Shown here: one piece after another, positions 1 through 64,000 of the stretch
How the letters are laid out: the number at the start of each line of letters is the position of its first letter
Position numbering within the stretch: position 1 is the stretch's first letter
NCBI RefSeq assembly: GCF_003386095.1
Contig: NZ_QREG01000002.1
Coordinates: forward strand, 287,255-351,254
Source: Marinoscillum furvescens DSM 4134
GTDB lineage: Bacteria; Bacteroidota; Bacteroidia; Cytophagales; Cyclobacteriaceae
Direction: 5' to 3'
Length of the DNA: 64,000 bases
Notes under the pieces: model-generated
Database searches by the model: none
What the model saw: only the letters and a program-made list of their open reading frames with translations
What the model was told of the DNA's origin: nothing
Program-made: the position numbers and the translations under genes

Positions 1-177
1 AGAGAGTGGGACCAGTGGGGCGCGTACAACTATGACTCTTCTAAAGACGCCTTTAGGACCAAAGTAATCCCTCAACAAGGCACATTTACTGAGCGAATGA
101 CTTTTTCGTTAACGAAGAACAAACTAAAATTTAACTGGGAAAACCTAACCTACGAACTGCCTCTAGACATCCAATAA
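1..177 (+). CDS. DUF2911-like protein, C-terminal fragment
   Basis: The first reading frame is open from the left edge to a TAA at 175-177, giving the last 58 residues of a protein whose start lies outside the window. The stretch reads WGAYNYDSSKD, then an FTERMTF segment, then a FNWENLTYELPL end. This resembles the C-terminal beta strands of the DUF2911 family (periplasmic proteins of unknown function common in Bacteroidota), where an alternating WG.. / W.. pattern ends the domain. The assignment rests on a short fragment. It converges with the next gene with only one base between the stop codons. Confidence 0.55.
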   Translation, partial: REWDQWGAYNYDSSKDAFRTKVIPQQGTFTERMTFSLTKNKLKFNWENLTYELPLDIQ

Positions 178-178
178 T

Positions 179-643
179 CTAGAGCTTTCGAATAGCGTCC
201 ATTGTGACTTTCACCATCAATCTGGAAAGAGCTTGTATGGTATCGTCGCAGGATGTAATCATAAAACGGCGCTTCATAAACTTAGGATCGACAAACCCTA
301 TATAGACGTCTCCGTGCTCCTCCCATACGAGAATCTCAAGAGGTAGATCTAGCGCTGCAGTTTGCTGACAATTGATCAGTTGAGTAGTAAGCGTTGGATC
401 CTCAAACAAAATACTCCGTGTAGGCGCAAGCTTCAGTCCACGTTCCCGAGCGATATCATCATGATGCACGGTTTCAAAAAATATCAAATCAGCATCCTGC
501 TCGATAACAGCCACTAGTCGATTGACCGTTTCATCTACGTCAGCTTCACTGCGATAAACAGACAGATTCTGTGCTTGCCCAATTCGGCTTCCGAAAAGGC
601 ACACCACTACTATTGTGGCTTTGATAAGGCTGGTAAAACTCAT
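179..643 (-). CDS. secreted DUF302 domain protein
   Basis: A 154-residue protein with an N-terminal signal peptide (hydrophobic residues 7-22, cleavage likely after GQA). The body matches the DUF302 fold. It has the pattern of a paired helix segment (DETVNRL), an FFETVHHDDIARERGL segment with the family's conserved histidines, an ILFEDPTLTTQL segment, then LDLPLEILVWEE and a VYIGFVDP strand. DUF302 proteins are small single-domain proteins of unknown function, sometimes fused to redox or copper proteins, and nothing here narrows the role. The gene is monocistronic: the left neighbour converges and the right neighbour diverges. Confidence 0.75.
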   Translation of the reverse strand: MSFTSLIKATIVVVCLFGSRIGQAQNLSVYRSEADVDETVNRLVAVIEQDADLIFFETVHHDDIARERGLKLAPTRSILFEDPTLTTQLINCQQTAALDLPLEILVWEEHGDVYIGFVDPKFMKRRFMITSCDDTIQALSRLMVKVTMDAIRKL

Positions 644-797
644 TGCAACTGCTAAAAAACGAAATATTATAATTTCAAGAAAGCTTCCTGATGAATAAAT
701 AAACTAGAAAGGCATTTTTTGAGGTTGTTCAGTGAAATTCCCTTAGCTTGCCTTCAATTGGTTAGGAATAAACCGTCTGATTTTTCAATAGTACCAT

Positions 798-805
798 TAT
801 TTTTG
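798..805 (+). promoter_or_regulatory. candidate -7 box TATTTTTG
   Basis: This octamer matches the Bacteroidota sigma-A -7 consensus TAnnTTTG and lies 24 bases upstream of the ATG at 830. No well-spaced -33 TTG is visible, so support is partial. If real, it lies inside any longer reading frame starting at 719 and favours the 830 start for the phosphatase. Confidence 0.35.
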
Positions 806-829
806 TTTGAAGGACTCAATAAAAATCTC

Positions 830-2101
830 ATGAATATCTACGCAAAACTGACGCTTCTTTGTGTGGCTTTGGTAGTGCTCACTTCGTCACTACTATATTT
901 CTTTGTCAACCAGGAACTGGAAAATGCCTTTCACGATGAGCTAGTAACACTGGCTACCGAACAACCTGAACTTATCAGTGCGAGCATTCAGGAGACTGTA
1001 GACCAAATACAAGAAAACCTCCTTTGGGTGATCCTTTCGGTGCTGGGTGGGGCGATCGTTCTTGCACTAGTGGTGGCAAACATCTTTGTGAAGCCCATCA
1101 TCAAACTCAGCAAAGCAGCGGAGCAAATAGGTCAGGGTAACTTACAGGCAGAAATCAAGGTACACTCTAACGATGAAGTGGGAAAACTTGCCGAGCAGCT
1201 TAGAAATGCCTCCCAGGTACTAATCAAACGTCTGGAGGAGCAGAAAAAGCTAAACGAGAAGCTCGAAAGCCAAAAAGACGAAATTTCCACTCAAAAGCAG
1301 CAACTCGAACATGCCAACAAACAAGTAGCTGATAGTATTGTGTATGCACAGCGCATACAGCGATCTATACTGCCAGACCTTTCGGTGATGAACAAACTTG
1401 TAAAGGATGCGTTCGTGATGTATCGACCAAAAGACGTAGTAAGTGGAGACTTCTACTGGTTTGAGCGTGTCCGCCAGGGACGCAATGAATACCTCATCAT
1501 AGCCTGTGCAGACTGTACTGGTCACGGAGTGCCTGGAGCTATTATGTCTATCATGGGTAGCAACCAGCTGACCAACATCGTGTATTACCAAAACTATGTA
1601 GACCCTAATAAAATATTAGCACGGCTAGATAAGGTTATTAAGTTTGAGTTGCAGCGCGATCAGGACAATCAAAATCGGGATGGATTGGAAATTGGTATCT
1701 GCGTAATCAACCTGGATGACCTGAGCATGGAATTTTCAGGAGCAGGGATTCCTCTATACCTTATCAAAAAAGGATCTCAGGAGCTCACCACCTACAAGAG
1801 CCCAAAATACATGATAGGTGGAATAGAAGGCGATGAAAAGGAAGTAGGCAACAAACTAAACAAGGAACAAATCCAGCTGGAGGATGGCGATAAGATCTAC
1901 CTTTCTTCTGATGGATTCCAGGATCAGTTTGGTGGACCTAATGACAAGAAGTTTATGAGCAAAAACTTTAAGCAATTGCTAGAAACCCACTGCATGCTTT
2001 CAATGGGTGAACAGCAAAAGCAAATCCAGTTGGCATTTGAAGATTGGAAGAAAAACTCACCACAGACTGATGATGTAGTGGTGATAGGTGTCGAAGTTTA
2101 A
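830..2101 (+). CDS. HAMP-PP2C (SpoIIE-type) protein phosphatase, SiaA-like
   Basis: Membrane-bound serine/threonine phosphatase of 423 residues. It has two transmembrane helices (about 6-26 and 67-90) flanking a short extracytoplasmic loop, a HAMP domain (about 91-140), a coiled coil (about 145-185) and a PP2C/SpoIIE catalytic domain. The acidic metal ligands are present: D207 in SGDFYW, D228 in CADCTGHG, and the terminal D414-D415 pair in QTDDVVVI. In SiaA/RsbU-type systems such an enzyme dephosphorylates a small switch protein, and a SiaB/SiaC pair lies 4 kb downstream. The frame is open back to an ATG at 719. I prefer 830 because MNIYAKLTLL begins a clean membrane anchor and a -7 box lies just upstream. 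Confidence 0.85.
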   Translation: MNIYAKLTLLCVALVVLTSSLLYFFVNQELENAFHDELVTLATEQPELISASIQETVDQIQENLLWVILSVLGGAIVLALVVANIFVKPIIKLSKAAEQIGQGNLQAEIKVHSNDEVGKLAEQLRNASQVLIKRLEEQKKLNEKLESQKDEISTQKQQLEHANKQVADSIVYAQRIQRSILPDLSVMNKLVKDAFVMYRPKDVVSGDFYWFERVRQGRNEYLIIACADCTGHGVPGAIMSIMGSNQLTNIVYYQNYVDPNKILARLDKVIKFELQRDQDNQNRDGLEIGICVINLDDLSMEFSGAGIPLYLIKKGSQELTTYKSPKYMIGGIEGDEKEVGNKLNKEQIQLEDGDKIYLSSDGFQDQFGGPNDKKFMSKNFKQLLETHCMLSMGEQQKQIQLAFEDWKKNSPQTDDVVVIGVEV

Positions 2102-2109
2102 AAATACCT

Positions 2110-2139
2110 CCTGACCTGATTGAGGTCAGGCACTTTTTA
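2110..2139 (+). terminator. intrinsic terminator after the phosphatase gene
   Basis: CCTGACCT (2110-2117) pairs with AGGTCAGG (2123-2130) around a 5-base loop, and a T-rich tract follows at 2133-2139. It begins 8 bases after the phosphatase stop codon. Confidence 0.7.
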
Positions 2140-2159
2140 TATAAATACACATCTACAGA

Positions 2160-2196
2160 AAAAGGTCTGAATCAACATTCAGACCTTTTTTATTTT
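2160..2196. terminator. second, probably bidirectional terminator hairpin
   Basis: AAAGGTCTGAAT (2161-2172) pairs with ATTCAGACCTTT (2177-2188) around CAAC, with T-rich sequence following on the plus strand and A-rich sequence preceding. It lies between two convergent genes (stops at 2101 and 2213), so it can end transcription from both sides. Two hairpins in tandem insulate the phosphatase from the facing operon. Confidence 0.75.
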
Positions 2197-2212
2197 CCTT
2201 GTGAAACTATGA

Positions 2213-2452
2213 TTAGTACCTAATGAGCAATGACTCATCTACTGACATTTCGTAAAGCTCCTCCAGAGCTTCATTCAAAGAGGTCAGTAATTCCGGTGGC
2301 AAATCTATATCCGGATCTAGTTCTTCCATTTGCTTTAAGGTCATACCTGCATCACGCACCTGATCCAGGCACTTCAAGCAGATACGTGTCCAGCTCTGTG
2401 GACTAATGTTTTCGGTACACCAATTTTTAAAATTACTTGCCTTTACTGCCAT
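2213..2452 (-). CDS. small acidic protein of unknown function, last gene of the kinase operon
   Basis: A 79-residue hydrophilic protein that I do not recognise. It has three cysteines (C12, C25, C28, the last two as CLKC), a predicted helical N-terminal half and a Leu/Glu-rich C-terminal half (SLNEALEELYEM). There is no signal peptide or membrane segment. It starts 12 bases after the stop of the REC-PP2C gene on the same strand and is followed by a terminator, so it is the third gene of a kinase / response regulator / small-protein operon. A role as a partner or target of the switch is inference from position only. Confidence 0.6.
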   Translation of the reverse strand: MAVKASNFKNWCTENISPQSWTRICLKCLDQVRDAGMTLKQMEELDPDIDLPPELLTSLNEALEELYEMSVDESLLIRY

Positions 2453-2464
2453 ATATACCCCCTG

Positions 2465-3712
2465 TTACAACCTAAAACCAATAATTGAAATATCATCTGT
2501 CAAGCCACTCTCTCCTATCCAGTCATCGACTGTTTGGTTGAGAAACTTATACTGCTCAGCGAGCGGTTTATCCTGAACAGACTTCAACATCTCTTCAAAC
2601 TTCTCCTGAGAAAACTTCACGCCATCCTGATTCTCCTGGTTGTAATAGCCATTAGAAAACATATAATAGGTGGCATTTGGTTCAATTGCAATTCGATCGG
2701 CCATAAGGTCATCGATGTTTTCCTCAGTTTCTCCTTCAAGTACGACCATTTCATTGCCATTGAAAATAATCATGTCTTGATTGATACCACTAAACTGTAA
2801 AGTCTGTGCATTGTTGTCGAACAATGCCACTGACACCTTCAAATCACACTGAAGCTCCTTAGAACCTGCAGCATCTAATTCTTGTGTAAGCTCTTTGATA
2901 ATGTCTCCTGAGTGGAAAATCTTACGGTCCTGTATGAGGTCATTGAGTATAGAATCAGCTATCAGGGTTTTTAGCGACCCCACTATACCTTTTCCATCAA
3001 ACTCAATTACTGCCACTACCGTGTAGTCCTCGGAGCGAAAATTCAAACTGGTAGTCCAGATAAACTCTTCGCTAAAGAGATACTTACTGCGATACATCAC
3101 AAAGTGGTCAGCCAATATCCTGCTCAGGTAGCGTTCGTTGGGCAGCATAGACTGCTGTAGCAATCCTGCATACCTGATACTGTCAATAAGGCGCTTATTG
3201 ATGTTCTTCAGCTCCTCTGTACGCTCTCGCACACGCTGCTCCAATTCTACATTGGTCACCTCAAGCTCTTTCATGTGCTCTTCGCTATCCTGAGACTGTT
3301 GGTAAGTCTCCATAGCCCTATCGAGCACCCCTTTCATTTCATCAAAGTTCCAGGGCTTGGTGATATACTTGTAGATCCCGCATCGGTTAATCCCATCTTT
3401 GATCGCCTCTATATCCGTAAAACCCGTAAGAATGATTTTGATCATATCCGGGTAGTCCGGCAAGATCTTCTCCAGGAGTTCCGTACCGGTCATTTCTGGC
3501 ATTCGCTGATCGGTGACTATTACCTGTATATCATTTTCCTTCAGGATGTCGATAGCCTCTAGAGGGTTATCGCAGGTATGAACATTAAAAAATTTCCTGA
3601 AATTTGACTTAAAGACCCGGAGATTGGTAGTCTCATCGTCCACATATAATAAAGAGTATTTTTTACTCTTCTTAACTCTTGATATCTCTGGTGAATCTTG
3701 AATCTCTTCCAT
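2465..3712 (-). CDS. response regulator with degenerate PP2C (SpoIIE-type) output domain
   Basis: 415 residues: a receiver domain (about 18-135) with phospho-acceptor D68 in VIVTDQRMPEM and the conserved lysine in YITKPW, a long coiled coil (about 140-180), then a SpoIIE-like PP2C domain (about 195-415). The PP2C domain aligns well with the phosphatase at 830-2101, but key metal ligands differ. SGDFYW becomes SEEFIW, and CADCTGHG becomes VIEFDGKG. The terminal TDD is kept. So the fold is retained but classical two-metal catalysis is doubtful. It sits 42 bases downstream of a histidine kinase, its likely phosphodonor. It may bind a phosphoprotein or regulate the active paralogue; the alternative is a weak phosphatase with altered metal use. 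Confidence 0.85.
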   Translation of the reverse strand: MEEIQDSPEISRVKKSKKYSLLYVDDETTNLRVFKSNFRKFFNVHTCDNPLEAIDILKENDIQVIVTDQRMPEMTGTELLEKILPDYPDMIKIILTGFTDIEAIKDGINRCGIYKYITKPWNFDEMKGVLDRAMETYQQSQDSEEHMKELEVTNVELEQRVRERTEELKNINKRLIDSIRYAGLLQQSMLPNERYLSRILADHFVMYRSKYLFSEEFIWTTSLNFRSEDYTVVAVIEFDGKGIVGSLKTLIADSILNDLIQDRKIFHSGDIIKELTQELDAAGSKELQCDLKVSVALFDNNAQTLQFSGINQDMIIFNGNEMVVLEGETEENIDDLMADRIAIEPNATYYMFSNGYYNQENQDGVKFSQEKFEEMLKSVQDKPLAEQYKFLNQTVDDWIGESGLTDDISIIGFRL

Positions 3713-3754
3713 CGCTGCTTAAATTCTTCTATTGATCGGTTAGTTTGAGATATA

Positions 3755-5656
3755 TTACTTGCTTTCGGCTACTTTACTGTCTTGAGATTGCTTTACTCTG
3801 GTTACTTTTTTGGGCAAAGTAATGACAAATTCTGTACCCTGATTTTCCTCGCTGGTAAACTCAATCTTTCCACCGTGCTTTTCAATAATTCCATAAGTAA
3901 TGGACATCCCTAATCCAGTTCCTACACCCACAGCTTTAGTGGTAAAGAATGGCTCCCAAATTCTGTTTTTGATCTTTTCAGGTATACCGACTCCATTATC
4001 TTTCAACCGGATCACCACTTCATCTTCCAGCTCTTCAGTGTAGATGGTAAGTTCTCCTTCTTTATTATCCTCAGGAATCGCCTGGATACCATTGTTCAGA
4101 ATGTTCATAAATACCTGGTTTAGCTGACCAGGGAAGCATTCTATGTCATTCATGTTTTCATCATAGTACTTGGATACCTTGATGCGATTCTTCGTCTTGT
4201 TTCTTAGAAGAGTAAGTGTAGCATCGATGTTTTCATTCACATTGGCAGACTTCACTTCTTCCTCATCAAGTCTAGAGAATACTCTCAGACCTTTAACGAT
4301 TTCTATTGTTCGGGTTACTCCGTAGTTTACATCTTTGATCAATTCGTCAAGTTCTTCGAGGATTTCTTCATATTCATGCTCCTCTTTCAGCTCCTTCACG
4401 TTCTCGATTACCTCAGCAGGATCAGCTCCTTCGTCCAGTCTCGAATACTCTTCGGCAATTTCTCGCAGGGATTCTATGGACATTTTTATGGATACCATTC
4501 CACTAGAAATGAAGTTGATCGGGTTGTTGATCTCATGGGCAATACCTGCCGTAAGCTGACCAAGTGATGCCATTTTCTCAGAGTGAACCAACTGCGACTG
4601 AGCACTTTTCAGTGATTGCAGTGCGTTGTTTAGCTCTTCTTTGGACTCTTGCTCTTTCTTAAGTGTCTCTTTAAGCTTTTTCTCTGCAAGGAAGAGCTTC
4701 TCATTATCCTGTAGCTGCTTATCTGCCAGCTCTCTGATTTCCTCTTCAGAATCCTGAAGTTTCTTATAAGCCAGGTTTAGTTCATCCTGAGCAGAAATAA
4801 GCTTTTCGTTGATTCGTATTTGCTCTTCGGATGATCGGAGCAACTTGGCCTCTGATTCTTGTAGTTTAGTGTTCTTTTCTTCGAGTTCTTTTCGAGACTG
4901 GTAGAGCTTTTTGTTAATCAACTTTTGTTTCTGGAAGTTGATCTTCAGCTGCTCCTCAGATTTCTTCACCTTTACATATGCCTTGTTTGCAGAGAGGTAG
5001 TTGTCGCTGGCAAGTTTTACCAAAGGTCTAAAAACAAAAAGTCCTTGTAATATCAGGAAACCAACAAAAAACCCGAATACAATTTTTTCCACAAGGCTAT
5101 AACCTGATTTGTAAGACTGAGCTTCCTCCACGAAATAGTCTGTAATATCATCAGTAGCAATCTGATACTTTCTAATGGTATTGATCAGTGTTTCGATGGA
5201 GCTACGCAAAGCCAGCGCATTGATATCAGTATCATTATTGGTATACACCACATCCATCAGGTTGGTCGCATTGATGTTCATCTCATTGTAAAAGAACTTA
5301 AGGTTCTCCTGCAAGGTGAGATAGGCTGAAGTCTGCGACGGAGCTGAAATACCCATTTCCGAACTTCCTGAAAGCAGTGCTTCATGGCCTTTGCGCCATT
5401 CGGGCAGGATCCGCCCCAGCTCTGTCTGGAAGATAGAAAAGTTGCGTTCGGTCTTGGAGTATCCCATACCGATAGCCGCTTTTACGATTTGTTGACCTAG
5501 CGTAGACTGGCGTGCTGCTACCTGAACTATCGCAGGGTCTTCATTAAAATTGTCGATTACATCTTTTTGCAGCACAAAGACGTAATAAGCAACAGAACCG
5601 GCCACTATTAAAGCAGTCAGCACATACGCTATAGCATAAAGGTCCTTCTTTAACAT
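3755..5656 (-). CDS. membrane sensor histidine kinase, HisKA/HATPase with long coiled coil
   Basis: 633 residues: TM helix 1 (about 7-28), an all-helical extracytoplasmic region (about 30-185) resembling the PilJ-type sensor module, TM helix 2 (about 190-212), then an unusually long coiled coil (about 225-365, repeated SEEQ and LQESE heptads). HisKA follows with phospho-acceptor H374 in GIAHEINNP, then HATPase_c with N-box [15 protein letters not shown] and TGLGMSI glycine boxes. It heads an operon with the REC-PP2C protein and the small protein at 2213. The coiled coil probably transmits the signal from the sensor module to the catalytic core. The ligand is not predictable. Confidence 0.88.
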
Positions 5657-6091
5657 ATTAAGTTGATGGGTTGGTTAAATTCGCTTAAATCTACAAACAC
5701 GTCATAGTAACGTTTTTGTATGAATCCCTAAATATAGGAATAATCCAATTGTAATATAATAAATCTAAGGTGGGAAAAGGAATTTCAGGTCCCGGCCGCA
5801 ATGGTTTTCAGTTTACCAGTCGCCCCGAATCATCCCTCCTGTTCCTACCTGAATTCTTATGCATTTTATATAGAAATCAAGAATCATACAATTGTCTGAC
5901 ATTCAAATGATCGCTATTTGGTATAAAAATAGTCTCAATCAGCATTATATTGCAGTCAATAAGCGCAGGGGTCATCACAAAAATCAATAAGTGTCTGACA
6001 CTGACCGATTTACTATTTTAGCATTTAAAGATTTGGTTAAATCCGTAAATAGTCTTTACTTTTCCAAAATTGAATAATCACAATAAATCGC
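5657..6091. promoter_or_regulatory. 435-bp divergent intergenic region of the switch locus
   Basis: No gene is seen here. The region separates the leftward kinase operon from the rightward siaB-siaC operon. It contains the decamer AGTAACGTTT at 5706-5715, which recurs at 7658-7667 ahead of the symporter gene, and two copies of GTCTGACA (near 5894 and 5993). A good plus-strand promoter lies at 6032-6064 (separate entry). A short GC-rich patch around 5790-5840 stands out from the AT-rich surroundings but shows no reading frame. Confidence 0.5.
6032..6064 (+). promoter_or_regulatory. promoter of the siaB-siaC operon
   Basis: TTTG at 6032-6035 is followed after exactly 21 bases by TACTTTTC at 6057-6064, a one-mismatch match to the Bacteroidota TTTG-N19-21-TAnnTTTG promoter. 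The start codon at 6092 is 27 bases downstream of the -7 box. Confidence 0.6.
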
Positions 6092-6652
6092 ATGGATTAT
6101 CTAAGAAGTTATAAAAATATATATGACCAGAATATAATTTTGATGTACAAAGGGGAATTGACCTTTGACTTAGTAACTTCGATGATTGCTACGCTGGAAG
6201 AACGCCTGGAAGAACTCGAGGAAAACAGAAAAGTAAAGAAGAAATTTTACAATGTGGCCACTGAATGTATCCAAAACCTGTATTATCATCTGGATGAAGT
6301 GAACTCAGATGAGATACGTATCAGTAGTTATGATTCCCGATCAGCATTGATCCTGATCGCTGCGCGCAAAAGATTTTACAGTTTACAGACGGGTAACTAT
6401 ATCCCTACTGAGAAAACTGAGGAAGTGAAAAAGCGACTGGATGATATCAATGCTGTAGAGCCAGACGAACTCCGAGCACTGTACAAGCAGGCGCTTAAAG
6501 AGCAAGAGTTCTCGGATAAAGGTACTGGTGGACTAGGATTTATCGATATTGCTAGAAAAACAGGTGGACAAAAATTAAGATATAAATTTCAACCGGTAAC
6601 TGACAATGTATCTTACTTTACATTGCAAGTGAGATTACCTAGAGAAATATAG
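6092..6652 (+). CDS. siaB: SiaB-family protein kinase (DUF6272)
   Basis: 186 residues, soluble. The pattern matches the SiaB/DUF6272 family, a divergent GHKL-ATPase fold that acts as the kinase for the small phosphoprotein SiaC: a leading IILMYKGELTFDLVTSM strand-helix, VATECIQNLYYHLDE at the position of the N-box helix, then KGTGGLGFIDIARKTG, a glycine-rich ATP-lid-like segment near the C-terminus. In Pseudomonas the SiaABCD set controls biofilm and aggregation through this kinase/phosphatase switch. It is first in a three-gene operon with siaC (28 bases downstream of its stop) and a coiled-coil membrane protein. The substrate is inferred from the neighbour. Confidence 0.85.
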   Translation: MDYLRSYKNIYDQNIILMYKGELTFDLVTSMIATLEERLEELEENRKVKKKFYNVATECIQNLYYHLDEVNSDEIRISSYDSRSALILIAARKRFYSLQTGNYIPTEKTEEVKKRLDDINAVEPDELRALYKQALKEQEFSDKGTGGLGFIDIARKTGGQKLRYKFQPVTDNVSYFTLQVRLPREI

Positions 6653-6680
6653 GTAAAGCGAAAACGCTGTGAATACACTT

Positions 6681-7064
6681 ATGGAAAAGATATTTATAGA
6701 GCCAACACGGGTTACACCATTAGTCAACTTCAATCCTGAAGAAGGGTTACTTGAGATCAAGGGACGTTCCAGCCCGGAAAACTCCATTCTTTTTTACCAA
6801 AAAGTAATTGATTCATTAGATGAATTTGCCCAAAGCGATTATGATGAATTCACGGCAAACTTTTCATTTGAATATTTTAATACGAGCTCTTCCAAATGTC
6901 TTTTTGATGTATTCAAACGACTAGGAAAAATAGAAGAAGCTGGTAAAAACCTCATTATCAACTGGTATTACGAGGAAGATGACGAGGATATGATGGAAGC
7001 AGGCGAAGATTATGCTGATTTGTTAGATTTAGAGTTTAACTTTCTCGAAATAGAAGAATTCTGA
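6681..7064 (+). CDS. siaC: SiaC-family regulatory phosphoprotein (DUF1987)
   Basis: 127 residues with the DUF1987 pattern: IEPTRVTPLVNFNPEEGLLEIKG strand pair, SSPENSILFYQ at the start of a helix, then FSFEYFNTSSSKCLFDVF, which carries the threonine/serine cluster where SiaC is phosphorylated in Pseudomonas. The C-terminus is very acidic (YEEDDEDMMEAGED). The protein should be phosphorylated by SiaB and dephosphorylated by a SiaA-type PP2C enzyme. The frame also offers a GTG at 6669. I chose the ATG at 6681 because MEKIFIEPT matches the usual family N-terminus. Confidence 0.87.
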   Translation: MEKIFIEPTRVTPLVNFNPEEGLLEIKGRSSPENSILFYQKVIDSLDEFAQSDYDEFTANFSFEYFNTSSSKCLFDVFKRLGKIEEAGKNLIINWYYEEDDEDMMEAGEDYADLLDLEFNFLEIEEF

Positions 7065-7080
7065 GGAACAAACCGGCTGT

Positions 7081-7611
7081 ATGGAAGGACCAAGAGAGCT
7101 CTATCATGAAGAAATAAAGAAGCTAAAAGACTTCCGGTCTCGATTAGACACCCATGCTATATACAAGCAAGATCTGGAGTCTTTCTCTGACGACTATGAA
7201 GAGCTCGTGGCCCAGGCCAAGGTAATCACCAGGGTATCTGATCGCCTTCAGAAAAAACTAGACAATGCCAACCTCCAAATCCGGGAGCAAAATGATGAGA
7301 TCAAGCTCAAAAACACGGAATTGGAGAAAACCATCCAACAACTCGTACAAGCCAGAGTAGGAAGAAAGGCCTCTACCATTATGTTTACCCTGGCCATCGT
7401 CCTGTTTATTTCTGAGGAATTTTTCCTTGAAGAAATGATCGAATCTTATGTTTCCATACCATACCTCGGACTCATCATCAAAGGGCTAATCGCACTGGGG
7501 TTGAAGTTTTTTGAATCCGCCCTGGAGACTTTCTTTCTCAATCAAGAGAAAAAGAAAATCATTGCGCAGGAAAGAAAAGAAGAAGAACTGCAAGCAGCAC
7601 TGGCAAACTAG
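7081..7611 (+). CDS. coiled-coil membrane protein of the Sia-type operon
   Basis: 176 residues. The N-terminal two thirds (about 1-95) is a charged coiled coil with heptads such as DRLQKKLDNANLQ and NDEIKLKNTELEK. Two hydrophobic segments follow (about 99-112 and 127-142), then a basic/acidic C-terminal helix (QEKKKIIAQERKEEEL). There is no signal peptide, so the long coiled coil is probably cytoplasmic. The ATG lies 16 bases after the siaC stop, so the gene is cotranscribed with the kinase and phosphoprotein. I do not recognise a named family. A membrane-tethered target or scaffold of the switch is an inference from context. Confidence 0.75.
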   Translation: MEGPRELYHEEIKKLKDFRSRLDTHAIYKQDLESFSDDYEELVAQAKVITRVSDRLQKKLDNANLQIREQNDEIKLKNTELEKTIQQLVQARVGRKASTIMFTLAIVLFISEEFFLEEMIESYVSIPYLGLIIKGLIALGLKFFESALETFFLNQEKKKIIAQERKEEELQAALAN

Positions 7612-7657
7612 CCTTTCTCCAAAGAAAATTTTACCCATTTAAAAATCCCCCCTAAAA

Positions 7658-7765
7658 AGTAACGTTTACCCCTCAAATTTATGGCGAGTAATGACAATAC
7701 AAACTGCTTGAATTAGCTATGTTTGAGGCTTGTCTAATAAATGCTAAGTTTTTTAAAACGTTTAC
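7658..7765. promoter_or_regulatory. two direct copies of AACGTTTAC upstream of the symporter
   Basis: AACGTTTAC occurs at 7661-7669 and again at 7757-7765, 96 bases apart and on the same strand, in the 159-bp gap ahead of the symporter gene. The second copy ends 5 bases before the ATG. The core AACGTT is palindromic, as expected for an operator half-site or a LacI-type site, and AGTAACGTTT at 7658-7667 also occurs at 5706. The DNA-binding protein is unknown. Confidence 0.35.
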
Positions 7766-7770
7766 ACTAA

Positions 7771-9384
7771 ATGGATTTTTCAACTATTGATATCGTCGTT
7801 TTCGTCGGTTATTGTTTGCTGATCGTGGGTATAGGGCTCTACGTATCCAGAGACAAAAAAGGCCACGAAAAAAATGCCGAGGACTACTTTTTGGCTAGTA
7901 AGTCTTTGCCCTGGTGGGCTATTGGTGCCTCATTGATTGCCGCCAACATCTCTGCCGAACAGTTTATTGGTATGTCTGGCTCTGGTTTTGCCAGTGGTTT
8001 GGCTATAGCCTCATATGAATGGATGGCTGCCATCACACTCATTATTGTAGGAAAATATTTCCTACCAATCTTCATTGAAAAAGGACTGTACACCATTCCT
8101 GAATTCGTTGAAAAACGGTACAGCACTCAATTAAAAACCATTCTTGCCGTATTTTGGATTGGGCTTTACGTATTTGTAAACCTCAGCAGTGTGCTTTACC
8201 TGGGAGCACTAGCGCTAGAAACCATCCTGGGTGTACCTATGATGTACGGAGTATTGGGTCTTGCGCTGTTTGCAGCTGCTTACTCACTATATGGTGGGCT
8301 GAGCGCCGTAGCCTGGACTGACGTGGTGCAAGTCGTATTTTTAGTACTGGGTGGTCTACTCACTACCTACCTGGCTCTGGATGCTCTTTCTGACGGTCAA
8401 GGGGTGATCGTAGGTTTTAAGCAAGTACTGGATGCAGTACCTGAGCGCTTTCACATGATACTGGACGAGTCTAACCCAGAATATATGAACCTCCCAGGCA
8501 TCTGGGTGCTGATAGGTGGCATGTGGGTAGCTAATCTTTATTATTGGGGTTTTAACCAGTACATCATCCAGCGTACGCTTGCCGCCAAGTCCTTGAAAGA
8601 GGCACAAAAAGGAATCGTAATGGCCGCCTTCTTGAAACTCCTGATCCCATTTATAGTGGTAGTACCAGGTATAGCTGCCTATGTGATGGTCAACGATCCA
8701 GAGATTATGGCTCGTCTTGGAGAATTAGGTCAGTCCAACATCCCAGGACCGGGTGAATCAGACAAGGCTTACCCCTGGTTGTTACAACTGTTACCGGTTG
8801 GGCTGAAAGGTATCGCCTTTGCTGCACTTGCTGCTGCTATAGTGTCTTCACTGGCATCCATGCTCAACTCCACTTCTACCATCTTCACGATGGACATCTA
8901 CAAGCAATACATCAATAAAAATGCGAATGACAAAACCACGGTGACCGTTGGTAGAATTTCTGCAGGTGTAGCATTGGTAATAGCGTGTATCATGGCTCCA
9001 TTGCTGGGAGGCATCGATCAGGCTTTTCAGTTTATTCAGGAGTATACTGGTATCGTAAGTCCGGGTATCCTGGGTGTCTTTTTATTGGGTCTTTTCTGGA
9101 AAAAAACCACCAACAAGGGAGCTATTTGGGGTGCATTGCTATCCATCCCCATCGCAGCTGGTTTCAAACTATTCCCAGAGATTCCATTCATGAATCAAAT
9201 GGGACTGACTTGCGTGTTTACGATGATCATCATAGCCATAGTCAGCTATATAGATGCCAAAGGTGAAGACAATCCGAAGGGCATCATCATCACCAAGAAC
9301 CTTTTCAAAACTAGTCCTACTTTCAACATAGGTGCATTCGCAATTTGCATTATATTGGTGGTGCTCTACGGACTATTTTGGTAA
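7771..9384 (+). CDS. sodium/solute symporter (SSS family, SGLT type)
   Basis: 537 residues with about 14 transmembrane helices, the size of SGLT/vSGLT-type sodium:sugar symporters. Family features visible are the N-terminal unwound helix region SLIAANISAEQFIGMSGSG, EWMAAITLI, the WGFNQYIIQRTLAAKSLKEAQ segment characteristic of the SGLT branch, and SSLASMLNSTSTIFTMDIYK, which carries the serines of the sodium site. It takes up a sugar or related organic solute with sodium in the inner membrane; the substrate is not deducible. It is preceded by a duplicated AACGTTTAC motif and followed by a strong hairpin that lies inside the next gene. Confidence 0.88.
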   Translation: MDFSTIDIVVFVGYCLLIVGIGLYVSRDKKGHEKNAEDYFLASKSLPWWAIGASLIAANISAEQFIGMSGSGFASGLAIASYEWMAAITLIIVGKYFLPIFIEKGLYTIPEFVEKRYSTQLKTILAVFWIGLYVFVNLSSVLYLGALALETILGVPMMYGVLGLALFAAAYSLYGGLSAVAWTDVVQVVFLVLGGLLTTYLALDALSDGQGVIVGFKQVLDAVPERFHMILDESNPEYMNLPGIWVLIGGMWVANLYYWGFNQYIIQRTLAAKSLKEAQKGIVMAAFLKLLIPFIVVVPGIAAYVMVNDPEIMARLGELGQSNIPGPGESDKAYPWLLQLLPVGLKGIAFAALAAAIVSSLASMLNSTSTIFTMDIYKQYINKNANDKTTVTVGRISAGVALVIACIMAPLLGGIDQAFQFIQEYTGIVSPGILGVFLLGLFWKKTTNKGAIWGALLSIPIAAGFKLFPEIPFMNQMGLTCVFTMIIIAIVSYIDAKGEDNPKGIIITKNLFKTSPTFNIGAFAICIILVVLYGLFW

Positions 9385-9387
9385 AAC

Positions 9388-9891
9388 GTGATTACACTCA
9401 ATAAAAAACAACAAAAGCTCAAACTCCAGGTGTCCAACACCTGGAAGTTTGGGCTTTTTATGCTTGCTAAGCTACCCATGGGACTGATCGCAGGTATGCG
9501 TCTGCGTGAGATTACTGCCGACAAATGTGTAACCTCGGTCCCCTTCAAATATTTAAACAAGAACCCTTTTCAAAGCATCTATTTTGCGGTTCAGAGCATG
9601 GCTGCCGAGCTTTCTACAGCCACTCCATGTCTGCTGGCGGTAGCTGGTCATTCTCCTTCTGTAGCTTTTATTATCGTAGATCTCAAGGCGACTTTTCATA
9701 AGAAAGCTACCGGCAGAGTATTTTTCACATGCAATGATGGCAAAAAGGCCTTCGAGGCAGTGGACAGGGCAATAACCTCCGGCGAGGCACAGCAGGTCAC
9801 CTTCCACACCATTGGCCAAATGGCCGATGGCACTGTAGTTTCCGAGTTTGACTTTACCTGGTCATTTAAGCAGCGTCAACCTAAAAGTTAG
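9388..9891 (+). CDS. DUF4442 hot-dog-fold protein (PaaI/YiiD thioesterase-like)
   Basis: 167 residues matching DUF4442, a hot-dog-fold family related to acyl-CoA thioesterases: a leading helix (FGLFMLAKLPMGLIAGMRL), a strand CVTSVPFKYLNKNPFQSIYFAVQSMAAELSTA around the central hot-dog helix, then paired strands to the end. No enzymatic activity is proven for this family. The start is a GTG at 9388, three bases after the symporter stop. The first 25 codons overlap a strong terminator-like hairpin (9414-9459), which makes the exact start and its expression unusual. The stop codon overlaps the convergent YihY stop by three bases (shared 9888-9891). Confidence 0.7.
   Translation: MITLNKKQQKLKLQVSNTWKFGLFMLAKLPMGLIAGMRLREITADKCVTSVPFKYLNKNPFQSIYFAVQSMAAELSTATPCLLAVAGHSPSVAFIIVDLKATFHKKATGRVFFTCNDGKKAFEAVDRAITSGEAQQVTFHTIGQMADGTVVSEFDFTWSFKQRQPKS
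9414..9459 (+). terminator. strong intrinsic terminator inside the 5' end of the DUF4442 gene
   Basis: The arm at 9415-9432 pairs with 9438-9456 around the loop TCCAA, with one G-T pair and one bulge, and TTTTT follows at 9455-9459. It is placed like the terminator of the symporter gene, 30 bases after its stop, yet lies within the next reading frame. Confidence 0.7.
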
Positions 9892-11210
9892 AGATCAGCA
9901 ATCTTCTTATTCGCTACTGAAATCTTAACCGCTTCATCCAGCTGATTCATTACTTGATCTACTGTTGTATAGCCTTCGTTTTCTTCCTCTTGTGGCAGCC
10001 GATCCAGACCTATACGATCCATCCTGTCAAGTACTAAAAAGACATCCATCTTGTGGTAATCCAACGCTGGCTGGTAGCGATCCACATCGTCATTAGCGTG
10101 TACCCGATTGATGAGGCGAGCATTTTCCATATCATCTACTACTTCTCGCACAAACCTACGGGGAATGTTAACTTCCATGCAAAGCTGTTCAAAATCAATG
10201 GCACAGTCTTCATTTTTATAATGATGCACAATATGGCGAAGTACCAAAAGTGTGATTTTGCGCTTACTTCGGTGATTCATAATGAGGCTATCGTCATCCC
10301 AGGACCAGTTTCTCACATTTTGCAAGGCAAAGGCAAACTCTGCTCCAAACAGCAAAATAGTCCAGCTGAGCTGGAGCCAAATAAGAAATAGAGGCAATGC
10401 TGCCAAACTAGCATAGATCACACTGTACTTACCCAGGTAAACCTGCCCCTCTACCCAGGCAAACTGTGTGAGCTGATATGCCGTACCAGCCAGTACTCCA
10501 GCAATCAGCGCCGGTTTTATTTTTACTGTTGTATTAGGAAATACCACATACATCAAGAAGAGCAAAAACCAAATGAGGGTGTAAGGAACCAGCTTGACAA
10601 AAAACAATATTATGGGTCTAAAAAAGCCTAACAGGCTGATACTCTCAGTAAGCTCCTCTATACTGGTGGTGATAAATACCGTGGCAGAACTGGACAAAAT
10701 CAATATCAATGGCCCCAGTAAAATGACCGACATGTAATCGGTGAGCTTTCTTTTCAGCGACCTTCCTTTCTTTGTATTCCAAATGTCGTTGAAGGCTACT
10801 TCGATATTATTGAGTAGGCGCAATACGGCATACACCAAAAAAACCGCACTGATACCGGCTATCACTCCACCACTCGAATTGCTGAGCATATTGTCGGCAA
10901 ACTTCAATGTTTGATCAAGCACTTCTTCCTGACCTCCCAGAAACTTCTTCAGTTCTCTCTCCAAAAAATCACGCAACCCAAAAATAGAAGCAACACCCAC
11001 TGCCATGGCCAGTACTGGCACCATAGAAAGTACCGATAAAAATGTAAGCGCCGAGGCCTTTTCCCCACACTTGTCTTTGGTAAACTCAGATACGGTAATG
11101 ATTAGTACACGGAGTTGCCGATATAAAAACGCCTGTCTTTTGGGGAGATTGGTTAACTTTATTTTCCAAAGATCTTCTTTAAGAAACTGCCGAATACCCT
11201 GTATATTCAT
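9888..11210 (-). CDS. YihY/BrkB-family inner membrane protein with C-terminal winged-helix region
   Basis: 440 residues. The YihY (formerly RNase BN-like) domain spans about 20-300: the amphipathic FTKDKCGEKASALTFLSVLSMVPVLAMAVG entry helix and about six transmembrane helices, including the VFPNTTVKIKPALIAGVLAGTAYQLTQFAWVE motif typical of the family. A cytoplasmic tail (about 305-440) carries LLVLRHIVHHY...FVREVVDDMENARLI, which looks like a winged-helix module and is seen in many Bacteroidota members. The function of YihY proteins is not established. The frame is open up to 11285. The ATG at 11210 (MNIQGIRQFLK) gives the more usual length. It converges with the DUF4442 gene and diverges from the PAS kinase. 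Confidence 0.82.
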   Translation of the reverse strand: MNIQGIRQFLKEDLWKIKLTNLPKRQAFLYRQLRVLIITVSEFTKDKCGEKASALTFLSVLSMVPVLAMAVGVASIFGLRDFLERELKKFLGGQEEVLDQTLKFADNMLSNSSGGVIAGISAVFLVYAVLRLLNNIEVAFNDIWNTKKGRSLKRKLTDYMSVILLGPLILILSSSATVFITTSIEELTESISLLGFFRPIILFFVKLVPYTLIWFLLFLMYVVFPNTTVKIKPALIAGVLAGTAYQLTQFAWVEGQVYLGKYSVIYASLAALPLFLIWLQLSWTILLFGAEFAFALQNVRNWSWDDDSLIMNHRSKRKITLLVLRHIVHHYKNEDCAIDFEQLCMEVNIPRRFVREVVDDMENARLINRVHANDDVDRYQPALDYHKMDVFLVLDRMDRIGLDRLPQEEENEGYTTVDQVMNQLDEAVKISVANKKIADL

Positions 11211-11302
11211 ACTTGTTCTATTATGGATTTGCCGGAGGTTTGGTAGAGTCCTGTTCAATTCCCTCCACCCGTTCAAATTAACCATTCAAGCCCAAAAAAG
11301 AT

Positions 11303-14300
11303 ATGCTGGATGCAGAAGTTTTTCAGAGCGTCATTGATCAGTCTCCCGTGCCTCAAGCAATATACTCAGATGATGGCAACCTCCTGTATTGCAATACATC
11401 ATACCAAAATCTGTTTGCAAAAAGTACAAGCCCCCCAAAACATCTAGCAGACACCTTCGATGCTCCCACTCCTGGAAACCTGGCCTTTTTGGATGCCTTC
11501 CGAAACCAGCAAACAACAGATCTCCCCCTAATGAGATACGCTATTCACCTCGGTAGCTCAGATGATTGCTTCTTAAAAATCAGCCTTAAACCACTCAAAA
11601 ACCAACTAACCTTAATTACCCTAAAAGACTACTCGAGCTTTATCAAAAAAAATAAAACAATTGCTGATAATGCTTATGGTCTGCTCATCCTCAACAAGGA
11701 ATTCAAAATAGTCTATGTCAATGAACTGCTCCAAGACGCCTACCATCAAAAATTTCAAACTCGACTGAAAGAAAATCACAGCATCCTTGAGTACGCGCCT
11801 GACAGTCGTCATGATGAACTCAACAAAATTTTCTCAGACTTAGAGGAAGGGAAATCTGTAAGTGGCGAAACGGAAATTCCCACTCCCCAGGGCACCAGAT
11901 TTTATCACATTCATCGTCAGCCACAGTTTGATGCAAATGACCACCTTTTTGCCACGGTGATTTCCATCCGTGAAACCACAGACAAACATCAATCTGATCA
12001 ACAACTAAGAACCAATAGCGACCAATTTAAAACGCTCATATCATCTCTGGATGCCATCATTTGGGAAGCAGATGCCACCACCCTATCCTTCAGATTCGTT
12101 AGCCCACAATCTGTCAGAATACTCGGATACGAACCTGAAGAATGGTACCGCTCCAGTGAGTTTTGGCCTAACATCATCCACCCGCGAGACCGAAACACCA
12201 CGATAGCCTCGTGTGAAAATCACATCAAGGCTGGTACAGACCATATATTAGAATACAGAATCAGGCACAAAAATGGCCACTACATATGGGTCCGTGATCA
12301 GGTGAGTGTCAAACAAACTGAAAGTGGTGATAGAATAGTTCGTGGGGTAATCTTCGACCTCACTAAAGAAAAACAAGCCGAAGATGAACTGCTCCGCACC
12401 AATAAGCAGCTCCAAACTGCAGCTCAAATGGCCAACCTTGGTTATTGGTCATTTGACGAACACACCAAACAGTTTAATTGGTCCTCCGAAGCACAGGCAT
12501 TATGGCACCCTTTTCAGTTAAAACCTTCCACCACTATAGATCAGCTCTTCTCCTTTTGTCATCCCGAAGACCAGCTCAGGTTCCACCAGAAGTTTGACCA
12601 ACTCACCGATGGAGATCACGTCATTCATCAAGCCTTCAGGGTACTGCAAGACGACCTAGTGCGCTGGTATCAATTGAAAGGAAACATTCGAATAGTTGAT
12701 GGAGAGTTGAAGCAATCCGAAGGTACTATACAAGACATCACCAGGCAAAAACAAGATGAAGAAGCTCTTCAAAGCTCCAAAACACAATTTGTGAATCTGG
12801 TAGAGAGTATACAGGATGGGTTTTTCTCATTGGACAAAGACTTCACCATCACCTACTGGAACGCCGCAGCTGAGCGTATGACCAATACCATTAGGTCACA
12901 AGCGATTCAAAAAAATGTTTGGGATGTTTTCCCTCAGCTAAAAGAGAACAACCTCCCATTCTATACCACGACAAGTGCGGCTATGGAAGACCGAAAGCCG
13001 CGAAACTTCCAGGCCTGGTACCCATTAACGTCGCTATGGCTCGAAGCACGCCTCTACCCCTCAGATGAAGGTTTAACGGTGTTTTTCAAAGACATCACAC
13101 AAGCTAAAGAAACAGAAACCCAACTCAGGAGATTTAAAAAAGTCATCGATCAGTCATTGAACGCCGTAACGATTACAGACCATGAAGGTCAGGTACTGTA
13201 TTGCAACAAATCGTTTAAAGACCACATAGGCTATGATGAAAAATCTTTGCAGGCAGCAGGAGGTCCATGTGGAATTTACAAGAGTGAAGAAGTAGCCCAA
13301 AAAGTATCGTATTCCATTCGTGAGGGAAAATATTGGGATGGAGATCTGGAGCTAATCAACGTCAAGGGTAAAACAATTGATTTTTATGTCAATGCCGGGC
13401 CGGTCTTTGATGATAATGGCGAACTTATCGCCACCTACGGAATCCTCACAGACATCAGTGAACGAAAAGCCGCCGAAGAACGCATTAGAAAATCTAATGA
13501 CAGATACCAGGCGGTAGAACGTGCCACCAACGACATCACCTATGACTGGGACTTCTCCTCTGAAACTCTGGAATGGAATGAAAGCATCAAAACCCAGCTA
13601 GGGCATGACTGGCATAAAGCACCACAGCCTTTAAGCGTATGGGCAAAATTTGTCCACCCTGAAGATTTACCTAAGGCAGAAGAAAGCCTCAATCATGCCC
13701 TCTATCAATCTAATGATGACCAATGGCAACAAGAGTATAAACTCCAACGCACCGATGGCTCTTATGCTCAGATCCTGGAGCGAGGATATATCTTTCGGGA
13801 TCTAAATGGCAAACCAATTCGCATGATTGGTGCACTACAAGATATCACAGAGCTTAAGGCCCAAGAAAAACAACTAAGCCAGGTGAATCAGCAACTGCTA
13901 AAGCAAACTGAAGCCCTCAAAAGATCCAACATGGAACTAGAACAGTTTGCCTATGTGGCCTCACATGACCTGCAAGAACCCTTGCGCATGATTACAGGTT
14001 TTCTTCAGCTGCTCAAGAAAAAGTATGCTTCCGAGCTAAACGAAACAGCCAATTCTTACGTGGATTTTGCCGTGGATGGTGCAGCACGTATGCGAGAGCT
14101 AATCAAAGACCTATTGGCCTATTCGCGCATAGGACGTACTCCAAGAAAACACCAACGCATAGACCTCAACCAGGTGATGTCTGACATGGAAGTGCTTTTC
14201 AGAAAAGAAATACATGCATCCAATGGTAAGTTGATCTGGGACAAACTTCCAACCATAGAAGCACCAGCCACTTCCATACGTCAATTATTCCAAAACCTGA

Positions 14301-14602
14301 TCGGCAATGCACTGAAGTATCAAAGAAAAGGCATTGCCCCTGAGGTAAAGATCACAACAGAAGAAAGTGAGACCAATATAAAAATAAATCTTAAAGACAA
14401 TGGAGTAGGGATGAATCCTGACGATATAAGTCGCATGTTTGCACTGTTTCAGCGGGGACCACAACATGAATCCAATCAGGGGTCGGGTATTGGCCTGGCT
14501 ATTTGTCAAAAAATTGTGGAAAACCTAAATGGTAAAATAGATGTAACCACCGCCCTCAACGAAGGAAGCACATTTACCATATGGCTACCTAAACAGCATT
14601 AA
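11303..14602 (+). CDS. multi-PAS soluble sensor histidine kinase
   Basis: 1099 residues, with no transmembrane segment, so cytoplasmic. About seven PAS/PAC units in series fill residues 1-870; the clearest PAC ends are YRIRHKNGHYIWVRD and YKLQRTDGSYAQILE. A short coiled coil then leads into a phytochrome-type HisKA domain with phospho-acceptor H889 in VASHDLQEPLRM, followed by HATPase_c (about 985-1095) with NLIGNALKYQ, DNGVGMNP and GSGIGLAICQK boxes. Such kinases sense intracellular redox, light or small ligands via PAS cofactors; none can be predicted here. No response regulator gene directly follows. The next gene begins with a receiver domain and is its most likely partner. Confidence 0.88.
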   Translation: MLDAEVFQSVIDQSPVPQAIYSDDGNLLYCNTSYQNLFAKSTSPPKHLADTFDAPTPGNLAFLDAFRNQQTTDLPLMRYAIHLGSSDDCFLKISLKPLKNQLTLITLKDYSSFIKKNKTIADNAYGLLILNKEFKIVYVNELLQDAYHQKFQTRLKENHSILEYAPDSRHDELNKIFSDLEEGKSVSGETEIPTPQGTRFYHIHRQPQFDANDHLFATVISIRETTDKHQSDQQLRTNSDQFKTLISSLDAIIWEADATTLSFRFVSPQSVRILGYEPEEWYRSSEFWPNIIHPRDRNTTIASCENHIKAGTDHILEYRIRHKNGHYIWVRDQVSVKQTESGDRIVRGVIFDLTKEKQAEDELLRTNKQLQTAAQMANLGYWSFDEHTKQFNWSSEAQALWHPFQLKPSTTIDQLFSFCHPEDQLRFHQKFDQLTDGDHVIHQAFRVLQDDLVRWYQLKGNIRIVDGELKQSEGTIQDITRQKQDEEALQSSKTQFVNLVESIQDGFFSLDKDFTITYWNAAAERMTNTIRSQAIQKNVWDVFPQLKENNLPFYTTTSAAMEDRKPRNFQAWYPLTSLWLEARLYPSDEGLTVFFKDITQAKETETQLRRFKKVIDQSLNAVTITDHEGQVLYCNKSFKDHIGYDEKSLQAAGGPCGIYKSEEVAQKVSYSIREGKYWDGDLELINVKGKTIDFYVNAGPVFDDNGELIATYGILTDISERKAAEERIRKSNDRYQAVERATNDITYDWDFSSETLEWNESIKTQLGHDWHKAPQPLSVWAKFVHPEDLPKAEESLNHALYQSNDDQWQQEYKLQRTDGSYAQILERGYIFRDLNGKPIRMIGALQDITELKAQEKQLSQVNQQLLKQTEALKRSNMELEQFAYVASHDLQEPLRMITGFLQLLKKKYASELNETANSYVDFAVDGAARMRELIKDLLAYSRIGRTPRKHQRIDLNQVMSDMEVLFRKEIHASNGKLIWDKLPTIEAPATSIRQLFQNLIGNALKYQRKGIAPEVKITTEESETNIKINLKDNGVGMNPDDISRMFALFQRGPQHESNQGSGIGLAICQKIVENLNGKIDVTTALNEGSTFTIWLPKQH

Positions 14603-14680
14603 CAATCAGATTCAACTAGAATCAACAGCTATCCACCTAATATTCTATTTAATCAGTAGTAACAGACATATTTTTCCTAT

Positions 14681-16909
14681 GTGAAAATTTCGGAAGCACA
14701 TACGAGAATTCAGAGTAGCCACACCCCATCAAATTACGAGGGATTCACTCCAAAAAACTTCAATATTTTAGTGGTAGAAGACAATATTGGTGATGTCATT
14801 CTGATCAAAGAGCACCTGCTCCATGTTTCTGCCTTCTCATCAAACGTACACCACGCTCATAGTGTCGTTACTGCTCTAGATTATCTTAACAATCCAAACC
14901 ATGCCATAGATGTAGTGTTGCTAGATCTTTCATTACCAGATGGCAGGGGTGAGCATCTTATCACCAAATTTGTGCAGGCTGCTCCCAATATTCCTTTGAT
15001 CGTACTCACAGGATATGGGGATCAGGAGTTTGGAATCCACACCCTATCTATGGGAGCTGAAGATTACCTAATGAAAGATGAGCTTTCTCCATCCATTTTG
15101 GAAAAAACCATCTCCTATTCCGTAGAGCGTTCAAAGATTAAATACCAGCTAAAGGCTTCTGAAATTAAATATCAGGGGCTTTTCAACATGAGTCCTCTAC
15201 CCATGTGGACCTACAACTTAAAAACACTAAAAATCCTGGATGTAAACAATGCAGCCATCGCACACTATGGATACTCCAGAGAGGAATTTTTAAGCATGAC
15301 CATAGAAGACTTGCGGCCAAGAAGTGAATTGGGCAAGTTGTATAAAGCAATTGACCAGGCAAAAAACGGAGCTTCTCAAAGTCAGGCTTTTAAACATAAA
15401 AAAAAGAACGGAGAGCTGATAGACGTACTGATCAAGGGATCAAGCTTTGATCAGGGAGGTGCTGATACTCGCATCGTGCTATCCATAGACGTAACCGACC
15501 AGATCAAACGAGAAATGGCACTTGAGCAAAGTGAAAAGCGCTTTAAATCTCTCGTTCAGGAAGGCTCAGACATGATCACAGTGCTCAATCAACAGGGAGA
15601 GTATTTATATGTGAGCCCTACTTCTAAAACAATACTCGGGTTAGACCCTGAGTATATGGTGGGTAACTCGGCTTATCATTTCATTCATAGAGAGGACCAA
15701 CAAAAAGCAAAGGAGGCCTTCACAAAACTAAAACATCAATCCAGAGTAACTTTCCCTCCCTATCGCTTCAAAAATGGTAAAGGAGAATGGAGGTGGATTA
15801 AAACCACCATGACCAACCTGCTGAACGATCCTACTGTGGAAGGACTGGTAGCCAATTCTCAGGACATCACGGAAGAAGTAGCTCATAAAGAACAACTGCG
15901 CATTAGCAACGAACGATTCGAGTTGGCTAGCAAGGCTTCTAATGAAGCCATATGGGAATGGAACCTGGAAACCGATGAAATAAGCCGTGGAGATGGTTAC
16001 CAGAAGGCTTATGGCTATGTAGACGACATCAAAATCACCAGCACTCAGCTTAGAGAACGCATACACTTGAATGACCGACTAAGGGTGCTAAAATCCTTAC
16101 AGTCACACATTGAAAGTAATAGTGAGAGCCTTTGGGCCGAAGAGTATCGCTACTTCAAAAAAGACGGGAGTATTGCCTTTGTAGAAGATCGGGCATTTGT
16201 CATAAGAAATGGTCAAAACAAAGCGATTAAGATGATTGGCTCAATGAAAGATGTGACGCACAATAGACGCATACAGGAGCGCATACTAGAAAATGCCATC
16301 GCTGCAGAAGAACACGAACGAGACCGTATAGCCAAAGAGCTGCATGATGGCATAGTGCAGCAAATGACCGCACTGGGAATGTTTATCAACAACTTACCCA
16401 AACTAGCTGAAAACAATCAGGAGCTGGTAAATCAAAGCAACAAACTGTATGATCTGGCGACAAAAATAACCAACGAAACAAGGAGCCTCTCCCACAACCT
16501 CAGCAGCGCAGATACCCGGCAGCTCAGCCTTGCCGAACTCATCACAAGGTTGATCAACCAGCTCAACTCTATGGGCAACATCGAATTTTCGGCTGACATA
16601 CGCTTTGAATTCAGCACCGCGTTTGACCTCAAATTGAAAACCAACGTCTACCGCAGCATACAGGAGCTGTGCACCAATGTGCTCAAGCACTCCCAGGCCT
16701 CTGCTTGCCTGCTGTCGGCCATCATTACCGACAACACACTCATGGTCATAATCATGGATGATGGCAAAGGAATAGATGAGCAATCAATACCCCAGGGCAT
16801 AGGCATTAAAAACATCAAAAACAGAGTATACAATTTGGGTGGTTACTTTTCGATGGAAAACCAAAAATCCGGAGGGCTTAAAACGACAATTGAAATCTTC
16901 CTCAGCTAA
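14681..16909 (+). CDS. receiver-PAS-histidine kinase hybrid, NarX/DegS type
   Basis: 742 residues: a receiver domain at the N-terminus (about 28-145, phospho-acceptor in VVLLDLSLPDG near residue 84, lysine in DYLMKDE), three PAS domains (about 160-275, 285-395 and 405-525), then HisKA_3 with H554 in ERDRIAKELHDGIVQQ, and HATPase_c ending GIGIKNIKNRVYNLGG. The order REC first, kinase last means the kinase is probably controlled by phosphotransfer from another kinase, plausibly the multi-PAS kinase just upstream. The start is GTG at 14681. Its C-terminal kinase core is a close paralogue of the next gene. HisKA_3 kinases normally pair with LuxR-type regulators; none is in this window. Confidence 0.85.
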   Translation: MKISEAHTRIQSSHTPSNYEGFTPKNFNILVVEDNIGDVILIKEHLLHVSAFSSNVHHAHSVVTALDYLNNPNHAIDVVLLDLSLPDGRGEHLITKFVQAAPNIPLIVLTGYGDQEFGIHTLSMGAEDYLMKDELSPSILEKTISYSVERSKIKYQLKASEIKYQGLFNMSPLPMWTYNLKTLKILDVNNAAIAHYGYSREEFLSMTIEDLRPRSELGKLYKAIDQAKNGASQSQAFKHKKKNGELIDVLIKGSSFDQGGADTRIVLSIDVTDQIKREMALEQSEKRFKSLVQEGSDMITVLNQQGEYLYVSPTSKTILGLDPEYMVGNSAYHFIHREDQQKAKEAFTKLKHQSRVTFPPYRFKNGKGEWRWIKTTMTNLLNDPTVEGLVANSQDITEEVAHKEQLRISNERFELASKASNEAIWEWNLETDEISRGDGYQKAYGYVDDIKITSTQLRERIHLNDRLRVLKSLQSHIESNSESLWAEEYRYFKKDGSIAFVEDRAFVIRNGQNKAIKMIGSMKDVTHNRRIQERILENAIAAEEHERDRIAKELHDGIVQQMTALGMFINNLPKLAENNQELVNQSNKLYDLATKITNETRSLSHNLSSADTRQLSLAELITRLINQLNSMGNIEFSADIRFEFSTAFDLKLKTNVYRSIQELCTNVLKHSQASACLLSAIITDNTLMVIIMDDGKGIDEQSIPQGIGIKNIKNRVYNLGGYFSMENQKSGGLKTTIEIFLS

Positions 16910-16968
16910 AAGATCTTGAAGGAGAAATGCTTCTTGTAGGTAATTCACCTAAAGGCGAGTAGTAATAA

Positions 16969-16990
16969 TACGTGTTTTGCAAAATGCGTA
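16969..16990. promoter_or_regulatory. 22-bp imperfect palindrome, operator-like
   Basis: The sequence has the arms TACG...CGTA around a perfect TTTTGCAAAA core, with only two mismatched pairs over 22 bases. It lies 100 bases upstream of the small kinase gene and ahead of a TACTTTTG -7 box at 17023-17030, a position suited to a dimeric regulator. Confidence 0.4.
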
Positions 16991-17022
16991 ATTCTACTAA
17001 TACTTGGCAGCGCGCTAGCTAA

Positions 17023-17030
17023 TACTTTTG
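17023..17030 (+). promoter_or_regulatory. candidate -7 box TACTTTTG
   Basis: Exact match to TAnnTTTG, 38 bases upstream of the start codon at 17069. No TTG with 19-21 base spacing is seen, so recognition may depend on an activator at the upstream palindrome. Confidence 0.4.
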
Positions 17031-17068
17031 ACGTATCATTTTTTTTTGTAGAATCCCAACCAGCAAAA

Positions 17069-17821
17069 ATGGATAACGTATCAAAAACCAAACGAACACG
17101 GCTTACACCGTGTACCTGTCAGTCTGTAACCCTCAGCTCAACGCAAACCAAATCCAAGTCTGTAAGCGCAGGCCTGTTCATCCAACAAGCTAAAATTCGG
17201 GAGCGAGACCGAATCGCCCAGGAATTACACGATGGCATTGTACAGCAACTGGTAGCAGCGGAAATATTCGTCCAAAACCTCGACAGATCGAATAATGAAA
17301 ACCTGCGCCATGAACTACTCGAACTCCGAGGAATGTTGCGCCATATTGGCAACGAGGTGCGCGACATCTCTCACAACCTATCCTCCTCCAACATAACCGA
17401 AAATCATCTGGGCCATCTAATCGGCAAACTCATTTCTCAAGTGAACGAAACGTCCAACATTCGGTTTCTGGCGGACGTGTCCATAAGAGGTGAATTTCCC
17501 GTAAGTGAGCAGATAAAAACACACCTGTACAGGACCATTCAGGAGCTTGTTACTAATGTAATAAGACATTCTAAAGCTAGTCAGGCGGTGGTAGCTATCC
17601 GCCAAAGCAATCAAAAACTGCAAGTAATCGTTTCTGATAACGGACAAGGTTTATCTGAAAAGTCGAGACAGTCTCCAGGTATAGGATTAGACAATATTAA
17701 AAGAAGAATTGACCTGATAAAAGGCAATATAAGCTTTGACAACAAACCAACTGGAGGTCTACAGGTAAGCATAGAGGTGCCCCTCTATGAAACTAACCCC
17801 GCTTTAACTCCAACACAGTGA
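17069..17821 (+). CDS. minimal HisKA_3 histidine kinase without sensor domain
   Basis: 250 residues. After a basic, unstructured N-terminal 35 residues rich in Thr/Ser, the protein consists only of a HisKA_3 dimerisation domain with H54 in ERDRIAQELHDGIVQQL and HATPase_c (about 145-240; QELVTNVIRHS, DNGQGLS, GIGLDNIKRRI). It has no membrane segment and no PAS. It is a tandem paralogue of the C-terminal half of the preceding gene, keeping the SHNLSS and NIKxR motifs. It may form heterodimers with that kinase or act as a constitutive module. Its last 29 bases overlap the convergent metallophosphoesterase gene. Confidence 0.82.
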   Translation: MDNVSKTKRTRLTPCTCQSVTLSSTQTKSKSVSAGLFIQQAKIRERDRIAQELHDGIVQQLVAAEIFVQNLDRSNNENLRHELLELRGMLRHIGNEVRDISHNLSSSNITENHLGHLIGKLISQVNETSNIRFLADVSIRGEFPVSEQIKTHLYRTIQELVTNVIRHSKASQAVVAIRQSNQKLQVIVSDNGQGLSEKSRQSPGIGLDNIKRRIDLIKGNISFDNKPTGGLQVSIEVPLYETNPALTPTQ

Positions 17822-19019
17822 TCTCTGGCAGTATACCGACTCGCCCTGGATATCCCAGATAGCCAAATCCTCGATTTACATAGAGGTACTGGTTGCCTTG
17901 CTGATAGAGATCAGCCCATTGCTTATAGAGGTACTGTGATGGGCTCCACCTAAAATCACCTATCTCCACACCAAACTGCATACCGTGCGTATGTCCAGAA
18001 AGCATAAGGTCTACATCAGGATATTCAGGACGAATCTGCGCATCCCAATGACTGGGATCATGCGACAGCAACAACTTGAACGGAAGATCTTGCACTCCCG
18101 CAACCGTCTGCTCCATGTTACCGTACTTTGAAAAACGACCTGCGCCCCAGTTTTCGACACCCAAAAGTGCGATCTGCTCTCCAGATTCCGTTATCACTCT
18201 GTTTTCATTCAACAAAAGATCCCACCCCATATAGGCATGCATCTCCTTGAGTTTCTGCACATCGGCCTGTTTTGCCTGCACACTGCTCCAACCGGTATAG
18301 TCTCCATAGTCATGGTTTCCCATGGTGGAATACACGCCCATAGGTGCGTTTATTTTCTTGAAAATATCCAGGTATGGTAGTGCTTCTTCACTCCTATTGT
18401 TGACCAGGTCTCCGGTGAAAAACACCATATCAGCCTTCTGATCATTGATCATATCCACCCCGCCTGCTACAGCAGTTTTGTTAAAAAAACTCCCGGTGTG
18501 GATGTCCGAAATCTGCACCACACGCAAGCCATCAAATGCTTTGGGGAGATTTTTGAAATAGACTGTACGTCTCCTTACCCGATAGTCGTGAGCACCAGAG
18601 ATCACCCCAAAACTAAAAACCGCTATTGGGAGGGTGCCAGCCACTACGGCCGATTGTGTTAAGAATCTGGACCTGGACGTATCTATGGGTTCGCTTTTTG
18701 GATGCCATTGATCTAACAAGTACCCCACAAACCTTCTGGCATCATCTACCACCAGAAAGAGTGATGCAAATATTTTACCTAACAGGGTAATAAAAAACGC
18801 TGTAGTAATGAACGACTTAAGGTGCTGGTACGCATCCAGCCGGCTGTACATCAGGAGGCCAGCGAGCAACAATAGTGACACACCAAAATAGCATGCAGTA
18901 AATATTCTACGTGCTGAAATATCTTGTGCTGACCACAGCCCCCGAATGGCATAGAAAATATACCAGTCGAGCAACAGGTAGACACCAATAAGTAAAACAA
19001 GGAAGTAAATTCGACTCAT
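17793..19019 (-). CDS. membrane-anchored metallophosphoesterase (YaeI/YkuE type)
   Basis: 408 residues. Four N-terminal hydrophobic segments (about 3-25, 37-58, 68-92 and a TAT-like stretch at 122-142 preceded by RSRFLTQSA) anchor a calcineurin-like phosphoesterase domain (about 165-400). Metal-binding motifs are all present: QISDIHTGSF, FFTGDLVNNR, TMGNHDYGDY, SHDPSHWD and SGHTHGMQFG. Family members with this layout hydrolyse phosphoester bonds in lipid-linked or cell-envelope substrates (YkuE, lipid A-modifying relatives), but the substrate is not predictable. A terminator of the RND operon sits right at its start. Confidence 0.85.
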   Translation of the reverse strand: MSRIYFLVLLIGVYLLLDWYIFYAIRGLWSAQDISARRIFTACYFGVSLLLLAGLLMYSRLDAYQHLKSFITTAFFITLLGKIFASLFLVVDDARRFVGYLLDQWHPKSEPIDTSRSRFLTQSAVVAGTLPIAVFSFGVISGAHDYRVRRRTVYFKNLPKAFDGLRVVQISDIHTGSFFNKTAVAGGVDMINDQKADMVFFTGDLVNNRSEEALPYLDIFKKINAPMGVYSTMGNHDYGDYTGWSSVQAKQADVQKLKEMHAYMGWDLLLNENRVITESGEQIALLGVENWGAGRFSKYGNMEQTVAGVQDLPFKLLLSHDPSHWDAQIRPEYPDVDLMLSGHTHGMQFGVEIGDFRWSPSQYLYKQWADLYQQGNQYLYVNRGFGYLGYPGRVGILPEITVLELKRG

Positions 19020-19024
19020 GGAAA

Positions 19025-19061
19025 CAAAAACGGCCCGAAAGAGGTAATGTTCCGGGCCGTA
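19025..19061 (-). terminator. terminator of the RND efflux operon
   Basis: Read on the minus strand, ACGGCCCG (19053-19060) pairs with CGGGCCGT (19030-19037) and is followed by TTTTTG. It lies directly between the RND pump stop (19073) and the start of the phosphoesterase gene (19019), so the latter needs its own promoter or read-through. Confidence 0.75.
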
Positions 19062-19072
19062 GATGGGATTGT

Positions 19073-22000
19073 TTAACTAATGCCTAATTTTCTATTAATC
19101 TTAGCAAAGAAGAGATACATCACTGGTACAATCACCAGTGTAAGGAAGGTGGCAAACGTAAGTCCGAAGATGATGGTCCAGGACATTGGCCCCCAGAAGA
19201 TCACGTTATCTCCTCCCATGTAGAAATCAGCATCATACATGGTAAAGAGCTTAATGAAGTCGATGTTTATACCTACAGCCAAAGGCAGTAAACCCAAAAT
19301 AGTAGTAATGGCCGTAAGCAATACAGGACGCAAACGTGTCTTACCAGCATCTACAATGGATTGAACCACTTCTTCGAAAGGCAGCTTATCCACTCCAGAT
19401 TCTCTTTGTTTTCGTTCTCTACTCAACTCAATAAAATCAATCAGTACGATAGCATTATTCACCACAATACCTGCCAGTGAGATGATACCGATCATCGTCA
19501 TGATCACCACAAAATCCATATTAAATATCACCAGACCGAGAAATACACCGATAGTACTCAACAGTACGGATGTCATGATAATGAACGGCGTAGTGATCTT
19601 ATTGAACTGAGATACGATGATTAGGAAGATCAAGAATACGGCTAGCAACAACGCCTGACTTAGAAACGCCATCTCCTCAGCCTGCTGCTCTTGCTCACCA
19701 CCAAACTTATAAGTGTAGCCTGGCGGCATTTCATAGTCTGCCAGCAGTTCCTTGATCTGGTTGTTGATCTCAGTAGGGTTGTAACCTCCCAGTACATTAG
19801 ACGAAATGGTGATGATCCTATCAAGGTCTTTACGTTTCACAGATCCATACGTGCTACTTAGCTCTGCATTTGCTACTGAAGAGATAGGCACCTGATGAAT
19901 TTTACCAGTAGTTTGATCTCTAAATGTAATACTCTTGTTCATCAGAGCATCCAGATCATAGCGATATTTGTCTTGCAGGCGCACCTCGATATCGTAATCA
20001 TCCTCGCCCATTTTAAACTTAGAGATTTCACTTCCGAAAAGCGAGGTACGTACCTCCTGTGCCACTAGCGATGTAGAAAGCCCAAAACGACGTGCCTTTT
20101 CTCTGTCTATGTCCACGATGAGTTCAGGCTTACCCGTTTCCAGATCCGTTTTCAACTTTTCGATTCCTTCTATCCCTGACTCATTGATGACTTTTTTCAT
20201 GTCATCAGTAAGCTCGATCAACTTGGCGATATCCGGCCCCACTACTTCAATGTTCACCGGTTTACCAGCAGGAGGTCCATTGGCATCTTTGTCTACAGTA
20301 ATGGCCACACCTGGATACTCAGGTATTCCCGAGCGAATTTCCTCCATTATATCACTGGTCATTACAAAATCACCAGTTTCCGGATCGCGGCGGTCTTTAA
20401 ACTCCTCAAAATTGACGGTGATCCGTGCCTTGTTGGGAGTAGATGACTGACCAAATGCGCTTGGGTCATTGGGGTCTGCAGTATCTTCTCCAACTTTGGC
20501 TATCACAGACTCTACCAAAAACTCATAGGGTTCTATAATCTCCTGTACTCGCTTTTCAATCTTCTTCGAAAATTGGTTAGTCGTTTCGATATCTGTACCA
20601 ATTGGAAGTTCAATGAACACGTTGACATATTTCGGCTCGTTGATGGGGAAAAACACCACCTTCGGAGGAAAAGCACTCATGAGCATAAACGAAAAGATGA
20701 GCAGCCCTACGGTTCCGAAGAAAAACACATAAGGTTTCCAACCTGCCAGCGCAAACGTCAGGACTCTGGAATACAGGTTTTCCAGGCGTGGTAAAAATCC
20801 CGCCTGAAAACGTTTGGCCATTGGTGCCAATGCATAAACATCAATGACGATAATCACCCCTAGTACGATCAGCAAATTACCCAGTGCAGTACCCCCGAGT
20901 AGCAGGATCAATACTCCCAATCCTACCACTATGGCTACATTGCGCCACATTTTGGTCTTGTTTACTTGATGATTCGGTCCTTCCACCTTCATGAAGGTAG
21001 AAATCAACACCGGGTTGATGACCAATGCCACAAAAAGTGAAGATGCTAAAGTAATCATCACCCCCATGGGCAAGTAACTCATGAATTGGCCCATGAGCCC
21101 CGGCCATAGAGCCAAAGGCAAAAACGCCGCCAGCGTAGTAGCTGTAGACGATATAATAGGCATAGCTACCTCTCCAACACCTTTTTTAGTAGCTGCAAGA
21201 GGCGAATACCCCTCCTCCATCAATCGATAGACGTTTTCCACCACCACAATACCATTATCCACCAGCATACCAAGTGCCAGAATAAGGGAAAAGAGGATCA
21301 TCATGTTGACGGTCACTCCTAGTGCTCCCAGGATGTTGAATGCAATAAACATGGATAATGGTATGGCTATACCCACGAACAAAGCGTTTCGCGTGCCCAG
21401 GAAAAACAACAATACCAAAACCACCAAAATCACTCCGGAAATGATGTTATTCTCCAGGGAGCTCACCATTTCTTTCACAAAAGTAGATTGGTCATTGGTA
21501 CGCGAGATCACCAGATCATCAGGCAACTGACTTTCCAGGTCTTTCATCACCACGTCGATCTTTTCCGTAGCTCGGAGCATGTTTTCACCACTACGCTTGA
21601 TGATATCTACAGACACCACTGGTTTCTGAGCCAGGCGGGCATAGGACTCCTTCTCTACATAGCCAAATTCTATTTCTGCTACATCTTTGAGGTAGACAAT
21701 ATTGCCCTTCTCGTGCTTGATTACGATATCCAGCATTTGCTGTGGATCTGTAAACTCTCCTACAATCCGTATAGAGCGGCGCACACCATCTGCCAGAATA
21801 TTACCTCCAGACATGGTGATGTTTTCATCTCGCACAGCCATTGACAGGTCATTAAAGGTGACATTGCGCGCTTCCATTTCATACGGGTTCACCAGGATCT
21901 TCACCTCCTTCTCTTCCACCCCACGGATTTCCACCTTTGAGATCTCCGAGATCTTTTCCACCTCATCTTCTATCAGCTCGGCAAATTCCTCAAGCTCATT

Positions 22001-22513
22001 GATGGTGTAGTTTCCCGACAGGTTGATGTTCATGATCGGAAACTCGGAAAAATTCATTTCAAAGACATTCGGATCCTGCGGTAAATCAGAAGGCAACTCG
22101 GGCTTAGCCCGATCCACAGCATCTTTAGCTTTTTGCAGCGCATCTTCTATAGCCATGTCGGCTTGAAACTCCACAATGATGGTAGAATAATCCTGCACTG
22201 AAGTAGACTTGATTTCTTCCACTTCAGAGATCGTGTTGAGTTCCTTTTCTATCTCACGTGTTACCAGGTTTTCAATATCCACAGGAGAGTTTCCGGGATA
22301 GGGAGTACCGACGTATACGATCGGCTGTTCTATTTCCGGGTAGCTATCCTTAGGTAGCGCCTGGTAGGTAATCACTCCCATCACTACTATGAGTAGGGCC
22401 AGAAAATAAACCGTATTTCGGTTATTCAGAGCAAAGGTGGTTAGCCAAAACTGCTTATCCACTTTTTGCGCATCTTCCTTAGACTCGTTCGTTTGCTTTA
22501 TATCTTCAGACAT
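19073..22513 (-). CDS. RND-family efflux pump, inner-membrane permease
   Basis: 1146 residues. It is an AcrB/MexB-type proton-driven exporter that works as a trimer with a periplasmic adaptor and a TolC channel, both encoded upstream. Features are NRNTVYFLALLIV in TM1, YPGNSPVDIE in the porter domain, the TM4 aspartate motif GMLVDNGIVVVENV, and the second-half GIVVNNAIVLIDF. It is about 100 residues longer than the usual 1030-1050. The extra length includes hydrophobic segments around residues 520-570 (VAIVVGLGVLILLLGG and LLIVLGVIIVIDVYAL) between TM6 and TM7. It is the last gene of the operon and ends at a terminator. The substrate is unknown; the branch resembles drug/hydrophobe pumps rather than metal pumps. 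Confidence 0.9.
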   Translation of the reverse strand: MSEDIKQTNESKEDAQKVDKQFWLTTFALNNRNTVYFLALLIVVMGVITYQALPKDSYPEIEQPIVYVGTPYPGNSPVDIENLVTREIEKELNTISEVEEIKSTSVQDYSTIIVEFQADMAIEDALQKAKDAVDRAKPELPSDLPQDPNVFEMNFSEFPIMNINLSGNYTINELEEFAELIEDEVEKISEISKVEIRGVEEKEVKILVNPYEMEARNVTFNDLSMAVRDENITMSGGNILADGVRRSIRIVGEFTDPQQMLDIVIKHEKGNIVYLKDVAEIEFGYVEKESYARLAQKPVVSVDIIKRSGENMLRATEKIDVVMKDLESQLPDDLVISRTNDQSTFVKEMVSSLENNIISGVILVVLVLLFFLGTRNALFVGIAIPLSMFIAFNILGALGVTVNMMILFSLILALGMLVDNGIVVVENVYRLMEEGYSPLAATKKGVGEVAMPIISSTATTLAAFLPLALWPGLMGQFMSYLPMGVMITLASSLFVALVINPVLISTFMKVEGPNHQVNKTKMWRNVAIVVGLGVLILLLGGTALGNLLIVLGVIIVIDVYALAPMAKRFQAGFLPRLENLYSRVLTFALAGWKPYVFFFGTVGLLIFSFMLMSAFPPKVVFFPINEPKYVNVFIELPIGTDIETTNQFSKKIEKRVQEIIEPYEFLVESVIAKVGEDTADPNDPSAFGQSSTPNKARITVNFEEFKDRRDPETGDFVMTSDIMEEIRSGIPEYPGVAITVDKDANGPPAGKPVNIEVVGPDIAKLIELTDDMKKVINESGIEGIEKLKTDLETGKPELIVDIDREKARRFGLSTSLVAQEVRTSLFGSEISKFKMGEDDYDIEVRLQDKYRYDLDALMNKSITFRDQTTGKIHQVPISSVANAELSSTYGSVKRKDLDRIITISSNVLGGYNPTEINNQIKELLADYEMPPGYTYKFGGEQEQQAEEMAFLSQALLLAVFLIFLIIVSQFNKITTPFIIMTSVLLSTIGVFLGLVIFNMDFVVIMTMIGIISLAGIVVNNAIVLIDFIELSRERKQRESGVDKLPFEEVVQSIVDAGKTRLRPVLLTAITTILGLLPLAVGINIDFIKLFTMYDADFYMGGDNVIFWGPMSWTIIFGLTFATFLTLVIVPVMYLFFAKINRKLGIS

Positions 22514-22533
22514 GTTGTGTGCAGTTTAAGTGA

Positions 22534-23685
22534 TCAGGATGCTTTAGCAAATGACAGCTCCACGCCCTCACTTACATCTCTATAGCCGTTGGTGATAACC
22601 TTCTCATTCCCACTAAGCCCTGACAAAATCTCTGTTTTATTTTCAAAAGACTTCCCTGGTTTCACATACACTTTTTTAGCTACCTGCTTACCTTCTTTTT
22701 TGGATGCCACAAAGACAAACTTCCCTTCTGTGTCTGATTGGATAATCTTGGTAGGCAAAGTAATAGCTTCTTCATTTTTATAATCCGTCAGGCGGAGCAC
22801 TGCCACCTGATTGGGGCGAAAGTCGTTAACACCTGTCGGCAGTGAAACCTCAATTTTAAAGGTTCGATTTTGCTCATTGACCACCTGCCCCAGAGCTGTC
22901 ACCTTAGACTCCAGCGTCTTGTCCTGAACTGGAAGAAATACTGAAACAGGATCTCCCACAGCAAACTTGCCAAGGTATATCTCTGGCACATCGGCCGAAA
23001 TGTACATCTCTCGTGGATTTACCACGCGTACCAATGGCAAGCCAGGCTGTGCCATCTCTCCCACTTTTACCGGTATATCATCCACTACCCCACTAAAAGG
23101 CGCCCGTACATAAGCCTGATCGAGCTGTGACTTCAGGGTAGAGAGCCTGCGCTCCAATGATTCCTTGTTGTTTTTAGCCTGCAAATACTGAATTTCAGTA
23201 CCGATGTTTTGCTTCCATAGATTAGCCTGCCGCTCATATACAGCCGTAGCCAATTCTAGTTGAGTTTTCACTTCGGCTACATTGTTTTCCAAAATATCAG
23301 CGTTTAGTTTGATCAAAAGCTGTCCAGCTTTCACATGCTGACCTTCCTTCACGGAAATCGATTGGATTCGGCCCATCGTTTCAGCACTGATCATCACATT
23401 CTTCTTAGAAGCTACCGAGCCACGAATTTCTATTTCATGGCTGAATTCAGACCTGGTGACTGGCGCCGTGGCTACCAGTATTTTGGTGTTTTTATCAGCC
23501 AGTGCAGTAGGATCTTCTGCAGCAATTTCTTTCTCTAATGCAGCGATATTAGCTTTCAATTCTACTAACTGCTTTTTGTATTCGGCCAGTTGGTTTTTCT
23601 TATCCTCCATTCCAGATGTGCTGCTGCATCCATATATTCCAGCAGCTACTGCTACGATTAAGGTGGTGTTTATGATCTTTTTCAT
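22534..23685 (-). CDS. RND efflux periplasmic adaptor (HlyD/MFP family) lipoprotein
   Basis: 383 residues: lipoprotein signal with lipobox cysteine C20 (GIYGC), a short coiled coil (about 28-60), then the adaptor core with two half-lipoyl motifs (KEGQHVKAGQLLIKL and RAPFSGVVDDIPVKVGEMAQPG) flanking an alpha-hairpin. Beta-barrel and membrane-proximal domains follow, ending in VITNGYRDVSEGVEL. It connects the RND permease (20 bases downstream) to the TolC protein (3 bases upstream). Confidence 0.9.
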   Translation of the reverse strand: MKKIINTTLIVAVAAGIYGCSSTSGMEDKKNQLAEYKKQLVELKANIAALEKEIAAEDPTALADKNTKILVATAPVTRSEFSHEIEIRGSVASKKNVMISAETMGRIQSISVKEGQHVKAGQLLIKLNADILENNVAEVKTQLELATAVYERQANLWKQNIGTEIQYLQAKNNKESLERRLSTLKSQLDQAYVRAPFSGVVDDIPVKVGEMAQPGLPLVRVVNPREMYISADVPEIYLGKFAVGDPVSVFLPVQDKTLESKVTALGQVVNEQNRTFKIEVSLPTGVNDFRPNQVAVLRLTDYKNEEAITLPTKIIQSDTEGKFVFVASKKEGKQVAKKVYVKPGKSFENKTEILSGLSGNEKVITNGYRDVSEGVELSFAKAS

Positions 23686-23688
23686 GAT

Positions 23689-25107
23689 CTATTGTTCGTT
23701 ATGTAGTATTCCTAAAGCTTTTTTCAATTCTAATTGTGCGATGATGGCATCATAGAGTGCACGGTAGTAGTTGGTCTGCGCTTCTTTCAGCGACGTATCC
23801 GCCTCTATGACTTCCAGGTTGGAGCCCACTCCTTCCTGAAATTTAATTTGAGTGATTTCAAATATCTCTTCGGCCAGTTCAGCATTCTCACGCTGTACTT
23901 CCAACTGACTCAAGGCGTTGTCCAGATTGTCCTTAGAGCGTTTCACGTCCAGCATAATGGATCGCTCCAGTGCCTCAAATCCATTCTCTATCTTAGATAA
24001 GCTCAACTTTTCCTGCTGGATTTGATAGGTACGTTGAAGCCCGGTAAACAAGTTCCATTGTAGACTTAACCCCACAGTACTGTAGCTGTACCACTGATCG
24101 GGCCCCAAACCGCCCTGATCCTCAATATCAGTATTGGTGCTAAATAAACCTCCGAAGTTTGGAGATTGAGTGGAGTAACCAAGGTTTGCAAAACCAGAAA
24201 TCGTAGGAAGTGATTCCGCGTACTTATTCTTAATGTTTAGCTTTTGCAGCTCATAGTTGGACTGTAGCACCTGATAATCAGGCCTACGGCTATAATCCCA
24301 CTCTTCGGGTACCGCTACAGCCTGAAGTGCAGCGTCTTCTAATGTCCCCTCTACCTCTAGCTCCTGATCAGGAGGAAAATTCATCTGAAACTTGAGTAAC
24401 CTCAGGGAGATATCGTTCATACTCTCCATGTTTTGCTTACTCACTTTCAGGTTGTTGAGGGTCACTTTTAGCCTGTCAGCATCTATTTTTTCCGCAAAAC
24501 CATTCTCATACATAGCTCGGGTATTTCTATAGAGCGTATCCAGTCGGAGCAAATTGGCATCTACCAACTCCAGCTGCTCACGAGCGATCAGCAGGTTGTA
24601 GTACGCCTTGGAAACGTTCATAATCACCTGCTCATCCGTCTGAACACCTTGCTTCACCGATAAATCTTTGTAGGCTTTAGATGCCTGTAGCCCAACGATG
24701 TAGGAGCCATTAAAAATCAGCTGATTGATGCTAAGCCGGGCATCTCCAGCGCCTTTTAGCTGAAAGATGTTTTCCAAAGCCACCACATCTTCATTTTCTA
24801 AGCCCAGCTGGTCTGCTTGTTCATCGCTGATGAAAAAGGACTGCCCCTCCAGATATTGAGTAAAAAAGCGTGGTTGAGTAGGGCTCTGTTGTAAGCCTAC
24901 TGTACCTGTAACCTGCGGTAGTCCTATCCCCACAGTTTCTTTTACGCGAGCTTCAGCTATTTGCTCATCCAGCAACGCATTTTTGGCGTCCACATTGTTG
25001 GCGAGCGCATAGGCTATGCACTCCTCCAGTGTGTAGGGCCCTGTACCCTCCTGAGCCACCGACCAGGTACTCAGTAGTAATAAAAGCAACGTTAATTTTC
25101 CCTTCAT
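23689..25107 (-). CDS. TolC-family outer membrane efflux protein
   Basis: 472 residues with a signal peptide (MKGKLTLLLLLLSTWSVAQ). The body has the TolC repeat: two long helical/beta halves, each opening with a pattern like YTLEECIAYALANNVDAKNA, and the coiled-coil segments LNNLKVSKQNMES and NALSQLEVQRENAEL. It forms the trimeric outer-membrane exit duct of the efflux system. The frame also has an ATG at 25119; I chose 25107 because it gives a standard signal peptide. It sits between the TetR gene and the adaptor gene in one operon. Confidence 0.88.
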   Translation of the reverse strand: MKGKLTLLLLLLSTWSVAQEGTGPYTLEECIAYALANNVDAKNALLDEQIAEARVKETVGIGLPQVTGTVGLQQSPTQPRFFTQYLEGQSFFISDEQADQLGLENEDVVALENIFQLKGAGDARLSINQLIFNGSYIVGLQASKAYKDLSVKQGVQTDEQVIMNVSKAYYNLLIAREQLELVDANLLRLDTLYRNTRAMYENGFAEKIDADRLKVTLNNLKVSKQNMESMNDISLRLLKFQMNFPPDQELEVEGTLEDAALQAVAVPEEWDYSRRPDYQVLQSNYELQKLNIKNKYAESLPTISGFANLGYSTQSPNFGGLFSTNTDIEDQGGLGPDQWYSYSTVGLSLQWNLFTGLQRTYQIQQEKLSLSKIENGFEALERSIMLDVKRSKDNLDNALSQLEVQRENAELAEEIFEITQIKFQEGVGSNLEVIEADTSLKEAQTNYYRALYDAIIAQLELKKALGILHNEQ

Positions 25108-25145
25108 GTAGTTAAGCATTTAAGAATGTGTCGGTATTCCGATTA

Positions 25146-25772
25146 TTATTGGTCTATTGGTTTAAATGATGATTCTGATTGTTGGTAAGCTGTATACTTT
25201 TTGCGTCCGCTCTCCGTGAGGATGCCATGCACAAAATGATCGAACAATTGCATCTGAACCTCTAGAAAGTCAAATTCAGAACGCGGGAAAATCTGGTCAT
25301 TAAAAGCCAGCTCTACCAACTCCATACGCAGCACCGCCAGAATGTTCGGATTGAGTTTGCTACGATAATAGCCTTCCGCTATTCCTCGCTCTAGATTTGA
25401 TTTGATTTGTCCTACTATAAAATCCTTTTTGAATTCCTGAAAAACACTCCACCCTTCAGCATGATACTTCTGTAGGTCAAAAAGCAATGAAGGATTGATC
25501 TTAAAGACGTGCTTTCTCAGGCATTTGGCCAAAAGAAAAAGCTCCTCTATGCTATTCGCCGATTTCTGCACGATCTCTTCAATCTCACTTCGCTCCTCGT
25601 TCAGGTGCTTGCGTACTGCCTCTGAAACCAGTTCATTCTTATTGCTAAAATGCTGATACAAGGTCTTTTTGCTCATCGACAACCCTCTGGCTACATCATC
25701 CATCGATACCGATCGAATGCCGTATTTAACGAATTGCGTCAGAGCCCCCTCTAAAACTTTCTCTTTCGACAC
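25146..25772 (-). CDS. TetR/AcrR-family transcriptional regulator
   Basis: 208 residues. The N-terminal helix-turn-helix (about 1-55) has the family pattern ALTQFVKYGIRSVSMDDVARGLSMSKKTLYQHFSNKNELV. The C-terminal ligand-binding half is all-helical and resembles the TetR_C regulators found ahead of Bacteroidota RND operons. It is the first gene of the efflux operon, so it probably autoregulates the whole unit by releasing DNA when it binds a pump substrate. An inverted repeat at 25814-25845 upstream is the candidate operator. Confidence 0.88.
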   Translation of the reverse strand: MSKEKVLEGALTQFVKYGIRSVSMDDVARGLSMSKKTLYQHFSNKNELVSEAVRKHLNEERSEIEEIVQKSANSIEELFLLAKCLRKHVFKINPSLLFDLQKYHAEGWSVFQEFKKDFIVGQIKSNLERGIAEGYYRSKLNPNILAVLRMELVELAFNDQIFPRSEFDFLEVQMQLFDHFVHGILTESGRKKYTAYQQSESSFKPIDQ

Positions 25773-25813
25773 TTTTGATTTACACTTATAAGATTAGCTG
25801 ATAAAGATAAACG

Positions 25814-25845
25814 ATGGAAACTTTAAATATCCAAATAGTTTCCAT
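25814..25845. promoter_or_regulatory. candidate TetR operator (inverted repeat)
   Basis: ATGGAAACT at 25814-25822 and its exact reverse complement AGTTTCCAT at 25837-25845 are separated by 14 AT-rich bases. The right arm runs on into TCCATGGTTTC, adding a third related half-site. The element lies 42-73 bases upstream of the TetR start, in the gap shared with the divergent hydrolase gene. Confidence 0.5.
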
Positions 25846-25941
25846 GGTTTCTACGATCTACTCGGTGGATGGTTTCGAATACACGATGAATTTTTCAAAA
25901 AATTTTATTCTCCATCACTTCACAGTATTTTAGACCTGTAT

Positions 25942-26718
25942 ATGGCCAGACATTGTCTACATTATCAAAAATCAGGATCAGGCTCCCGAACCATCTTATT
26001 CTTTCATGGGTTCGGTCAAAAACACACGCTTTTTGAAGAGTGGACGTGCCAGCTAAAGGATACCCATACTTGCTACAACTTTGACCTGTACTACCATGGC
26101 AGAAGTACACGTGCCAACAAACCACTATCGAAAAAAGAGTGGAAAGCCAGGCTCGAGGTATTCTTCGAGTCTGAGGGCATTGATCAGTTTGAAATCGTAG
26201 CCTTCAGTCTGGGCGGACGCTTTGCACTGGCCACTACTATGCTCTTTCCTGAGCGCGTTCAAAACCTCATTCTCATTGCTCCAGATGGCATCTGGAAAAC
26301 GATTTGGTTTCGGCTAGCTACCCATCCCCTTATCAACCCGCTCTTTCGCCACATCATGCTGCACCCCCGCAGATTTCATCAGCTGGTAGAAGTTGCAGAA
26401 GATTTTTCACTAGCCAGCCACTCGCTCATTCGGTTTGCTCAGCGTGAATTACAGGTCAAATCCAACCGGATGCGCGTGTTTCAGTCATGGACTTACTTCA
26501 GACCTTTGCAATATCATCCTGACGCATTAGTAAAGGAATTTTCTCAACACGAAATACCGGTGCATTTGGTACTGGGCAGCAAAGACTTCATCATACCTGA
26601 AGCAAAAGTGGTACCTTTGCTGGACAATCTTACCACGCTGCATACACACAAACTACCCGCCAAACATCATGAGCTCGTTTCTCGCGCCAAACAGCTCATC
26701 CCTTCTTTGCTCAATTGA
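25942..26718 (+). CDS. alpha/beta-hydrolase
   Basis: 258 residues, no signal peptide. The alpha/beta-hydrolase fold is clear: strand plus oxyanion region ILFFHGFGQKHTLFEEW, nucleophile elbow AFSLGGRFALA (serine near residue 90), a late acid in VLGSKDFIIP and catalytic histidine in KHHELVS. The size fits esterase, lactonase or thioesterase members, and the substrate is not predictable. The gene diverges from the TetR efflux operon and is followed by purL after its own promoter. Confidence 0.82.
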   Translation: MARHCLHYQKSGSGSRTILFFHGFGQKHTLFEEWTCQLKDTHTCYNFDLYYHGRSTRANKPLSKKEWKARLEVFFESEGIDQFEIVAFSLGGRFALATTMLFPERVQNLILIAPDGIWKTIWFRLATHPLINPLFRHIMLHPRRFHQLVEVAEDFSLASHSLIRFAQRELQVKSNRMRVFQSWTYFRPLQYHPDALVKEFSQHEIPVHLVLGSKDFIIPEAKVVPLLDNLTTLHTHKLPAKHHELVSRAKQLIPSLLN

Positions 26719-26740
26719 GATAATCTTTGATTTATTCTTC

Positions 26741-26748
26741 TATTTTTG
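26741..26748 (+). promoter_or_regulatory. -7 box TATTTTTG of purL
   Basis: Exact TAnnTTTG match 26 bases before the ATG at 26775; a TTG lies 23 bases upstream (26715-26717). It lies downstream of the alternative ATG at 26727 and so supports 26775 as the purL start. Confidence 0.45.
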
Positions 26749-26774
26749 CGGTGACAAATTCAAGGTCCTCACGC

Positions 26775-29700
26775 ATGATTTATATCTTTCAAAAATCTTC
26801 AGATTCATTTTTTGTTGTTGGTAGTCATCAGGCCATTAGTGCCGAAGATCAGAAAAAACTCACCTGGCTATTTTCTGGAGCTACACCCGTAGCTGAGGAG
26901 ACACTTTCAGGAGACTTTATTGGTCCGCGCAAAGAGATGATCACTCCATGGAGTACCAACGCGGTAGAAATCGCTCAAAACGCTGGTGTTTCTGGACTGT
27001 TTAGAATCGAAAACTTTCGCTCAGACAATGGGCAGCTTTTCGATCCCATGTTGCAGCAGCGCTATGATGAAATCAATCAGGATGTATTCACCTTAAATAT
27101 AGAGCCTGCCCCTATCCAATATATCAGTGACCTGGAGGCGTACAATAAAAGTGAAGGCCTCGCTTTGAGCGATGAAGAAATCACTTTTCTAAAAGAAGTA
27201 TCTGATGAAATAGGGCGTGACCTTACAGACTCAGAAGTGTTTGGGTTTTCCCAGATCAACTCTGAGCACTGTAGACACAAAATTTTCAATGGCACATTCA
27301 TCATAGACGGTGATGAGCAGCCGATGACTTTGTTTCAGTGGATCAAAAAAACAAGCAAAGACAATCCGAACCAGATCGTTTCAGCTTACAAAGACAATGT
27401 AGCCTTTATCAAAGGGCCTGTGGTGGAGCAGTTTGCTCCTAAAACTCAGGATAAGCCGGATTACTTTCAGGTAAGCGATTATGAGTCCGTCATCTCTCTC
27501 AAAGCCGAAACACATAACTTCCCCACCACAGTAGAGCCTTTCAATGGAGCAGCCACCGGGTCGGGAGGAGAAATCCGAGACCGTATGGCTGGTGGCACCG
27601 GCAGCTTTCCACTCGCTGGGTCAGCAGTGTATATGACCTCCTATTCGCGCCTCGAAAAGGGAAAGAAATGGGAAGAGAACTTAGCACCTCGCAAATGGCT
27701 CTACCAATCACCTAAAGACATTCTCATCAAAGCCTCAAACGGTGCCAGTGACTATGGCAACAAATTTGGCCAGCCACTTATTTGCGGAAGCTTACTCACC
27801 TTTGAGCATGAGGAAGAGGAAAAAACCATCGCTTTCGACAAAGTAATTATGCTTGCTGGAGGCATTGGCTTTGCCAAGCTCAAAGATGGCATCAAGCAAA
27901 AGGTAGAAAAAGACCAAACTGTAGTCATCCTGGGTGGTGACAATTACCGAATAGGCATGGGTGGAAGTGCCGTATCATCAGTAGACACTGGAGCGTTTGA
28001 TACCTCTCTGGAGCTCAACGCCGTGCAGCGTTCCAATCCAGAAATGCAAAAGCGAGTAGCTAACGCCGTACGTGCCATGGCAGAGCTAGTTCATAATCCC
28101 ATCGTATCCATCCACGACCATGGTGCCGGAGGCCACCTCAACTGCCTGTCGGAGCTCGTAGAAGAAACAGGAGGAAATTTCAAACTAGAAAACTTTCCGG
28201 TAGGCGATCCTACACTATCAGAAAAGGAACTGATGGTAAACGAATCTCAGGAGCGCATGGGGCTAGTCATCCGCCCGGAAGATGCTGAATACCTCAAAAA
28301 AGTATCTGAACGTGAACGCGCCCCTTACTACGAAGTAGGTACCACCTCTGATGACATGGAGCTCAAATTCCAACGCACAGGTTCAGAAAAAGCTCCTTTT
28401 GACCTGAAGCTTGGCCACTTATTTGGTGCTTCACCCAAAACCATACTCACTGATACCACACAAAAGCCTGCTTACACTGACAAACCATATGACGCAGACA
28501 AACTAGAGGAGTATCTGGAAGAAGTACTACAGCTGGAAGGTGTAGCCAGCAAAGATTGGCTCACCAACAAAGTAGACCGCTCCGTAACAGGAAAAGTAGC
28601 CGTACAACAAACAGTAGGAGAAATCCAGGTACCGCTCAACAACGTGGCAGTGATGGCACTGGACTACCTCAGCAACAAAGGCATGGCTACCTCCATAGGT
28701 CATGCACCGGTACCTGCCCTGATTCATCCGGGTGCAGGCTCACGTTTGTCTGTCACAGAAGCGCTCACCAACATGGTATGGGCACCACTTACCCATGGCC
28801 TGCCTGGTGTATCACTAAGTGCTAACTGGATGTGGCCTGCCAAAAATGACGGAGAAAATGCACGCCTGTATCAGGCAGTAAAAGAACTCAGCGAGTTTGC
28901 TTCAGCTCTGGGCATCAATATACCAACTGGAAAAGACTCCCTGTCCATGGCTCAGAAATACCCTGACGGCAAAAAAGTACTGGCACCAGGTACCGTGATC
29001 ATTAGCTCAGTGGGAGAGGTAAGTGACATCACACAGGTGGTCACACCTAACCTGAAGCCGGCGAAAAATAGCGACCTCATCTACGTGAGCTTTAGCAACA
29101 CAGACTTTGCTCTGGGTGGAAGTAGCTTTGCTCAGACGCGAAGTATGATTGGCACCACCGTACCAGATGCGGATCCACATGCAGTGAGAAGCACCTTTGA
29201 GGCTATCCAGTCACTCGTAGCAGACAATCTCCTTTTAGCCGGACACGACATCTCATCAGGCGGATTGATTACAGCCTTGCTGGAGATGAACTTTCCAAAT
29301 ACAAAAGGTGGGCTACAGGTAGACCTGAGCGTCTTTGAAGAAACGGATATCATCAAAATACTTTTCTCAGAAAACCCTGGAGTGCTCATCCAAACGGATG
29401 ATACAGACAAAGTATTGGAAAGACTACAATCACACGGGGCAACAGCCCATGTCATCGGTCAAACCAGTGAAAACCGCAGCCTGAAAATCACCAAAGCCGA
29501 ATGGCAGCTGGACCTTAGCATAGATGATCTGCGAGATGTTTGGTACAAAACCTCTCACCTGCTAGACCGTGAACAAACAGCTCCTGAGCAAGCAGACCTT
29601 CGCTTTGCCAACTTTAAAAATCAGCCTCTTAGCTATCAGTTGCCCAAAGACTATGAAGGCACATTTGCCAGCTATGGCATAGATCCGAAACGCAGAACGG

Positions 29701-30458
29701 AAACGGGCATCAAAGCGGCAATAATCAGAGAGAAAGGAGTAAACGGCGACCGTGAAATGGCCTATGCACTTTACCTGGCAGGCTTTGATGTGAAAGATGT
29801 ACACATGACTGACCTCATAGCCGGACGTGAAGATCTTTCAGATGTCAATATGATCGTCTATGTGGGAGGCTTCTCCAACTCAGACGTATTGGGCAGTGCC
29901 AAAGGATGGGCCGGCTCATTTATCTACAACGAAAAAGCAAAAGCAGCGTTGGACGCGTTTTATGCACGAGAAGACACCTTGAGCCTTGGCGTATGTAACG
30001 GCTGCCAACTCATGATGGAGCTTGGGCTGATCTATCCTGAAATGGGCGAGCAGCACCCACGCATGCACCACAACATCACCGGTAAATTTGAGTCTGCTTT
30101 TGTAGATGTTACCATACAGAAAAACGATACTGTGCTCTTTGGGTCGCTCAGCGATTCCCGTATGGGCATCTGGCTGGCACATGGCGAAGGACGCTTTGTG
30201 TTGCCAGGCAAGCCTGAGGACTACAACATCCCGGTCAATTATGCCTACGACTCCCTTCCCGGCAACCCTAACGGAAGTGATTTTGCTACCGCAGCTGTAG
30301 CTTCCAGAGATGGACGCCATGTAGCGATCATGCCACACCTGGAGCGGACCATCTTCCCGTGGAACTGGGCGCATCAAGATGGAGTGAAAGGCAAAGAAAT
30401 ATCGCCGTGGATCGAGCCATTTGTGAATGCGAAAAAATGGATCACTGAACGCAACTAG
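26775..30458 (+). CDS. purL: phosphoribosylformylglycinamidine synthase
   Basis: 1227 residues, the single-chain large form (FGAM synthase). It converts formylglycinamide ribonucleotide, glutamine and ATP to FGAM in step 4 of purine synthesis, in the cytoplasm. Landmarks: the linker/FGAR site SQINSEHCRHKIFNG, ATP-site KAETHNFPTTVEPFNGAATGSGGEIRD, a second synthetase half, and the C-terminal class I glutamine amidotransferase with nucleophile cysteine in GVCNGCQLMMELG and histidine/glutamate in AHGEGRF. The frame extends to an ATG at 26727, but MIYIFQKS is the natural start. The terminator at 30465-30497 ends it. Confidence 0.96.
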   Translation: MIYIFQKSSDSFFVVGSHQAISAEDQKKLTWLFSGATPVAEETLSGDFIGPRKEMITPWSTNAVEIAQNAGVSGLFRIENFRSDNGQLFDPMLQQRYDEINQDVFTLNIEPAPIQYISDLEAYNKSEGLALSDEEITFLKEVSDEIGRDLTDSEVFGFSQINSEHCRHKIFNGTFIIDGDEQPMTLFQWIKKTSKDNPNQIVSAYKDNVAFIKGPVVEQFAPKTQDKPDYFQVSDYESVISLKAETHNFPTTVEPFNGAATGSGGEIRDRMAGGTGSFPLAGSAVYMTSYSRLEKGKKWEENLAPRKWLYQSPKDILIKASNGASDYGNKFGQPLICGSLLTFEHEEEEKTIAFDKVIMLAGGIGFAKLKDGIKQKVEKDQTVVILGGDNYRIGMGGSAVSSVDTGAFDTSLELNAVQRSNPEMQKRVANAVRAMAELVHNPIVSIHDHGAGGHLNCLSELVEETGGNFKLENFPVGDPTLSEKELMVNESQERMGLVIRPEDAEYLKKVSERERAPYYEVGTTSDDMELKFQRTGSEKAPFDLKLGHLFGASPKTILTDTTQKPAYTDKPYDADKLEEYLEEVLQLEGVASKDWLTNKVDRSVTGKVAVQQTVGEIQVPLNNVAVMALDYLSNKGMATSIGHAPVPALIHPGAGSRLSVTEALTNMVWAPLTHGLPGVSLSANWMWPAKNDGENARLYQAVKELSEFASALGINIPTGKDSLSMAQKYPDGKKVLAPGTVIISSVGEVSDITQVVTPNLKPAKNSDLIYVSFSNTDFALGGSSFAQTRSMIGTTVPDADPHAVRSTFEAIQSLVADNLLLAGHDISSGGLITALLEMNFPNTKGGLQVDLSVFEETDIIKILFSENPGVLIQTDDTDKVLERLQSHGATAHVIGQTSENRSLKITKAEWQLDLSIDDLRDVWYKTSHLLDREQTAPEQADLRFANFKNQPLSYQLPKDYEGTFASYGIDPKRRTETGIKAAIIREKGVNGDREMAYALYLAGFDVKDVHMTDLIAGREDLSDVNMIVYVGGFSNSDVLGSAKGWAGSFIYNEKAKAALDAFYAREDTLSLGVCNGCQLMMELGLIYPEMGEQHPRMHHNITGKFESAFVDVTIQKNDTVLFGSLSDSRMGIWLAHGEGRFVLPGKPEDYNIPVNYAYDSLPGNPNGSDFATAAVASRDGRHVAIMPHLERTIFPWNWAHQDGVKGKEISPWIEPFVNAKKWITERN

Positions 30459-30464
30459 ACATAC

Positions 30465-30497
30465 AAACAAAAGGCGCCGTTGAGGCGCCTTTTGTTT
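30465..30497. terminator. bidirectional terminator between purL and msrB
   Basis: AAACAAAAGGCGCC (30465-30478) and GGCGCCTTTTGTTT (30484-30497) form a perfect 14-bp stem around GTTGA, with A- and T-rich flanks usable from both sides. The right end touches the msrB stop codon. Confidence 0.85.
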
Positions 30498-30943
30498 TAA
30501 TCTTTCATCTTTTGTAACGAAACAGCATTCACGCAATAGCGCAGCCCGCTAGGATCCGGCCCATCAGGAAAAACATGTCCAAGATGAGCCTCACACACAT
30601 TGCAGGTGACCTCTATTCGGCTCATGCCAAAGGTGTTATCTTCATGATAGGCCACGTGCTCCACCTCCATTGGCTGTGTGAAAGACGGCCAGCCTGTGCC
30701 ACTTTGAAATTTCTCACTGGAATCAAACAGTGGAGTCCCACAGCATTTGCACGCATATTTTCCGGGATCAAACGCATTGCACATATCCGAACTATGAGCG
30801 CGTTCTGTACCACGCTTACGGGTCACATAGTATTCCTCCTCTGTGAGCTGAGCCTTCCATTCCGCTTCGCTCTTCTCTACTTTATTTGGTGGCGTGGGAT
30901 TGCCCGAGCGAGCATACGCCATCACATCTCTCCATCTTAGCAT
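30497..30943 (-). CDS. msrB: peptide-methionine (R)-S-oxide reductase
   Basis: 148 residues from ATG 30943. Reduces methionine-R-sulfoxide in proteins with thioredoxin as donor. Features: two zinc-binding CxxC pairs (CKCC and CNVC), GTGWPSF substrate pocket, EVTCNVCEAHLGHVF and the catalytic cysteine in GLRYCVNAVSL. There is no signal peptide, so cytoplasmic. An upstream ATG at 31000 would add a non-conserved extension and abut the helicase stop, so I reject it. It follows the helicase gene on the same strand. Confidence 0.95.
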   Translation of the reverse strand: MLRWRDVMAYARSGNPTPPNKVEKSEAEWKAQLTEEEYYVTRKRGTERAHSSDMCNAFDPGKYACKCCGTPLFDSSEKFQSGTGWPSFTQPMEVEHVAYHEDNTFGMSRIEVTCNVCEAHLGHVFPDGPDPSGLRYCVNAVSLQKMKD

Positions 30944-31000
30944 ATTTCTGGGGTATAAATGATTAAAAGTGCCTTTCAGACAAACTAAACTGAAAAACAC

Positions 31001-32830
31001 CTAACCGGCATCAAAATGTTTCTCCTGTAGTCCCAATTTTTTAATTCGCGAATAGATGGCTCCACGGGTGCGCCCAAATTCAGCAGCAATTTCCTTTACA
31101 GGCGTACGGCTCACAAAGAGCGTTTCAAGGAGTTCATCTTGTTCGTCTGTCCACTTGCTGTATGCACTACCATGAGTTTGACGGATTTTCTCATATGGCT
31201 TCGCTTCATATGGTTTTATGTTGGCTGACTCCTCTCTTTTGACAGGTGTTTGGTCTGCCCCAACAGAAGGTGGCCACACCAGTAGCTCCTCAGGCCACTC
31301 TGACTCATGGCGTTCTTCTTTTTCTATTACCTCTATCGAAGATTTTTCTGGGTTTTTAAATGCCATAGGCACCATTTCCTCCGGAATGATCAGCTTGTTT
31401 TGAGTGCGTGTGGCCGCTACGTAGAGCACGTTGATATCTTCTATCACCCGTGCCGGATCCAGCTCCACATCGCCACGCCGCAGCAACTCTTTCAGCTTTT
31501 CTTCACCTAAAAAATCCCCCAGTAGCGTCACCTCATCATACTCCATTCCCTTGGCTTTATGCACTGTGGAGTAGATACGATCTGCTTTCATCTTATCTTC
31601 AGCAGTCACGTGAGCTGCTTTCAGTTCTTTGATCAGGGATGGCAGGTCTCTTCCGTATTTTTTGACTATTTCCAGTATCCCTTTGAGTGTAGGCTGCGCC
31701 CCATTATCCACAAACTCTTCCAGTTGTGAAAAATCCTGAAAAGCTTTCATTTGAGGATCGCGAATGCCTTTCCTGTTTCCCAAATACAGGTTTAGCACAT
31801 CGAAAACCGAACCTCCCTCATCTGCATAAGTATAGCTATTGAAGTGTCCTTCAAAATAGACCGATTCGATGGTTTCATGCTCTATGAGCTGCTCTATGGC
31901 ATCCACGATAATGGCCAGGTTGCTCCTACCGAGCGTGGCTCGCGAGCCATCCGCCTTTCCTCCTCCTGCTCCCGTAATGTCTGGCACATTGGCCGAAGCG
32001 TCCATATGGTGTTTGGTCGTCAATATAGCTTTGGCCAGGTCACCTATAGATCGATCAAACCGATAGCTCGTAGAAAGAACCTTTCGCTCAAAATCAGACT
32101 TTTGTAGCGCATTGACTGCATGCCTCCAGGAGTATATCTGCTGATGTTCATCACCAACAATGACACGAGTAGCCTCCTGATTGAGGAACACATCTAGCAT
32201 AACAGGCGAGGCATCCTGCCCTTCATCAAAGAGGATGTAATCATATTGTGAAAGCTTCGGGCCACGCAGCTGAAAAAGCTTCAGATAAAAATCATGAGGC
32301 ATCGGAATTTCACCTTTATTGATCATCCCCAGAAACTTCCGCGTATCTTCAATCAGTCGGTCATAGCGTGCCGTCACAAACTCCTGATCCTCCTTTTCGG
32401 TAAGGGCAGCCAGGTAATCCACTTCTGCCACGGTAGCCACATGACTATTGCAAAACATACTCATGAGTTGGATCACATGATGTCCGTAGCGCATGTCGGC
32501 CACAGCGTCTTTCATCCGAAACTTCAAAAGCTGCTTTGCGTCATGGGCCTGATAGCTGCCACTTTGAAAGTCCACTCCCTGAAACCCCATGTATTTTAAT
32601 GCCAATGAATGAGCCGTCTCTACCCTTACATGATGAAGCCCAGCCTTCTTAAAACGAACCTGCGCTTCTTCCTTCACGGATTTATTGAAAGCCAGATACA
32701 GAATTTTGGAAGACCTACGGGCCTTGGCATACCCAATGAGCGTAGAAGTTTTGCCAGCCCCGGCTACAGCATTGACCACCAAATCTCCGGTGGCGTGTAT
32801 GACATCAAGTTGTTGTGGAGAAAATTTCAA
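31001..32830 (-). CDS. UvrD/Rep-like superfamily 1 helicase with C-terminal DNA-binding tail
   Basis: 609 residues. SF1A helicase motifs: Q-motif FSPQQLDVI, Walker A AVAGAGKTSTL (21-31), Walker B with the DExQ variant FDEGQD, motif III VGDEHQQIYSWRH, motif V VHKAKGMEYDEV and motif VI YVAATRTQNKL. The core is more like the F-box-helicase (FBH1) type than classical UvrD. Residues about 545-609 add a Myb/GcrA-like unit (KWTDEQDELLETLF...KEIAAEFGRTRGAIYSRIKKLG), an extra helix-turn-helix. It probably unwinds or clears DNA or recombination intermediates. It is followed by msrB on the same strand. Confidence 0.86.
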   Translation of the reverse strand: MKFSPQQLDVIHATGDLVVNAVAGAGKTSTLIGYAKARRSSKILYLAFNKSVKEEAQVRFKKAGLHHVRVETAHSLALKYMGFQGVDFQSGSYQAHDAKQLLKFRMKDAVADMRYGHHVIQLMSMFCNSHVATVAEVDYLAALTEKEDQEFVTARYDRLIEDTRKFLGMINKGEIPMPHDFYLKLFQLRGPKLSQYDYILFDEGQDASPVMLDVFLNQEATRVIVGDEHQQIYSWRHAVNALQKSDFERKVLSTSYRFDRSIGDLAKAILTTKHHMDASANVPDITGAGGGKADGSRATLGRSNLAIIVDAIEQLIEHETIESVYFEGHFNSYTYADEGGSVFDVLNLYLGNRKGIRDPQMKAFQDFSQLEEFVDNGAQPTLKGILEIVKKYGRDLPSLIKELKAAHVTAEDKMKADRIYSTVHKAKGMEYDEVTLLGDFLGEEKLKELLRRGDVELDPARVIEDINVLYVAATRTQNKLIIPEEMVPMAFKNPEKSSIEVIEKEERHESEWPEELLVWPPSVGADQTPVKREESANIKPYEAKPYEKIRQTHGSAYSKWTDEQDELLETLFVSRTPVKEIAAEFGRTRGAIYSRIKKLGLQEKHFDAG

Positions 32831-32938
32831 AAGAAAATTACGTTAGATTCAAATAAACACAACTCACTCATTTTCTGCAACAAGGAAGTAAGCTCAAAAT
32901 GATTGATATATTTTTTCATGTATTTTTTACTTCACTAC

Positions 32939-32970
32939 TTGCCTATTTGATCTAAAAATTTCTACTTTTG
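32939..32970 (+). promoter_or_regulatory. promoter of the tRNA-Gln transcript
   Basis: TTG (32939-32941), then 21 bases, then TACTTTTG (32963-32970), an exact TAnnTTTG -7 box. It is well placed to transcribe the pseudo-tRNA and the intact tRNA-Gln as one precursor of about 300 bases ending at the terminator. Confidence 0.6.
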
Positions 32971-33045
32971 CAATCCAATTCAGGAACAACAACACGGTTT
33001 CTGGGTTTGTCCGCCGAGAAGGACGCTAAACATTCTCTGGTTTCT

Positions 33046-33106
33046 TGGCCTATGGTGTAAAGGCAACACGCCTGCCTGCCGGCAGGCAGGTCTGATTAAA
33101 ATCAGA
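33046..33106 (+). pseudogene. partial tRNA-Gln copy split by a palindrome
   Basis: TGGCCTATGGTGTAA followed by GGCAACACG (33046-33070) repeats the acceptor 5' strand and D-arm of the intact tRNA-Gln at 33159, differing only by A in place of CT in the D-loop. Then a 20-bp palindrome intervenes, and the anticodon-stem sequence TCTGAT...ATCAGA resumes at 33091-33106, but with an altered loop (TAAA) lacking the UUG anticodon. The T-arm and acceptor 3' strand are missing, so it cannot make a tRNA. Confidence 0.65.
33071..33090. repeat. perfect 20-bp GC-rich palindrome inside the tRNA-Gln copy
   Basis: CCTGCCTGCCGGCAGGCAGG is its own reverse complement over all 20 bases. It interrupts the tRNA-like sequence exactly between the D-arm and the anticodon stem. 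Its GC content contrasts strongly with the surroundings. No second copy was noticed in this window. Confidence 0.75.
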
Positions 33107-33158
33107 CTTATTCCGGCAGAAGTGAATGGTTTGGCACTTTAATCTCAAGCTATCTTAT

Positions 33159-33231
33159 TGGCCTATGGTGTAACTGGCAACACGTCTGATTTTGGTTCAG
33201 AAGAGTCTAGGTTCGAGCCCTAGTAGGCCAA
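33159..33231 (+). tRNA. tRNA-Gln (anticodon UUG)
   Basis: Cloverleaf by eye: acceptor TGGCCTA / TAGGCCA with U1-A72 as usual for tRNA-Gln, D-arm with GTAACTGGCAACAC, anticodon stem TCTGA / TCAGA with loop TTTTGGT (anticodon TTG), T-stem CTAGG / CCTAG with loop TTCGAGC, discriminator A at 33231. CCA is not encoded. Followed by an intrinsic terminator. Confidence 0.93.
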
Positions 33232-33233
33232 CT

Positions 33234-33277
33234 AATCCCGATCCGACGATCTTACATTGAGGATCGGGATTTTTTAT
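33234..33277 (+). terminator. terminator of tRNA-Gln
   Basis: AATCCCGATCC (33234-33244) pairs with GGATCGGGATT (33261-33271) over 11 bp, followed by TTTTATTT. It lies 18 bases before the prs start. Confidence 0.85.
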
Positions 33278-33294
33278 TTAAAAGCAAGATATCC

Positions 33295-34221
33295 ATGTCC
33301 TCAGTCAAAATTTTTGCGGGTAAAGGCACCAATGATTTAGCATCTCGAATCGCAGAAATTTACGGCAAACCCCTCGGAAAAAGTACCTCTCAGAAGTTTA
33401 GCGATGGAGAGCTCAACTTCAACTACAACGAATCTATCAGAGGCACCGATCTTTTCATCATACAGTCTACCACTCCCCCATCAGACAACATCATGGAGCT
33501 ACTCCTGATGATCGATGCGGCGAGACGCGCAAGCGCGAAGTATGTCACTGTAGTAGTCCCATACTTTGGCTATGCACGACAAGACCGAAAAGATCGCCCG
33601 AGAGTTTCCATAGCTGCGAAACTTATGGCCAACCTGCTCACAGCAGCAGGAGCTAACCGGCTAATGACAATGGATCTGCATGCTGGTCAGATTCAGGGGT
33701 TCTTTGATATTCCGGTAGATCATCTGGATGGCACCGCCATCTTTGTTCCGTACATCAAGCAGCTCAACCTGGATAACCTGGTATTTGCTTCTCCTGATGT
33801 AGGGGGTACGGCAAGAGCAAGAAGTTACGCCAAGCACTTCGAGGCAGACATGGTGGTGTGCGACAAGCACCGAAAAAGAGCCAATGAAATAGCGTCTATG
33901 CAGGTAATTGGTGATGTAGATGGCAAAGATGTCATCCTCGTAGACGACCTGGCAGATACGGCCGGCACCATTTGCAAAGCAGCCAACCTGCTGAAAGAAA
34001 AAGGTGCAAACACCGTAAGAGCCATATGTACACACCCGATCCTTTCGGGCAAAGCATATGAAAACATAGAAGCTTCCGAACTGGAAGAGCTCATCACCAC
34101 TGACACCATCGCCCTCAAACAAAAGAGCGACAAAATTAAGGTGTTGACTGTAGCAGACCTTTTTGCGAAAGCTATCCGAAAAGTGCACGACCATGAGTCT
34201 ATAAGCGCACTATTCATCTAA
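33295..34221 (+). CDS. prs: ribose-phosphate pyrophosphokinase (PRPP synthetase)
   Basis: 308 residues. Makes PRPP from ribose-5-phosphate and ATP for purine, pyrimidine, His and Trp synthesis. Landmarks: FSDGELNFNYNESIRGTD near the N-terminus, PYFGYARQDRKDRPRVSIAAKL, DLHAGQIQGFFDIPVDHL, and the PRPP-binding loop VDDLADTAGTICKAA. Length is standard. The rplY gene follows after 35 bases, the common Bacteroidota order prs-rplY-pth. Confidence 0.96.
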   Translation: MSSVKIFAGKGTNDLASRIAEIYGKPLGKSTSQKFSDGELNFNYNESIRGTDLFIIQSTTPPSDNIMELLLMIDAARRASAKYVTVVVPYFGYARQDRKDRPRVSIAAKLMANLLTAAGANRLMTMDLHAGQIQGFFDIPVDHLDGTAIFVPYIKQLNLDNLVFASPDVGGTARARSYAKHFEADMVVCDKHRKRANEIASMQVIGDVDGKDVILVDDLADTAGTICKAANLLKEKGANTVRAICTHPILSGKAYENIEASELEELITTDTIALKQKSDKIKVLTVADLFAKAIRKVHDHESISALFI

Positions 34222-34256
34222 ATTTGTATTTTCTAAACAATTAATAAATAACAATT

Positions 34257-34865
34257 ATGAAAACTGTTGAGATTGTAGGGTATAAAAGAGCGAATCTCGG
34301 CAAGTCCGAAGCAAAAAAACTAAGAGCAGAAGGTATGGTACCTGGCGTACTGTACGGTGGAGAAGAGCAAGTGCACTTCTACGCTCCTATGATTTTGTTT
34401 AGAGAACTTGTTTATACCGACGAAGCACACTTTGTAAACCTAAATATCGAAGGAGACACTTACGAAGCGATCCTTCAGGACATCCAGTTTCACCCTGTGA
34501 GTGAAATCATCATGCACGTGGACTTCCTGCAGCTATTTAGAGGCACTAAGATCAAAATGGACATCCCTGTGCGTCCTGTTGGTACACCTCCTGGCATCCA
34601 GCAAGGTGGTAAGCTTATCCGTAAGCTGCGACTAATGACTGTGAGAGCATTGCCTAAGGATATGCCTGAGTACATCGAAGTAGATGTATCGAAGCTTGGC
34701 CTTGGTAAGTCAGTAAAAGTGGGTGAAGTACCTACCGAAAACTTTGAAATCCTGAACAGCCCGCTCGTGACCATCATGGGTATAGAAGTACCTAGAGCAC
34801 TTCGTGGCAAGCAGGTGGAAGATGAGGAAGGTGAAGAAGAAGGCGAAGAAGCAGCAGCTGAATAA
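34257..34865 (+). CDS. rplY: ribosomal protein bL25 / general stress protein Ctc
   Basis: 202 residues. The N-terminal L25 domain (about 1-95) binds 5S rRNA. The C-terminal TL5/Ctc domain (about 96-185) contains RPVGTPPGIQQGGKLIRKLRLMTVRALPKDMPEYIEVDVSKLG. A strongly acidic tail (about 187-202) ends the protein. This long two-domain form is usual for Bacteroidota. It lies between prs and pth and is closed by a strong terminator. Confidence 0.95.
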   Translation: MKTVEIVGYKRANLGKSEAKKLRAEGMVPGVLYGGEEQVHFYAPMILFRELVYTDEAHFVNLNIEGDTYEAILQDIQFHPVSEIIMHVDFLQLFRGTKIKMDIPVRPVGTPPGIQQGGKLIRKLRLMTVRALPKDMPEYIEVDVSKLGLGKSVKVGEVPTENFEILNSPLVTIMGIEVPRALRGKQVEDEEGEEEGEEAAAE

Positions 34866-34886
34866 ACCTTTTCATCAAACGTCACT

Positions 34887-34926
34887 AAATCCTACTTTCG
34901 GGCAACCGGAAGTAGGATTTTTTTTT
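34887..34926 (+). terminator. terminator of the prs-rplY unit
   Basis: AAATCCTACTTTCGG (34887-34901) pairs with CCGGAAGTAGGATTT (34906-34920) around GCAA, with a run of nine T from 34918. Confidence 0.88.
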
Positions 34927-34964
34927 GACTAAATACCGCGCTACTCCCCCAACCAATCCTTTAT

Positions 34965-34972
34965 TACTTTTG
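34965..34972 (+). promoter_or_regulatory. candidate -7 box TACTTTTG upstream of pth
   Basis: Exact TAnnTTTG match 28 bases before the pth start and downstream of the rplY terminator. No matching -33 TTG is seen at the expected spacing. Confidence 0.4.
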
Positions 34973-35000
34973 CTGCCCATCAAATACAGACTTCAATCTC

Positions 35001-35558
35001 ATGAAATACCTCATAGCCGGACTTGGAAATATTGGTCCTGAGTACGAACTCACCCGTCACAACATTGGCTTTCTGGTACTGGATAGACTTGCAGACCAGC
35101 AAGGTGCAAAGTTTGAGCATGGCCGCCATGCATTCTTTACAGAGTTCAAATACAAAGGCCGCACCATTCATCTCATAAAGCCAACCACCTACATGAACCT
35201 GAGCGGCAAGGCTGTAAACTACTGGCTAAAGGAACTGAAGATTCCTAAAGAAAACCTTCTGGTGATCACTGATGATGTAGCCCTGCCCTACGGGAAAATC
35301 CGCCTCAAGGGCAAAGGATCTGCCGGAGGGCACAACGGCCTCAAAAACATTGAGGAATTGACTGGAGGCCAAAACTACGCACGGTTGCGCTTTGGCGTGG
35401 GTGATGATTACCCTAAAGGCCGGCAGGTAGACTATGTACTGGCACCATTTAACAAGCAGGAAATGGACGAGCTGGTACTCAACATGGACCGGGCTATCGA
35501 CGCTACTCTTGCCTTTAGCACCATTGGTCTCGCACGCACCATGAACCAATTTAACTAA
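35001..35558 (+). CDS. pth: peptidyl-tRNA hydrolase
   Basis: 185 residues. Frees tRNA from stalled peptidyl-tRNA. Catalytic and substrate residues are in place: GLGNIGPEYELTRHNIGFLVLD with the catalytic histidine, KPTTYMNLSG with the conserved asparagine, DDVALPYGKIRLKGKGSAGGHNGLKNI. Length is standard. The thiamine-binding-type gene follows by 6 bases, so the two are cotranscribed. Confidence 0.96.
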   Translation: MKYLIAGLGNIGPEYELTRHNIGFLVLDRLADQQGAKFEHGRHAFFTEFKYKGRTIHLIKPTTYMNLSGKAVNYWLKELKIPKENLLVITDDVALPYGKIRLKGKGSAGGHNGLKNIEELTGGQNYARLRFGVGDDYPKGRQVDYVLAPFNKQEMDELVLNMDRAIDATLAFSTIGLARTMNQFN

Positions 35559-35564
35559 CACCCT

Positions 35565-35858
35565 ATGACTGAGCACCTCACAACCCTGGGCATACAGATC
35601 GTACCCAAAAGCAAAAACCTCGACACCTACCAGCTAGTAGATGCTGCGATAGAGGTGATTAGCCGGTCCGGCATTACCTACCAGATCACCCCGTTCGAAA
35701 CGGTGATGGAAGGGCCGTATCCTCAGCTAATGGAAATAGCCGAACAAGCTCAAAAGGCCGTACTGGACGCAGGAGCAGATGAATGCCTGGTATACTATCG
35801 CATACATTATCGCAAAGACGCTGACGTCACATTCGCCGAAAAAAGGTTGGATAGATAG
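35565..35858 (+). CDS. MTH1187/YkoF-family thiamine-binding-type protein
   Basis: 97 residues, a ferredoxin-like alpha-beta fold of the MTH1187/DUF77 family. The pattern is VDAAIEVISRSGITYQITPFETVMEG, then a helix and ECLVYYRIHYRKD. Some relatives bind thiamine or its HMP moiety; the role of stand-alone members in Bacteroidota is unproven. It is cotranscribed with pth, six bases downstream. Confidence 0.82.
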   Translation: MTEHLTTLGIQIVPKSKNLDTYQLVDAAIEVISRSGITYQITPFETVMEGPYPQLMEIAEQAQKAVLDAGADECLVYYRIHYRKDADVTFAEKRLDR

Positions 35859-35900
35859 GCCTTTATGGCATATTTTTATCCAGAACCTAATTCACATTTT

Positions 35901-37901
35901 ATGAAAATTGGCTTGCTTACACTGGTGTTGAGCCTAATGTCAGTCACGCTTTCTGCCCAATCAAACGTAAGCGACAACTTGCAACACCTCCATCAAGCAA
36001 TCAACTCTGCGGGCAATTCAGATGAACAGATAGCGCACACGATCGCTTTTGCCATAGCACTACCCCCACAGCAAGTAGACAGTGTGCTCGCCATACGCGA
36101 AACTTTGCCCAGCATAGCCACATCCTACAAGGGCATCCCTATCGCTACTGTACAAGACTATTTCACCGGCATCTATTACCACAAGAGACGTAGGCTGGAC
36201 AGCCTTTACCACTACTTTAACAAGGTAGCTCCCGAATTTAAAGGCCGCGACACACGCTCTTACCTGTGGGCACTCAATCACATAGCCGTCTACCACGCTC
36301 GTACAGGTGCCAATGACAGTGCCATTTATTACCTCAAAATTTCTGAACCCCTGGCACTTCGTGAAGAGCCAACTACCTTGAAACGCATTTATGGCAACCT
36401 GGGCATTTTCTATCGAAAAGCTAAAAACTATGACAAGGCGCTTGAATACTTTGATAGGGTTTTTGCGCTACCAGACGCCAACCGGATGGATTCAGTAATT
36501 GCCTATATGCAGCTAGGCAGCATCATGGTACAGCTGGAGCGTTACCCTGAAGGCAAGTCACACTTCATGAGCGCCTACCAAATAGCCCCCAACAACTCGC
36601 AATTTCAAGTAGCAGCGCTCAACAACGTGGCGAGCATATTGCGATCTACTGATGCTAAGGACTCAGCACTCTCCTACTACAACCAGGCCTACGACATCAT
36701 CACCCGGGCACCAGATGCCCGACAGCTTATCATCAAAAACCGTCTAATGGCCGCTGACATTTACCTGGACAACGGTGAACTTACAGCAGCACGCCAGAGC
36801 ATTCAAATCGCGGAAGACTCACCTCTGAGAACCAGCCCGATGGAAAACAAACACCTGGCCTACCTCTGGAGCAGGTATCATTACGAAAAACACCAATATG
36901 ATTCTGTTATTCATTATGCCAAGGGCTTTTTGGCAGATGCCGAAAACCTGATAAGCTCTAATCGTGAGATCGACTTTGGGGGGTATTTTGAACTAATAAT
37001 CAGCACCTATGAACATCTAGGAGATCAACAGGGAGTCAATACCACATATGCCGCCTATGTAGGACACCTCAAAAACAATGATTTGGCTCAAGCCAAAAGA
37101 GAACTGACAGACCTCAAAATAGCGTACGAAACCCAGGAAAAAGAAGAAGCTTTGCAGGCAAGCCGCGACCAGCTAGCGGCCAACCAGAAAATCAACTGGC
37201 TGCTAGGAGCGAGTTTTGTCATGGCGCTGTTTGCCCTACTCACACTGGCTTATACCTTCACATCAGTTCGCAACAAAAACCAACAACTGGAAGCGCAAAA
37301 TCAAAAAATCAAAATCCTCATTCGCGAACTCCACCACCGGGTAAAAAACAACCTACAAGTAATATCCAGCCTCTTGGGACTCCAATCACTCAAACTTGAA
37401 GGTGAAGAAGCTAAAGCTGCATTTGCAGAAGGAAAAAGCCGGGTAAATGCCATGGCCATGATCCACAAAAAACTGTACCAACAAGAAGGTCTGGAACAGG
37501 TGAATATCCATGATTACCTGGAAGAACTGGTGCGAAACCTGAAGCAGAGCTTTGACTCAGAATCAAAAGTGAAAGTAAACATGGATGTAGCCGAGGCACA
37601 GTTTAACATGGACAAAGCAATACCTGTAGGACTGATTCTCAATGAGCTCATCACCAACTCCTTCAAATATGCTTTTGACAACATAGAGCAACCGCTAGTA
37701 GAGGTAAGACTGCTACAAACCGACAAACAATTTCAACTGGATGTAATGGACAATGGCATTGAGCTTGATCAAAACTTTGATGTAAACAATGCCTCTTCCT
37801 TTGGGCTGCGTCTGGTGCATTTGCTGGTGGATCAGCTGGGTGGTAGCATTCGCCTTCATCAGGCCAACCACACCAAAACATTTTCTATAGAGTTTAGCTA
37901 A
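35901..37901 (+). CDS. TPR-containing sensor histidine kinase (HisKA_2 type)
   Basis: 666 residues: signal peptide or uncleaved anchor (1-19, ending TLSA), a periplasmic array of about six TPRs (about 90-390; LKRIYGNLGIFYRKAKNYDKALEYF is one), a transmembrane helix (about 430-452), a short coiled coil, HisKA_2 with the phospho-acceptor in IRELHHRVKNNLQVISSLL (H478/H479), and a GHKL ATPase with LNELITNSFKYAF and SFGLRLVHLLVDQLGG. The frame reaches an ATG at 35865; the ATG at 35901 gives a proper signal sequence. It overlaps no neighbour and its stop is directly followed by the start of the flavoprotein gene. No response regulator is adjacent. Confidence 0.87.
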   Translation: MKIGLLTLVLSLMSVTLSAQSNVSDNLQHLHQAINSAGNSDEQIAHTIAFAIALPPQQVDSVLAIRETLPSIATSYKGIPIATVQDYFTGIYYHKRRRLDSLYHYFNKVAPEFKGRDTRSYLWALNHIAVYHARTGANDSAIYYLKISEPLALREEPTTLKRIYGNLGIFYRKAKNYDKALEYFDRVFALPDANRMDSVIAYMQLGSIMVQLERYPEGKSHFMSAYQIAPNNSQFQVAALNNVASILRSTDAKDSALSYYNQAYDIITRAPDARQLIIKNRLMAADIYLDNGELTAARQSIQIAEDSPLRTSPMENKHLAYLWSRYHYEKHQYDSVIHYAKGFLADAENLISSNREIDFGGYFELIISTYEHLGDQQGVNTTYAAYVGHLKNNDLAQAKRELTDLKIAYETQEKEEALQASRDQLAANQKINWLLGASFVMALFALLTLAYTFTSVRNKNQQLEAQNQKIKILIRELHHRVKNNLQVISSLLGLQSLKLEGEEAKAAFAEGKSRVNAMAMIHKKLYQQEGLEQVNIHDYLEELVRNLKQSFDSESKVKVNMDVAEAQFNMDKAIPVGLILNELITNSFKYAFDNIEQPLVEVRLLQTDKQFQLDVMDNGIELDQNFDVNNASSFGLRLVHLLVDQLGGSIRLHQANHTKTFSIEFS

Positions 37902-39113
37902 ATGACCCAACACAAACGCATCATAGTAGTGGGTGGCGGAGCTGCAGGATTTTTTACAGCGATCAACATTGCCGAGAAGCACCCGCGCTATTCTGTGACG
38001 ATTCTCGAAAAATCTAACAAACTACTGAGCAAGGTAAAGGTCTCAGGCGGTGGCCGCTGCAATGTCACTAACGCACGTCATCGCCCGGGCGAGCTCATAG
38101 ACTTTTATCCTCGAGGACAAAAGAAACTTTATAAGGTTTTTGAGCAGTTTACCACCAAAGACATGGCAGACTGGTTAGCTCAACATGGGGTAGAAACTCA
38201 TACAGAAGCCGACCAGCGCATGTTTCCAGAGAGCAACTCTTCCCAAACAATCATCGACTGCTTTTTGGCTACAGCCAAAGCCAATGGAGTAAATATCTGC
38301 ACCCAGGAAGCGGTAATGGCCCTGACTCCCACTGGAAACCTGTGGCAAGTACAAACGAAAACCCGCACACTGGAAGCGGATGCTGTAGTGATGGCCGGAG
38401 GCAGCAGCACGGGTCTTTGGCGGATACTAGGAGATAGGGGACTAAAACTATCTCCTGCGGTACCTTCCCTGTTTACCTTCAACATCAAAGATCCACGCCT
38501 GCAGGGACTGATGGGTGTGAGCTTTGAGCAGGCAAGCGTACGGATAGTAGGTAGTAAGCTGACCGACACAGGGCCTATGCTCATTACTCATTGGGGGCTG
38601 AGTGGACCAGCCATACTCAAACTATCCGCGTGGGGTGCACGAGAGCTGGCAGAGAAAAACTACCACTTTGAAGTGCTGATCAACTACCTGGGAGAGACTC
38701 CTGCAGATGATGTGAGGAATCAACTCAACACCACCAAGCAAAATCACCCCAACCGAAAAGCAGGCAACTACCCTCTGGAAGGAATTCCCAGGCGATTTTG
38801 GGAGCGTATACTCCAGATTGGAGGTATCCAGGAGAATCAGACATTTGGTGAACTAACCAAAAAACAAATCAATAAACTGGTAGAAGAACTGTGCCAGGGG
38901 CGCTACTCGGTATCAGGCAAAAGTACGTTTAAGGAGGAGTTTGTGACCTGTGGAGGCGTAAAACTGAGTGAAGTAAACCTTCAAACATTCGAAAGCAAAA
39001 AGCACCCTGGACTTTACCTGGCTGGAGAACTGCTCGACATAGACGCCCTTACGGGTGGCTTCAACTTTCAGGCCTGCTGGAGTGCTGGATGGATGATATC
39101 GGAAGCGATCTAA
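37902..39113 (+). CDS. HI0933/BaiN-family NAD(P)/FAD-dependent oxidoreductase
   Basis: 403 residues. The N-terminal Rossmann motif is IIVVGGGAAGFFTAINIAEKHP, followed by the family signature KVKVSGGGRCNVTNAR. Further marks are MAGGSSTGLWRILGDRGLKL, CGGVKLSEVNLQTFESKKHPGLYLAGELLDIDALTGGFNFQACWSAGW near the end. It is a flavoprotein of the family once called HI0933-like. The reaction is unknown in most members; BaiN relatives reduce steroid-like enones. TAA of the kinase gene is immediately followed by this ATG, so translation is probably coupled. Confidence 0.88.
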   Translation: MTQHKRIIVVGGGAAGFFTAINIAEKHPRYSVTILEKSNKLLSKVKVSGGGRCNVTNARHRPGELIDFYPRGQKKLYKVFEQFTTKDMADWLAQHGVETHTEADQRMFPESNSSQTIIDCFLATAKANGVNICTQEAVMALTPTGNLWQVQTKTRTLEADAVVMAGGSSTGLWRILGDRGLKLSPAVPSLFTFNIKDPRLQGLMGVSFEQASVRIVGSKLTDTGPMLITHWGLSGPAILKLSAWGARELAEKNYHFEVLINYLGETPADDVRNQLNTTKQNHPNRKAGNYPLEGIPRRFWERILQIGGIQENQTFGELTKKQINKLVEELCQGRYSVSGKSTFKEEFVTCGGVKLSEVNLQTFESKKHPGLYLAGELLDIDALTGGFNFQACWSAGWMISEAI

Positions 39114-39197
39114 TCTCTGCTTCGTGGCATAGCGGGCGTTGACGCAAATAAATCTCAACTTTCTCGCCAGACCTTTCACCCCGAAATGTCTAACCTT

Positions 39198-39336
39198 ATT
39201 TTCTCAAAGTATATCGCGAGAAAATCAACCGATTGCAGATCTAACCAATTATCGTATTCAGGCTAACATGAACCTATCATTCCTAGAAAACAACATATCT
39301 ACTCACAAGCCTTTCTCTGTTTTACGCAACCGATTG
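39198..39336. promoter_or_regulatory. inverted and direct repeats upstream of the SDR gene
   Basis: In the 284-bp gap between the flavoprotein and the SDR gene, ATTTTCTC (39198-39205) and GAGAAAAT (39218-39225) form a perfect 8-bp inverted repeat with a 12-base spacer. The decamer CAACCGATTG occurs at 39226-39235 and again at 39327-39336. These are candidate binding sites for a regulator of the glycan genes to the right. No other feature is seen in the gap. Confidence 0.35.
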
Positions 39337-39397
39337 ATTTTCCAATCGAGAACAGCTACCTTGCATGACAATTGTACATACAAACAAAATACATCAC

Positions 39398-40210
39398 ATG
39401 AACTACAGCAGTGTAGCAGGGAAAACGGTAGTGATTACGGGCGGGTCTGGAGTATTGGGCAGCTCAATGGCTCACGCTTTCGCAAAGGCTAAGGCAAAAT
39501 TGGTCGTACTGGGAATGACTGACACCAAGATAAAGCGTACTGTTGCGGAACTACAAACCATAACGGCTGATGTGATCGGTGTAAAAGCTAACGTTTTAAA
39601 TCCTACTGAGCTCCATGAAGCCAAAGAAACCATCCTCAACCGCTTCGGCCAGATAGATATTTTGATCAATGCTGCTGGTGGCAACACCCCTAAAGCTACA
39701 CAACCGGAAGGTCAATCCATCTTTGACCTTAACCTTCCGGACATAGACTTTGCGATAGACCTCAACCTAAAAGGAGCCATCTACCCTTCTTTGATATTTG
39801 GGGAAGCCATGGCTAAAACTGGACGGGGAAGCATCATCAACATCTCTTCCATGGCCACCTACTCTGCAATCACACGCGTAATGGGCTATTCAGTAGGCAA
39901 GTCTGGAGTCAATTCCTTCACCCAATGGCTGGCATGTGAACTGGCTGATAAGTTTGGTGATAAGGTAAGAGTCAATGCGATAGCTCCTGGATTCTTTTTA
40001 GGTGATCAAAACCGGCGATTACTACTCAATGAAGACGGTACACTAACCCCACGCAGTAAAAAGGTAATTCAAAAAACCCCGATGAGAAGGTTTGGGGACA
40101 TTAAAGAACTGAATGGCTTAGCGCTATTTTTAAGTTCAGACGCGGCTAGCTTTATTACGGGCACCATCATTCCGGTAGACGGAGGATTTAGTGCTTGTAG
40201 CGGAGTGTAA
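39398..40210 (+). CDS. SDR oxidoreductase, fructuronate reductase (D-mannonate oxidoreductase)-like
   Basis: 270 residues. Classical short-chain dehydrogenase: cofactor motif TGGSGVLGSSMA, NAAGG, catalytic serine in INISSMATYS and YSVGKSG as the YxxxK pair. The long insertion with PEGQSIFDLNLPDIDFAIDLNLKG and the ending IPVDGGFSACSGV are typical of the SDR group that interconverts D-fructuronate and D-mannonate in hexuronate breakdown. That fits a glycan locus with uronic acids. An upstream ATG at 39365 lacks family support. Exact substrate is inferred. The gene is monocistronic and followed by a terminator. Confidence 0.78.
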   Translation: MNYSSVAGKTVVITGGSGVLGSSMAHAFAKAKAKLVVLGMTDTKIKRTVAELQTITADVIGVKANVLNPTELHEAKETILNRFGQIDILINAAGGNTPKATQPEGQSIFDLNLPDIDFAIDLNLKGAIYPSLIFGEAMAKTGRGSIINISSMATYSAITRVMGYSVGKSGVNSFTQWLACELADKFGDKVRVNAIAPGFFLGDQNRRLLLNEDGTLTPRSKKVIQKTPMRRFGDIKELNGLALFLSSDAASFITGTIIPVDGGFSACSGV

Positions 40211-40238
40211 AAGGATTATTAAGTTGGTCCAGAGTAAA

Positions 40239-40272
40239 AAAAATGCCCCGGAAACCACTCCGAGGCATTTTG
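40239..40272. terminator. terminator after the SDR gene, usable on both strands
   Basis: AAAATGCC-CGGA at 40239-40251 pairs with TCCG-GGCATTTT at 40259-40272 with one internal mismatch. The minus strand reads into eight T, the plus strand into TTTTGTTT, so it can end the SDR transcript and any leftward transcript from 40450. Confidence 0.7.
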
Positions 40273-40545
40273 TTTGCCGTATAAAATCAATCAACTAACC
40301 AAACCAAAAACCGGCAAACGAACATCACTATGAAAAACTTGATGTAAAAATGAACCGATCTTGATTCAGTTGCGCCCGCAACTCGTTACACTCAGTGGAA
40401 TTCACGATCAGCTCTTGCAGCTGGCAGTTGAAAGGAAAGATATCTACCATCATCTATTGTCCATATCTGCTCCAGTAAAATCCATTTCATTACCTGTATT
40501 TCTAGCTAGTTTTATCGATCAATTAGCATACAAGTACTAAAGGAT
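40273..40545. other. non-coding gap between SDR terminator and sulfatase
   Basis: With the terminator this makes a 335-bp gap. It holds one small minus-strand frame (40328-40450, separate entry) and otherwise AT-rich sequence with no promoter box that meets the TTG-N19-21-TAnnTTTG rule on the plus strand. Confidence 0.4.
40328..40450 (-). CDS. possible 40-residue small protein or gene remnant
   Basis: A minus-strand frame with tandem ATG codons (40451-40453 and 40448-40450) encodes MVDIFPFNCQLQELIVNSTE and ends at a TAG at 40328-40330. A minus-strand terminator with a strong T-run lies 55 bases downstream, which is unexpected if nothing is transcribed leftward. The peptide is not recognised. 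A second overlapping frame upstream (MKWILLEQIW..., starting near 40490) suggests it could instead be a decayed gene. Support is weak. Confidence 0.2.
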   Translation of the reverse strand: MVDIFPFNCQLQELIVNSTECNELRAQLNQDRFIFTSSFS

Positions 40546-42468
40546 ATGAATCAGGTTTATCATTTTTTCAAATTGACGTTTTCTGTTGTCTTCATATGGA
40601 TCATCAGCATCCATAGCAACGCTCAAAAGCAGACTCCTCAGCGTCCGAATATTGTTTGGATAGTCATGGAGGACATGTCTCCACAGTTTTACGGAGCCTA
40701 TGGAAATACTGCCGCCAATACTCCCGTGATCGATTCGCTGATCAACGCCGGTATTCGGTTTGATGCGGCATTTTCTACCGGAGCAGTATGCTCCCCCAGT
40801 CGGTACAGCATCATTACGGGCACACGTACCAATGAGTACGGCACTGGTCATCACCGTTCCAACTACCCCATTCCTACTTCCGTAAAACCCTTCCCGCATT
40901 TCTTAAAAAACGCAGGCTACCACACTTCCAACAACTCCAAAAGAGACTACAACACCTCCGAAAGATGGAGAATCACCCGTGAGGCATGGGTAGAGAGCTC
41001 CGCAACAGCTGGCTGGTGGAACCGAACCGAGGACCAACCCTTCTTTTCGGTATTCAACTTCAACAACTCGCACCAGTCCAGAACATTTACCAACCCGTAC
41101 AAAAACTACAAAGGACGCATCCTGGACCAGCTTTCACCAGATGAGCGCATAGCCGATGAAGCTATCATCCTACCTGACTACTACAAAGACACCCCCGAAA
41201 TGCGTCGTGAGCTGGCTCGGACTTACAACGCACTGAAAAAAATCGACAATGAGATAGACACGCTGATGAACAAATTGAGGAAAGAAAAGCTGGTGGAGTC
41301 CACCATCATTTTCATCTACTCAGACCATGGTGGCGGTGGGCTCCGCACCAAAAGTAAGGGCATTGCACTAGGCCATCAGGTGCCTATGGTGGTAATTACC
41401 CCTCCGGCATACGCTCACCTCAACCCCTTTAAAAACCAAAAAGCCACATCACAGCCCGTAACTTTTGAAGACCTGGCCCCTACCATACTGGCACTAGCGG
41501 GCCTGGACGCACCGGATTACATGACGGGTAAGGCTTTTCTAGGTGAAGCCCCAGAAGCCCAACAATACGCATTTACCTCTGCCGACCGATGTGGTGAAGC
41601 CTACAACCTCACGCGTTCTGTGAGTGACGGACGCTATTATTATACCCGATCATTTTACCCAAACAGACCAGCATACAGCTATCAAAAATACTTTGACTAT
41701 GCTGCGAGCAGGCAGCTGATCAGATCGTATCACATGCAGGGCCAGCTAAACCCTATCCAGGCTATGCCGCTGCAAACCAAACCCACTGAAATGCTCTATG
41801 ACCTAAAGGAAGACACCTGGCAAACGAACAATCTGGCGGCCAATCCAAAATTCCGAAAGGTGAAGAAGAAGCTGAGCAAAGCACTGGACAACAAACTGCG
41901 ATCAGCCAAAGACGTGCTGTTCCTTCCAGAATGCACGCTAGACTCCATTAGCAAGACCACTACTCCGTTTGAATACAAATCCTCTGATGCCTATGAGTTT
42001 GAAGCCATCTATGACATGGCCAGTCTAGTCGGAACAGGTGACAAATCCATCAAAAAACAACTTCAAGGGCTCGGCAATGAAAACCCCATTGTGCGCTACT
42101 GGGCTGCACTCGGACTTTCCGCACAAGCTAAATCAGACCTAAGCCCTTTCCAATCTCAACTTAAAAATCAGTTGACCGACGATTTTCCTCCTGTACGCAT
42201 CCAGCTTGCAGCTCTGCTCCTCAGTCATTTCGGGGACCCGGATGCCCGGGCGGTTCTGACCAGCTACATACATCACGACAACACGTACTTATCCCTGCAG
42301 GCTGTTCAGGAAATTCTCTATTTGCCGAAAAGCGAATCCGTTCTTTTCATGGAAGAAATCAAAAAACTTCAGGGAAAAGAAGGCTTGTCCGGACTCCTAT
42401 CAGAAAGCATCGACATGTATCGCTACTTGCATGAAGGTAGAGAGCTGGTTTACAAAACGCACTGGTAA
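40546..42468 (+). CDS. secreted formylglycine-dependent sulfatase with C-terminal HEAT-like region
   Basis: 640 residues with a signal peptide (about 1-26, ending SNAQ). Sulfatase domain (about 30-460): metal-site NIVWIVMEDMSP, the formylglycine motif CSPSR with C82, and SDHGGGG for the second metal pair. After about residue 500 the chain becomes helical with repeated units (VRYWAALGLSAQAK, VRIQLAALLLSHFGDPDARAVL), resembling HEAT repeats as in some marine polysaccharide sulfatases. It removes sulfate esters from a glycan in the periplasm or outside; the position on the sugar is unknown. It converges with the esterase gene, leaving 4 bases between stop codons. Confidence 0.87.
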   Translation: MNQVYHFFKLTFSVVFIWIISIHSNAQKQTPQRPNIVWIVMEDMSPQFYGAYGNTAANTPVIDSLINAGIRFDAAFSTGAVCSPSRYSIITGTRTNEYGTGHHRSNYPIPTSVKPFPHFLKNAGYHTSNNSKRDYNTSERWRITREAWVESSATAGWWNRTEDQPFFSVFNFNNSHQSRTFTNPYKNYKGRILDQLSPDERIADEAIILPDYYKDTPEMRRELARTYNALKKIDNEIDTLMNKLRKEKLVESTIIFIYSDHGGGGLRTKSKGIALGHQVPMVVITPPAYAHLNPFKNQKATSQPVTFEDLAPTILALAGLDAPDYMTGKAFLGEAPEAQQYAFTSADRCGEAYNLTRSVSDGRYYYTRSFYPNRPAYSYQKYFDYAASRQLIRSYHMQGQLNPIQAMPLQTKPTEMLYDLKEDTWQTNNLAANPKFRKVKKKLSKALDNKLRSAKDVLFLPECTLDSISKTTTPFEYKSSDAYEFEAIYDMASLVGTGDKSIKKQLQGLGNENPIVRYWAALGLSAQAKSDLSPFQSQLKNQLTDDFPPVRIQLAALLLSHFGDPDARAVLTSYIHHDNTYLSLQAVQEILYLPKSESVLFMEEIKKLQGKEGLSGLLSESIDMYRYLHEGRELVYKTHW

Positions 42469-42472
42469 TCAG

Positions 42473-43894
42473 CTAGGGCGCGGTATTGAAACAGGCTGCC
42501 GGGAGACCGGCAGCATTCACCAAATTTGGTTCTGCTACATCACTCCATGCAAAGCGTACGGCAGCTGGGTTGCGCACCTCTTTAGCCCATACATGGACCT
42601 GGCCGTTTATTATTTTCGCTGTAGCGGAAAACCACTCTCCCTGCTCGTTGGACACTTCAAAGTCACGCAAAGGACCATCCACGCTTTTTAGCCCTTCGGC
42701 AAAAGCAAAATTCACTACCACTTTGCGGCGATCAATTGTATGGCTTTTATAAACCGGACCAGAATAGGCCACATCCACCTGATAGTCTTTGGCCAACGCC
42801 CAGGCAGCCAGTCGCTCGCCAACTTGTCGTTTACTGCGCGGATGAATATGACCTAAATCTCCCAGATCGTTGGTAACCACCATGCCCGTATAAGGAATTT
42901 CCATGCATTCGGCCTGTGCTTGTTTCAGGTAAGGCACCAGCTCACGCGCACTCCAGTACTTATATGGAGCGATTTCGGAGAAATAAAAGGGCATCTCATC
43001 ACCCCAATGTGACCTCCAGGTATTGATGAGCTTTGCCATCACCTGAGGATAAGTCTCCGGACGGAGCCTATTGCTTTCTCCCTGGTACCAAATGGCACCC
43101 TTCAGTGCAAAATGACGCAATGGATAAATCATTGCGTTGTAGGCTTTACCCGGCAAGGAAGGCCACCGATTTCCTTCCTTCAAACCAACAAAAGGGCTTG
43201 TAAGCAGTGAATCACCCAAAACCGAATCTGCCGGCATCCATACTTCCGCATTGGTGCCTCCCCACGAGCTAGCGATCATACCTATGGGCCTGCTTAGGGT
43301 GCTATGGAGCCTGTCGGCAAAAGCGTATGCCACAGCTGAAAAATCCCGAACAGATTCTGAAGAACAAACTTTCCACTCACCCTGCACATCAAGCTGCGGC
43401 GCATCAGCAACGCGCTTTTGCACCAGAAACAAACGGATTTCCGGTTGATCAGCCTGCGCGATTTCTTCACGAAAATTGGTCATACCCGGAAAACCAGCAT
43501 GAATGGAGTCTACAGGCATTTCCATATTGGACTGGCCGGATGCCAGCCATACCTCACCGATCAGGACATCTTTTACCACCACAGTATCATGTCCTGCAAT
43601 GTAAAGCGTATGAGGCCCGCCAGCTTTAGGTGTGGGCAAAGCCACTTTCCAGTCGCCACGAACAGCCTTCGTAGTAACCGTGTCACTCCCCCAACTGGCC
43701 CAAACTCGAATAGCTTCATTGCTCCGGCTCGTCCAGCCCCAAATCTGAGCGGTGGTCTGCTGCTGCAGCACCATATGGTCACCTATGATAGCTGGTAGGG
43801 TGATTTCAGCTTTTGCTGTAATGCTTAAAAAGATAAAAAGACATGGAGTGCACCAAAGACGCAACCAACAAGCTGTAGAATAGAAAAATGGCAT
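42473..43894 (-). CDS. sialate O-acetylesterase-type SGNH carbohydrate esterase
   Basis: 473 residues with a signal peptide (about 8-29, ending TAKA). The first 100 residues form a beta-sandwich (HMVLQQQTTAQIWGW); the SGNH hydrolase domain follows with nucleophile motif ASGQSNMEMPV, the conserved WYQGESN block and a distal histidine. The family (CE20-like, annotated as sialate O-acetylesterase) removes acetyl groups from sialic acids or plant/algal glycans; here glycan deacetylation fits better because no sialidase is present. It is the last gene of the 13-gene minus-strand operon, 21 bases after the SMP-30 gene. Confidence 0.84.
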   Translation of the reverse strand: MPFFYSTACWLRLWCTPCLFIFLSITAKAEITLPAIIGDHMVLQQQTTAQIWGWTSRSNEAIRVWASWGSDTVTTKAVRGDWKVALPTPKAGGPHTLYIAGHDTVVVKDVLIGEVWLASGQSNMEMPVDSIHAGFPGMTNFREEIAQADQPEIRLFLVQKRVADAPQLDVQGEWKVCSSESVRDFSAVAYAFADRLHSTLSRPIGMIASSWGGTNAEVWMPADSVLGDSLLTSPFVGLKEGNRWPSLPGKAYNAMIYPLRHFALKGAIWYQGESNRLRPETYPQVMAKLINTWRSHWGDEMPFYFSEIAPYKYWSARELVPYLKQAQAECMEIPYTGMVVTNDLGDLGHIHPRSKRQVGERLAAWALAKDYQVDVAYSGPVYKSHTIDRRKVVVNFAFAEGLKSVDGPLRDFEVSNEQGEWFSATAKIINGQVHVWAKEVRNPAAVRFAWSDVAEPNLVNAAGLPAACFNTAP

Positions 43895-43915
43895 ATTGAG
43901 TGATGAGTTAATGAA

Positions 43916-44764
43916 CTACGTAAACTTAACGGAAAACAGACCACCGCTTAGCGGGTAAGCCTCCAACTGCTCATCTGACATGCCATATCGTGCCGTGGTG
44001 ATAAACAGCTGGTTTTGATCAGGTCCACCAATAGTACAGGAAGTGACGTGAGGTGCAGGAACGCTCACTTCGGCTATCTGCTCACCAGTAGCAGGATTGA
44101 AGCAGCCAACCCGATAGCCACCCCAAAATGCGATCCAGAGATTACCTCGCTGATCCATGCACATACCATCGGGAAGTGCTTCTCCATCAGTGAAGTCCAG
44201 CACCACTTTACGGTCAGACAGCTGCAACCGATCCTCCTGATAGCGATAACGGCAAACTGTCTTTTCTAAAGAGTCTATGTGATACATGTACTCTTGATCC
44301 TGACTCCAGCAAAAACCATTAGGCACAGAGAGTTTGTCCAGCACGCTATGCAGCTCCCCATTAGTATCCAAACAGTAAAATGCTCCCGCCTTTTGGCGAG
44401 CATCCACTTGCATTGTACCGAGCCATAGCCTTCCGCTACGATCCATTTTCCCTTCATTGAAACGTATATCTTGTTTACCAATAGGCAGGCGCTGAAATGG
44501 CTCCCATTTCCCAGAGGTAGTATCCAAAGAGATGATTTGCTGATGCGCCGCTACCAACACCTGATCTCCATCTTGAGGAAAAAGCGCACTCGGAAACAGA
44601 GGTGTTATCCACTGTTGATGGCTTTTGGTCTCTGGATCAAAAGTGTGTACGCGCGCTTTGTCTATATCTACAAAATAGAGTCTTTGCTGGGCCTCATGCC
44701 AAATAGGGCCTTCACCAAGTGAAGCTTTGAGGTCGAGTTCTAATTGTGCCTTTAGTGATTTCAT
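43916..44764 (-). CDS. SMP-30/gluconolactonase-family sugar lactonase
   Basis: 282 residues, no signal peptide, so cytoplasmic. Six-bladed beta-propeller of the SMP-30/RGN family with the metal ligands recognisable: E in LGEGPIWHEA, N in VPNGFCWSQD, and D in LPDGMCMDQRGNLWIAFWGG. These enzymes open aldonolactones to aldonic acids using a divalent metal. The gene lies directly after an SDR dehydrogenase and an acid dehydratase, so it would supply the second step of oxidative sugar catabolism. Confidence 0.86.
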   Translation of the reverse strand: MKSLKAQLELDLKASLGEGPIWHEAQQRLYFVDIDKARVHTFDPETKSHQQWITPLFPSALFPQDGDQVLVAAHQQIISLDTTSGKWEPFQRLPIGKQDIRFNEGKMDRSGRLWLGTMQVDARQKAGAFYCLDTNGELHSVLDKLSVPNGFCWSQDQEYMYHIDSLEKTVCRYRYQEDRLQLSDRKVVLDFTDGEALPDGMCMDQRGNLWIAFWGGYRVGCFNPATGEQIAEVSVPAPHVTSCTIGGPDQNQLFITTARYGMSDEQLEAYPLSGGLFSVKFT

Positions 44765-44809
44765 ATGGATGGGTTAATATCTTACCGACCTTAGGTCTGA
44801 GTTAGTATT

Positions 44810-45598
44810 TCACATATCTTGCATGATGGTGCTCCTACCTCCGTCTATGAGATAGGTCACACCGGTGATAAACTGAGCAAAATCGCTTGCCAGAAACGCA
44901 CAAAACGCCCCTATCTCCTCGACCGTACCCAGGTGCTTGACGGGATGAAGTTCTACCACCTTTTTGCGGGCTGCTGCCGGATCATCAAAGGACGCAAACC
45001 AGTTTTCGCCACCCTCTGTCTCTACAAAACCCGGAGCCAGCCCAACTGTGCGAATTTCAGGTCCCCAATCGAGTGCCAATGTGCGCACTAAACCTGTCAA
45101 AGCCGTTTTCGTAACATTGTAGGGAAAACAATTGGGCAAAGAGCTATAAGCATGATTGCTGGTCATGATCAGGATCACTCCTTTTGTCTTTCGCAAATGA
45201 GGCTGAGCCAGCTTGCTCAAATGCCAATGTGCTTTGAGGTTGAGGTCCATGTTGAACTCCCATCGCTCATCGGTGCATGCTTCAGGACTTTCAAAAACAT
45301 TGGCTCCAGCATTGGATACCAGTATATCTATGCGCTCGAAACGGGCCACCGAAGATCTCACAAAATCCGTAAGCGCTTCTTGACTGGTTACATCAGTTTG
45401 CTGATAAAATGCCTTTCTGCCCTCGCGCTCTACCAAAGCAACAAAGTCTTTCGCTCCCTGATCTTCAGCCTCAGAAGTGCCACAGCCTGCCACATGGCAG
45501 CCGGCTCTGGCCAGCATCAGCGCCACACCTTTTCCTATACCGGAAGTCACTCCGGTAACGATCGCTACTTTATCCGTGAGGTCTATTGCTAATGACAT
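44810..45598 (-). CDS. SDR-family sugar (or sugar-acid) dehydrogenase
   Basis: 262 residues. SDR core: TGVTSGIGKGVALML, NAGAN, catalytic Ser in LIMTSNHAYS and YNVTK. The glycine motif and length place it with classical sugar dehydrogenases. In the operon context it most likely oxidises the imported monosaccharide to its lactone, or acts later on a 2-keto-3-deoxy acid; sequence does not decide between these. It lies between enolase-superfamily and SMP-30 genes with short gaps (12 and 45 bases). Confidence 0.82.
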   Translation of the reverse strand: MSLAIDLTDKVAIVTGVTSGIGKGVALMLARAGCHVAGCGTSEAEDQGAKDFVALVEREGRKAFYQQTDVTSQEALTDFVRSSVARFERIDILVSNAGANVFESPEACTDERWEFNMDLNLKAHWHLSKLAQPHLRKTKGVILIMTSNHAYSSLPNCFPYNVTKTALTGLVRTLALDWGPEIRTVGLAPGFVETEGGENWFASFDDPAAARKKVVELHPVKHLGTVEEIGAFCAFLASDFAQFITGVTYLIDGGRSTIMQDM

Positions 45599-45610
45599 AA
45601 GCGCGTTTTG

Positions 45611-46777
45611 CTACACGTAAAAGCCATCTTTCGCTATGGTGATTCCCGGATGTTTTTCCATTTCCTCCTCTATGAGGTCCACGCCCAACCCGGGAGCTTC
45701 GCTCAGGTGGAGCTTTCCATCGCGCACCATATCTGCTATAGGTGCCGTGATGATCTCATCTCGCCAAGGCACATCGGTAAACATAAATTCCTGACGGAAA
45801 AAATTAGGCACTGAGGCGCACACATGAGCACTCGCCAAAGTAGAAAGTGGACCGTTTGGATTGTGTGGTGCCAGCAAAACATTATAGGCTTCCATCATAG
45901 TAGCCATGCGCTTCATCTCCGAGGGCCCTCCACAACGAGTAATGTCCGGCATCATGATCTCGCAAAGCTGGCGTTCCAACACTTCGCGGATGCCATAGCG
46001 CGTGTAATGCCGCTCCCCTACCACGACTGGAGCACTGCCCGGCAGGCGCTTGCGCACTGCTTCAAGCGAATCCACATTTTCCGGACCAACAGGCTCTTCA
46101 TACCAGGTGATATCCAGATCGGCAAAGCGCTGAGCCATTTTCACTGCCATCCGTAGATTAAGCAGGCCGTGGGTTTCTATCATGATATCAAAATCGGGCC
46201 CTACCGCATCTCTCACCGCTTTGCTCACCTGATAAGCCAGCTCCTGAGTCTCTGCGCTCAGCGTGAGACTGGAAGACAAATGCTCCCCATACAGATAGCT
46301 CGTATGAGCAAAAGGGTCAAATTTCAATCCTGTAAAACCGGCTTCCTTCACCTTTTTGGCTTGCTCCGCATACTCCTCAGGCGTGTGTCCACCGTTGATA
46401 AACCAATAGTTGGCATATAGCAATACTTCTTTGCGATAGCCGCCGCCCAGCAGGTCATAGCACGGTACACCCAGCACTTTAGCCTTGAGGTCTAGCAGCG
46501 CCATATCTATGCCACTAATCGCGCACAAACTCACTCCGTGTGGGCCGGCCCAGTTGAGGTCGCGGTACAGCTTGGTCCAGATAAAATCCGTCTTCATGGG
46601 ATCCATACCAATAATGCGATCGCCAGCATGTTTGGTAGCATGGTAGACCATGGGGCTTCCAGGCCAGTTGGTGGATTCACCAACGCCCGTGTGTCCGGTA
46701 TCCGTATATATTTTCAGCATGGTCCAGTTATATTTCACACCTTCTACCAACCATACTTTTACATCCGTAATTTTCAT
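45611..46777 (-). CDS. enolase-superfamily sugar-acid dehydratase (mandelate racemase subgroup)
   Basis: 388 residues with the mandelate racemase/muconate lactonizing domains. The barrel keeps the metal-ligand ladder (IMIETHGLL, WYEEPVGPENV, VVVGERHYTR), the KFDP strand, and the late histidine in LAPHNPNGPLST. The ETH motif (ligand, then a base two residues on) is typical of galactonate/galactarate-type dehydratases. It should remove water from an aldonate to give 2-keto-3-deoxy-aldonate. A 3,6-anhydrogalactonate cycloisomerase is an alternative in the same superfamily. The neighbours supply acid formation (SMP-30) and cleavage (RraA). Confidence 0.84.
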   Translation of the reverse strand: MKITDVKVWLVEGVKYNWTMLKIYTDTGHTGVGESTNWPGSPMVYHATKHAGDRIIGMDPMKTDFIWTKLYRDLNWAGPHGVSLCAISGIDMALLDLKAKVLGVPCYDLLGGGYRKEVLLYANYWFINGGHTPEEYAEQAKKVKEAGFTGLKFDPFAHTSYLYGEHLSSSLTLSAETQELAYQVSKAVRDAVGPDFDIMIETHGLLNLRMAVKMAQRFADLDITWYEEPVGPENVDSLEAVRKRLPGSAPVVVGERHYTRYGIREVLERQLCEIMMPDITRCGGPSEMKRMATMMEAYNVLLAPHNPNGPLSTLASAHVCASVPNFFRQEFMFTDVPWRDEIITAPIADMVRDGKLHLSEAPGLGVDLIEEEMEKHPGITIAKDGFYV

Positions 46778-46839
46778 TCAGGTAATTGATTAGTCTTTTG
46801 AAAAAATGCTTTTCGAACGCAATGAGTATGTGACACCAT

Positions 46840-47559
46840 CTACATGATGCCGTACTTATCGAAAGCGTCTTTAGCACTCATCCCCTCTAAAATGGCCTTT
46901 TGCACTACTTTTTCACCTCGTGCTTTTTCGATAGCCCGCTCAAACACTTCCTGCTCAATAGCCTGAGGCACCACGCACACTCCATCGATATCTCCAATGA
47001 TGATATCGCCAGGCATGATGCGTACCCCTTCGATTTCCAAAGGAACTCGATAGTCAATCACCTTGCCACGCGGCGCCTGATCCTGTGCATATTTCCCGTA
47101 GGAAAAAGTAGGAAAGTCCAGGTCGAGTAAGCCTACCGTATCCCGCGAGTAGCCATTAACCACCGCACCTTGTGCGCCGAGTTTTTGAGCTCGCGTACCC
47201 ATCAGCTCTCCCCACAGCGCGTAGGATGGAGAAGCCCCCGTGCAGATGTAAATTTCATCTTCCTTGAGGTCGTCCAGAGCTTCCAGCATCAGCCCAAAAG
47301 GCTTTTGCATAATCGGGTTTTGACCGTGAGCGGGAAGGTCTTCGAAGCAGTCCGCCTCCAGCACCGTCATAGCTCGCCCTACCAGAAACATATCGTCGCG
47401 TAGTGGACGGATCTCAGGTGGTAAAAACTGGTGCAGATAGCCCATTTTATCCATAATATCCCCTACCACAGCGGTATATAGCTCCGCTCTTACAATGGCA
47501 AAAAGTTCTTTATCTGACGCCCAGGTCACCTTTTCGCCGGTATCTATTACTTGGTTCAT
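46840..47559 (-). CDS. RraA/HMG-aldolase-family protein
   Basis: 239 residues. The RraA fold motifs are DIMDKMGY, GRAMTVLEAD, ALWGELMGTRAQKLGAQGAVVNGYSRD and IIGDIDGVCVVP, the last carrying the metal-site aspartate (GD.DGV). The family includes class II pyruvate aldolases (4-hydroxy-4-methyl-2-oxoglutarate aldolase) and the regulator of RNase E. The context (dehydratase and SDR next to it) points to an aldolase that splits a 2-keto-3-deoxy sugar acid. Its start is 2 bases from the GH2 stop upstream, so translation is probably coupled. Confidence 0.82.
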   Translation of the reverse strand: MNQVIDTGEKVTWASDKELFAIVRAELYTAVVGDIMDKMGYLHQFLPPEIRPLRDDMFLVGRAMTVLEADCFEDLPAHGQNPIMQKPFGLMLEALDDLKEDEIYICTGASPSYALWGELMGTRAQKLGAQGAVVNGYSRDTVGLLDLDFPTFSYGKYAQDQAPRGKVIDYRVPLEIEGVRIMPGDIIIGDIDGVCVVPQAIEQEVFERAIEKARGEKVVQKAILEGMSAKDAFDKYGIM

Positions 47560-47561
47560 TG

Positions 47562-50297
47562 TTAGTTCTTTTTCAGTGATGATAACTGTTGGAAATCAAT
47601 GGACTGATCTGGCTGGAAAGCCTCACTGTCCATGTAACGCATCAAGCTGTAGCGTAGCTGCCTGGCTTCTACTCGCTCGTCGAGCAAACTGTACAGGTCA
47701 ATGGTGGTAAAGAGGAGCTTCCCGGCACCGACATTTGCTTCGAAAGCCAGCCCTTGATTGCGATTGGTGGTGAAGTTGTCGATCACGCGAATGAGTGGCT
47801 TCACTTCCAAATCTCCGAGTTGTACGATTCTTGAGTTTGTGCACAAGTCCCACCATTGCCAGTTGCTATGGTACTCTGTAGGAAAATCGGTAAATGCGCG
47901 GTGCTCCGGATCTACTAAAAGCCCCATATTAGACGGCTGCTCAAACATCAGCTGGCTCCAAAAAATTGGTCCAAATCTATTCGGCTCGCCAATCTTTTCT
48001 TTCAAGTTAGGATTAAGGAGTACGCTTTTACCTGCTGCAAGAAGCTTTTTTGCCTCCATAAACGATTGGGTATAAACAACATCAGATTTTGGTTGTGTTA
48101 CCTTCGGGTAAACCCAAATATCCCATTGATTGCGGTAAGCCGTTCCTTCCAACTCTACCCGAACGGTCAGCTTTTTGGCTTTTTCTGCCTTTAGCTCAGT
48201 GGAAAACTCCCCTACTATTTCATTTCCGACAGGTATGGAATCACCTACTACACGTCCATTTGCAACAAGTTCTGACTTGTCACGGATTTCCCAGTTGAGC
48301 TGAAAGTCCTCTATGGGCTTTGTGAAATTTGCCACCTGAACCTTTGCTTCAAACAGCTCTCCGGACCTGTATGCAGCTTTTTCAAACCGGAGTAAAGGCA
48401 CCACCGGTGCATTGAATTGCCGAAAAGTCGTACTATCCATGATGCCTTTGGACTCCCAAAAGACATTGAGCAACCCAACCAGTGCGGTACCGTGCCCCGG
48501 GTAATCCTGTAGCTGAAGCATCTGAAAGCCATCCATACTGGGTGTCTTCAGCGCCCGCTCAATATCTTCTTTGTAGAGCAGTGCCGCCAGCTGACCAGAA
48601 GCCTGTGTAAATTTCGGTGCGAGTGGCAACAGCCCATTGCGTTCAAGGTCGAGGCGGATCGCCTCAAAATTGAGTGCCTGCCATACACCTGTATACTTTT
48701 CAATCTCAGAAAAATCTGGATAGATGGCATACTGACCTATCTCATGGGAGATAATTGGCTTATCGATGTGCGAAAGACGTGCTTCAAAGTCCTGATCAAA
48801 CCTCGGGGAAACCGTATTGAAAAAACCTTGCCCGCGAATCCAGCCTTTGTCGGTCCACTGCGTGATGAAGTAGTCGTCCTCCGGCTGAGGGGTCTGCCCT
48901 ATTCCTTTCTGGAAAGAAAATGTTGTGGTCGTATACAATCTACGTGTATCCGATGCACGCACTTTAGCCACCAGCTTGTTTAGCAATTCATAGTCTCCCT
49001 CCAGCTCATTACCCATTGTCATGAGCACAAACGATGGATGGTTACCATATTCTCGCAAGATGCTGAAGGCTTCGTTTTCCAGGAACTCGTTTGTAGCCTG
49101 ATCGGCACCAACATCGAGGCTCCAGTGCGGCAGCTCCACCTGCAAATACATGCCCAGCTGATCCGCAGCCTCGAAAGCACCTTTTGGTGGACACCACGAA
49201 TGAAATCGTATGTGATTGAACCCATAGGAGCGCACTACCTTGAGGGTCTTGAGCCATTCGGCTTTCGTCATGTCTGTACGGCCCTTGACGGGAAAAACTG
49301 CACAGTCCAGGTTGCCACGCAAGAAGACGCGCTGCCCATTTACCTGTAGTACACCCTCCTGATCGCGGATTTCTCTAAGCCCAAACTCCATGGATGTACG
49401 GGCATCAGAACCATTCACCCGTAGATCAAGTGTATAAATCGCCGGATTTAGCTCCTCCCAAAATTCAAAATGCTCAGGAAGCTGAATCGTCAAACTACCT
49501 TTTTCATTTGAGAAAGTCAATGGCTTTTCTCCCGATTGTAATTCGTCACGATCCTTGCGAATGGTATAGCTTAGTATGGTTTCATCCGTTGCTTTCATCG
49601 GGACTTCTATCCGAAGCGTGCGGCTGGACACCTCGGTGTAAAGGCGCACATCTTTCAGGAGTGTCCCCTTGCGCTGCAAAGAGATTTCACCCAAAATACC
49701 ATTCCATTTACCCTGTGTATGGTTGGAGTAGGCATGAGAAAAACCCTGCGCCTCCGGTGTTGGGTAGCGCTCGTGCTCGAAGCTAATACCTCGATGGATG
49801 AACGAATTATCCACAAGAATCGAAATCGAGTTTTCACCCGGTTTCAAAAGCCCTTTGACGCTATATCGATGAGGGGTGGACAAGCTCTCGGCGGATCCGA
49901 GCGACTTTCCGTTAATCCAAACGGAAGATCTCCACAATACCCGCTCCAGCGTCAGCAATAGCTCTTCATCATTCCAATCGGCAGGCAAGTCGAAGGTACG
50001 GTGGTACCAAACCTTTCCGGTATAGTATTGCCTTCTGGTTAGGTTAAAGAGTACCGTATCATTCATTTGGGGTTCGAGACTATGCTTTACCCCAAGGCCA
50101 TTTTCATCGATGGTGCCGGGTAGCTGCATGACCACACCTGGTGTGGACTGCTGCTCAAACCAACGCTTGGCTACCCCCTGATCCAGGGAGTCCAGCATCA
50201 CTTGCCACTCTCCAGCCAAAGAGATTTCATGAGTTGCAGGTTCGCTGCATGACCAAAGAATCATTGCAGCGGATAAGCTTAGAAAAAGCTTATTCAT
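47562..50297 (-). CDS. GH2 glycoside hydrolase, lipoprotein
   Basis: 911 residues. Lipoprotein signal (MNKLFLSLSAAMILWSCSEPA, cysteine 17), GH2 sugar-binding domain (about 60-215), immunoglobulin-like domain, then the TIM barrel with acid/base E431 (TMGNELEGD) and nucleophile E519 (SHEIGQYAIYP). GH2 covers beta-galactosidase, beta-glucuronidase, beta-mannosidase and relatives; specificity cannot be read here. A C-terminal region (about 650-911) is shared with the two other GH2 proteins. I chose the ATG at 50297 over 50312 because it gives the clean lipoprotein signal. It is a tandem paralogue of the next gene upstream (gap 31 bases). Confidence 0.88.
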   Translation of the reverse strand: MNKLFLSLSAAMILWSCSEPATHEISLAGEWQVMLDSLDQGVAKRWFEQQSTPGVVMQLPGTIDENGLGVKHSLEPQMNDTVLFNLTRRQYYTGKVWYHRTFDLPADWNDEELLLTLERVLWRSSVWINGKSLGSAESLSTPHRYSVKGLLKPGENSISILVDNSFIHRGISFEHERYPTPEAQGFSHAYSNHTQGKWNGILGEISLQRKGTLLKDVRLYTEVSSRTLRIEVPMKATDETILSYTIRKDRDELQSGEKPLTFSNEKGSLTIQLPEHFEFWEELNPAIYTLDLRVNGSDARTSMEFGLREIRDQEGVLQVNGQRVFLRGNLDCAVFPVKGRTDMTKAEWLKTLKVVRSYGFNHIRFHSWCPPKGAFEAADQLGMYLQVELPHWSLDVGADQATNEFLENEAFSILREYGNHPSFVLMTMGNELEGDYELLNKLVAKVRASDTRRLYTTTTFSFQKGIGQTPQPEDDYFITQWTDKGWIRGQGFFNTVSPRFDQDFEARLSHIDKPIISHEIGQYAIYPDFSEIEKYTGVWQALNFEAIRLDLERNGLLPLAPKFTQASGQLAALLYKEDIERALKTPSMDGFQMLQLQDYPGHGTALVGLLNVFWESKGIMDSTTFRQFNAPVVPLLRFEKAAYRSGELFEAKVQVANFTKPIEDFQLNWEIRDKSELVANGRVVGDSIPVGNEIVGEFSTELKAEKAKKLTVRVELEGTAYRNQWDIWVYPKVTQPKSDVVYTQSFMEAKKLLAAGKSVLLNPNLKEKIGEPNRFGPIFWSQLMFEQPSNMGLLVDPEHRAFTDFPTEYHSNWQWWDLCTNSRIVQLGDLEVKPLIRVIDNFTTNRNQGLAFEANVGAGKLLFTTIDLYSLLDERVEARQLRYSLMRYMDSEAFQPDQSIDFQQLSSLKKN

Positions 50298-50328
50298 AAA
50301 GGTCAGGAGCATAAAATGACGGTTGTCG

Positions 50329-53070
50329 TTAGTTAAAAAGTGTCTTAAGGTCCCCTGCTGTTAGTTCCTGCTTTGGAGCAAAGGCATCACTGTTCATGTA
50401 GCTGGAAAGGCTATTTCTCAACTGGCGCGCTACAAGTCGGTCATTAAGATCATCCTGTAAATCGATCGCCGAAAACAACAGCTTCCCATTTCCAACCTTG
50501 GCTTCAAAGAGGTTTCCCAGGCTTCTATTCGTGACAAAATTGTCCACCACGCGCACAATTGGCTCGATACCCGCTTCATCCAGTATCAAAGATTTGGACT
50601 GGATACACAGATCCCACCATTGCCAGTTGGAGTGGAATTCGGTAGGAAAATCTGCTAGTGCCGGGTGCTCAGGATCGCAAAGAATTCCCATGGTAGCCGG
50701 CTGATCAGGAAAGTGCACCGGGCTCCAAAACACGGGTACAAACCTTCCGGTAACGCCTCTGAGTTGATCTACTGGCGGATTGAGCAGTACGGTTTCGCCT
50801 TTGGCAAGCCACTGTAGCGCCTGATCCAGTGATCTGGTGTAGCGAACGTCCCCTTCTTCAGAATCAGCATTTGGGTACACCCAGATAGGCCATTGGTTTT
50901 TGTAGCTCGTACCTTCGATGGCCACTTCTACGGTCAGTTTGGACGCTTGAGCTACTTCCAGTTTTTGGCTGATCGAACCGAACACAGCTTCATTACCTAC
51001 CGGAATCTCAGAGGAACTGAAAGTCCCTGCCCCTAGTTCGGCCTCATCAGAAAAGATGCGCCACGTGATATTTTGCGCGGCAAATGGTCGGTAAAAATTG
51101 GCCACCTGTACTTCAGCTTCGAATGTTTCTCCCGAAGCGTAGACCGCTTTTGGGAAGCGGATAAGCGGAACCACCGGCCCACTAAACTGCGCAAACTCGG
51201 TGCTATCAATCATACCTTTGGACTCCCAAAAGGCATTGAGAAGACCTACAAGCGCAGTACCCTGACCAGGGAAATCTTGCAATTGCAATAGCTGAAAGCC
51301 ATCAAAAGTCGGTGTTTTGAGCGCACGCTCGATCTCTTCTTTGTAGAGCAATGCAGCGAGCTCACCCGATGCCTGCGTAAAGTCAGCAGCATGCTTCAGC
51401 AGGCCTTTACGCTCCAGGTCATCACGTACCGCCATGAAGTTGAGGGGCTGCAAGACTCCAGTATATTTTTCAATTTCGGACAAATCCGGGTAGACAGAAT
51501 ACTGACCGATCTCATGCGAAATCACCGGCACATCGATATGGTCGATTTCATTGCGATAGTCCTTATCAAAATGCGGGGCGCGTGCATTGAATATTCCCTG
51601 ACCTCTGATCCAGCCTTTATTGGTCCACTGGGTCACGAAATACTCATCCTCTGGCTGCGGCATGTCCCCTACACCTTTTTGGAAGGAAAAAGTAGTAGTC
51701 ATGTACAGGTGACTATTATCCCATGTTTTCATTTTAGCTACCAGCTCGTTGAGCCAAAGGGTGTCTCCTTCCAGCTCGTTTCCGGTAGAGAAAAACACAA
51801 ATGACGGATGGTTGCCATATTCACGAATCATGTGGCGTGCCTCTTGATAGAGGAAGTCATTGGTTTTGGGATCTTTCCCTACGCTGAGGTTCCAGAAGGG
51901 AAGCTCCACCTGCAGGTACATTCCCAGCTGATCCGCAGCCTCAAAAGCGGCCTTTGGAGGACACCACGAGTGAAAGCGCAAATGATTGAGACCATAGCCT
52001 TTGGCCATTTTCATTAGTGAGGTCCACTCAGATGTTTGCATCGGAGGGCGGCCCGTTTCCGGGAAAATCACACACTCCAGATTGCCACGCATAAACGTGC
52101 GCTGGCCATTGATTGTCAGCTGTGCATTGGCGTTGGACACGGTGCGGTAGCCAAAATCAACCACTTTGCTTTCGCTACCCATCGTCACTTTACACTGATA
52201 GACTACAGGATTAAATTCATCCCACTGCTCCAAATCTGTAGCATCGAGGGTCGTGGTAAATACTCCAGCATCGGTCTGACCTTTCGCTTGAAGTATCTCC
52301 TTACCATTTTTCAAAACAGACACCTTCACCGCTTCATTCACCTTTTGAGAAGCACTTACATTTATCTTCAATTGTTGCTTTTCGGTATCTGCATATACCT
52401 GCACCACTTCAGGCTCCACTCCGGAAGTAGCCTTTAAGGAAATCTCTCCCAAAATGCCATTCCACTTAATTTGGGTATGGTTGGTATAAGCATGCGCCAT
52501 GTCTTTATCCTCAGCTGCAGGGTATTTGTTGCCAGCTACATTGATGCCCGGATAATCGTTGGAGTTATCTACCAGTACGGTCAAGGTATGCTCGCCAGGA
52601 CCGAGATAGCTAGAAAGATCGAAGTAATGTGGAGTAATCAGGCTCTCCTGAAAGCCTTCTACACGCTGATCATCCACCCAAACCTGAGATTTCCAAAGTA
52701 CTCGTTCGAGCTTGAGCTGCACCTGCTTGCCGTCCCATGATGCTGGCACCGTCACTTTGCGCTGATACCAGGCCTTTCCTGTATAGCTATGCTTACGTGT
52801 GAGGTGAGATAGCACATAGTTGTTGAGCTCCGGTTTGAGCGTTGTGGGCGTACCAATTTCCGCTTCATCTAGTGTACCCGGAAGGGAAATCGATGTGCCG
52901 TTGAGTGTTCCAGTAAACCATTTTTCTGCCTGTCCTTGAGCTTTAGGATCTAGCTTCACGGTCCATTCTCCTGAGAGGTCTATAGCAGTGCGCTTTTCCT
53001 GGCCACAGCTTATCAGGGCTACAAGGGCAATGGCTAGTACTGCTAACTGTAAAAAGGTTCTATTTATCAT
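50329..53070 (-). CDS. GH2 glycoside hydrolase, lipoprotein, paralogue of the neighbour
   Basis: 913 residues: lipoprotein signal (MINRTFLQLAVLAIALVALISC, lipobox LISC), the GH2 N-terminal jelly roll, immunoglobulin-like domain and barrel, with acid/base E432 in TGNELEGD and nucleophile E520 in SHEIGQYSVYP. The conserved HLRFHSWCPPKAAFEAADQLGMYLQVELPFW segment is almost identical in type to the neighbouring GH2, a sign of tandem duplication. The C-terminal domain contains FPTEFHSNWQWWDLC, shared by all three GH2 genes here. The ATG at 53070 was chosen over 53100 as it gives the lipoprotein signal and starts 5 bases after the sulfatase stop. Confidence 0.88.
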   Translation of the reverse strand: MINRTFLQLAVLAIALVALISCGQEKRTAIDLSGEWTVKLDPKAQGQAEKWFTGTLNGTSISLPGTLDEAEIGTPTTLKPELNNYVLSHLTRKHSYTGKAWYQRKVTVPASWDGKQVQLKLERVLWKSQVWVDDQRVEGFQESLITPHYFDLSSYLGPGEHTLTVLVDNSNDYPGINVAGNKYPAAEDKDMAHAYTNHTQIKWNGILGEISLKATSGVEPEVVQVYADTEKQQLKINVSASQKVNEAVKVSVLKNGKEILQAKGQTDAGVFTTTLDATDLEQWDEFNPVVYQCKVTMGSESKVVDFGYRTVSNANAQLTINGQRTFMRGNLECVIFPETGRPPMQTSEWTSLMKMAKGYGLNHLRFHSWCPPKAAFEAADQLGMYLQVELPFWNLSVGKDPKTNDFLYQEARHMIREYGNHPSFVFFSTGNELEGDTLWLNELVAKMKTWDNSHLYMTTTFSFQKGVGDMPQPEDEYFVTQWTNKGWIRGQGIFNARAPHFDKDYRNEIDHIDVPVISHEIGQYSVYPDLSEIEKYTGVLQPLNFMAVRDDLERKGLLKHAADFTQASGELAALLYKEEIERALKTPTFDGFQLLQLQDFPGQGTALVGLLNAFWESKGMIDSTEFAQFSGPVVPLIRFPKAVYASGETFEAEVQVANFYRPFAAQNITWRIFSDEAELGAGTFSSSEIPVGNEAVFGSISQKLEVAQASKLTVEVAIEGTSYKNQWPIWVYPNADSEEGDVRYTRSLDQALQWLAKGETVLLNPPVDQLRGVTGRFVPVFWSPVHFPDQPATMGILCDPEHPALADFPTEFHSNWQWWDLCIQSKSLILDEAGIEPIVRVVDNFVTNRSLGNLFEAKVGNGKLLFSAIDLQDDLNDRLVARQLRNSLSSYMNSDAFAPKQELTAGDLKTLFN

Positions 53071-53075
53071 GTGTA

Positions 53076-54635
53076 TTAATCTTTTGTGGCGCTTCCCCAC
53101 CAGTTTTTATTAGGCTGGAAGTCGTCTTTTAGAATTTTCAATCTGTTGCGTTCCAATGCAGGCAAGAGCTTCTCTCTTACTCGTTTATTGTAAGCAGTGA
53201 GTTCGTCCTCAGAAAAATGAGGGTTTTCTACTGGAAAGCGAGCGTCATGAAGATTGAGGTATAGCAATAAGTCATTCTTCATTTGACTTGCCAGGTCACG
53301 CTGCTCTTTGGCGATATCGCGCTGCTCGTCTACATCAGCGTGCAAGTCATAAAGCTCCACCTCATCGGTTTCCCAGTAGTAAATAAGTTTATATTGTCCT
53401 TTACGCATCATAGAAACCGGATCTCCACCCTGATTGCCATAGTGAGGGTAATGCCAAACCAGTGGTCTATCTGCTATACTTTGCTCTTTCAGCACGGGCT
53501 CCAGATTTTCACCATTGAGTACTACCTCCTCAGGAATGGTCAAGCCAGCCAATGCTGCGATTGTGGGATAGAAATCCTGCCCAGAGGCCGGCACACTTGT
53601 TTTGCCGGGCTTGGCTCCCGGGGCTTTGATCAGGTAAGGCACGCGAATGCCTCCTTCCCAGTGGTAGCCTTTACCACCGCGGAGCGGTGCATTGCTAGTG
53701 GAGTAGGCATCACCGGATGCTACCCCGCCATTGTCTGAAGTGAAGACTACTATTGTGTTTTCCAACAAGCCCTGACGCTTTAGCTCTTCCATTACAATAC
53801 CCACGGCATCATCCATGTGCTGTATGAGGCCAGCGTAGATGGCATTGTCCTGGATGGTCCGAATGGGAAGCCTGCGCTCCATCTCAAAACCGCTGGAGTC
53901 TAGTCCTTGAGCCAGGGCTTTGTCCCTGTACTTCTGCCAGTATTCCTGAGTAGTTTGAATAGGGCCGTGCACTGCATAAAACGACAGCATGGCAAAAAAT
54001 GGCTCATCTTTCTTCGAGCGAATAAATGCAGCTGTTTCTTCCGCAAGTCGTTCACTTAAGTTTTCACCATCCGGGCCATCTTCAAGGTTCGGGTTTTTGT
54101 ATGGTGAGAAATACCCTCCACGAGGGTTTCCATAATCCCATCCCCCTTTATTGATCTCAAAGCCATGATCTTCTGGCCATGATCCTTTGGAACCCAGGTG
54201 CCACTTTCCTGCAAAGAAAGTAGTGTACCCATTGCGCTGAAATAACTCCGGCAGGGTAAGCGCAGCAGTGTCCAAAGCATGAGCATAATCTGGCGGTAGT
54301 ATGCGCGTATATGGATGTTTTTCACCCCATTGCTCTCCAGCTAAAGCTCCTATCCAGTCTGTAATCCCATGTACCGGAGTAGTTTGCCCGGTAAGGATAC
54401 TGGCTCTGGACGGGCTGCAGACCTGTGCTGCGGCATATCCTTGCTCAAACACCATCGCCTGACTAGCTAGCTGATCGATATTCGGAGATTCATAATACGA
54501 AGAACCAGCATAACTCAAATCATGTGCGCCCAGGTCATCCGCCAGAATAAAGAGTACATTGGGTGCTTGCTTTTCCTGTGCACAGGAAATGGCCAGCACT
54601 GCAATACAAACAAGTACAAATAAGTTTTTCATCAT
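53076..54635 (-). CDS. sulfatase, lipoprotein, arylsulfatase A type
   Basis: 519 residues with a lipoprotein signal (LVCIAVLAISCAQEK, cysteine 18). S1 sulfatase: metal aspartates in FILADDLGAHDLSY, formylglycine motif CSPSR with C73 followed by ASILTG, FFAGKWHLGS, and FTSDNGG. Sequence style (AGKWHLG, GLLENTIVVFTSDNGGV) is that of the classic arylsulfatase A-like group. It would remove sulfate esters from the glycan outside or in the periplasm. It needs a formylglycine-generating or anaerobic maturation enzyme, not seen in this window. It lies between the DUF5107-TPR gene (1-base gap) and GH2. Confidence 0.88.
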   Translation of the reverse strand: MMKNLFVLVCIAVLAISCAQEKQAPNVLFILADDLGAHDLSYAGSSYYESPNIDQLASQAMVFEQGYAAAQVCSPSRASILTGQTTPVHGITDWIGALAGEQWGEKHPYTRILPPDYAHALDTAALTLPELFQRNGYTTFFAGKWHLGSKGSWPEDHGFEINKGGWDYGNPRGGYFSPYKNPNLEDGPDGENLSERLAEETAAFIRSKKDEPFFAMLSFYAVHGPIQTTQEYWQKYRDKALAQGLDSSGFEMERRLPIRTIQDNAIYAGLIQHMDDAVGIVMEELKRQGLLENTIVVFTSDNGGVASGDAYSTSNAPLRGGKGYHWEGGIRVPYLIKAPGAKPGKTSVPASGQDFYPTIAALAGLTIPEEVVLNGENLEPVLKEQSIADRPLVWHYPHYGNQGGDPVSMMRKGQYKLIYYWETDEVELYDLHADVDEQRDIAKEQRDLASQMKNDLLLYLNLHDARFPVENPHFSEDELTAYNKRVREKLLPALERNRLKILKDDFQPNKNWWGSATKD

Positions 54636-54636
54636 T

Positions 54637-57600
54637 TCAATTTTGGTTGAGAAGCTGACCCGCAGAAACTTTTCCCTTCAGGTCTTTAGCCCCTACATGT
54701 GTAATACTCAATGCTAAAACTTTGTCGAGGTATGCATTGGCCTTTTCGAGGTTTTCCATCCCGATTTGTGCCAAAGCCATCAAATAATACGCATCCATAT
54801 CACTCCGCTTTTGAATGTCGTCTTCAAAGACTAGCAACAACGGTAGTGAGGTAGCGAAATAATCGATTTTGGCTTCCTGCGAAAGCTTAGCTTTAGCAAA
54901 TTTGTACATATCCTCAAGAATAGCACGTGCTTCCACACCTTTACCAAGAGCCTCCAGTGACAGTGCCTTATAATAGGTGAGTTCGGAAAAATCGCTGACT
55001 GCCATATCTATGAAATCACCCTGCTCCGCAGCACTCGCCGTGAAGCAACGCGTCGCCTCACTTTCATTGCCTAAGGCTCGGTGGGCCATACCCTTCCAGT
55101 AGTTGATATGTGCTACGGCCTGGAGCTCGTGGTACTTTTCTCCGAGGTTGTCTGGCGTATCGATCGACTGATTGAAATACTCCAACGCACGAGCAGGATC
55201 GTCTGACTGCAGTGCTTGCTGACCAAGGTTTAGGCAAGCATAGGTATACTGTCTTAGTACCTGGCCTTCCCCACCTTCCCATGGGTGAAAAGTCCGGCTC
55301 GTCATCAAATCAAGTGCTTTTTCCGACTGATCGGTATAGTTGTACAGTGCGGCTAGCTCTACACTAAAATCATCACGATTCAGCACTACCTCCTTTATTT
55401 CTTCTAAAGCTTTTAACCGCTCGGCAGGCTGCTCGTTATTCTTCTTACGCAGCTGATCATACTCAAACTGAATGCGCGCATCATCCGGAGCATAAGTTGC
55501 TGCCTGCTGATAATACTGCAGCGCTTTCTTGCCATCTTGATGTGCATTCCAATGAGCGATACCCAGATTTCGGTGCAGCGTAGGATACTTACTCCCGAGT
55601 GCCACGGCTTGCTCCCAAACAGTAATGGCATCCTCATGGCGCTTTACGTTGAAGTAAAAATTCCCAAGACCATGGGCCGCCATCGCGCAGCTTGGTTTAT
55701 TGGATGAGATCCACTCCAGTAGCTGAAGTTCTGCAAGTCTGGATGGGAAAAAGTAATCAAAGGACTCTTTGGCAACTGTACTTAGCAATTCATCTCCTTT
55801 GGCCTCCTCACCGATGGCCAGGTAGCACCATGCCAGCACCACACGGGTCATTGCCGACTTGCCCATTGGGTTGGGCACTGCGCACTCCGGCACCTCGTTG
55901 GCATGATGAAGCTCCAATAGCTGTATGGCTCTTTCGAAATATCCCGCCTCCGCATATTCAAAGGCCAAATCAATGATGGTCTGTGCATCGTTTCGGCTGG
56001 AGCTCAAAAAGGTTTCAAAGCTGCCTTGCAGTACGCCCAACTCAAAGTTGGCCCACTGATCCAGCGGATCAATGACTAACAAATCTTCCAGTACTTGGAT
56101 AGCGGTATCTTTTTTATCCATTGAAGACAATACCACCGCTTTCAAAATATGAGCACTGTTGTTTTGAGTATTCGTCACCAGGGCAGCATCCAAATGCTCC
56201 AGTGCGGTTTCAAAATCTTTTTTACGTGCATCCAGCTTGGCCAACATGTAGTAACTGGACGCCCTCCACTCATAGTTCCAGGTGGCTTTATAGAAGGACT
56301 TATAAGCTACTTCAAGTTCATTGAGGTAGTAGCTCGCCATCCCATGGTAGTAGTGTGCTTCGCCAGTAGATGGATTTGGATGATAGGTGGTCAATATTTC
56401 CATCGCCTGAGCCGCATATGTCTGCGCCTCCGCAAAAAGTCCCGCTTTAATCTTCACCTTACTCAGTGAAATGTGCGCGTTGTAATTACGTGGGTCTTTT
56501 TCAATGGCACGCTCCCAATAAGGTTCTGGATAGCGTGTAGGGTGACGATAAAGCTCCAGATGCTCTCCAATCTGATCCAGCTCCAGCGAGCTTTCCACTT
56601 CTTCTGGCTGCAAGGGTTCAAAGGCCTGATTTCTGTCGCGCACCTTTTCTACCTCCTCATGACGGTAGCTAATGAGCGTTTTGCCTGCCTCATTTAAGAC
56701 GGTTATACTCAATTGCTTCTCCTCGCCCGCCTCGAATGACCTGTTGCTGATCCAGGGTTCGGATGGGCTAGTGGCTATGTTGTTGAGCTCTTCTACTTTG
56801 TCACCGATCTGAAGGATCACTTTCAAGCCTTCCAGCGGGCTACTGCTTGCCACACCTAGCTCCACCTGATTGCCCTGGACCGGTACCATTCGTACTGCCA
56901 CGTCTTTATTGGCATTTTGTACGGGGCCAAGCTTTTTATAGCTCCACCAATACTGTGAGAAGGTTTTGGTTTCGAAAGGCAGCAAATAGGTAAAGTCTGG
57001 CTGGTTGTCAGTGTAAACACCCGCCATCAGCTCAAAGTATGGTCCGCCTTCATCGGTAAGCTCACGATCCCAGGCTCTGCCAAACTCATGATCTCCCCAT
57101 GTCCATTGCTTTTTGCCCGGCGCTATGTGACGATTGGCCACATGGATGAAGCCACCTTCTGTTTTGGCATCATAGCCTCCGAAAAAGTCGTATTTCGTAT
57201 CACAAACCATGTAGCTAGTCGGTACTGTGATGTTTTCATATTTACGTAAGTCATTTCTCCCCGGACGCTCGTGATAAGGAATGCCATAATAATGATTTTC
57301 GGCATAGGGGAAACTACTCATAGCGCGTACCGCGTGATCCGCTACGTAATGCACATCCGGTGGAAAGAAGCTTTGATAGTCCTCATGAACTTCTACGGCC
57401 ACATTGGCCCACCACAAGAACGTCTGGGTAAGTGGGGTACGGTTAAAAAGTCGCCCTTTGAGCTCCACCAGAGCACTGCCCGGCTTTAGGCGAATGCCGT
57501 GCATGCCCTTTAGCCGGTACATGGGGTCGTACTCCGACATCCACACGGTGCTGGCTCCGTCTGCCTCCTTTTCTACATGCACATCGGTGGGTAGGTATGT

Positions 57601-57975
57601 GCCCGGACGATGGTGCTGTGGCCAGTTAAACTCCACGCCACCACTGATCCATGGGCCCGCCAAGCCTACTAAGGCCGGTTTGATGACCTCCTGTCGGTAG
57701 AAAAAGTCGTAATCATTGTTTGCCTTGTCCTGTGCTTCGAAAATGCGGCCACCGATCTCGGGCAACATTTTGAGTCGCACATATTCGTTTTCGAGCGTGG
57801 CAGTTTTGTAGGTCTTGGGTGTAGCCTGGTCATATACTTTATCGATAAAAGGCACGGGATAAACTTTGCCAGATGATCCCTGGTACACGCGCTTTTCAAA
57901 AAATACGGGATTGATTTCCGACTTACCTAGTTCGTAGGTTGGAATTGTTTGCTTGGAAATTGAGGATTTAACCAT
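54637..57975 (-). CDS. DUF5107-TPR protein of the glycan operon
   Basis: 1112 residues, no signal peptide recognised (MVKSSISKQTIPTYELGKSE), so probably cytoplasmic. DUF5107 domain (about 30-330): ENEYVRLKMLPEIGGRIFEAQDK, GVEFNWPQHHRPGTYLPTDV, LWWANVAVEVHEDYQSFFPPDV. This resembles the galactose-mutarotase-like beta-supersandwich seen in carbohydrate-active folds. After a linker (about 340-450) come about ten or more TPRs (about 480-1105). DUF5107-TPR proteins occur in bacterial sugar-utilisation loci but their reaction is not established to my knowledge. Being intracellular with hydrolases outside suggests action on imported oligosaccharides. The tail of the coding sequence nearly touches the sulfatase gene. 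Confidence 0.84.
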   Translation of the reverse strand: MVKSSISKQTIPTYELGKSEINPVFFEKRVYQGSSGKVYPVPFIDKVYDQATPKTYKTATLENEYVRLKMLPEIGGRIFEAQDKANNDYDFFYRQEVIKPALVGLAGPWISGGVEFNWPQHHRPGTYLPTDVHVEKEADGASTVWMSEYDPMYRLKGMHGIRLKPGSALVELKGRLFNRTPLTQTFLWWANVAVEVHEDYQSFFPPDVHYVADHAVRAMSSFPYAENHYYGIPYHERPGRNDLRKYENITVPTSYMVCDTKYDFFGGYDAKTEGGFIHVANRHIAPGKKQWTWGDHEFGRAWDRELTDEGGPYFELMAGVYTDNQPDFTYLLPFETKTFSQYWWSYKKLGPVQNANKDVAVRMVPVQGNQVELGVASSSPLEGLKVILQIGDKVEELNNIATSPSEPWISNRSFEAGEEKQLSITVLNEAGKTLISYRHEEVEKVRDRNQAFEPLQPEEVESSLELDQIGEHLELYRHPTRYPEPYWERAIEKDPRNYNAHISLSKVKIKAGLFAEAQTYAAQAMEILTTYHPNPSTGEAHYYHGMASYYLNELEVAYKSFYKATWNYEWRASSYYMLAKLDARKKDFETALEHLDAALVTNTQNNSAHILKAVVLSSMDKKDTAIQVLEDLLVIDPLDQWANFELGVLQGSFETFLSSSRNDAQTIIDLAFEYAEAGYFERAIQLLELHHANEVPECAVPNPMGKSAMTRVVLAWCYLAIGEEAKGDELLSTVAKESFDYFFPSRLAELQLLEWISSNKPSCAMAAHGLGNFYFNVKRHEDAITVWEQAVALGSKYPTLHRNLGIAHWNAHQDGKKALQYYQQAATYAPDDARIQFEYDQLRKKNNEQPAERLKALEEIKEVVLNRDDFSVELAALYNYTDQSEKALDLMTSRTFHPWEGGEGQVLRQYTYACLNLGQQALQSDDPARALEYFNQSIDTPDNLGEKYHELQAVAHINYWKGMAHRALGNESEATRCFTASAAEQGDFIDMAVSDFSELTYYKALSLEALGKGVEARAILEDMYKFAKAKLSQEAKIDYFATSLPLLLVFEDDIQKRSDMDAYYLMALAQIGMENLEKANAYLDKVLALSITHVGAKDLKGKVSAGQLLNQN

Positions 57976-58019
57976 AACTATATTTTTCTGATTCTATCAA
58001 TTCATTTTTTATTGTCGAT

Positions 58020-59420
58020 CTACTTTTCAGTAGAGGCAAACTCATTTTCGATTTCTTCTAAGGATTTCCCTTTGGTCTCAGGCAATCGAGCTCTGATAAA
58101 CAGAAAGCCTGCTATACAAATGATGCTGTACACCCAGAAAGTACCGAAGGCATTGAGTGCGGAGTTGAGTAAGGGGAAACTAAAAGTGAGCACGAAGGAG
58201 GCGATCCATAGGGATAATGTACCTATGGACATGGCTAGCCCCCGGACGCGATTGGGAAAAATCTCTGACAACACCACCCAGGTAACCGGGGCCAGTGACA
58301 TGGCGTAGACGGCAATGGCTGCTACCACCAGTATAAGGATCGGCAGACCTGTCCAGCCCATGAAGTAGCTCAACCCTAGTACTGCATAAATTACGCCGAG
58401 ACCGGCAGAGCCAATAAGCATGAGTTTCTTCCGCCCCCATCCATCGATGGTTTGCATGGCAACAAGTGTAAAGACCAGGTTTACGCTGCCTGTAATGACA
58501 ATATTGAACAGCATGTCGCCTACACTGTAGCCGGCGCTGCTAAAAATTTCTTCTGCGTAATTAAAGATCACGTTGATACCGCACCACTGCTGAAAAACTG
58601 CCAGCACGATGCCCAGCACCATGATAGGCTTTACTTTGGGAGAAAACAGCTCGCGCCAGTGTACCGAATCATTTTGCTCTTTATAGGACGACTGAATACG
58701 CGCAAGCTCGGTACTGGCATAGTGCTCCCCTCCTACTTTGGTGAGTATGCCTTTGGCCGCCGCATGCTGCTGAAGTTTCACCAAAAAACGAGGGCTTTTC
58801 GGCACGGCAAACATGAGGAGAAAGAAAGCTCCTGCAGGCACCAGCTCGGCCCAAAACATCCAGCGCCAGCCAGTAATACCATTCCATGAAGCCAAGATCT
58901 CGGCATCCGTAGCTGCAGCCCCTACTGGATCAGCAATGAGGTAATTGGTGATCTGTGCCGCCAATATCCCGATGACAATTGTCAGCTGATTGATGGCTAC
59001 AAATCGGCCCCGCAGTTCCGCTGGGGAGATCTCGGCGATATACATAGGTGAAAGCGTAGACGCCAGTCCGATACCCACTCCACCGATCAGTCGGTAGATG
59101 ATAAACATCGTAAAATCATCGGTATATCCACTTCCAAAGGCTGAAACAATAAACAGAAATGCTGCTACAATCAGTGGGTTTTTGCGACCGTATTTATCAG
59201 AAACCGAGCCGGACAGCATGGCTCCACCTATACACCCTACGAGCGCACTACTCATAGCCCACCCTTGCAGGCCGGGAGAGTCCTTGATCTGAAAAAACAG
59301 TTCGTAGAAGGGCTTTGCCCCACCGATCACTACCCAATCATAACCAAAAAGAAGGCCACCCATCGCAGAGGTAAGGGCTAGCGCCAGAAGGTAGGAGATA
59401 TTGTATTGCTGTTTTGCCAT
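58020..59420 (-). CDS. MFS sugar:proton symporter (sugar porter family)
   Basis: 466 residues with 12 transmembrane helices. Sugar-porter marks: RLIGGVGIGLASTLSPMYIAEISPAELRGR after TM4, GRK in loop 2-3 (DKYGRKNPL), PKSPRFL after TM6, QQWCGINVIFNYAEEIF in TM7, WGRKKLMLIG, and PETKGKSLEEIE at the end. Such proteins (XylE/GLUT type) carry monosaccharides across the inner membrane with protons. It would import the sugar that the GH2 and sulfatase enzymes release. Its position in the middle of the operon supports that job. Confidence 0.9.
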   Translation of the reverse strand: MAKQQYNISYLLALALTSAMGGLLFGYDWVVIGGAKPFYELFFQIKDSPGLQGWAMSSALVGCIGGAMLSGSVSDKYGRKNPLIVAAFLFIVSAFGSGYTDDFTMFIIYRLIGGVGIGLASTLSPMYIAEISPAELRGRFVAINQLTIVIGILAAQITNYLIADPVGAAATDAEILASWNGITGWRWMFWAELVPAGAFFLLMFAVPKSPRFLVKLQQHAAAKGILTKVGGEHYASTELARIQSSYKEQNDSVHWRELFSPKVKPIMVLGIVLAVFQQWCGINVIFNYAEEIFSSAGYSVGDMLFNIVITGSVNLVFTLVAMQTIDGWGRKKLMLIGSAGLGVIYAVLGLSYFMGWTGLPILILVVAAIAVYAMSLAPVTWVVLSEIFPNRVRGLAMSIGTLSLWIASFVLTFSFPLLNSALNAFGTFWVYSIICIAGFLFIRARLPETKGKSLEEIENEFASTEK

Positions 59421-59431
59421 TCAAATAGTGC

Positions 59432-60928
59432 TTATTGTTCTGTATTCAGTAGTTCGTTGAGCTTTTTACTTAGTCTGGAAGTGACTTCCGGGTATTTTTC
59501 AGCCAGATTATTCGTTTCGTAAGGATCCTTGTCCAGGTCAAAAAGTTGTGCCGTAGGGTAAAATCCCGGATCCACGTATTTTTCACTGATCCAGCCCGGC
59601 ACTGGACTGGGCTTAGCCTGTATGTACTTCCACTTACCATGACGAAGGCCAAACGTATAGGCCTCTTCCAGCAAGTACTCCCTGCCCCGCTCCGTCTCCC
59701 CTAGCCAGGCTGAGAGGTTGTCTTGGCTGTCGGTGGCGTCCTGCACATTTCCAGACACCAGCTTCCCAATTGATGCATAGAGATCCACCTGACTTAACAG
59801 TGCGGAGCTCACGCCAGGCTGTACTTTACCCGGCCAGCTCACGATGGTTGGCACTCGCGTGCCTCCTTCATAGACCGAATATTTCGTACCACGAAAAGGT
59901 CCTGCCGGCCGATGGTTGCCTACGAGCTCTCGGGCATAATCCAGATAGCCGTCATCGAGAATCGGGCCATTGTCGCTGGTGAAAATCACCATCGTATTTT
60001 CTGTCAGTTTTAGACTATCGAGCGTTTGTATGATCTGCCCTACGCACCAGTCCATCTGAGCAATCACATCACCCCGTGGCCCCATGCTACTGCTCTCCAC
60101 AAACTGAATATTAGGTACTCTGGGCTGGTGAATGTCATGCAAAGAGAAATAGAGGAAAAAAGGCTTTTTGGCGTTTTTAGTGATAAACGCTTTTGACTTT
60201 CCAGTCAGAACAAAAGGAAACTGCTCATCTACCCATAATGCGGAGCGCCCTCCGCTTTGATAGCCGATGCGGCTATAGCCATTGATCACCGTACCGAGGT
60301 GGTAGCTCTCTGTGTGCTGCTTGAGCAACTCAGGATGCTCGCGTCCTACAGGAAAATCATCCAAAACATCCCGGTAGCTCACCGTAATCGGGTCTTTAGG
60401 GTCCAGGCCCACCACTTGTTGGTTTTCCAGGTACACACAAGGCACCCGGTCTCCAGTAGATGGGATCAAAAAGCTATAATCAAAACCGACCTCTTTTGGC
60501 CCAGGAGCCACTTTTCCGTTCCAGTCTACCTGACCGTCGCCCAGCCCAAGGTGCCATTTACCTACAACTCCGGTAGTGTAACCGGCTTCCTTCAGCATTT
60601 TGGGTAAGGTCCCTTTATCTGTTTCGATAATCAGTGGAGCGTCGCCCTGAAGTATGCCAGCCTTGCGGCGAAAAGAGTAACGGCCCGTCAATAAAGTATA
60701 TCTGGAGGGCGTGCAGGTAGAAGCGCCGCAGTGCGCATCGGTAAAGTTGATACCGCGAGCAGCAAGGGCATCCACATTGGGGGTTTTCACACCGATGGCT
60801 CCATTGACACCAATATCTCCATAGCCCAAATCATCCACATAGATCAATACAATGTTGGGCTTTTGGCCGTAAGCCAGCAAGACTAATGGTGCCAGCAACA
60901 TCAACAGTATCATTCGTTTACTACTCAT
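59432..60928 (-). CDS. secreted sulfatase, arylsulfatase type
   Basis: 498 residues with a signal peptide (about 1-21, cut near AYGQ). Marks: metal site NIVLIYVDDLGYGDIGVNGA, formylglycine motif CTPSR with C72 followed by YTLLTGRYSFRRKAGI, VGKWHLGLG and FTSDNGPI. This CTPSRYTLLTGRY style is usual in sulfatases of the S1_15/S1_16-like, alga-glycan group, though I cannot assign a subfamily. Its start overlaps the last bases of the upstream GH2 gene (60921-60928), so translation is likely coupled. Confidence 0.88.
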   Translation of the reverse strand: MSSKRMILLMLLAPLVLLAYGQKPNIVLIYVDDLGYGDIGVNGAIGVKTPNVDALAARGINFTDAHCGASTCTPSRYTLLTGRYSFRRKAGILQGDAPLIIETDKGTLPKMLKEAGYTTGVVGKWHLGLGDGQVDWNGKVAPGPKEVGFDYSFLIPSTGDRVPCVYLENQQVVGLDPKDPITVSYRDVLDDFPVGREHPELLKQHTESYHLGTVINGYSRIGYQSGGRSALWVDEQFPFVLTGKSKAFITKNAKKPFFLYFSLHDIHQPRVPNIQFVESSSMGPRGDVIAQMDWCVGQIIQTLDSLKLTENTMVIFTSDNGPILDDGYLDYARELVGNHRPAGPFRGTKYSVYEGGTRVPTIVSWPGKVQPGVSSALLSQVDLYASIGKLVSGNVQDATDSQDNLSAWLGETERGREYLLEEAYTFGLRHGKWKYIQAKPSPVPGWISEKYVDPGFYPTAQLFDLDKDPYETNNLAEKYPEVTSRLSKKLNELLNTEQ

Positions 60929-63698
60929 CCGCTTCTGATTTCGTTAAGTCTCTTATTTGATCCAGTGTCACCTCCGCTTTTGGCTGAAAAGCCTCACTGC
61001 TCATGTATTGCTGCAAACTCCTGAGCAATTGCTTCGAGGACAGTTCTTCAGACTTGATCAGGTCTGCGCCACTCACCAAAAGGCTGCCTTTGCCCACCTT
61101 CACTTCAAAAAGGAGGGCCAGATCTCGATTTTCAAACCAGTCATCGATGATTCTAACGATGGGTTGGATATCTGCCTGAAGGGCATCCAAATTGATGGCT
61201 GATGCTCCGGTCATGGGGCCCCACCACTGCCAGTCGCTGTGTGGTCTGGTGGGAAATAAGTTCAGTGCTGCATGGTCCGGCTGAGCCAACACGCCCAGGG
61301 TATGCGGTTTTTGCCCGCTGGTATAGGCGGTATTCCAAAAGATGCTGGAAAAGCCCACACCTACATTGCCACCTGCCTCAGCACGAAGCATATTTGAAGG
61401 TATGCAGTAGAGCACTTTACCGCCTTTGCGTAGACGTTTTTCTACTTGTTTGTCCAGCACATTGGTCGTGTAGATCTTTTGCTCGGTTTCCAGAGCGGGG
61501 TACACCCAAAAATTCCATTCATTCGTTTTCTGGCCTATGGTAGCCGTGAGGGTAAGCTGCTGTGGGGATGTTATTTGGGCCAACTCCATTTGAGCACTGC
61601 CTACCGGCACCGCTAGCTTGCGATTAAATGGCTCAAGTGCAATGCTGCCCGTTGCCAGGACTTTATCTTGAGACGCCACCTGCCAGGTCACTACTCCTTC
61701 GATCGGCTGGCTACCGAAATGAGCCAGTTCCAGCGCTACATCAAACGTATCGGCATTGCTAAAGGTAAATCTCGGAAACCTTGCCAGCAGCACCGTGGTA
61801 TCACAAAATGACCGAAACGCTGCAGCGGAAACGTAAGGCTTTGGCTCCCAGAAGGCATTGACCACCCCTACTGTGGCCGTACCCTGGCCGCTAAAGTCTT
61901 GCAACCCAAGCAACTGAAAACCGGCCATCTCCCGAGTGCGGAATGCTTTTTCCATATCGGCCTTGTATCCCAGCACCTGCAGTGCTCCTGAGGCTTTCAG
62001 GTAGTCATCACCAAGGTGACCGAGTCCTTTTGCTTTCAGGTCTTCCTGAAAAATCTCATAATTTTTGGCTTGCAGCACTCCGTCATAAAGCGGTATTTCA
62101 TTGAAGTCTGGATAGGCACACCACTGGCCCATCTCATGGCTCACATAGGGCATGGCTATCGACTCGATCAGCTCATCGTAATCGTCGGTACTCTTTGGAG
62201 GCTGACTATTGATTGGGCTTTTGAGCCCAGCGCCCCAGTGCTGAATCCGTGGACCTGCATGATTATAAAAATCAGCATTGGGCACGAAAGGCCATCCCGC
62301 ACCGCTGGTATAGAGCTTATCGGGATCATAACTTCTAAAATGATCGATGTAGTCCGCCAAATAGGCTTTTTGGTTTTTGCCACCAGGCTCATTGCCATAG
62401 GCCACCAGACAAAGCGATGGGTGATGGCCATAGGTATCCAGAATGTCTTTAGTCTCCTGATAAATGTACGCATCAATCGGAGCACCATCACCTACTGTAG
62501 AGGTAGGTGTATTGGCCCAGGAAGACGCCTCTACCTGCAAATACACGCCCATCTCATCTGCTGCCGCAAAGGCCGCCTCTGGCGGACACCACGAGTGGTA
62601 ACGCACATGGTTGAGACCGTAATCCTGAACGGTCTGAAAAATTCGCTTCCATTCCTTTTTGTCAGTAGGAGGATATCCCGTCTTCGGAAAAATGGCACAA
62701 TCCAGCGTGCCTCGCAGAAATATCGGCTGCCCATTGAGTGTAAACTGCCGACCTTGCCGGGTGATGCTTCGCATCCCAAAACGCATGGTTTTCGATACTT
62801 CGCTCCTAGGCACCGTAACCGTAAGTGTATAGAGATTCCGGCTAAACTCATCCCAAAGCTGAATTGGTTTTGGCAAGTCTATCGATTGCCAGCTGCTATC
62901 TGCCTGTAGCCTCTGATTAACCACTGTTTGTCCTGTAGGGTCACTGACGATGACATTCACGGCTGCATTTCCGGTGTTAGCAGCAAGCAGCACGCGTACA
63001 GCTCCATTTTTCACGTCGGGCCGCACTGTAGCATAGGTCAGGTGTTCTGCTGGGAGAGCAGTGAGCTCCATGCTTCCCACGATACCGTTCCAGTTGGTTT
63101 GTGTATTGTCCGTAAGGCTGTGTGCACTGTTGCCCACGTCCACACTGTCCTGTCGGTTGTCCACTTTGATGGTGATCACATGCGCGCCTTTTTCCAGATC
63201 CTTGAGTATAAACTCATGGGGAGTAGCCAGAGAGTTCTGCGCTCCTACTGCACGGTTATCGATCCAGACTTTGGTCTGCCAATGTGGTCTTTCTAAAAAC
63301 AGTCGATAATCGCCAGCTGATGTCAGCGTGATTTCCCGCTGATACCAGGCAGCACCCACGTAGTGCTTTTTGGGCTGTAGCCAAAAGGGAATTTTAATGT
63401 TTTCAGGTGTTCGGTATTTGGCATATTTTGGAGCAAAATACCAGGAGCTATCCAATATCTCTCCTGTCCATTGGGTAGCGATGCCCACCTCATTGCCATA
63501 GCCCGACATAGGCAGGGAACCAGGTAAAGCGATGGAATGCGACTCAAAACGAGCGGCCTGCCATTGCTCCTGCTCGCCACGATCCAGCGAATCCAGGCGA
63601 ACATTCCATGTGCCGGATAAATCATGGCTTTGGCCAAAGGACAGTCCATAAACCAGGCATGCAAAAATCAAAAGGGCGATATGTAAATGCTTATTCAT
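60921..63698 (-). CDS. GH2 glycoside hydrolase, secreted, third paralogue
   Basis: 925 residues with a signal peptide (about 1-22, ending SFGQ) rather than a lipoprotein signal. GH2 jelly roll, immunoglobulin-like domain, barrel with acid/base E437 (YGNEPGGKN) and nucleophile E522 (SHEMGQWCAYPDF). It is more diverged from the two GH2 lipoproteins than they are from one another: an extra segment (ILDSSWYFAPKYAKYR) near residue 85 and YGNEPGGKN in place of GNELEGD. The C-terminal segment (FPTRPHSDWQWWGPM) is shared. A different bond or position on the same glycan is likely. It follows the GH30-type gene by 3 bases. Confidence 0.87.
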   Translation of the reverse strand: MNKHLHIALLIFACLVYGLSFGQSHDLSGTWNVRLDSLDRGEQEQWQAARFESHSIALPGSLPMSGYGNEVGIATQWTGEILDSSWYFAPKYAKYRTPENIKIPFWLQPKKHYVGAAWYQREITLTSAGDYRLFLERPHWQTKVWIDNRAVGAQNSLATPHEFILKDLEKGAHVITIKVDNRQDSVDVGNSAHSLTDNTQTNWNGIVGSMELTALPAEHLTYATVRPDVKNGAVRVLLAANTGNAAVNVIVSDPTGQTVVNQRLQADSSWQSIDLPKPIQLWDEFSRNLYTLTVTVPRSEVSKTMRFGMRSITRQGRQFTLNGQPIFLRGTLDCAIFPKTGYPPTDKKEWKRIFQTVQDYGLNHVRYHSWCPPEAAFAAADEMGVYLQVEASSWANTPTSTVGDGAPIDAYIYQETKDILDTYGHHPSLCLVAYGNEPGGKNQKAYLADYIDHFRSYDPDKLYTSGAGWPFVPNADFYNHAGPRIQHWGAGLKSPINSQPPKSTDDYDELIESIAMPYVSHEMGQWCAYPDFNEIPLYDGVLQAKNYEIFQEDLKAKGLGHLGDDYLKASGALQVLGYKADMEKAFRTREMAGFQLLGLQDFSGQGTATVGVVNAFWEPKPYVSAAAFRSFCDTTVLLARFPRFTFSNADTFDVALELAHFGSQPIEGVVTWQVASQDKVLATGSIALEPFNRKLAVPVGSAQMELAQITSPQQLTLTATIGQKTNEWNFWVYPALETEQKIYTTNVLDKQVEKRLRKGGKVLYCIPSNMLRAEAGGNVGVGFSSIFWNTAYTSGQKPHTLGVLAQPDHAALNLFPTRPHSDWQWWGPMTGASAINLDALQADIQPIVRIIDDWFENRDLALLFEVKVGKGSLLVSGADLIKSEELSSKQLLRSLQQYMSSEAFQPKAEVTLDQIRDLTKSEADE

Positions 63699-63701
63699 TT
63701 A

Positions 63702-64000
63702 TCAGTCAATAGTTCCTACTAATGTCACTACAGATCGGGCTGGAATTTGAAGTCGTTTTCTACCCGGGCGTACACTTTCAAGGTTTCGCTTATCGTCTGT
63801 TACATACATAGCTGTAGCCTGAAATCCCTGAGGGGCATCAACCGTGATCGTTGAGGTCTCATGATTGTTGATCACAATGACTGCATCGGAATTATCCTTG
63901 TAAGCAGAAACTTGCAAGGAATCGCTTGCACCTTCCAGATTTGCAGCAATGCGGACCATACCCGGACGGATAAAGCGCGCATAGTTGCCCATGGCCCAAA
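63702..64000 (-). CDS. GH30-type glycoside hydrolase, C-terminal fragment
   Basis: The frame runs off the right edge, leaving 98 residues of the C-terminus (stop at 63702). WAMGNYARFIRPGMVRI is the usual end of the GH30 barrel and start of its beta-sandwich, and VIVINNHETSTITVDAP with PARSVVTLVGTI closes that domain. GH30 includes endo-xylanases, beta-1,6-galactanases, glucuronoxylanases and exo-fucosidase-like members; the visible part does not contain the catalytic glutamates. It is the most upstream gene visible in the minus-strand operon, and its promoter lies outside the window. Confidence 0.75.
   Translation of the reverse strand, partial: WAMGNYARFIRPGMVRIAANLEGASDSLQVSAYKDNSDAVIVINNHETSTITVDAPQGFQATAMYVTDDKRNLESVRPGRKRLQIPARSVVTLVGTID

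Follow-up and report, generated by a model that had tools for sequence, protein, structure and literature searches.

A SiaABC-type partner switch in Marinoscillum furvescens with a putative membrane hairpin output and a probable pseudophosphatase response regulator

The closest described system is SiaABCD of Pseudomonas aeruginosa, which comprises a membrane HAMP-PP2C phosphatase (SiaA), the SiaB kinase, the SiaC protein with its NTSS phosphosite, and, in the next gene, a protein with a docking stalk. According to the accessible sections of the source (PMC8457831), SiaC binds the diguanylate cyclase SiaD on this stalk, where S82 and Q86 of SiaD hydrogen-bond SiaC Thr68 and D83 and Q86 contact the neighbours of Thr68; for SiaB, the available part of PMC7647112 gives Glu61 as the predicted catalytic residue. 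RssB, an adaptor for sigma-S proteolysis, is described in excerpts of two papers (PMC5468089, PMC7226468) as acting independently of phosphatase activity and lacking the active-site residues. A third system, HptB-HsbR-HsbA-HsbD of P. aeruginosa, is a partner switch controlling a diguanylate cyclase via a phosphorylatable antagonist (PMC7647112, accessible part). This last feature is shared with the locus described here, but HsbA is described as an anti-sigma factor antagonist rather than a SiaC protein, and HsbD is a cyclase.

The SiaA-SiaB-SiaC core and its conservation

Within a 64,000-nucleotide stretch of the M. furvescens DSM 4134 genome (the window), the original prediction described a SiaA-type phosphatase, SiaB, SiaC, an opposite-strand cassette, and a coiled-coil protein after siaC. 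A check of the open reading frames, together with Pfam, found every gene where it had been predicted:

830..2101, + strand: SiaA-type HAMP-PP2C phosphatase (Pfam HAMP and SpoIIE/PP2C)
2213..2452, - strand: small protein of 79 aa, unnamed family; last gene of the histidine kinase / REC-PP2C / small-protein cassette
2465..3712, - strand: response regulator with receiver, helical linker and degenerate PP2C domain (Pfam, structure model)
3755..5656, - strand: membrane histidine kinase, 633 aa (HATPase_c, hydropathy)
6092..6652, + strand: SiaB-family protein kinase, DUF6272 (Pfam, NCBIfam)
6681..7064, + strand: SiaC phosphoprotein (Pfam; the ORF from GTG spans 6669-7064)
7081..7611, + strand: putative effector, coiled-coil membrane protein (docking motif and hairpin; no Pfam family)

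The SiaA-type protein has two predicted transmembrane segments with a short loop, then HAMP, a linker and PP2C (hydropathy; SpoIIE/PP2C at 71.8 bits against a Pfam cut-off of 25), and its best PDB match is SiaA-PP2C (6k4e, E=8.2e-36). All four metal ligands (D457, D474, D600 and D653) are present, and the PP2C domain is active-looking. Same-genus SiaA orthologues in genomes G005 and G002 have a dCache domain in front, which Pfam did not find in the window SiaA.

The only DUF6272 match in the genome is the 6092-6652 protein (113.9 bits, Pfam), which also matches the NCBIfam SiaB_fam_kinase model (133.8 bits, above the cut-off of 85). In alignment with SiaB 6kko (E=1.4e-5) it retains E-x-x-Q-N, GLG-x-x-D-I-A-R-K and the catalytic glutamate motif, Glu61 having been mapped by eye. 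Matches of SiaB to ubiquitin chains look like chance. SiaC is recognized by its family (135.1 bits, Pfam) and by similarity to SiaC 6k4f (E=1.2e-12), and probably starts at ATG 6681 rather than GTG 6669, since most close orthologues are 126-129 aa long. Its YFNTSSSK segment keeps the phospho-threonine motif N-T-S-S, with the threonine equivalent to Thr68, and is the only such segment among nine SiaC-family matches read in this genome (the tenth being a 50-residue partial match); the contact-surface residues I71, M75 and D79 of the Pseudomonas protein are not conserved in the alignment, as read by eye. At the level of sequence, then, the SiaA phosphatase and the SiaB kinase are intact, as is SiaC, phospho-threonine included, and the protein families, the key residues and a conserved order of genes all back the SiaA-SiaB-SiaC logic of the original prediction.

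Co-occurrence in related genomes held up as well. The gene order is conserved beyond chance: 13 genomes have the cassette beside siaBC, and 12 distinct genomes, the window's included, have the full order of SiaA / small protein, REC-PP2C, histidine kinase / SiaB, SiaC, coiled-coil protein (L096, L097 and L098, which are contigs of L076, L075 and L073, were left out of the count). The thirteenth, G004, has the order from the small protein to SiaC on a contig of 7.9 kb ending in siaC, with another gene at the siaA position. SiaC was present in only 18 of 296 genomes in a phylum-wide draw, and the system is therefore no general trait of the phylum. Besides the locus itself, the M. furvescens genome has nine further SiaC-family matches and four further SpoIIE matches, and thus holds a wider network of such proteins.

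The coiled-coil protein and its docking stalk

The protein encoded after siaC combines a stalk with a membrane hairpin of two helices and a charged tail (helices 9-23, 29-123 and 127-175 in the structure model), and has neither a Pfam family nor a recognisable enzyme domain. Residues 51-57 (DNA 7231-7251) read RVSDRLQ, the counterpart of RISDRYQ in SiaD, and supply the stalk motif S-D-x-x-Q. Because of this SiaD-type docking motif, which was absent from the original prediction, the protein is most likely SiaC's effector and the probable output of the locus. SiaD has two docking motifs and the hairpin protein one, and in this fourth gene a membrane hairpin stands where SiaD has GGDEF. Neither the protein nor the genome gave a GGDEF match (the control was positive in 8 of 14), making a c-di-GMP output unlikely here.

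Against a 30-residue stretch of SiaD, the window protein scores 45, a value reached by none of 364,573 30-mers from stalk-less ORFs (maximum 36). The NCBIfam SiaD model matches it at E=0.003, and the family profile ranks SiaD 7e6g first, at the docking site, among 177,635 PDB sequences, with an E of 0.49 that is not significant alone. Foldseek with the hairpin model returned nothing useful and no SiaD match. In 22 hairpin proteins collected by a whole-protein search that did not use the motif, D is kept in all 22, S in 20, and Q in 19; Q is replaced by H in G007, G020 and G027 (two of these directly beside siaC), and S by G in G020 and G052. Another set shows no change of the motif in any of its 29 proteins, a circular count, as all but the window's own protein were fetched by a motif-containing peptide pattern; at these loci only the adjoining SiaC is informative, and it is found at 28 of 29. 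The coiled-coil search was also the source of loci L170, L171, L180 and L183, whose stalks are likewise not independent.

Among 20 loci chosen by SiaC alone (L124-L143, covering 20 of the 26 SiaC matches outside the window's genome, the other six being left out), 11 have a stalk protein at siaC; loci L144-L178 were mostly chosen by SiaB matches. ORF selection missed siaC in L124 and L131, as well as the first siaC of L153; searches place one at each. A stalk profile built from two-TM proteins only and run on 689 ORFs gave 15 matches, of which 13 adjoin siaC, one is fused to SiaC, and one has no SiaC found with it; its reversed-sequence control gave one match (E=0.013). Ten of the 15 carry another output or none: GGDEF (L125, L128), HisKA-HATPase (L127), guanylate cyclase (L137) and SpoIIE (L134) by Pfam, histidine kinases by HMM (L126, L138), and stand-alone stalks (L130, L140, L142). 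These ten non-hairpin proteins all keep D and Q, with S in four and G in six. Chance coiled-coil similarity is ruled out by the 30-mer null, the reversed-sequence control, and the siaC adjacency; the Piwi-like proteins that phmmer returned for the coiled-coil protein (E 0.5-1) look like chance matches.

Fusions were also found, of SiaC, stalk and hairpin (L024/L180) and of SiaB with SiaC (L086). In G041 it is SiaB that adjoins the coiled-coil protein, SiaC being encoded elsewhere, and the coiled-coil proteins of G020 and L117 showed no neighbouring SiaC. In the loci read, the protein most often found next to SiaC (20 of 49 SiaC genes) is one of ~1030 aa, three of which (L146, L154, L158) were run on Pfam; the stalk profile does not match this protein, so SiaC need not always use this stalk.

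The receiver-PP2C protein and its cassette

Between siaA and siaB lies a reverse-strand cassette that SiaABCD does not have. Its kinase has two hydrophobic segments around ~155 residues, a long coiled-coil-like stretch (hydropathy), and HATPase_c at 82.8 bits; HisKA (Pfam) and T2SS_HK (NCBIfam, 218.8 bits, cut-off 450) fall below their cut-offs. In the response regulator, Pfam recognizes a receiver (69.5 bits) and a weak SpoIIE match (30.5 bits, cut-off 25). Receiver residues D25, D26, D68, T96 and K119 are invariant in 11 of 11, compatible with the predicted feeding of this receiver by the histidine kinase. The 79-aa protein, with no Pfam family over cut-off and no NCBIfam match, has W11, N15, S17, P18, W21 and R23 invariant in a 12-member alignment, and is matched in 20 of 291 genomes of the order, this one included.

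Relative to SiaA, the PP2C domain of the response regulator shows D457 to E, D474 to E, GHG to GKG, and D600 to N, with D653 kept. Because three of the four aspartates that bind metal are substituted in every one of the 13 genomes read (D474 is A in L104), the domain looks like a pseudophosphatase, and the predicted role of this second PP2C as a second phosphatase input is not supported. All 16 rows of this response regulator (13 genomes) are degenerate, and the active site is intact in 71 of 73 receiver-less SpoIIE rows, both exceptions being incomplete matches. Sequencing error is ruled out by the agreement of 13 genomes, and a pseudogene by dN, which is lower for the degenerate PP2C than for SiaA PP2C in five of five usable pairs (0.08-0.11 versus 0.18 within the genus; the margin is small outside it). 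We report dN alone, as dS was saturated in nearly all pairs; the SiaA rows L074 and L076 were excluded.

A structure model of middling confidence (mean pLDDT 79.7, pTM 0.56) brought up RssB (3f7a/3eq2) first by E-value in Foldseek, with a full-length TM-score of only 0.43-0.50, so that the domain arrangement is not matched; the sequence is nearer SiaA-PP2C (E=4.7e-21). The well-conserved protein looks RssB-like in its phosphorylatable receiver, helical linker, and PP2C fold with lost active-site aspartates; membership in the ClpXP/sigma-S adaptor role is not claimed, and unlike RssB this protein sits in a SiaC locus. The layout nearest to HptB-HsbR-HsbA-HsbD would be a REC-PP2C-SiaB fusion at L139. 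HsbR itself consists of a receiver and a PP2C domain.

Proposed mechanism, alternatives and significance

We consider it probable that the locus encodes a SiaA-SiaB-SiaC partner switch with an exchanged output, in which a membrane hairpin replaces the cyclase and a histidine kinase-controlled pseudophosphatase adaptor is added. SiaB would phosphorylate SiaC on Thr and hold it off; with SiaA active, unphosphorylated SiaC would bind the coiled-coil stalk at S53/D54/Q57 and clamp it as a dimer, altering the membrane hairpin. The opposite-strand kinase would phosphorylate the receiver of the pseudophosphatase, which, unable to remove phosphate, may still bind SiaC or SiaC-P and act as an RssB-like kinase-controlled adaptor or sponge, shifting the amount of SiaC that reaches the stalk.

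That both PP2C proteins dephosphorylate SiaC-P, one gated by HAMP and the other by the histidine kinase, would fit the retained PP2C fold of the second protein (TMt 0.85 across the domain of 6k4e), its D653, and the intact REC-PP2C proteins near SiaC elsewhere (L130, L140, L168, L228). It is very improbable given the substitutions common to all 13 genomes, and a second group (L225 and L226) has also lost D474 and D600, with D457 kept; a kinase-controlled, SiaC-binding adaptor is likelier than a second phosphatase input. We also regard as rather unlikely that the cassette is an independent pathway merely located between siaA and siaB. In two related genomes, G611 and G614, it occupies a separate locus where the stretches read (19.0 and 11.4 kb) contain neither SiaB nor SiaC, and siaA, siaB, siaC and the effector are contiguous and co-directional in these genomes, as in SiaABCD (L107, L116); the cassette apparently joined the siaABC locus later, and its tie to SiaC may be positional. 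Most order-wide homologues of the small protein, moreover, adjoin genes not recognised by the profiles used. Against independence, the placement is identical in 13 genomes, Marinoscillum and Ekhidna included, a paralogous cassette in G002 (L168) again combines SiaC with a histidine kinase, REC-PP2C and small protein, and the REC-PP2C-SiaC neighbourhood recurs at L228.

The coiled-coil protein, for its part, might do no more than anchor SiaC at the membrane and concentrate it there, or might act upstream as a regulator, the true output lying elsewhere. The missing enzyme domain and the wider network in the genome (none of the eight further SiaC-family proteins read has YFNTSSSK) speak for this, yet in position and docking site the protein corresponds to the output protein of GGDEF-type loci, its tail also occurs on stalk-less receiver proteins (L179, L181, L182), which would be expected of an output module, and two residues of the hairpin region, E113 and K134, are the same in 15 of 15, beyond the needs of a plain anchor. 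We hold a mere anchor or regulator to be doubtful, and favour the hairpin as output.

More tentatively, SiaC may be a general clamp for an exchangeable stalk. Proteins bearing that stalk would range from diguanylate and nucleotide cyclases to histidine kinases, PP2C phosphatases and, among Cytophagales, a hairpin that works free of any second messenger; to this the Marinoscillum and Ekhidna group would add a kinase-gated pseudophosphatase decoy capturing SiaC or SiaC-P. The papers found treat SiaC as the switch of a single Pseudomonas cyclase. DUF1987, DUF6272, PF09345 and PF19788 are named by a single paper in the open-licence literature searched, whose titles and abstract openings gave nothing beyond the Pseudomonas work on SiaC/SiaD with a coiled coil in Bacteroidetes or Cytophagales; for bacterial PP2C pseudophosphatase response regulators only plant work was found there. 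The authors of an eLife 2021 study, in the accessible part of it, suggest that modulation of a neighbouring protein is what DUF1987 proteins do in general. The loci described here make that suggestion a testable rule, in which the protein after siaC often carries a docking stalk and the remaining half of that protein tells what the output is. They also place the switch genes in a genome that gave no GGDEF match, add a conserved, apparent pseudophosphatase response regulator outside the RssB setting, and offer a candidate partner for an unnamed membrane family.

The SiaA-SiaB-SiaC core and its locus

The cluster occupies 830-7611 of the window, in a genome of 5.96 Mb, and its gene layout was confirmed as originally predicted, with all genes in place and on the expected strands:

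830-2101 (+): siaA, phosphatase with a PP2C domain
2213-2452 (-): gene for a 79-aa small protein
2465-3712 (-): REC-PP2C, a receiver joined to a second PP2C domain
3755-5656 (-): histidine kinase (HK)
6092-6652 (+): siaB
6681-7064 (+): siaC
7081-7611 (+): coiled-coil protein, the candidate effector

In Pseudomonas aeruginosa, Thr68 of SiaC is phosphorylated by SiaB and dephosphorylated by SiaA; without the phosphate, SiaC binds SiaD and switches it on (PMC7278518). The putative core of the window matches this SiaA-SiaB-SiaC set by sequence, and the predicted switch logic is supported by the SiaB family score (133.8 against an NCBIfam cut-off of 85; the sole DUF6272 match in the genome), the SiaC phosphosite (Y-F-N-T-S-S retained; alignment to the crystallised Pseudomonas SiaC at E = 1.2e-12), and the SiaA PP2C domain (E = 8.2e-36 to SiaA-PP2C, 6k4e), which has the full set of metal ligands under the residue numbering used in PMC7647112. 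The genome holds 10 SiaC-family matches, nine of them over the cut-off; among the nine of ten that were read, YFNTSSSK occurs in the window SiaC only, and N-T-S is retained in two others. Four SiaC-family genes stand in tandem elsewhere in this genome (contig C1:514734-517214; locus L067, 8672-11311), none of the four having N-T-S at the phosphosite, and no SiaB lies near them within the 20-kb stretch.

Marinoscillum and Ekhidna are both placed in the Reichenbachiellaceae (Cytophagales), and genome G001 is assigned to the genus of the window. SiaA is short (423-425 aa) in the window and in genomes G001 and G003, whereas that of G005 and G002 has a dCache domain; therefore, the SiaA input has changed as well. 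At the cluster position in G004, siaA is absent. Four same-genus loci carry the complete cluster; all of them keep the left-flank DUF302 gene, and three keep the right-flank gene (script label SSS). On contig C64 of genome G036 (L077), a SiaB 60% identical to that of the window is located between the counterparts of these SSS and DUF302 genes, with siaA, the opposite-strand genes, siaC and the effector absent between them; a siaB-siaC-effector set is on another contig.

The second PP2C domain and its cassette

In the original prediction, a kinase acting on a receiver with a second PP2C domain would supply the switch with another input. As phosphatase activity, this input is not supported: the active site is degenerate in 13/13 genomes, with metal ligands E, E, N, D against D, D, D, D in SiaA (A in place of the second E at locus L104) and GKG for GHG, and the domain has the look of an inactive phosphatase. 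Of 73 SpoIIE rows that lack a receiver (rows, not distinct genomes), 71 are intact and the other two are incomplete matches; all three rows for REC-PP2C proteins of another kind (L130, L140, L168) are intact. Judged by dN to the window, the degenerate domain is less changed than the live SiaA one, both within the genus (0.08-0.11 over five pairs vs 0.18 over two usable pairs) and outside it (0.175-0.266 vs 0.194-0.275). The receiver retains its key residues. In a structure model (pLDDT 79.7; five models, 51.5-79.7), Foldseek gave a TMt of 0.85 to SiaA-PP2C over the domain and placed RssB first by E-value, although the full-length TM to RssB is just 0.43-0.50. RssB is described as functioning as an adaptor without active-site residues (PMC7226468, PMC5468089), and the REC-PP2C protein likewise joins a receiver to a degenerate PP2C domain. 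Because of the lost ligands, the low dN, the intact receiver and this likeness, we read it as a putative kinase-controlled binding protein. SiaC is its candidate partner, given their positions and a paralogue cassette in genome G002 (L168), where SiaC is accompanied by the kinase, the small protein and a REC-PP2C with its active site intact.

In genomes G611 and G614, siaA-siaB-siaC-effector form a single co-directional run with no genes between (L107, L116), and a cassette of HK, degenerate REC-PP2C and small protein is found elsewhere in the same genomes (L225, L226, L231, L232). Within one set of the loci read, the small-protein gene is confined to those of cassette-bearing genomes and to L168 and L169. 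The simplest account would be insertion of the cassette between siaA and siaB in an ancestor of the Marinoscillum/Ekhidna group, its phosphatase having partly decayed before arriving at the sia locus.

A probable docking stalk and its outputs

In the SiaC-SiaD crystal structure, SiaC Thr68 is described as forming hydrogen bonds with S82 and Q86 in the stalk of SiaD, its neighbours touching Q86 and D83 (PMC8457831). The long helix of the window coiled-coil protein carries K-V-I-T-R-V-S-D-R-L-Q at the position matching this site. In 22 hairpin (two-TM) proteins found without use of the motif, D is present in 22/22, S in 20/22 and Q in 19/22, with H replacing Q in three. Comparison of a 30-residue stretch of SiaD with the window protein gives a score of 45, which 0 of 364,573 30-mers from stalk-less ORFs reach (maximum 36). 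The NCBIfam SiaD model matches at E = 0.003, but with 17 bits against a family cut-off of 290; with a 15-member coiled-coil profile, SiaD is the top PDB match, at the docking site, at an E of 0.49 that alone would not count. GGDEF had no match in the window's genome. The sequence indicates that the output of the SiaC switch is probably exchanged, the stalk sitting on a membrane hairpin, and motif, adjacency and fusion suggest that SiaC would bind this stalk. L031, L034 and L035 (G004, G001, G003) hold a 74-aa protein that is similar to the N-terminal half of the coiled-coil protein and does not have the S-D-x-x-Q motif.

A stalk profile made solely from the heads of two-TM proteins gave 15 matches among 689 ORFs (13 adjoining siaC, one SiaC fusion, one with no SiaC found); its reversed-sequence control gave one, at E = 0.013.

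Table. Partners of the stalk, by locus
Stalk joined to: Loci
GGDEF: L125, L128
HisKA-HATPase: L127; L126 and L138 by script HMM
Guanylate cyclase: L137
SpoIIE: L134
Membrane hairpin: among the stalk-profile matches
No other half: L130, L140, L142

Natural fusions were also seen: REC-PP2C-SiaB, ahead of genes for SiaC and a stalk-hairpin protein (L139, 5662-7539, -), SiaB-SiaC (L086, 9574-10539, -), and SiaC-stalk-hairpin (L024, 925-1899, +; also L180). Tandem double-SiaB proteins (364-366 aa ORFs) adjoin SiaC at L143, L153 and L154. At 20 of the 49 SiaC genes read, a recurrent run comprises a large sensor PP2C protein, SiaB, SiaC and a ∼1030-aa protein (L135, L136, L144-L152, L154-L159, L162, L175, L177); the three of these 20 proteins that were checked are all TerB-ABC-ABC2 transporters. 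The adjacent SiaCs read YFNTASSKL or similar, and SiaC may control the transporter at these loci.

A stalk protein stands at siaC in 11/20 loci picked by SiaC alone. The stalk-bearing hairpin protein occurs in 20 of 59 relatives, all 20 of which have SiaC (45/59 overall), and adjoins or is fused to it in 18/20. Three further relatives matched the coiled-coil search partially: G004, through the motif-less 74-aa protein, and G011 and G051, through the tail alone. Hairpin tails without a stalk are found on three receiver proteins (L179, L181 and L182, in G011, G051 and G044), and SiaC is absent from G011 and G051. Such a distribution of stalk and hairpin tail would be expected if the docking part and the output part could each be exchanged.
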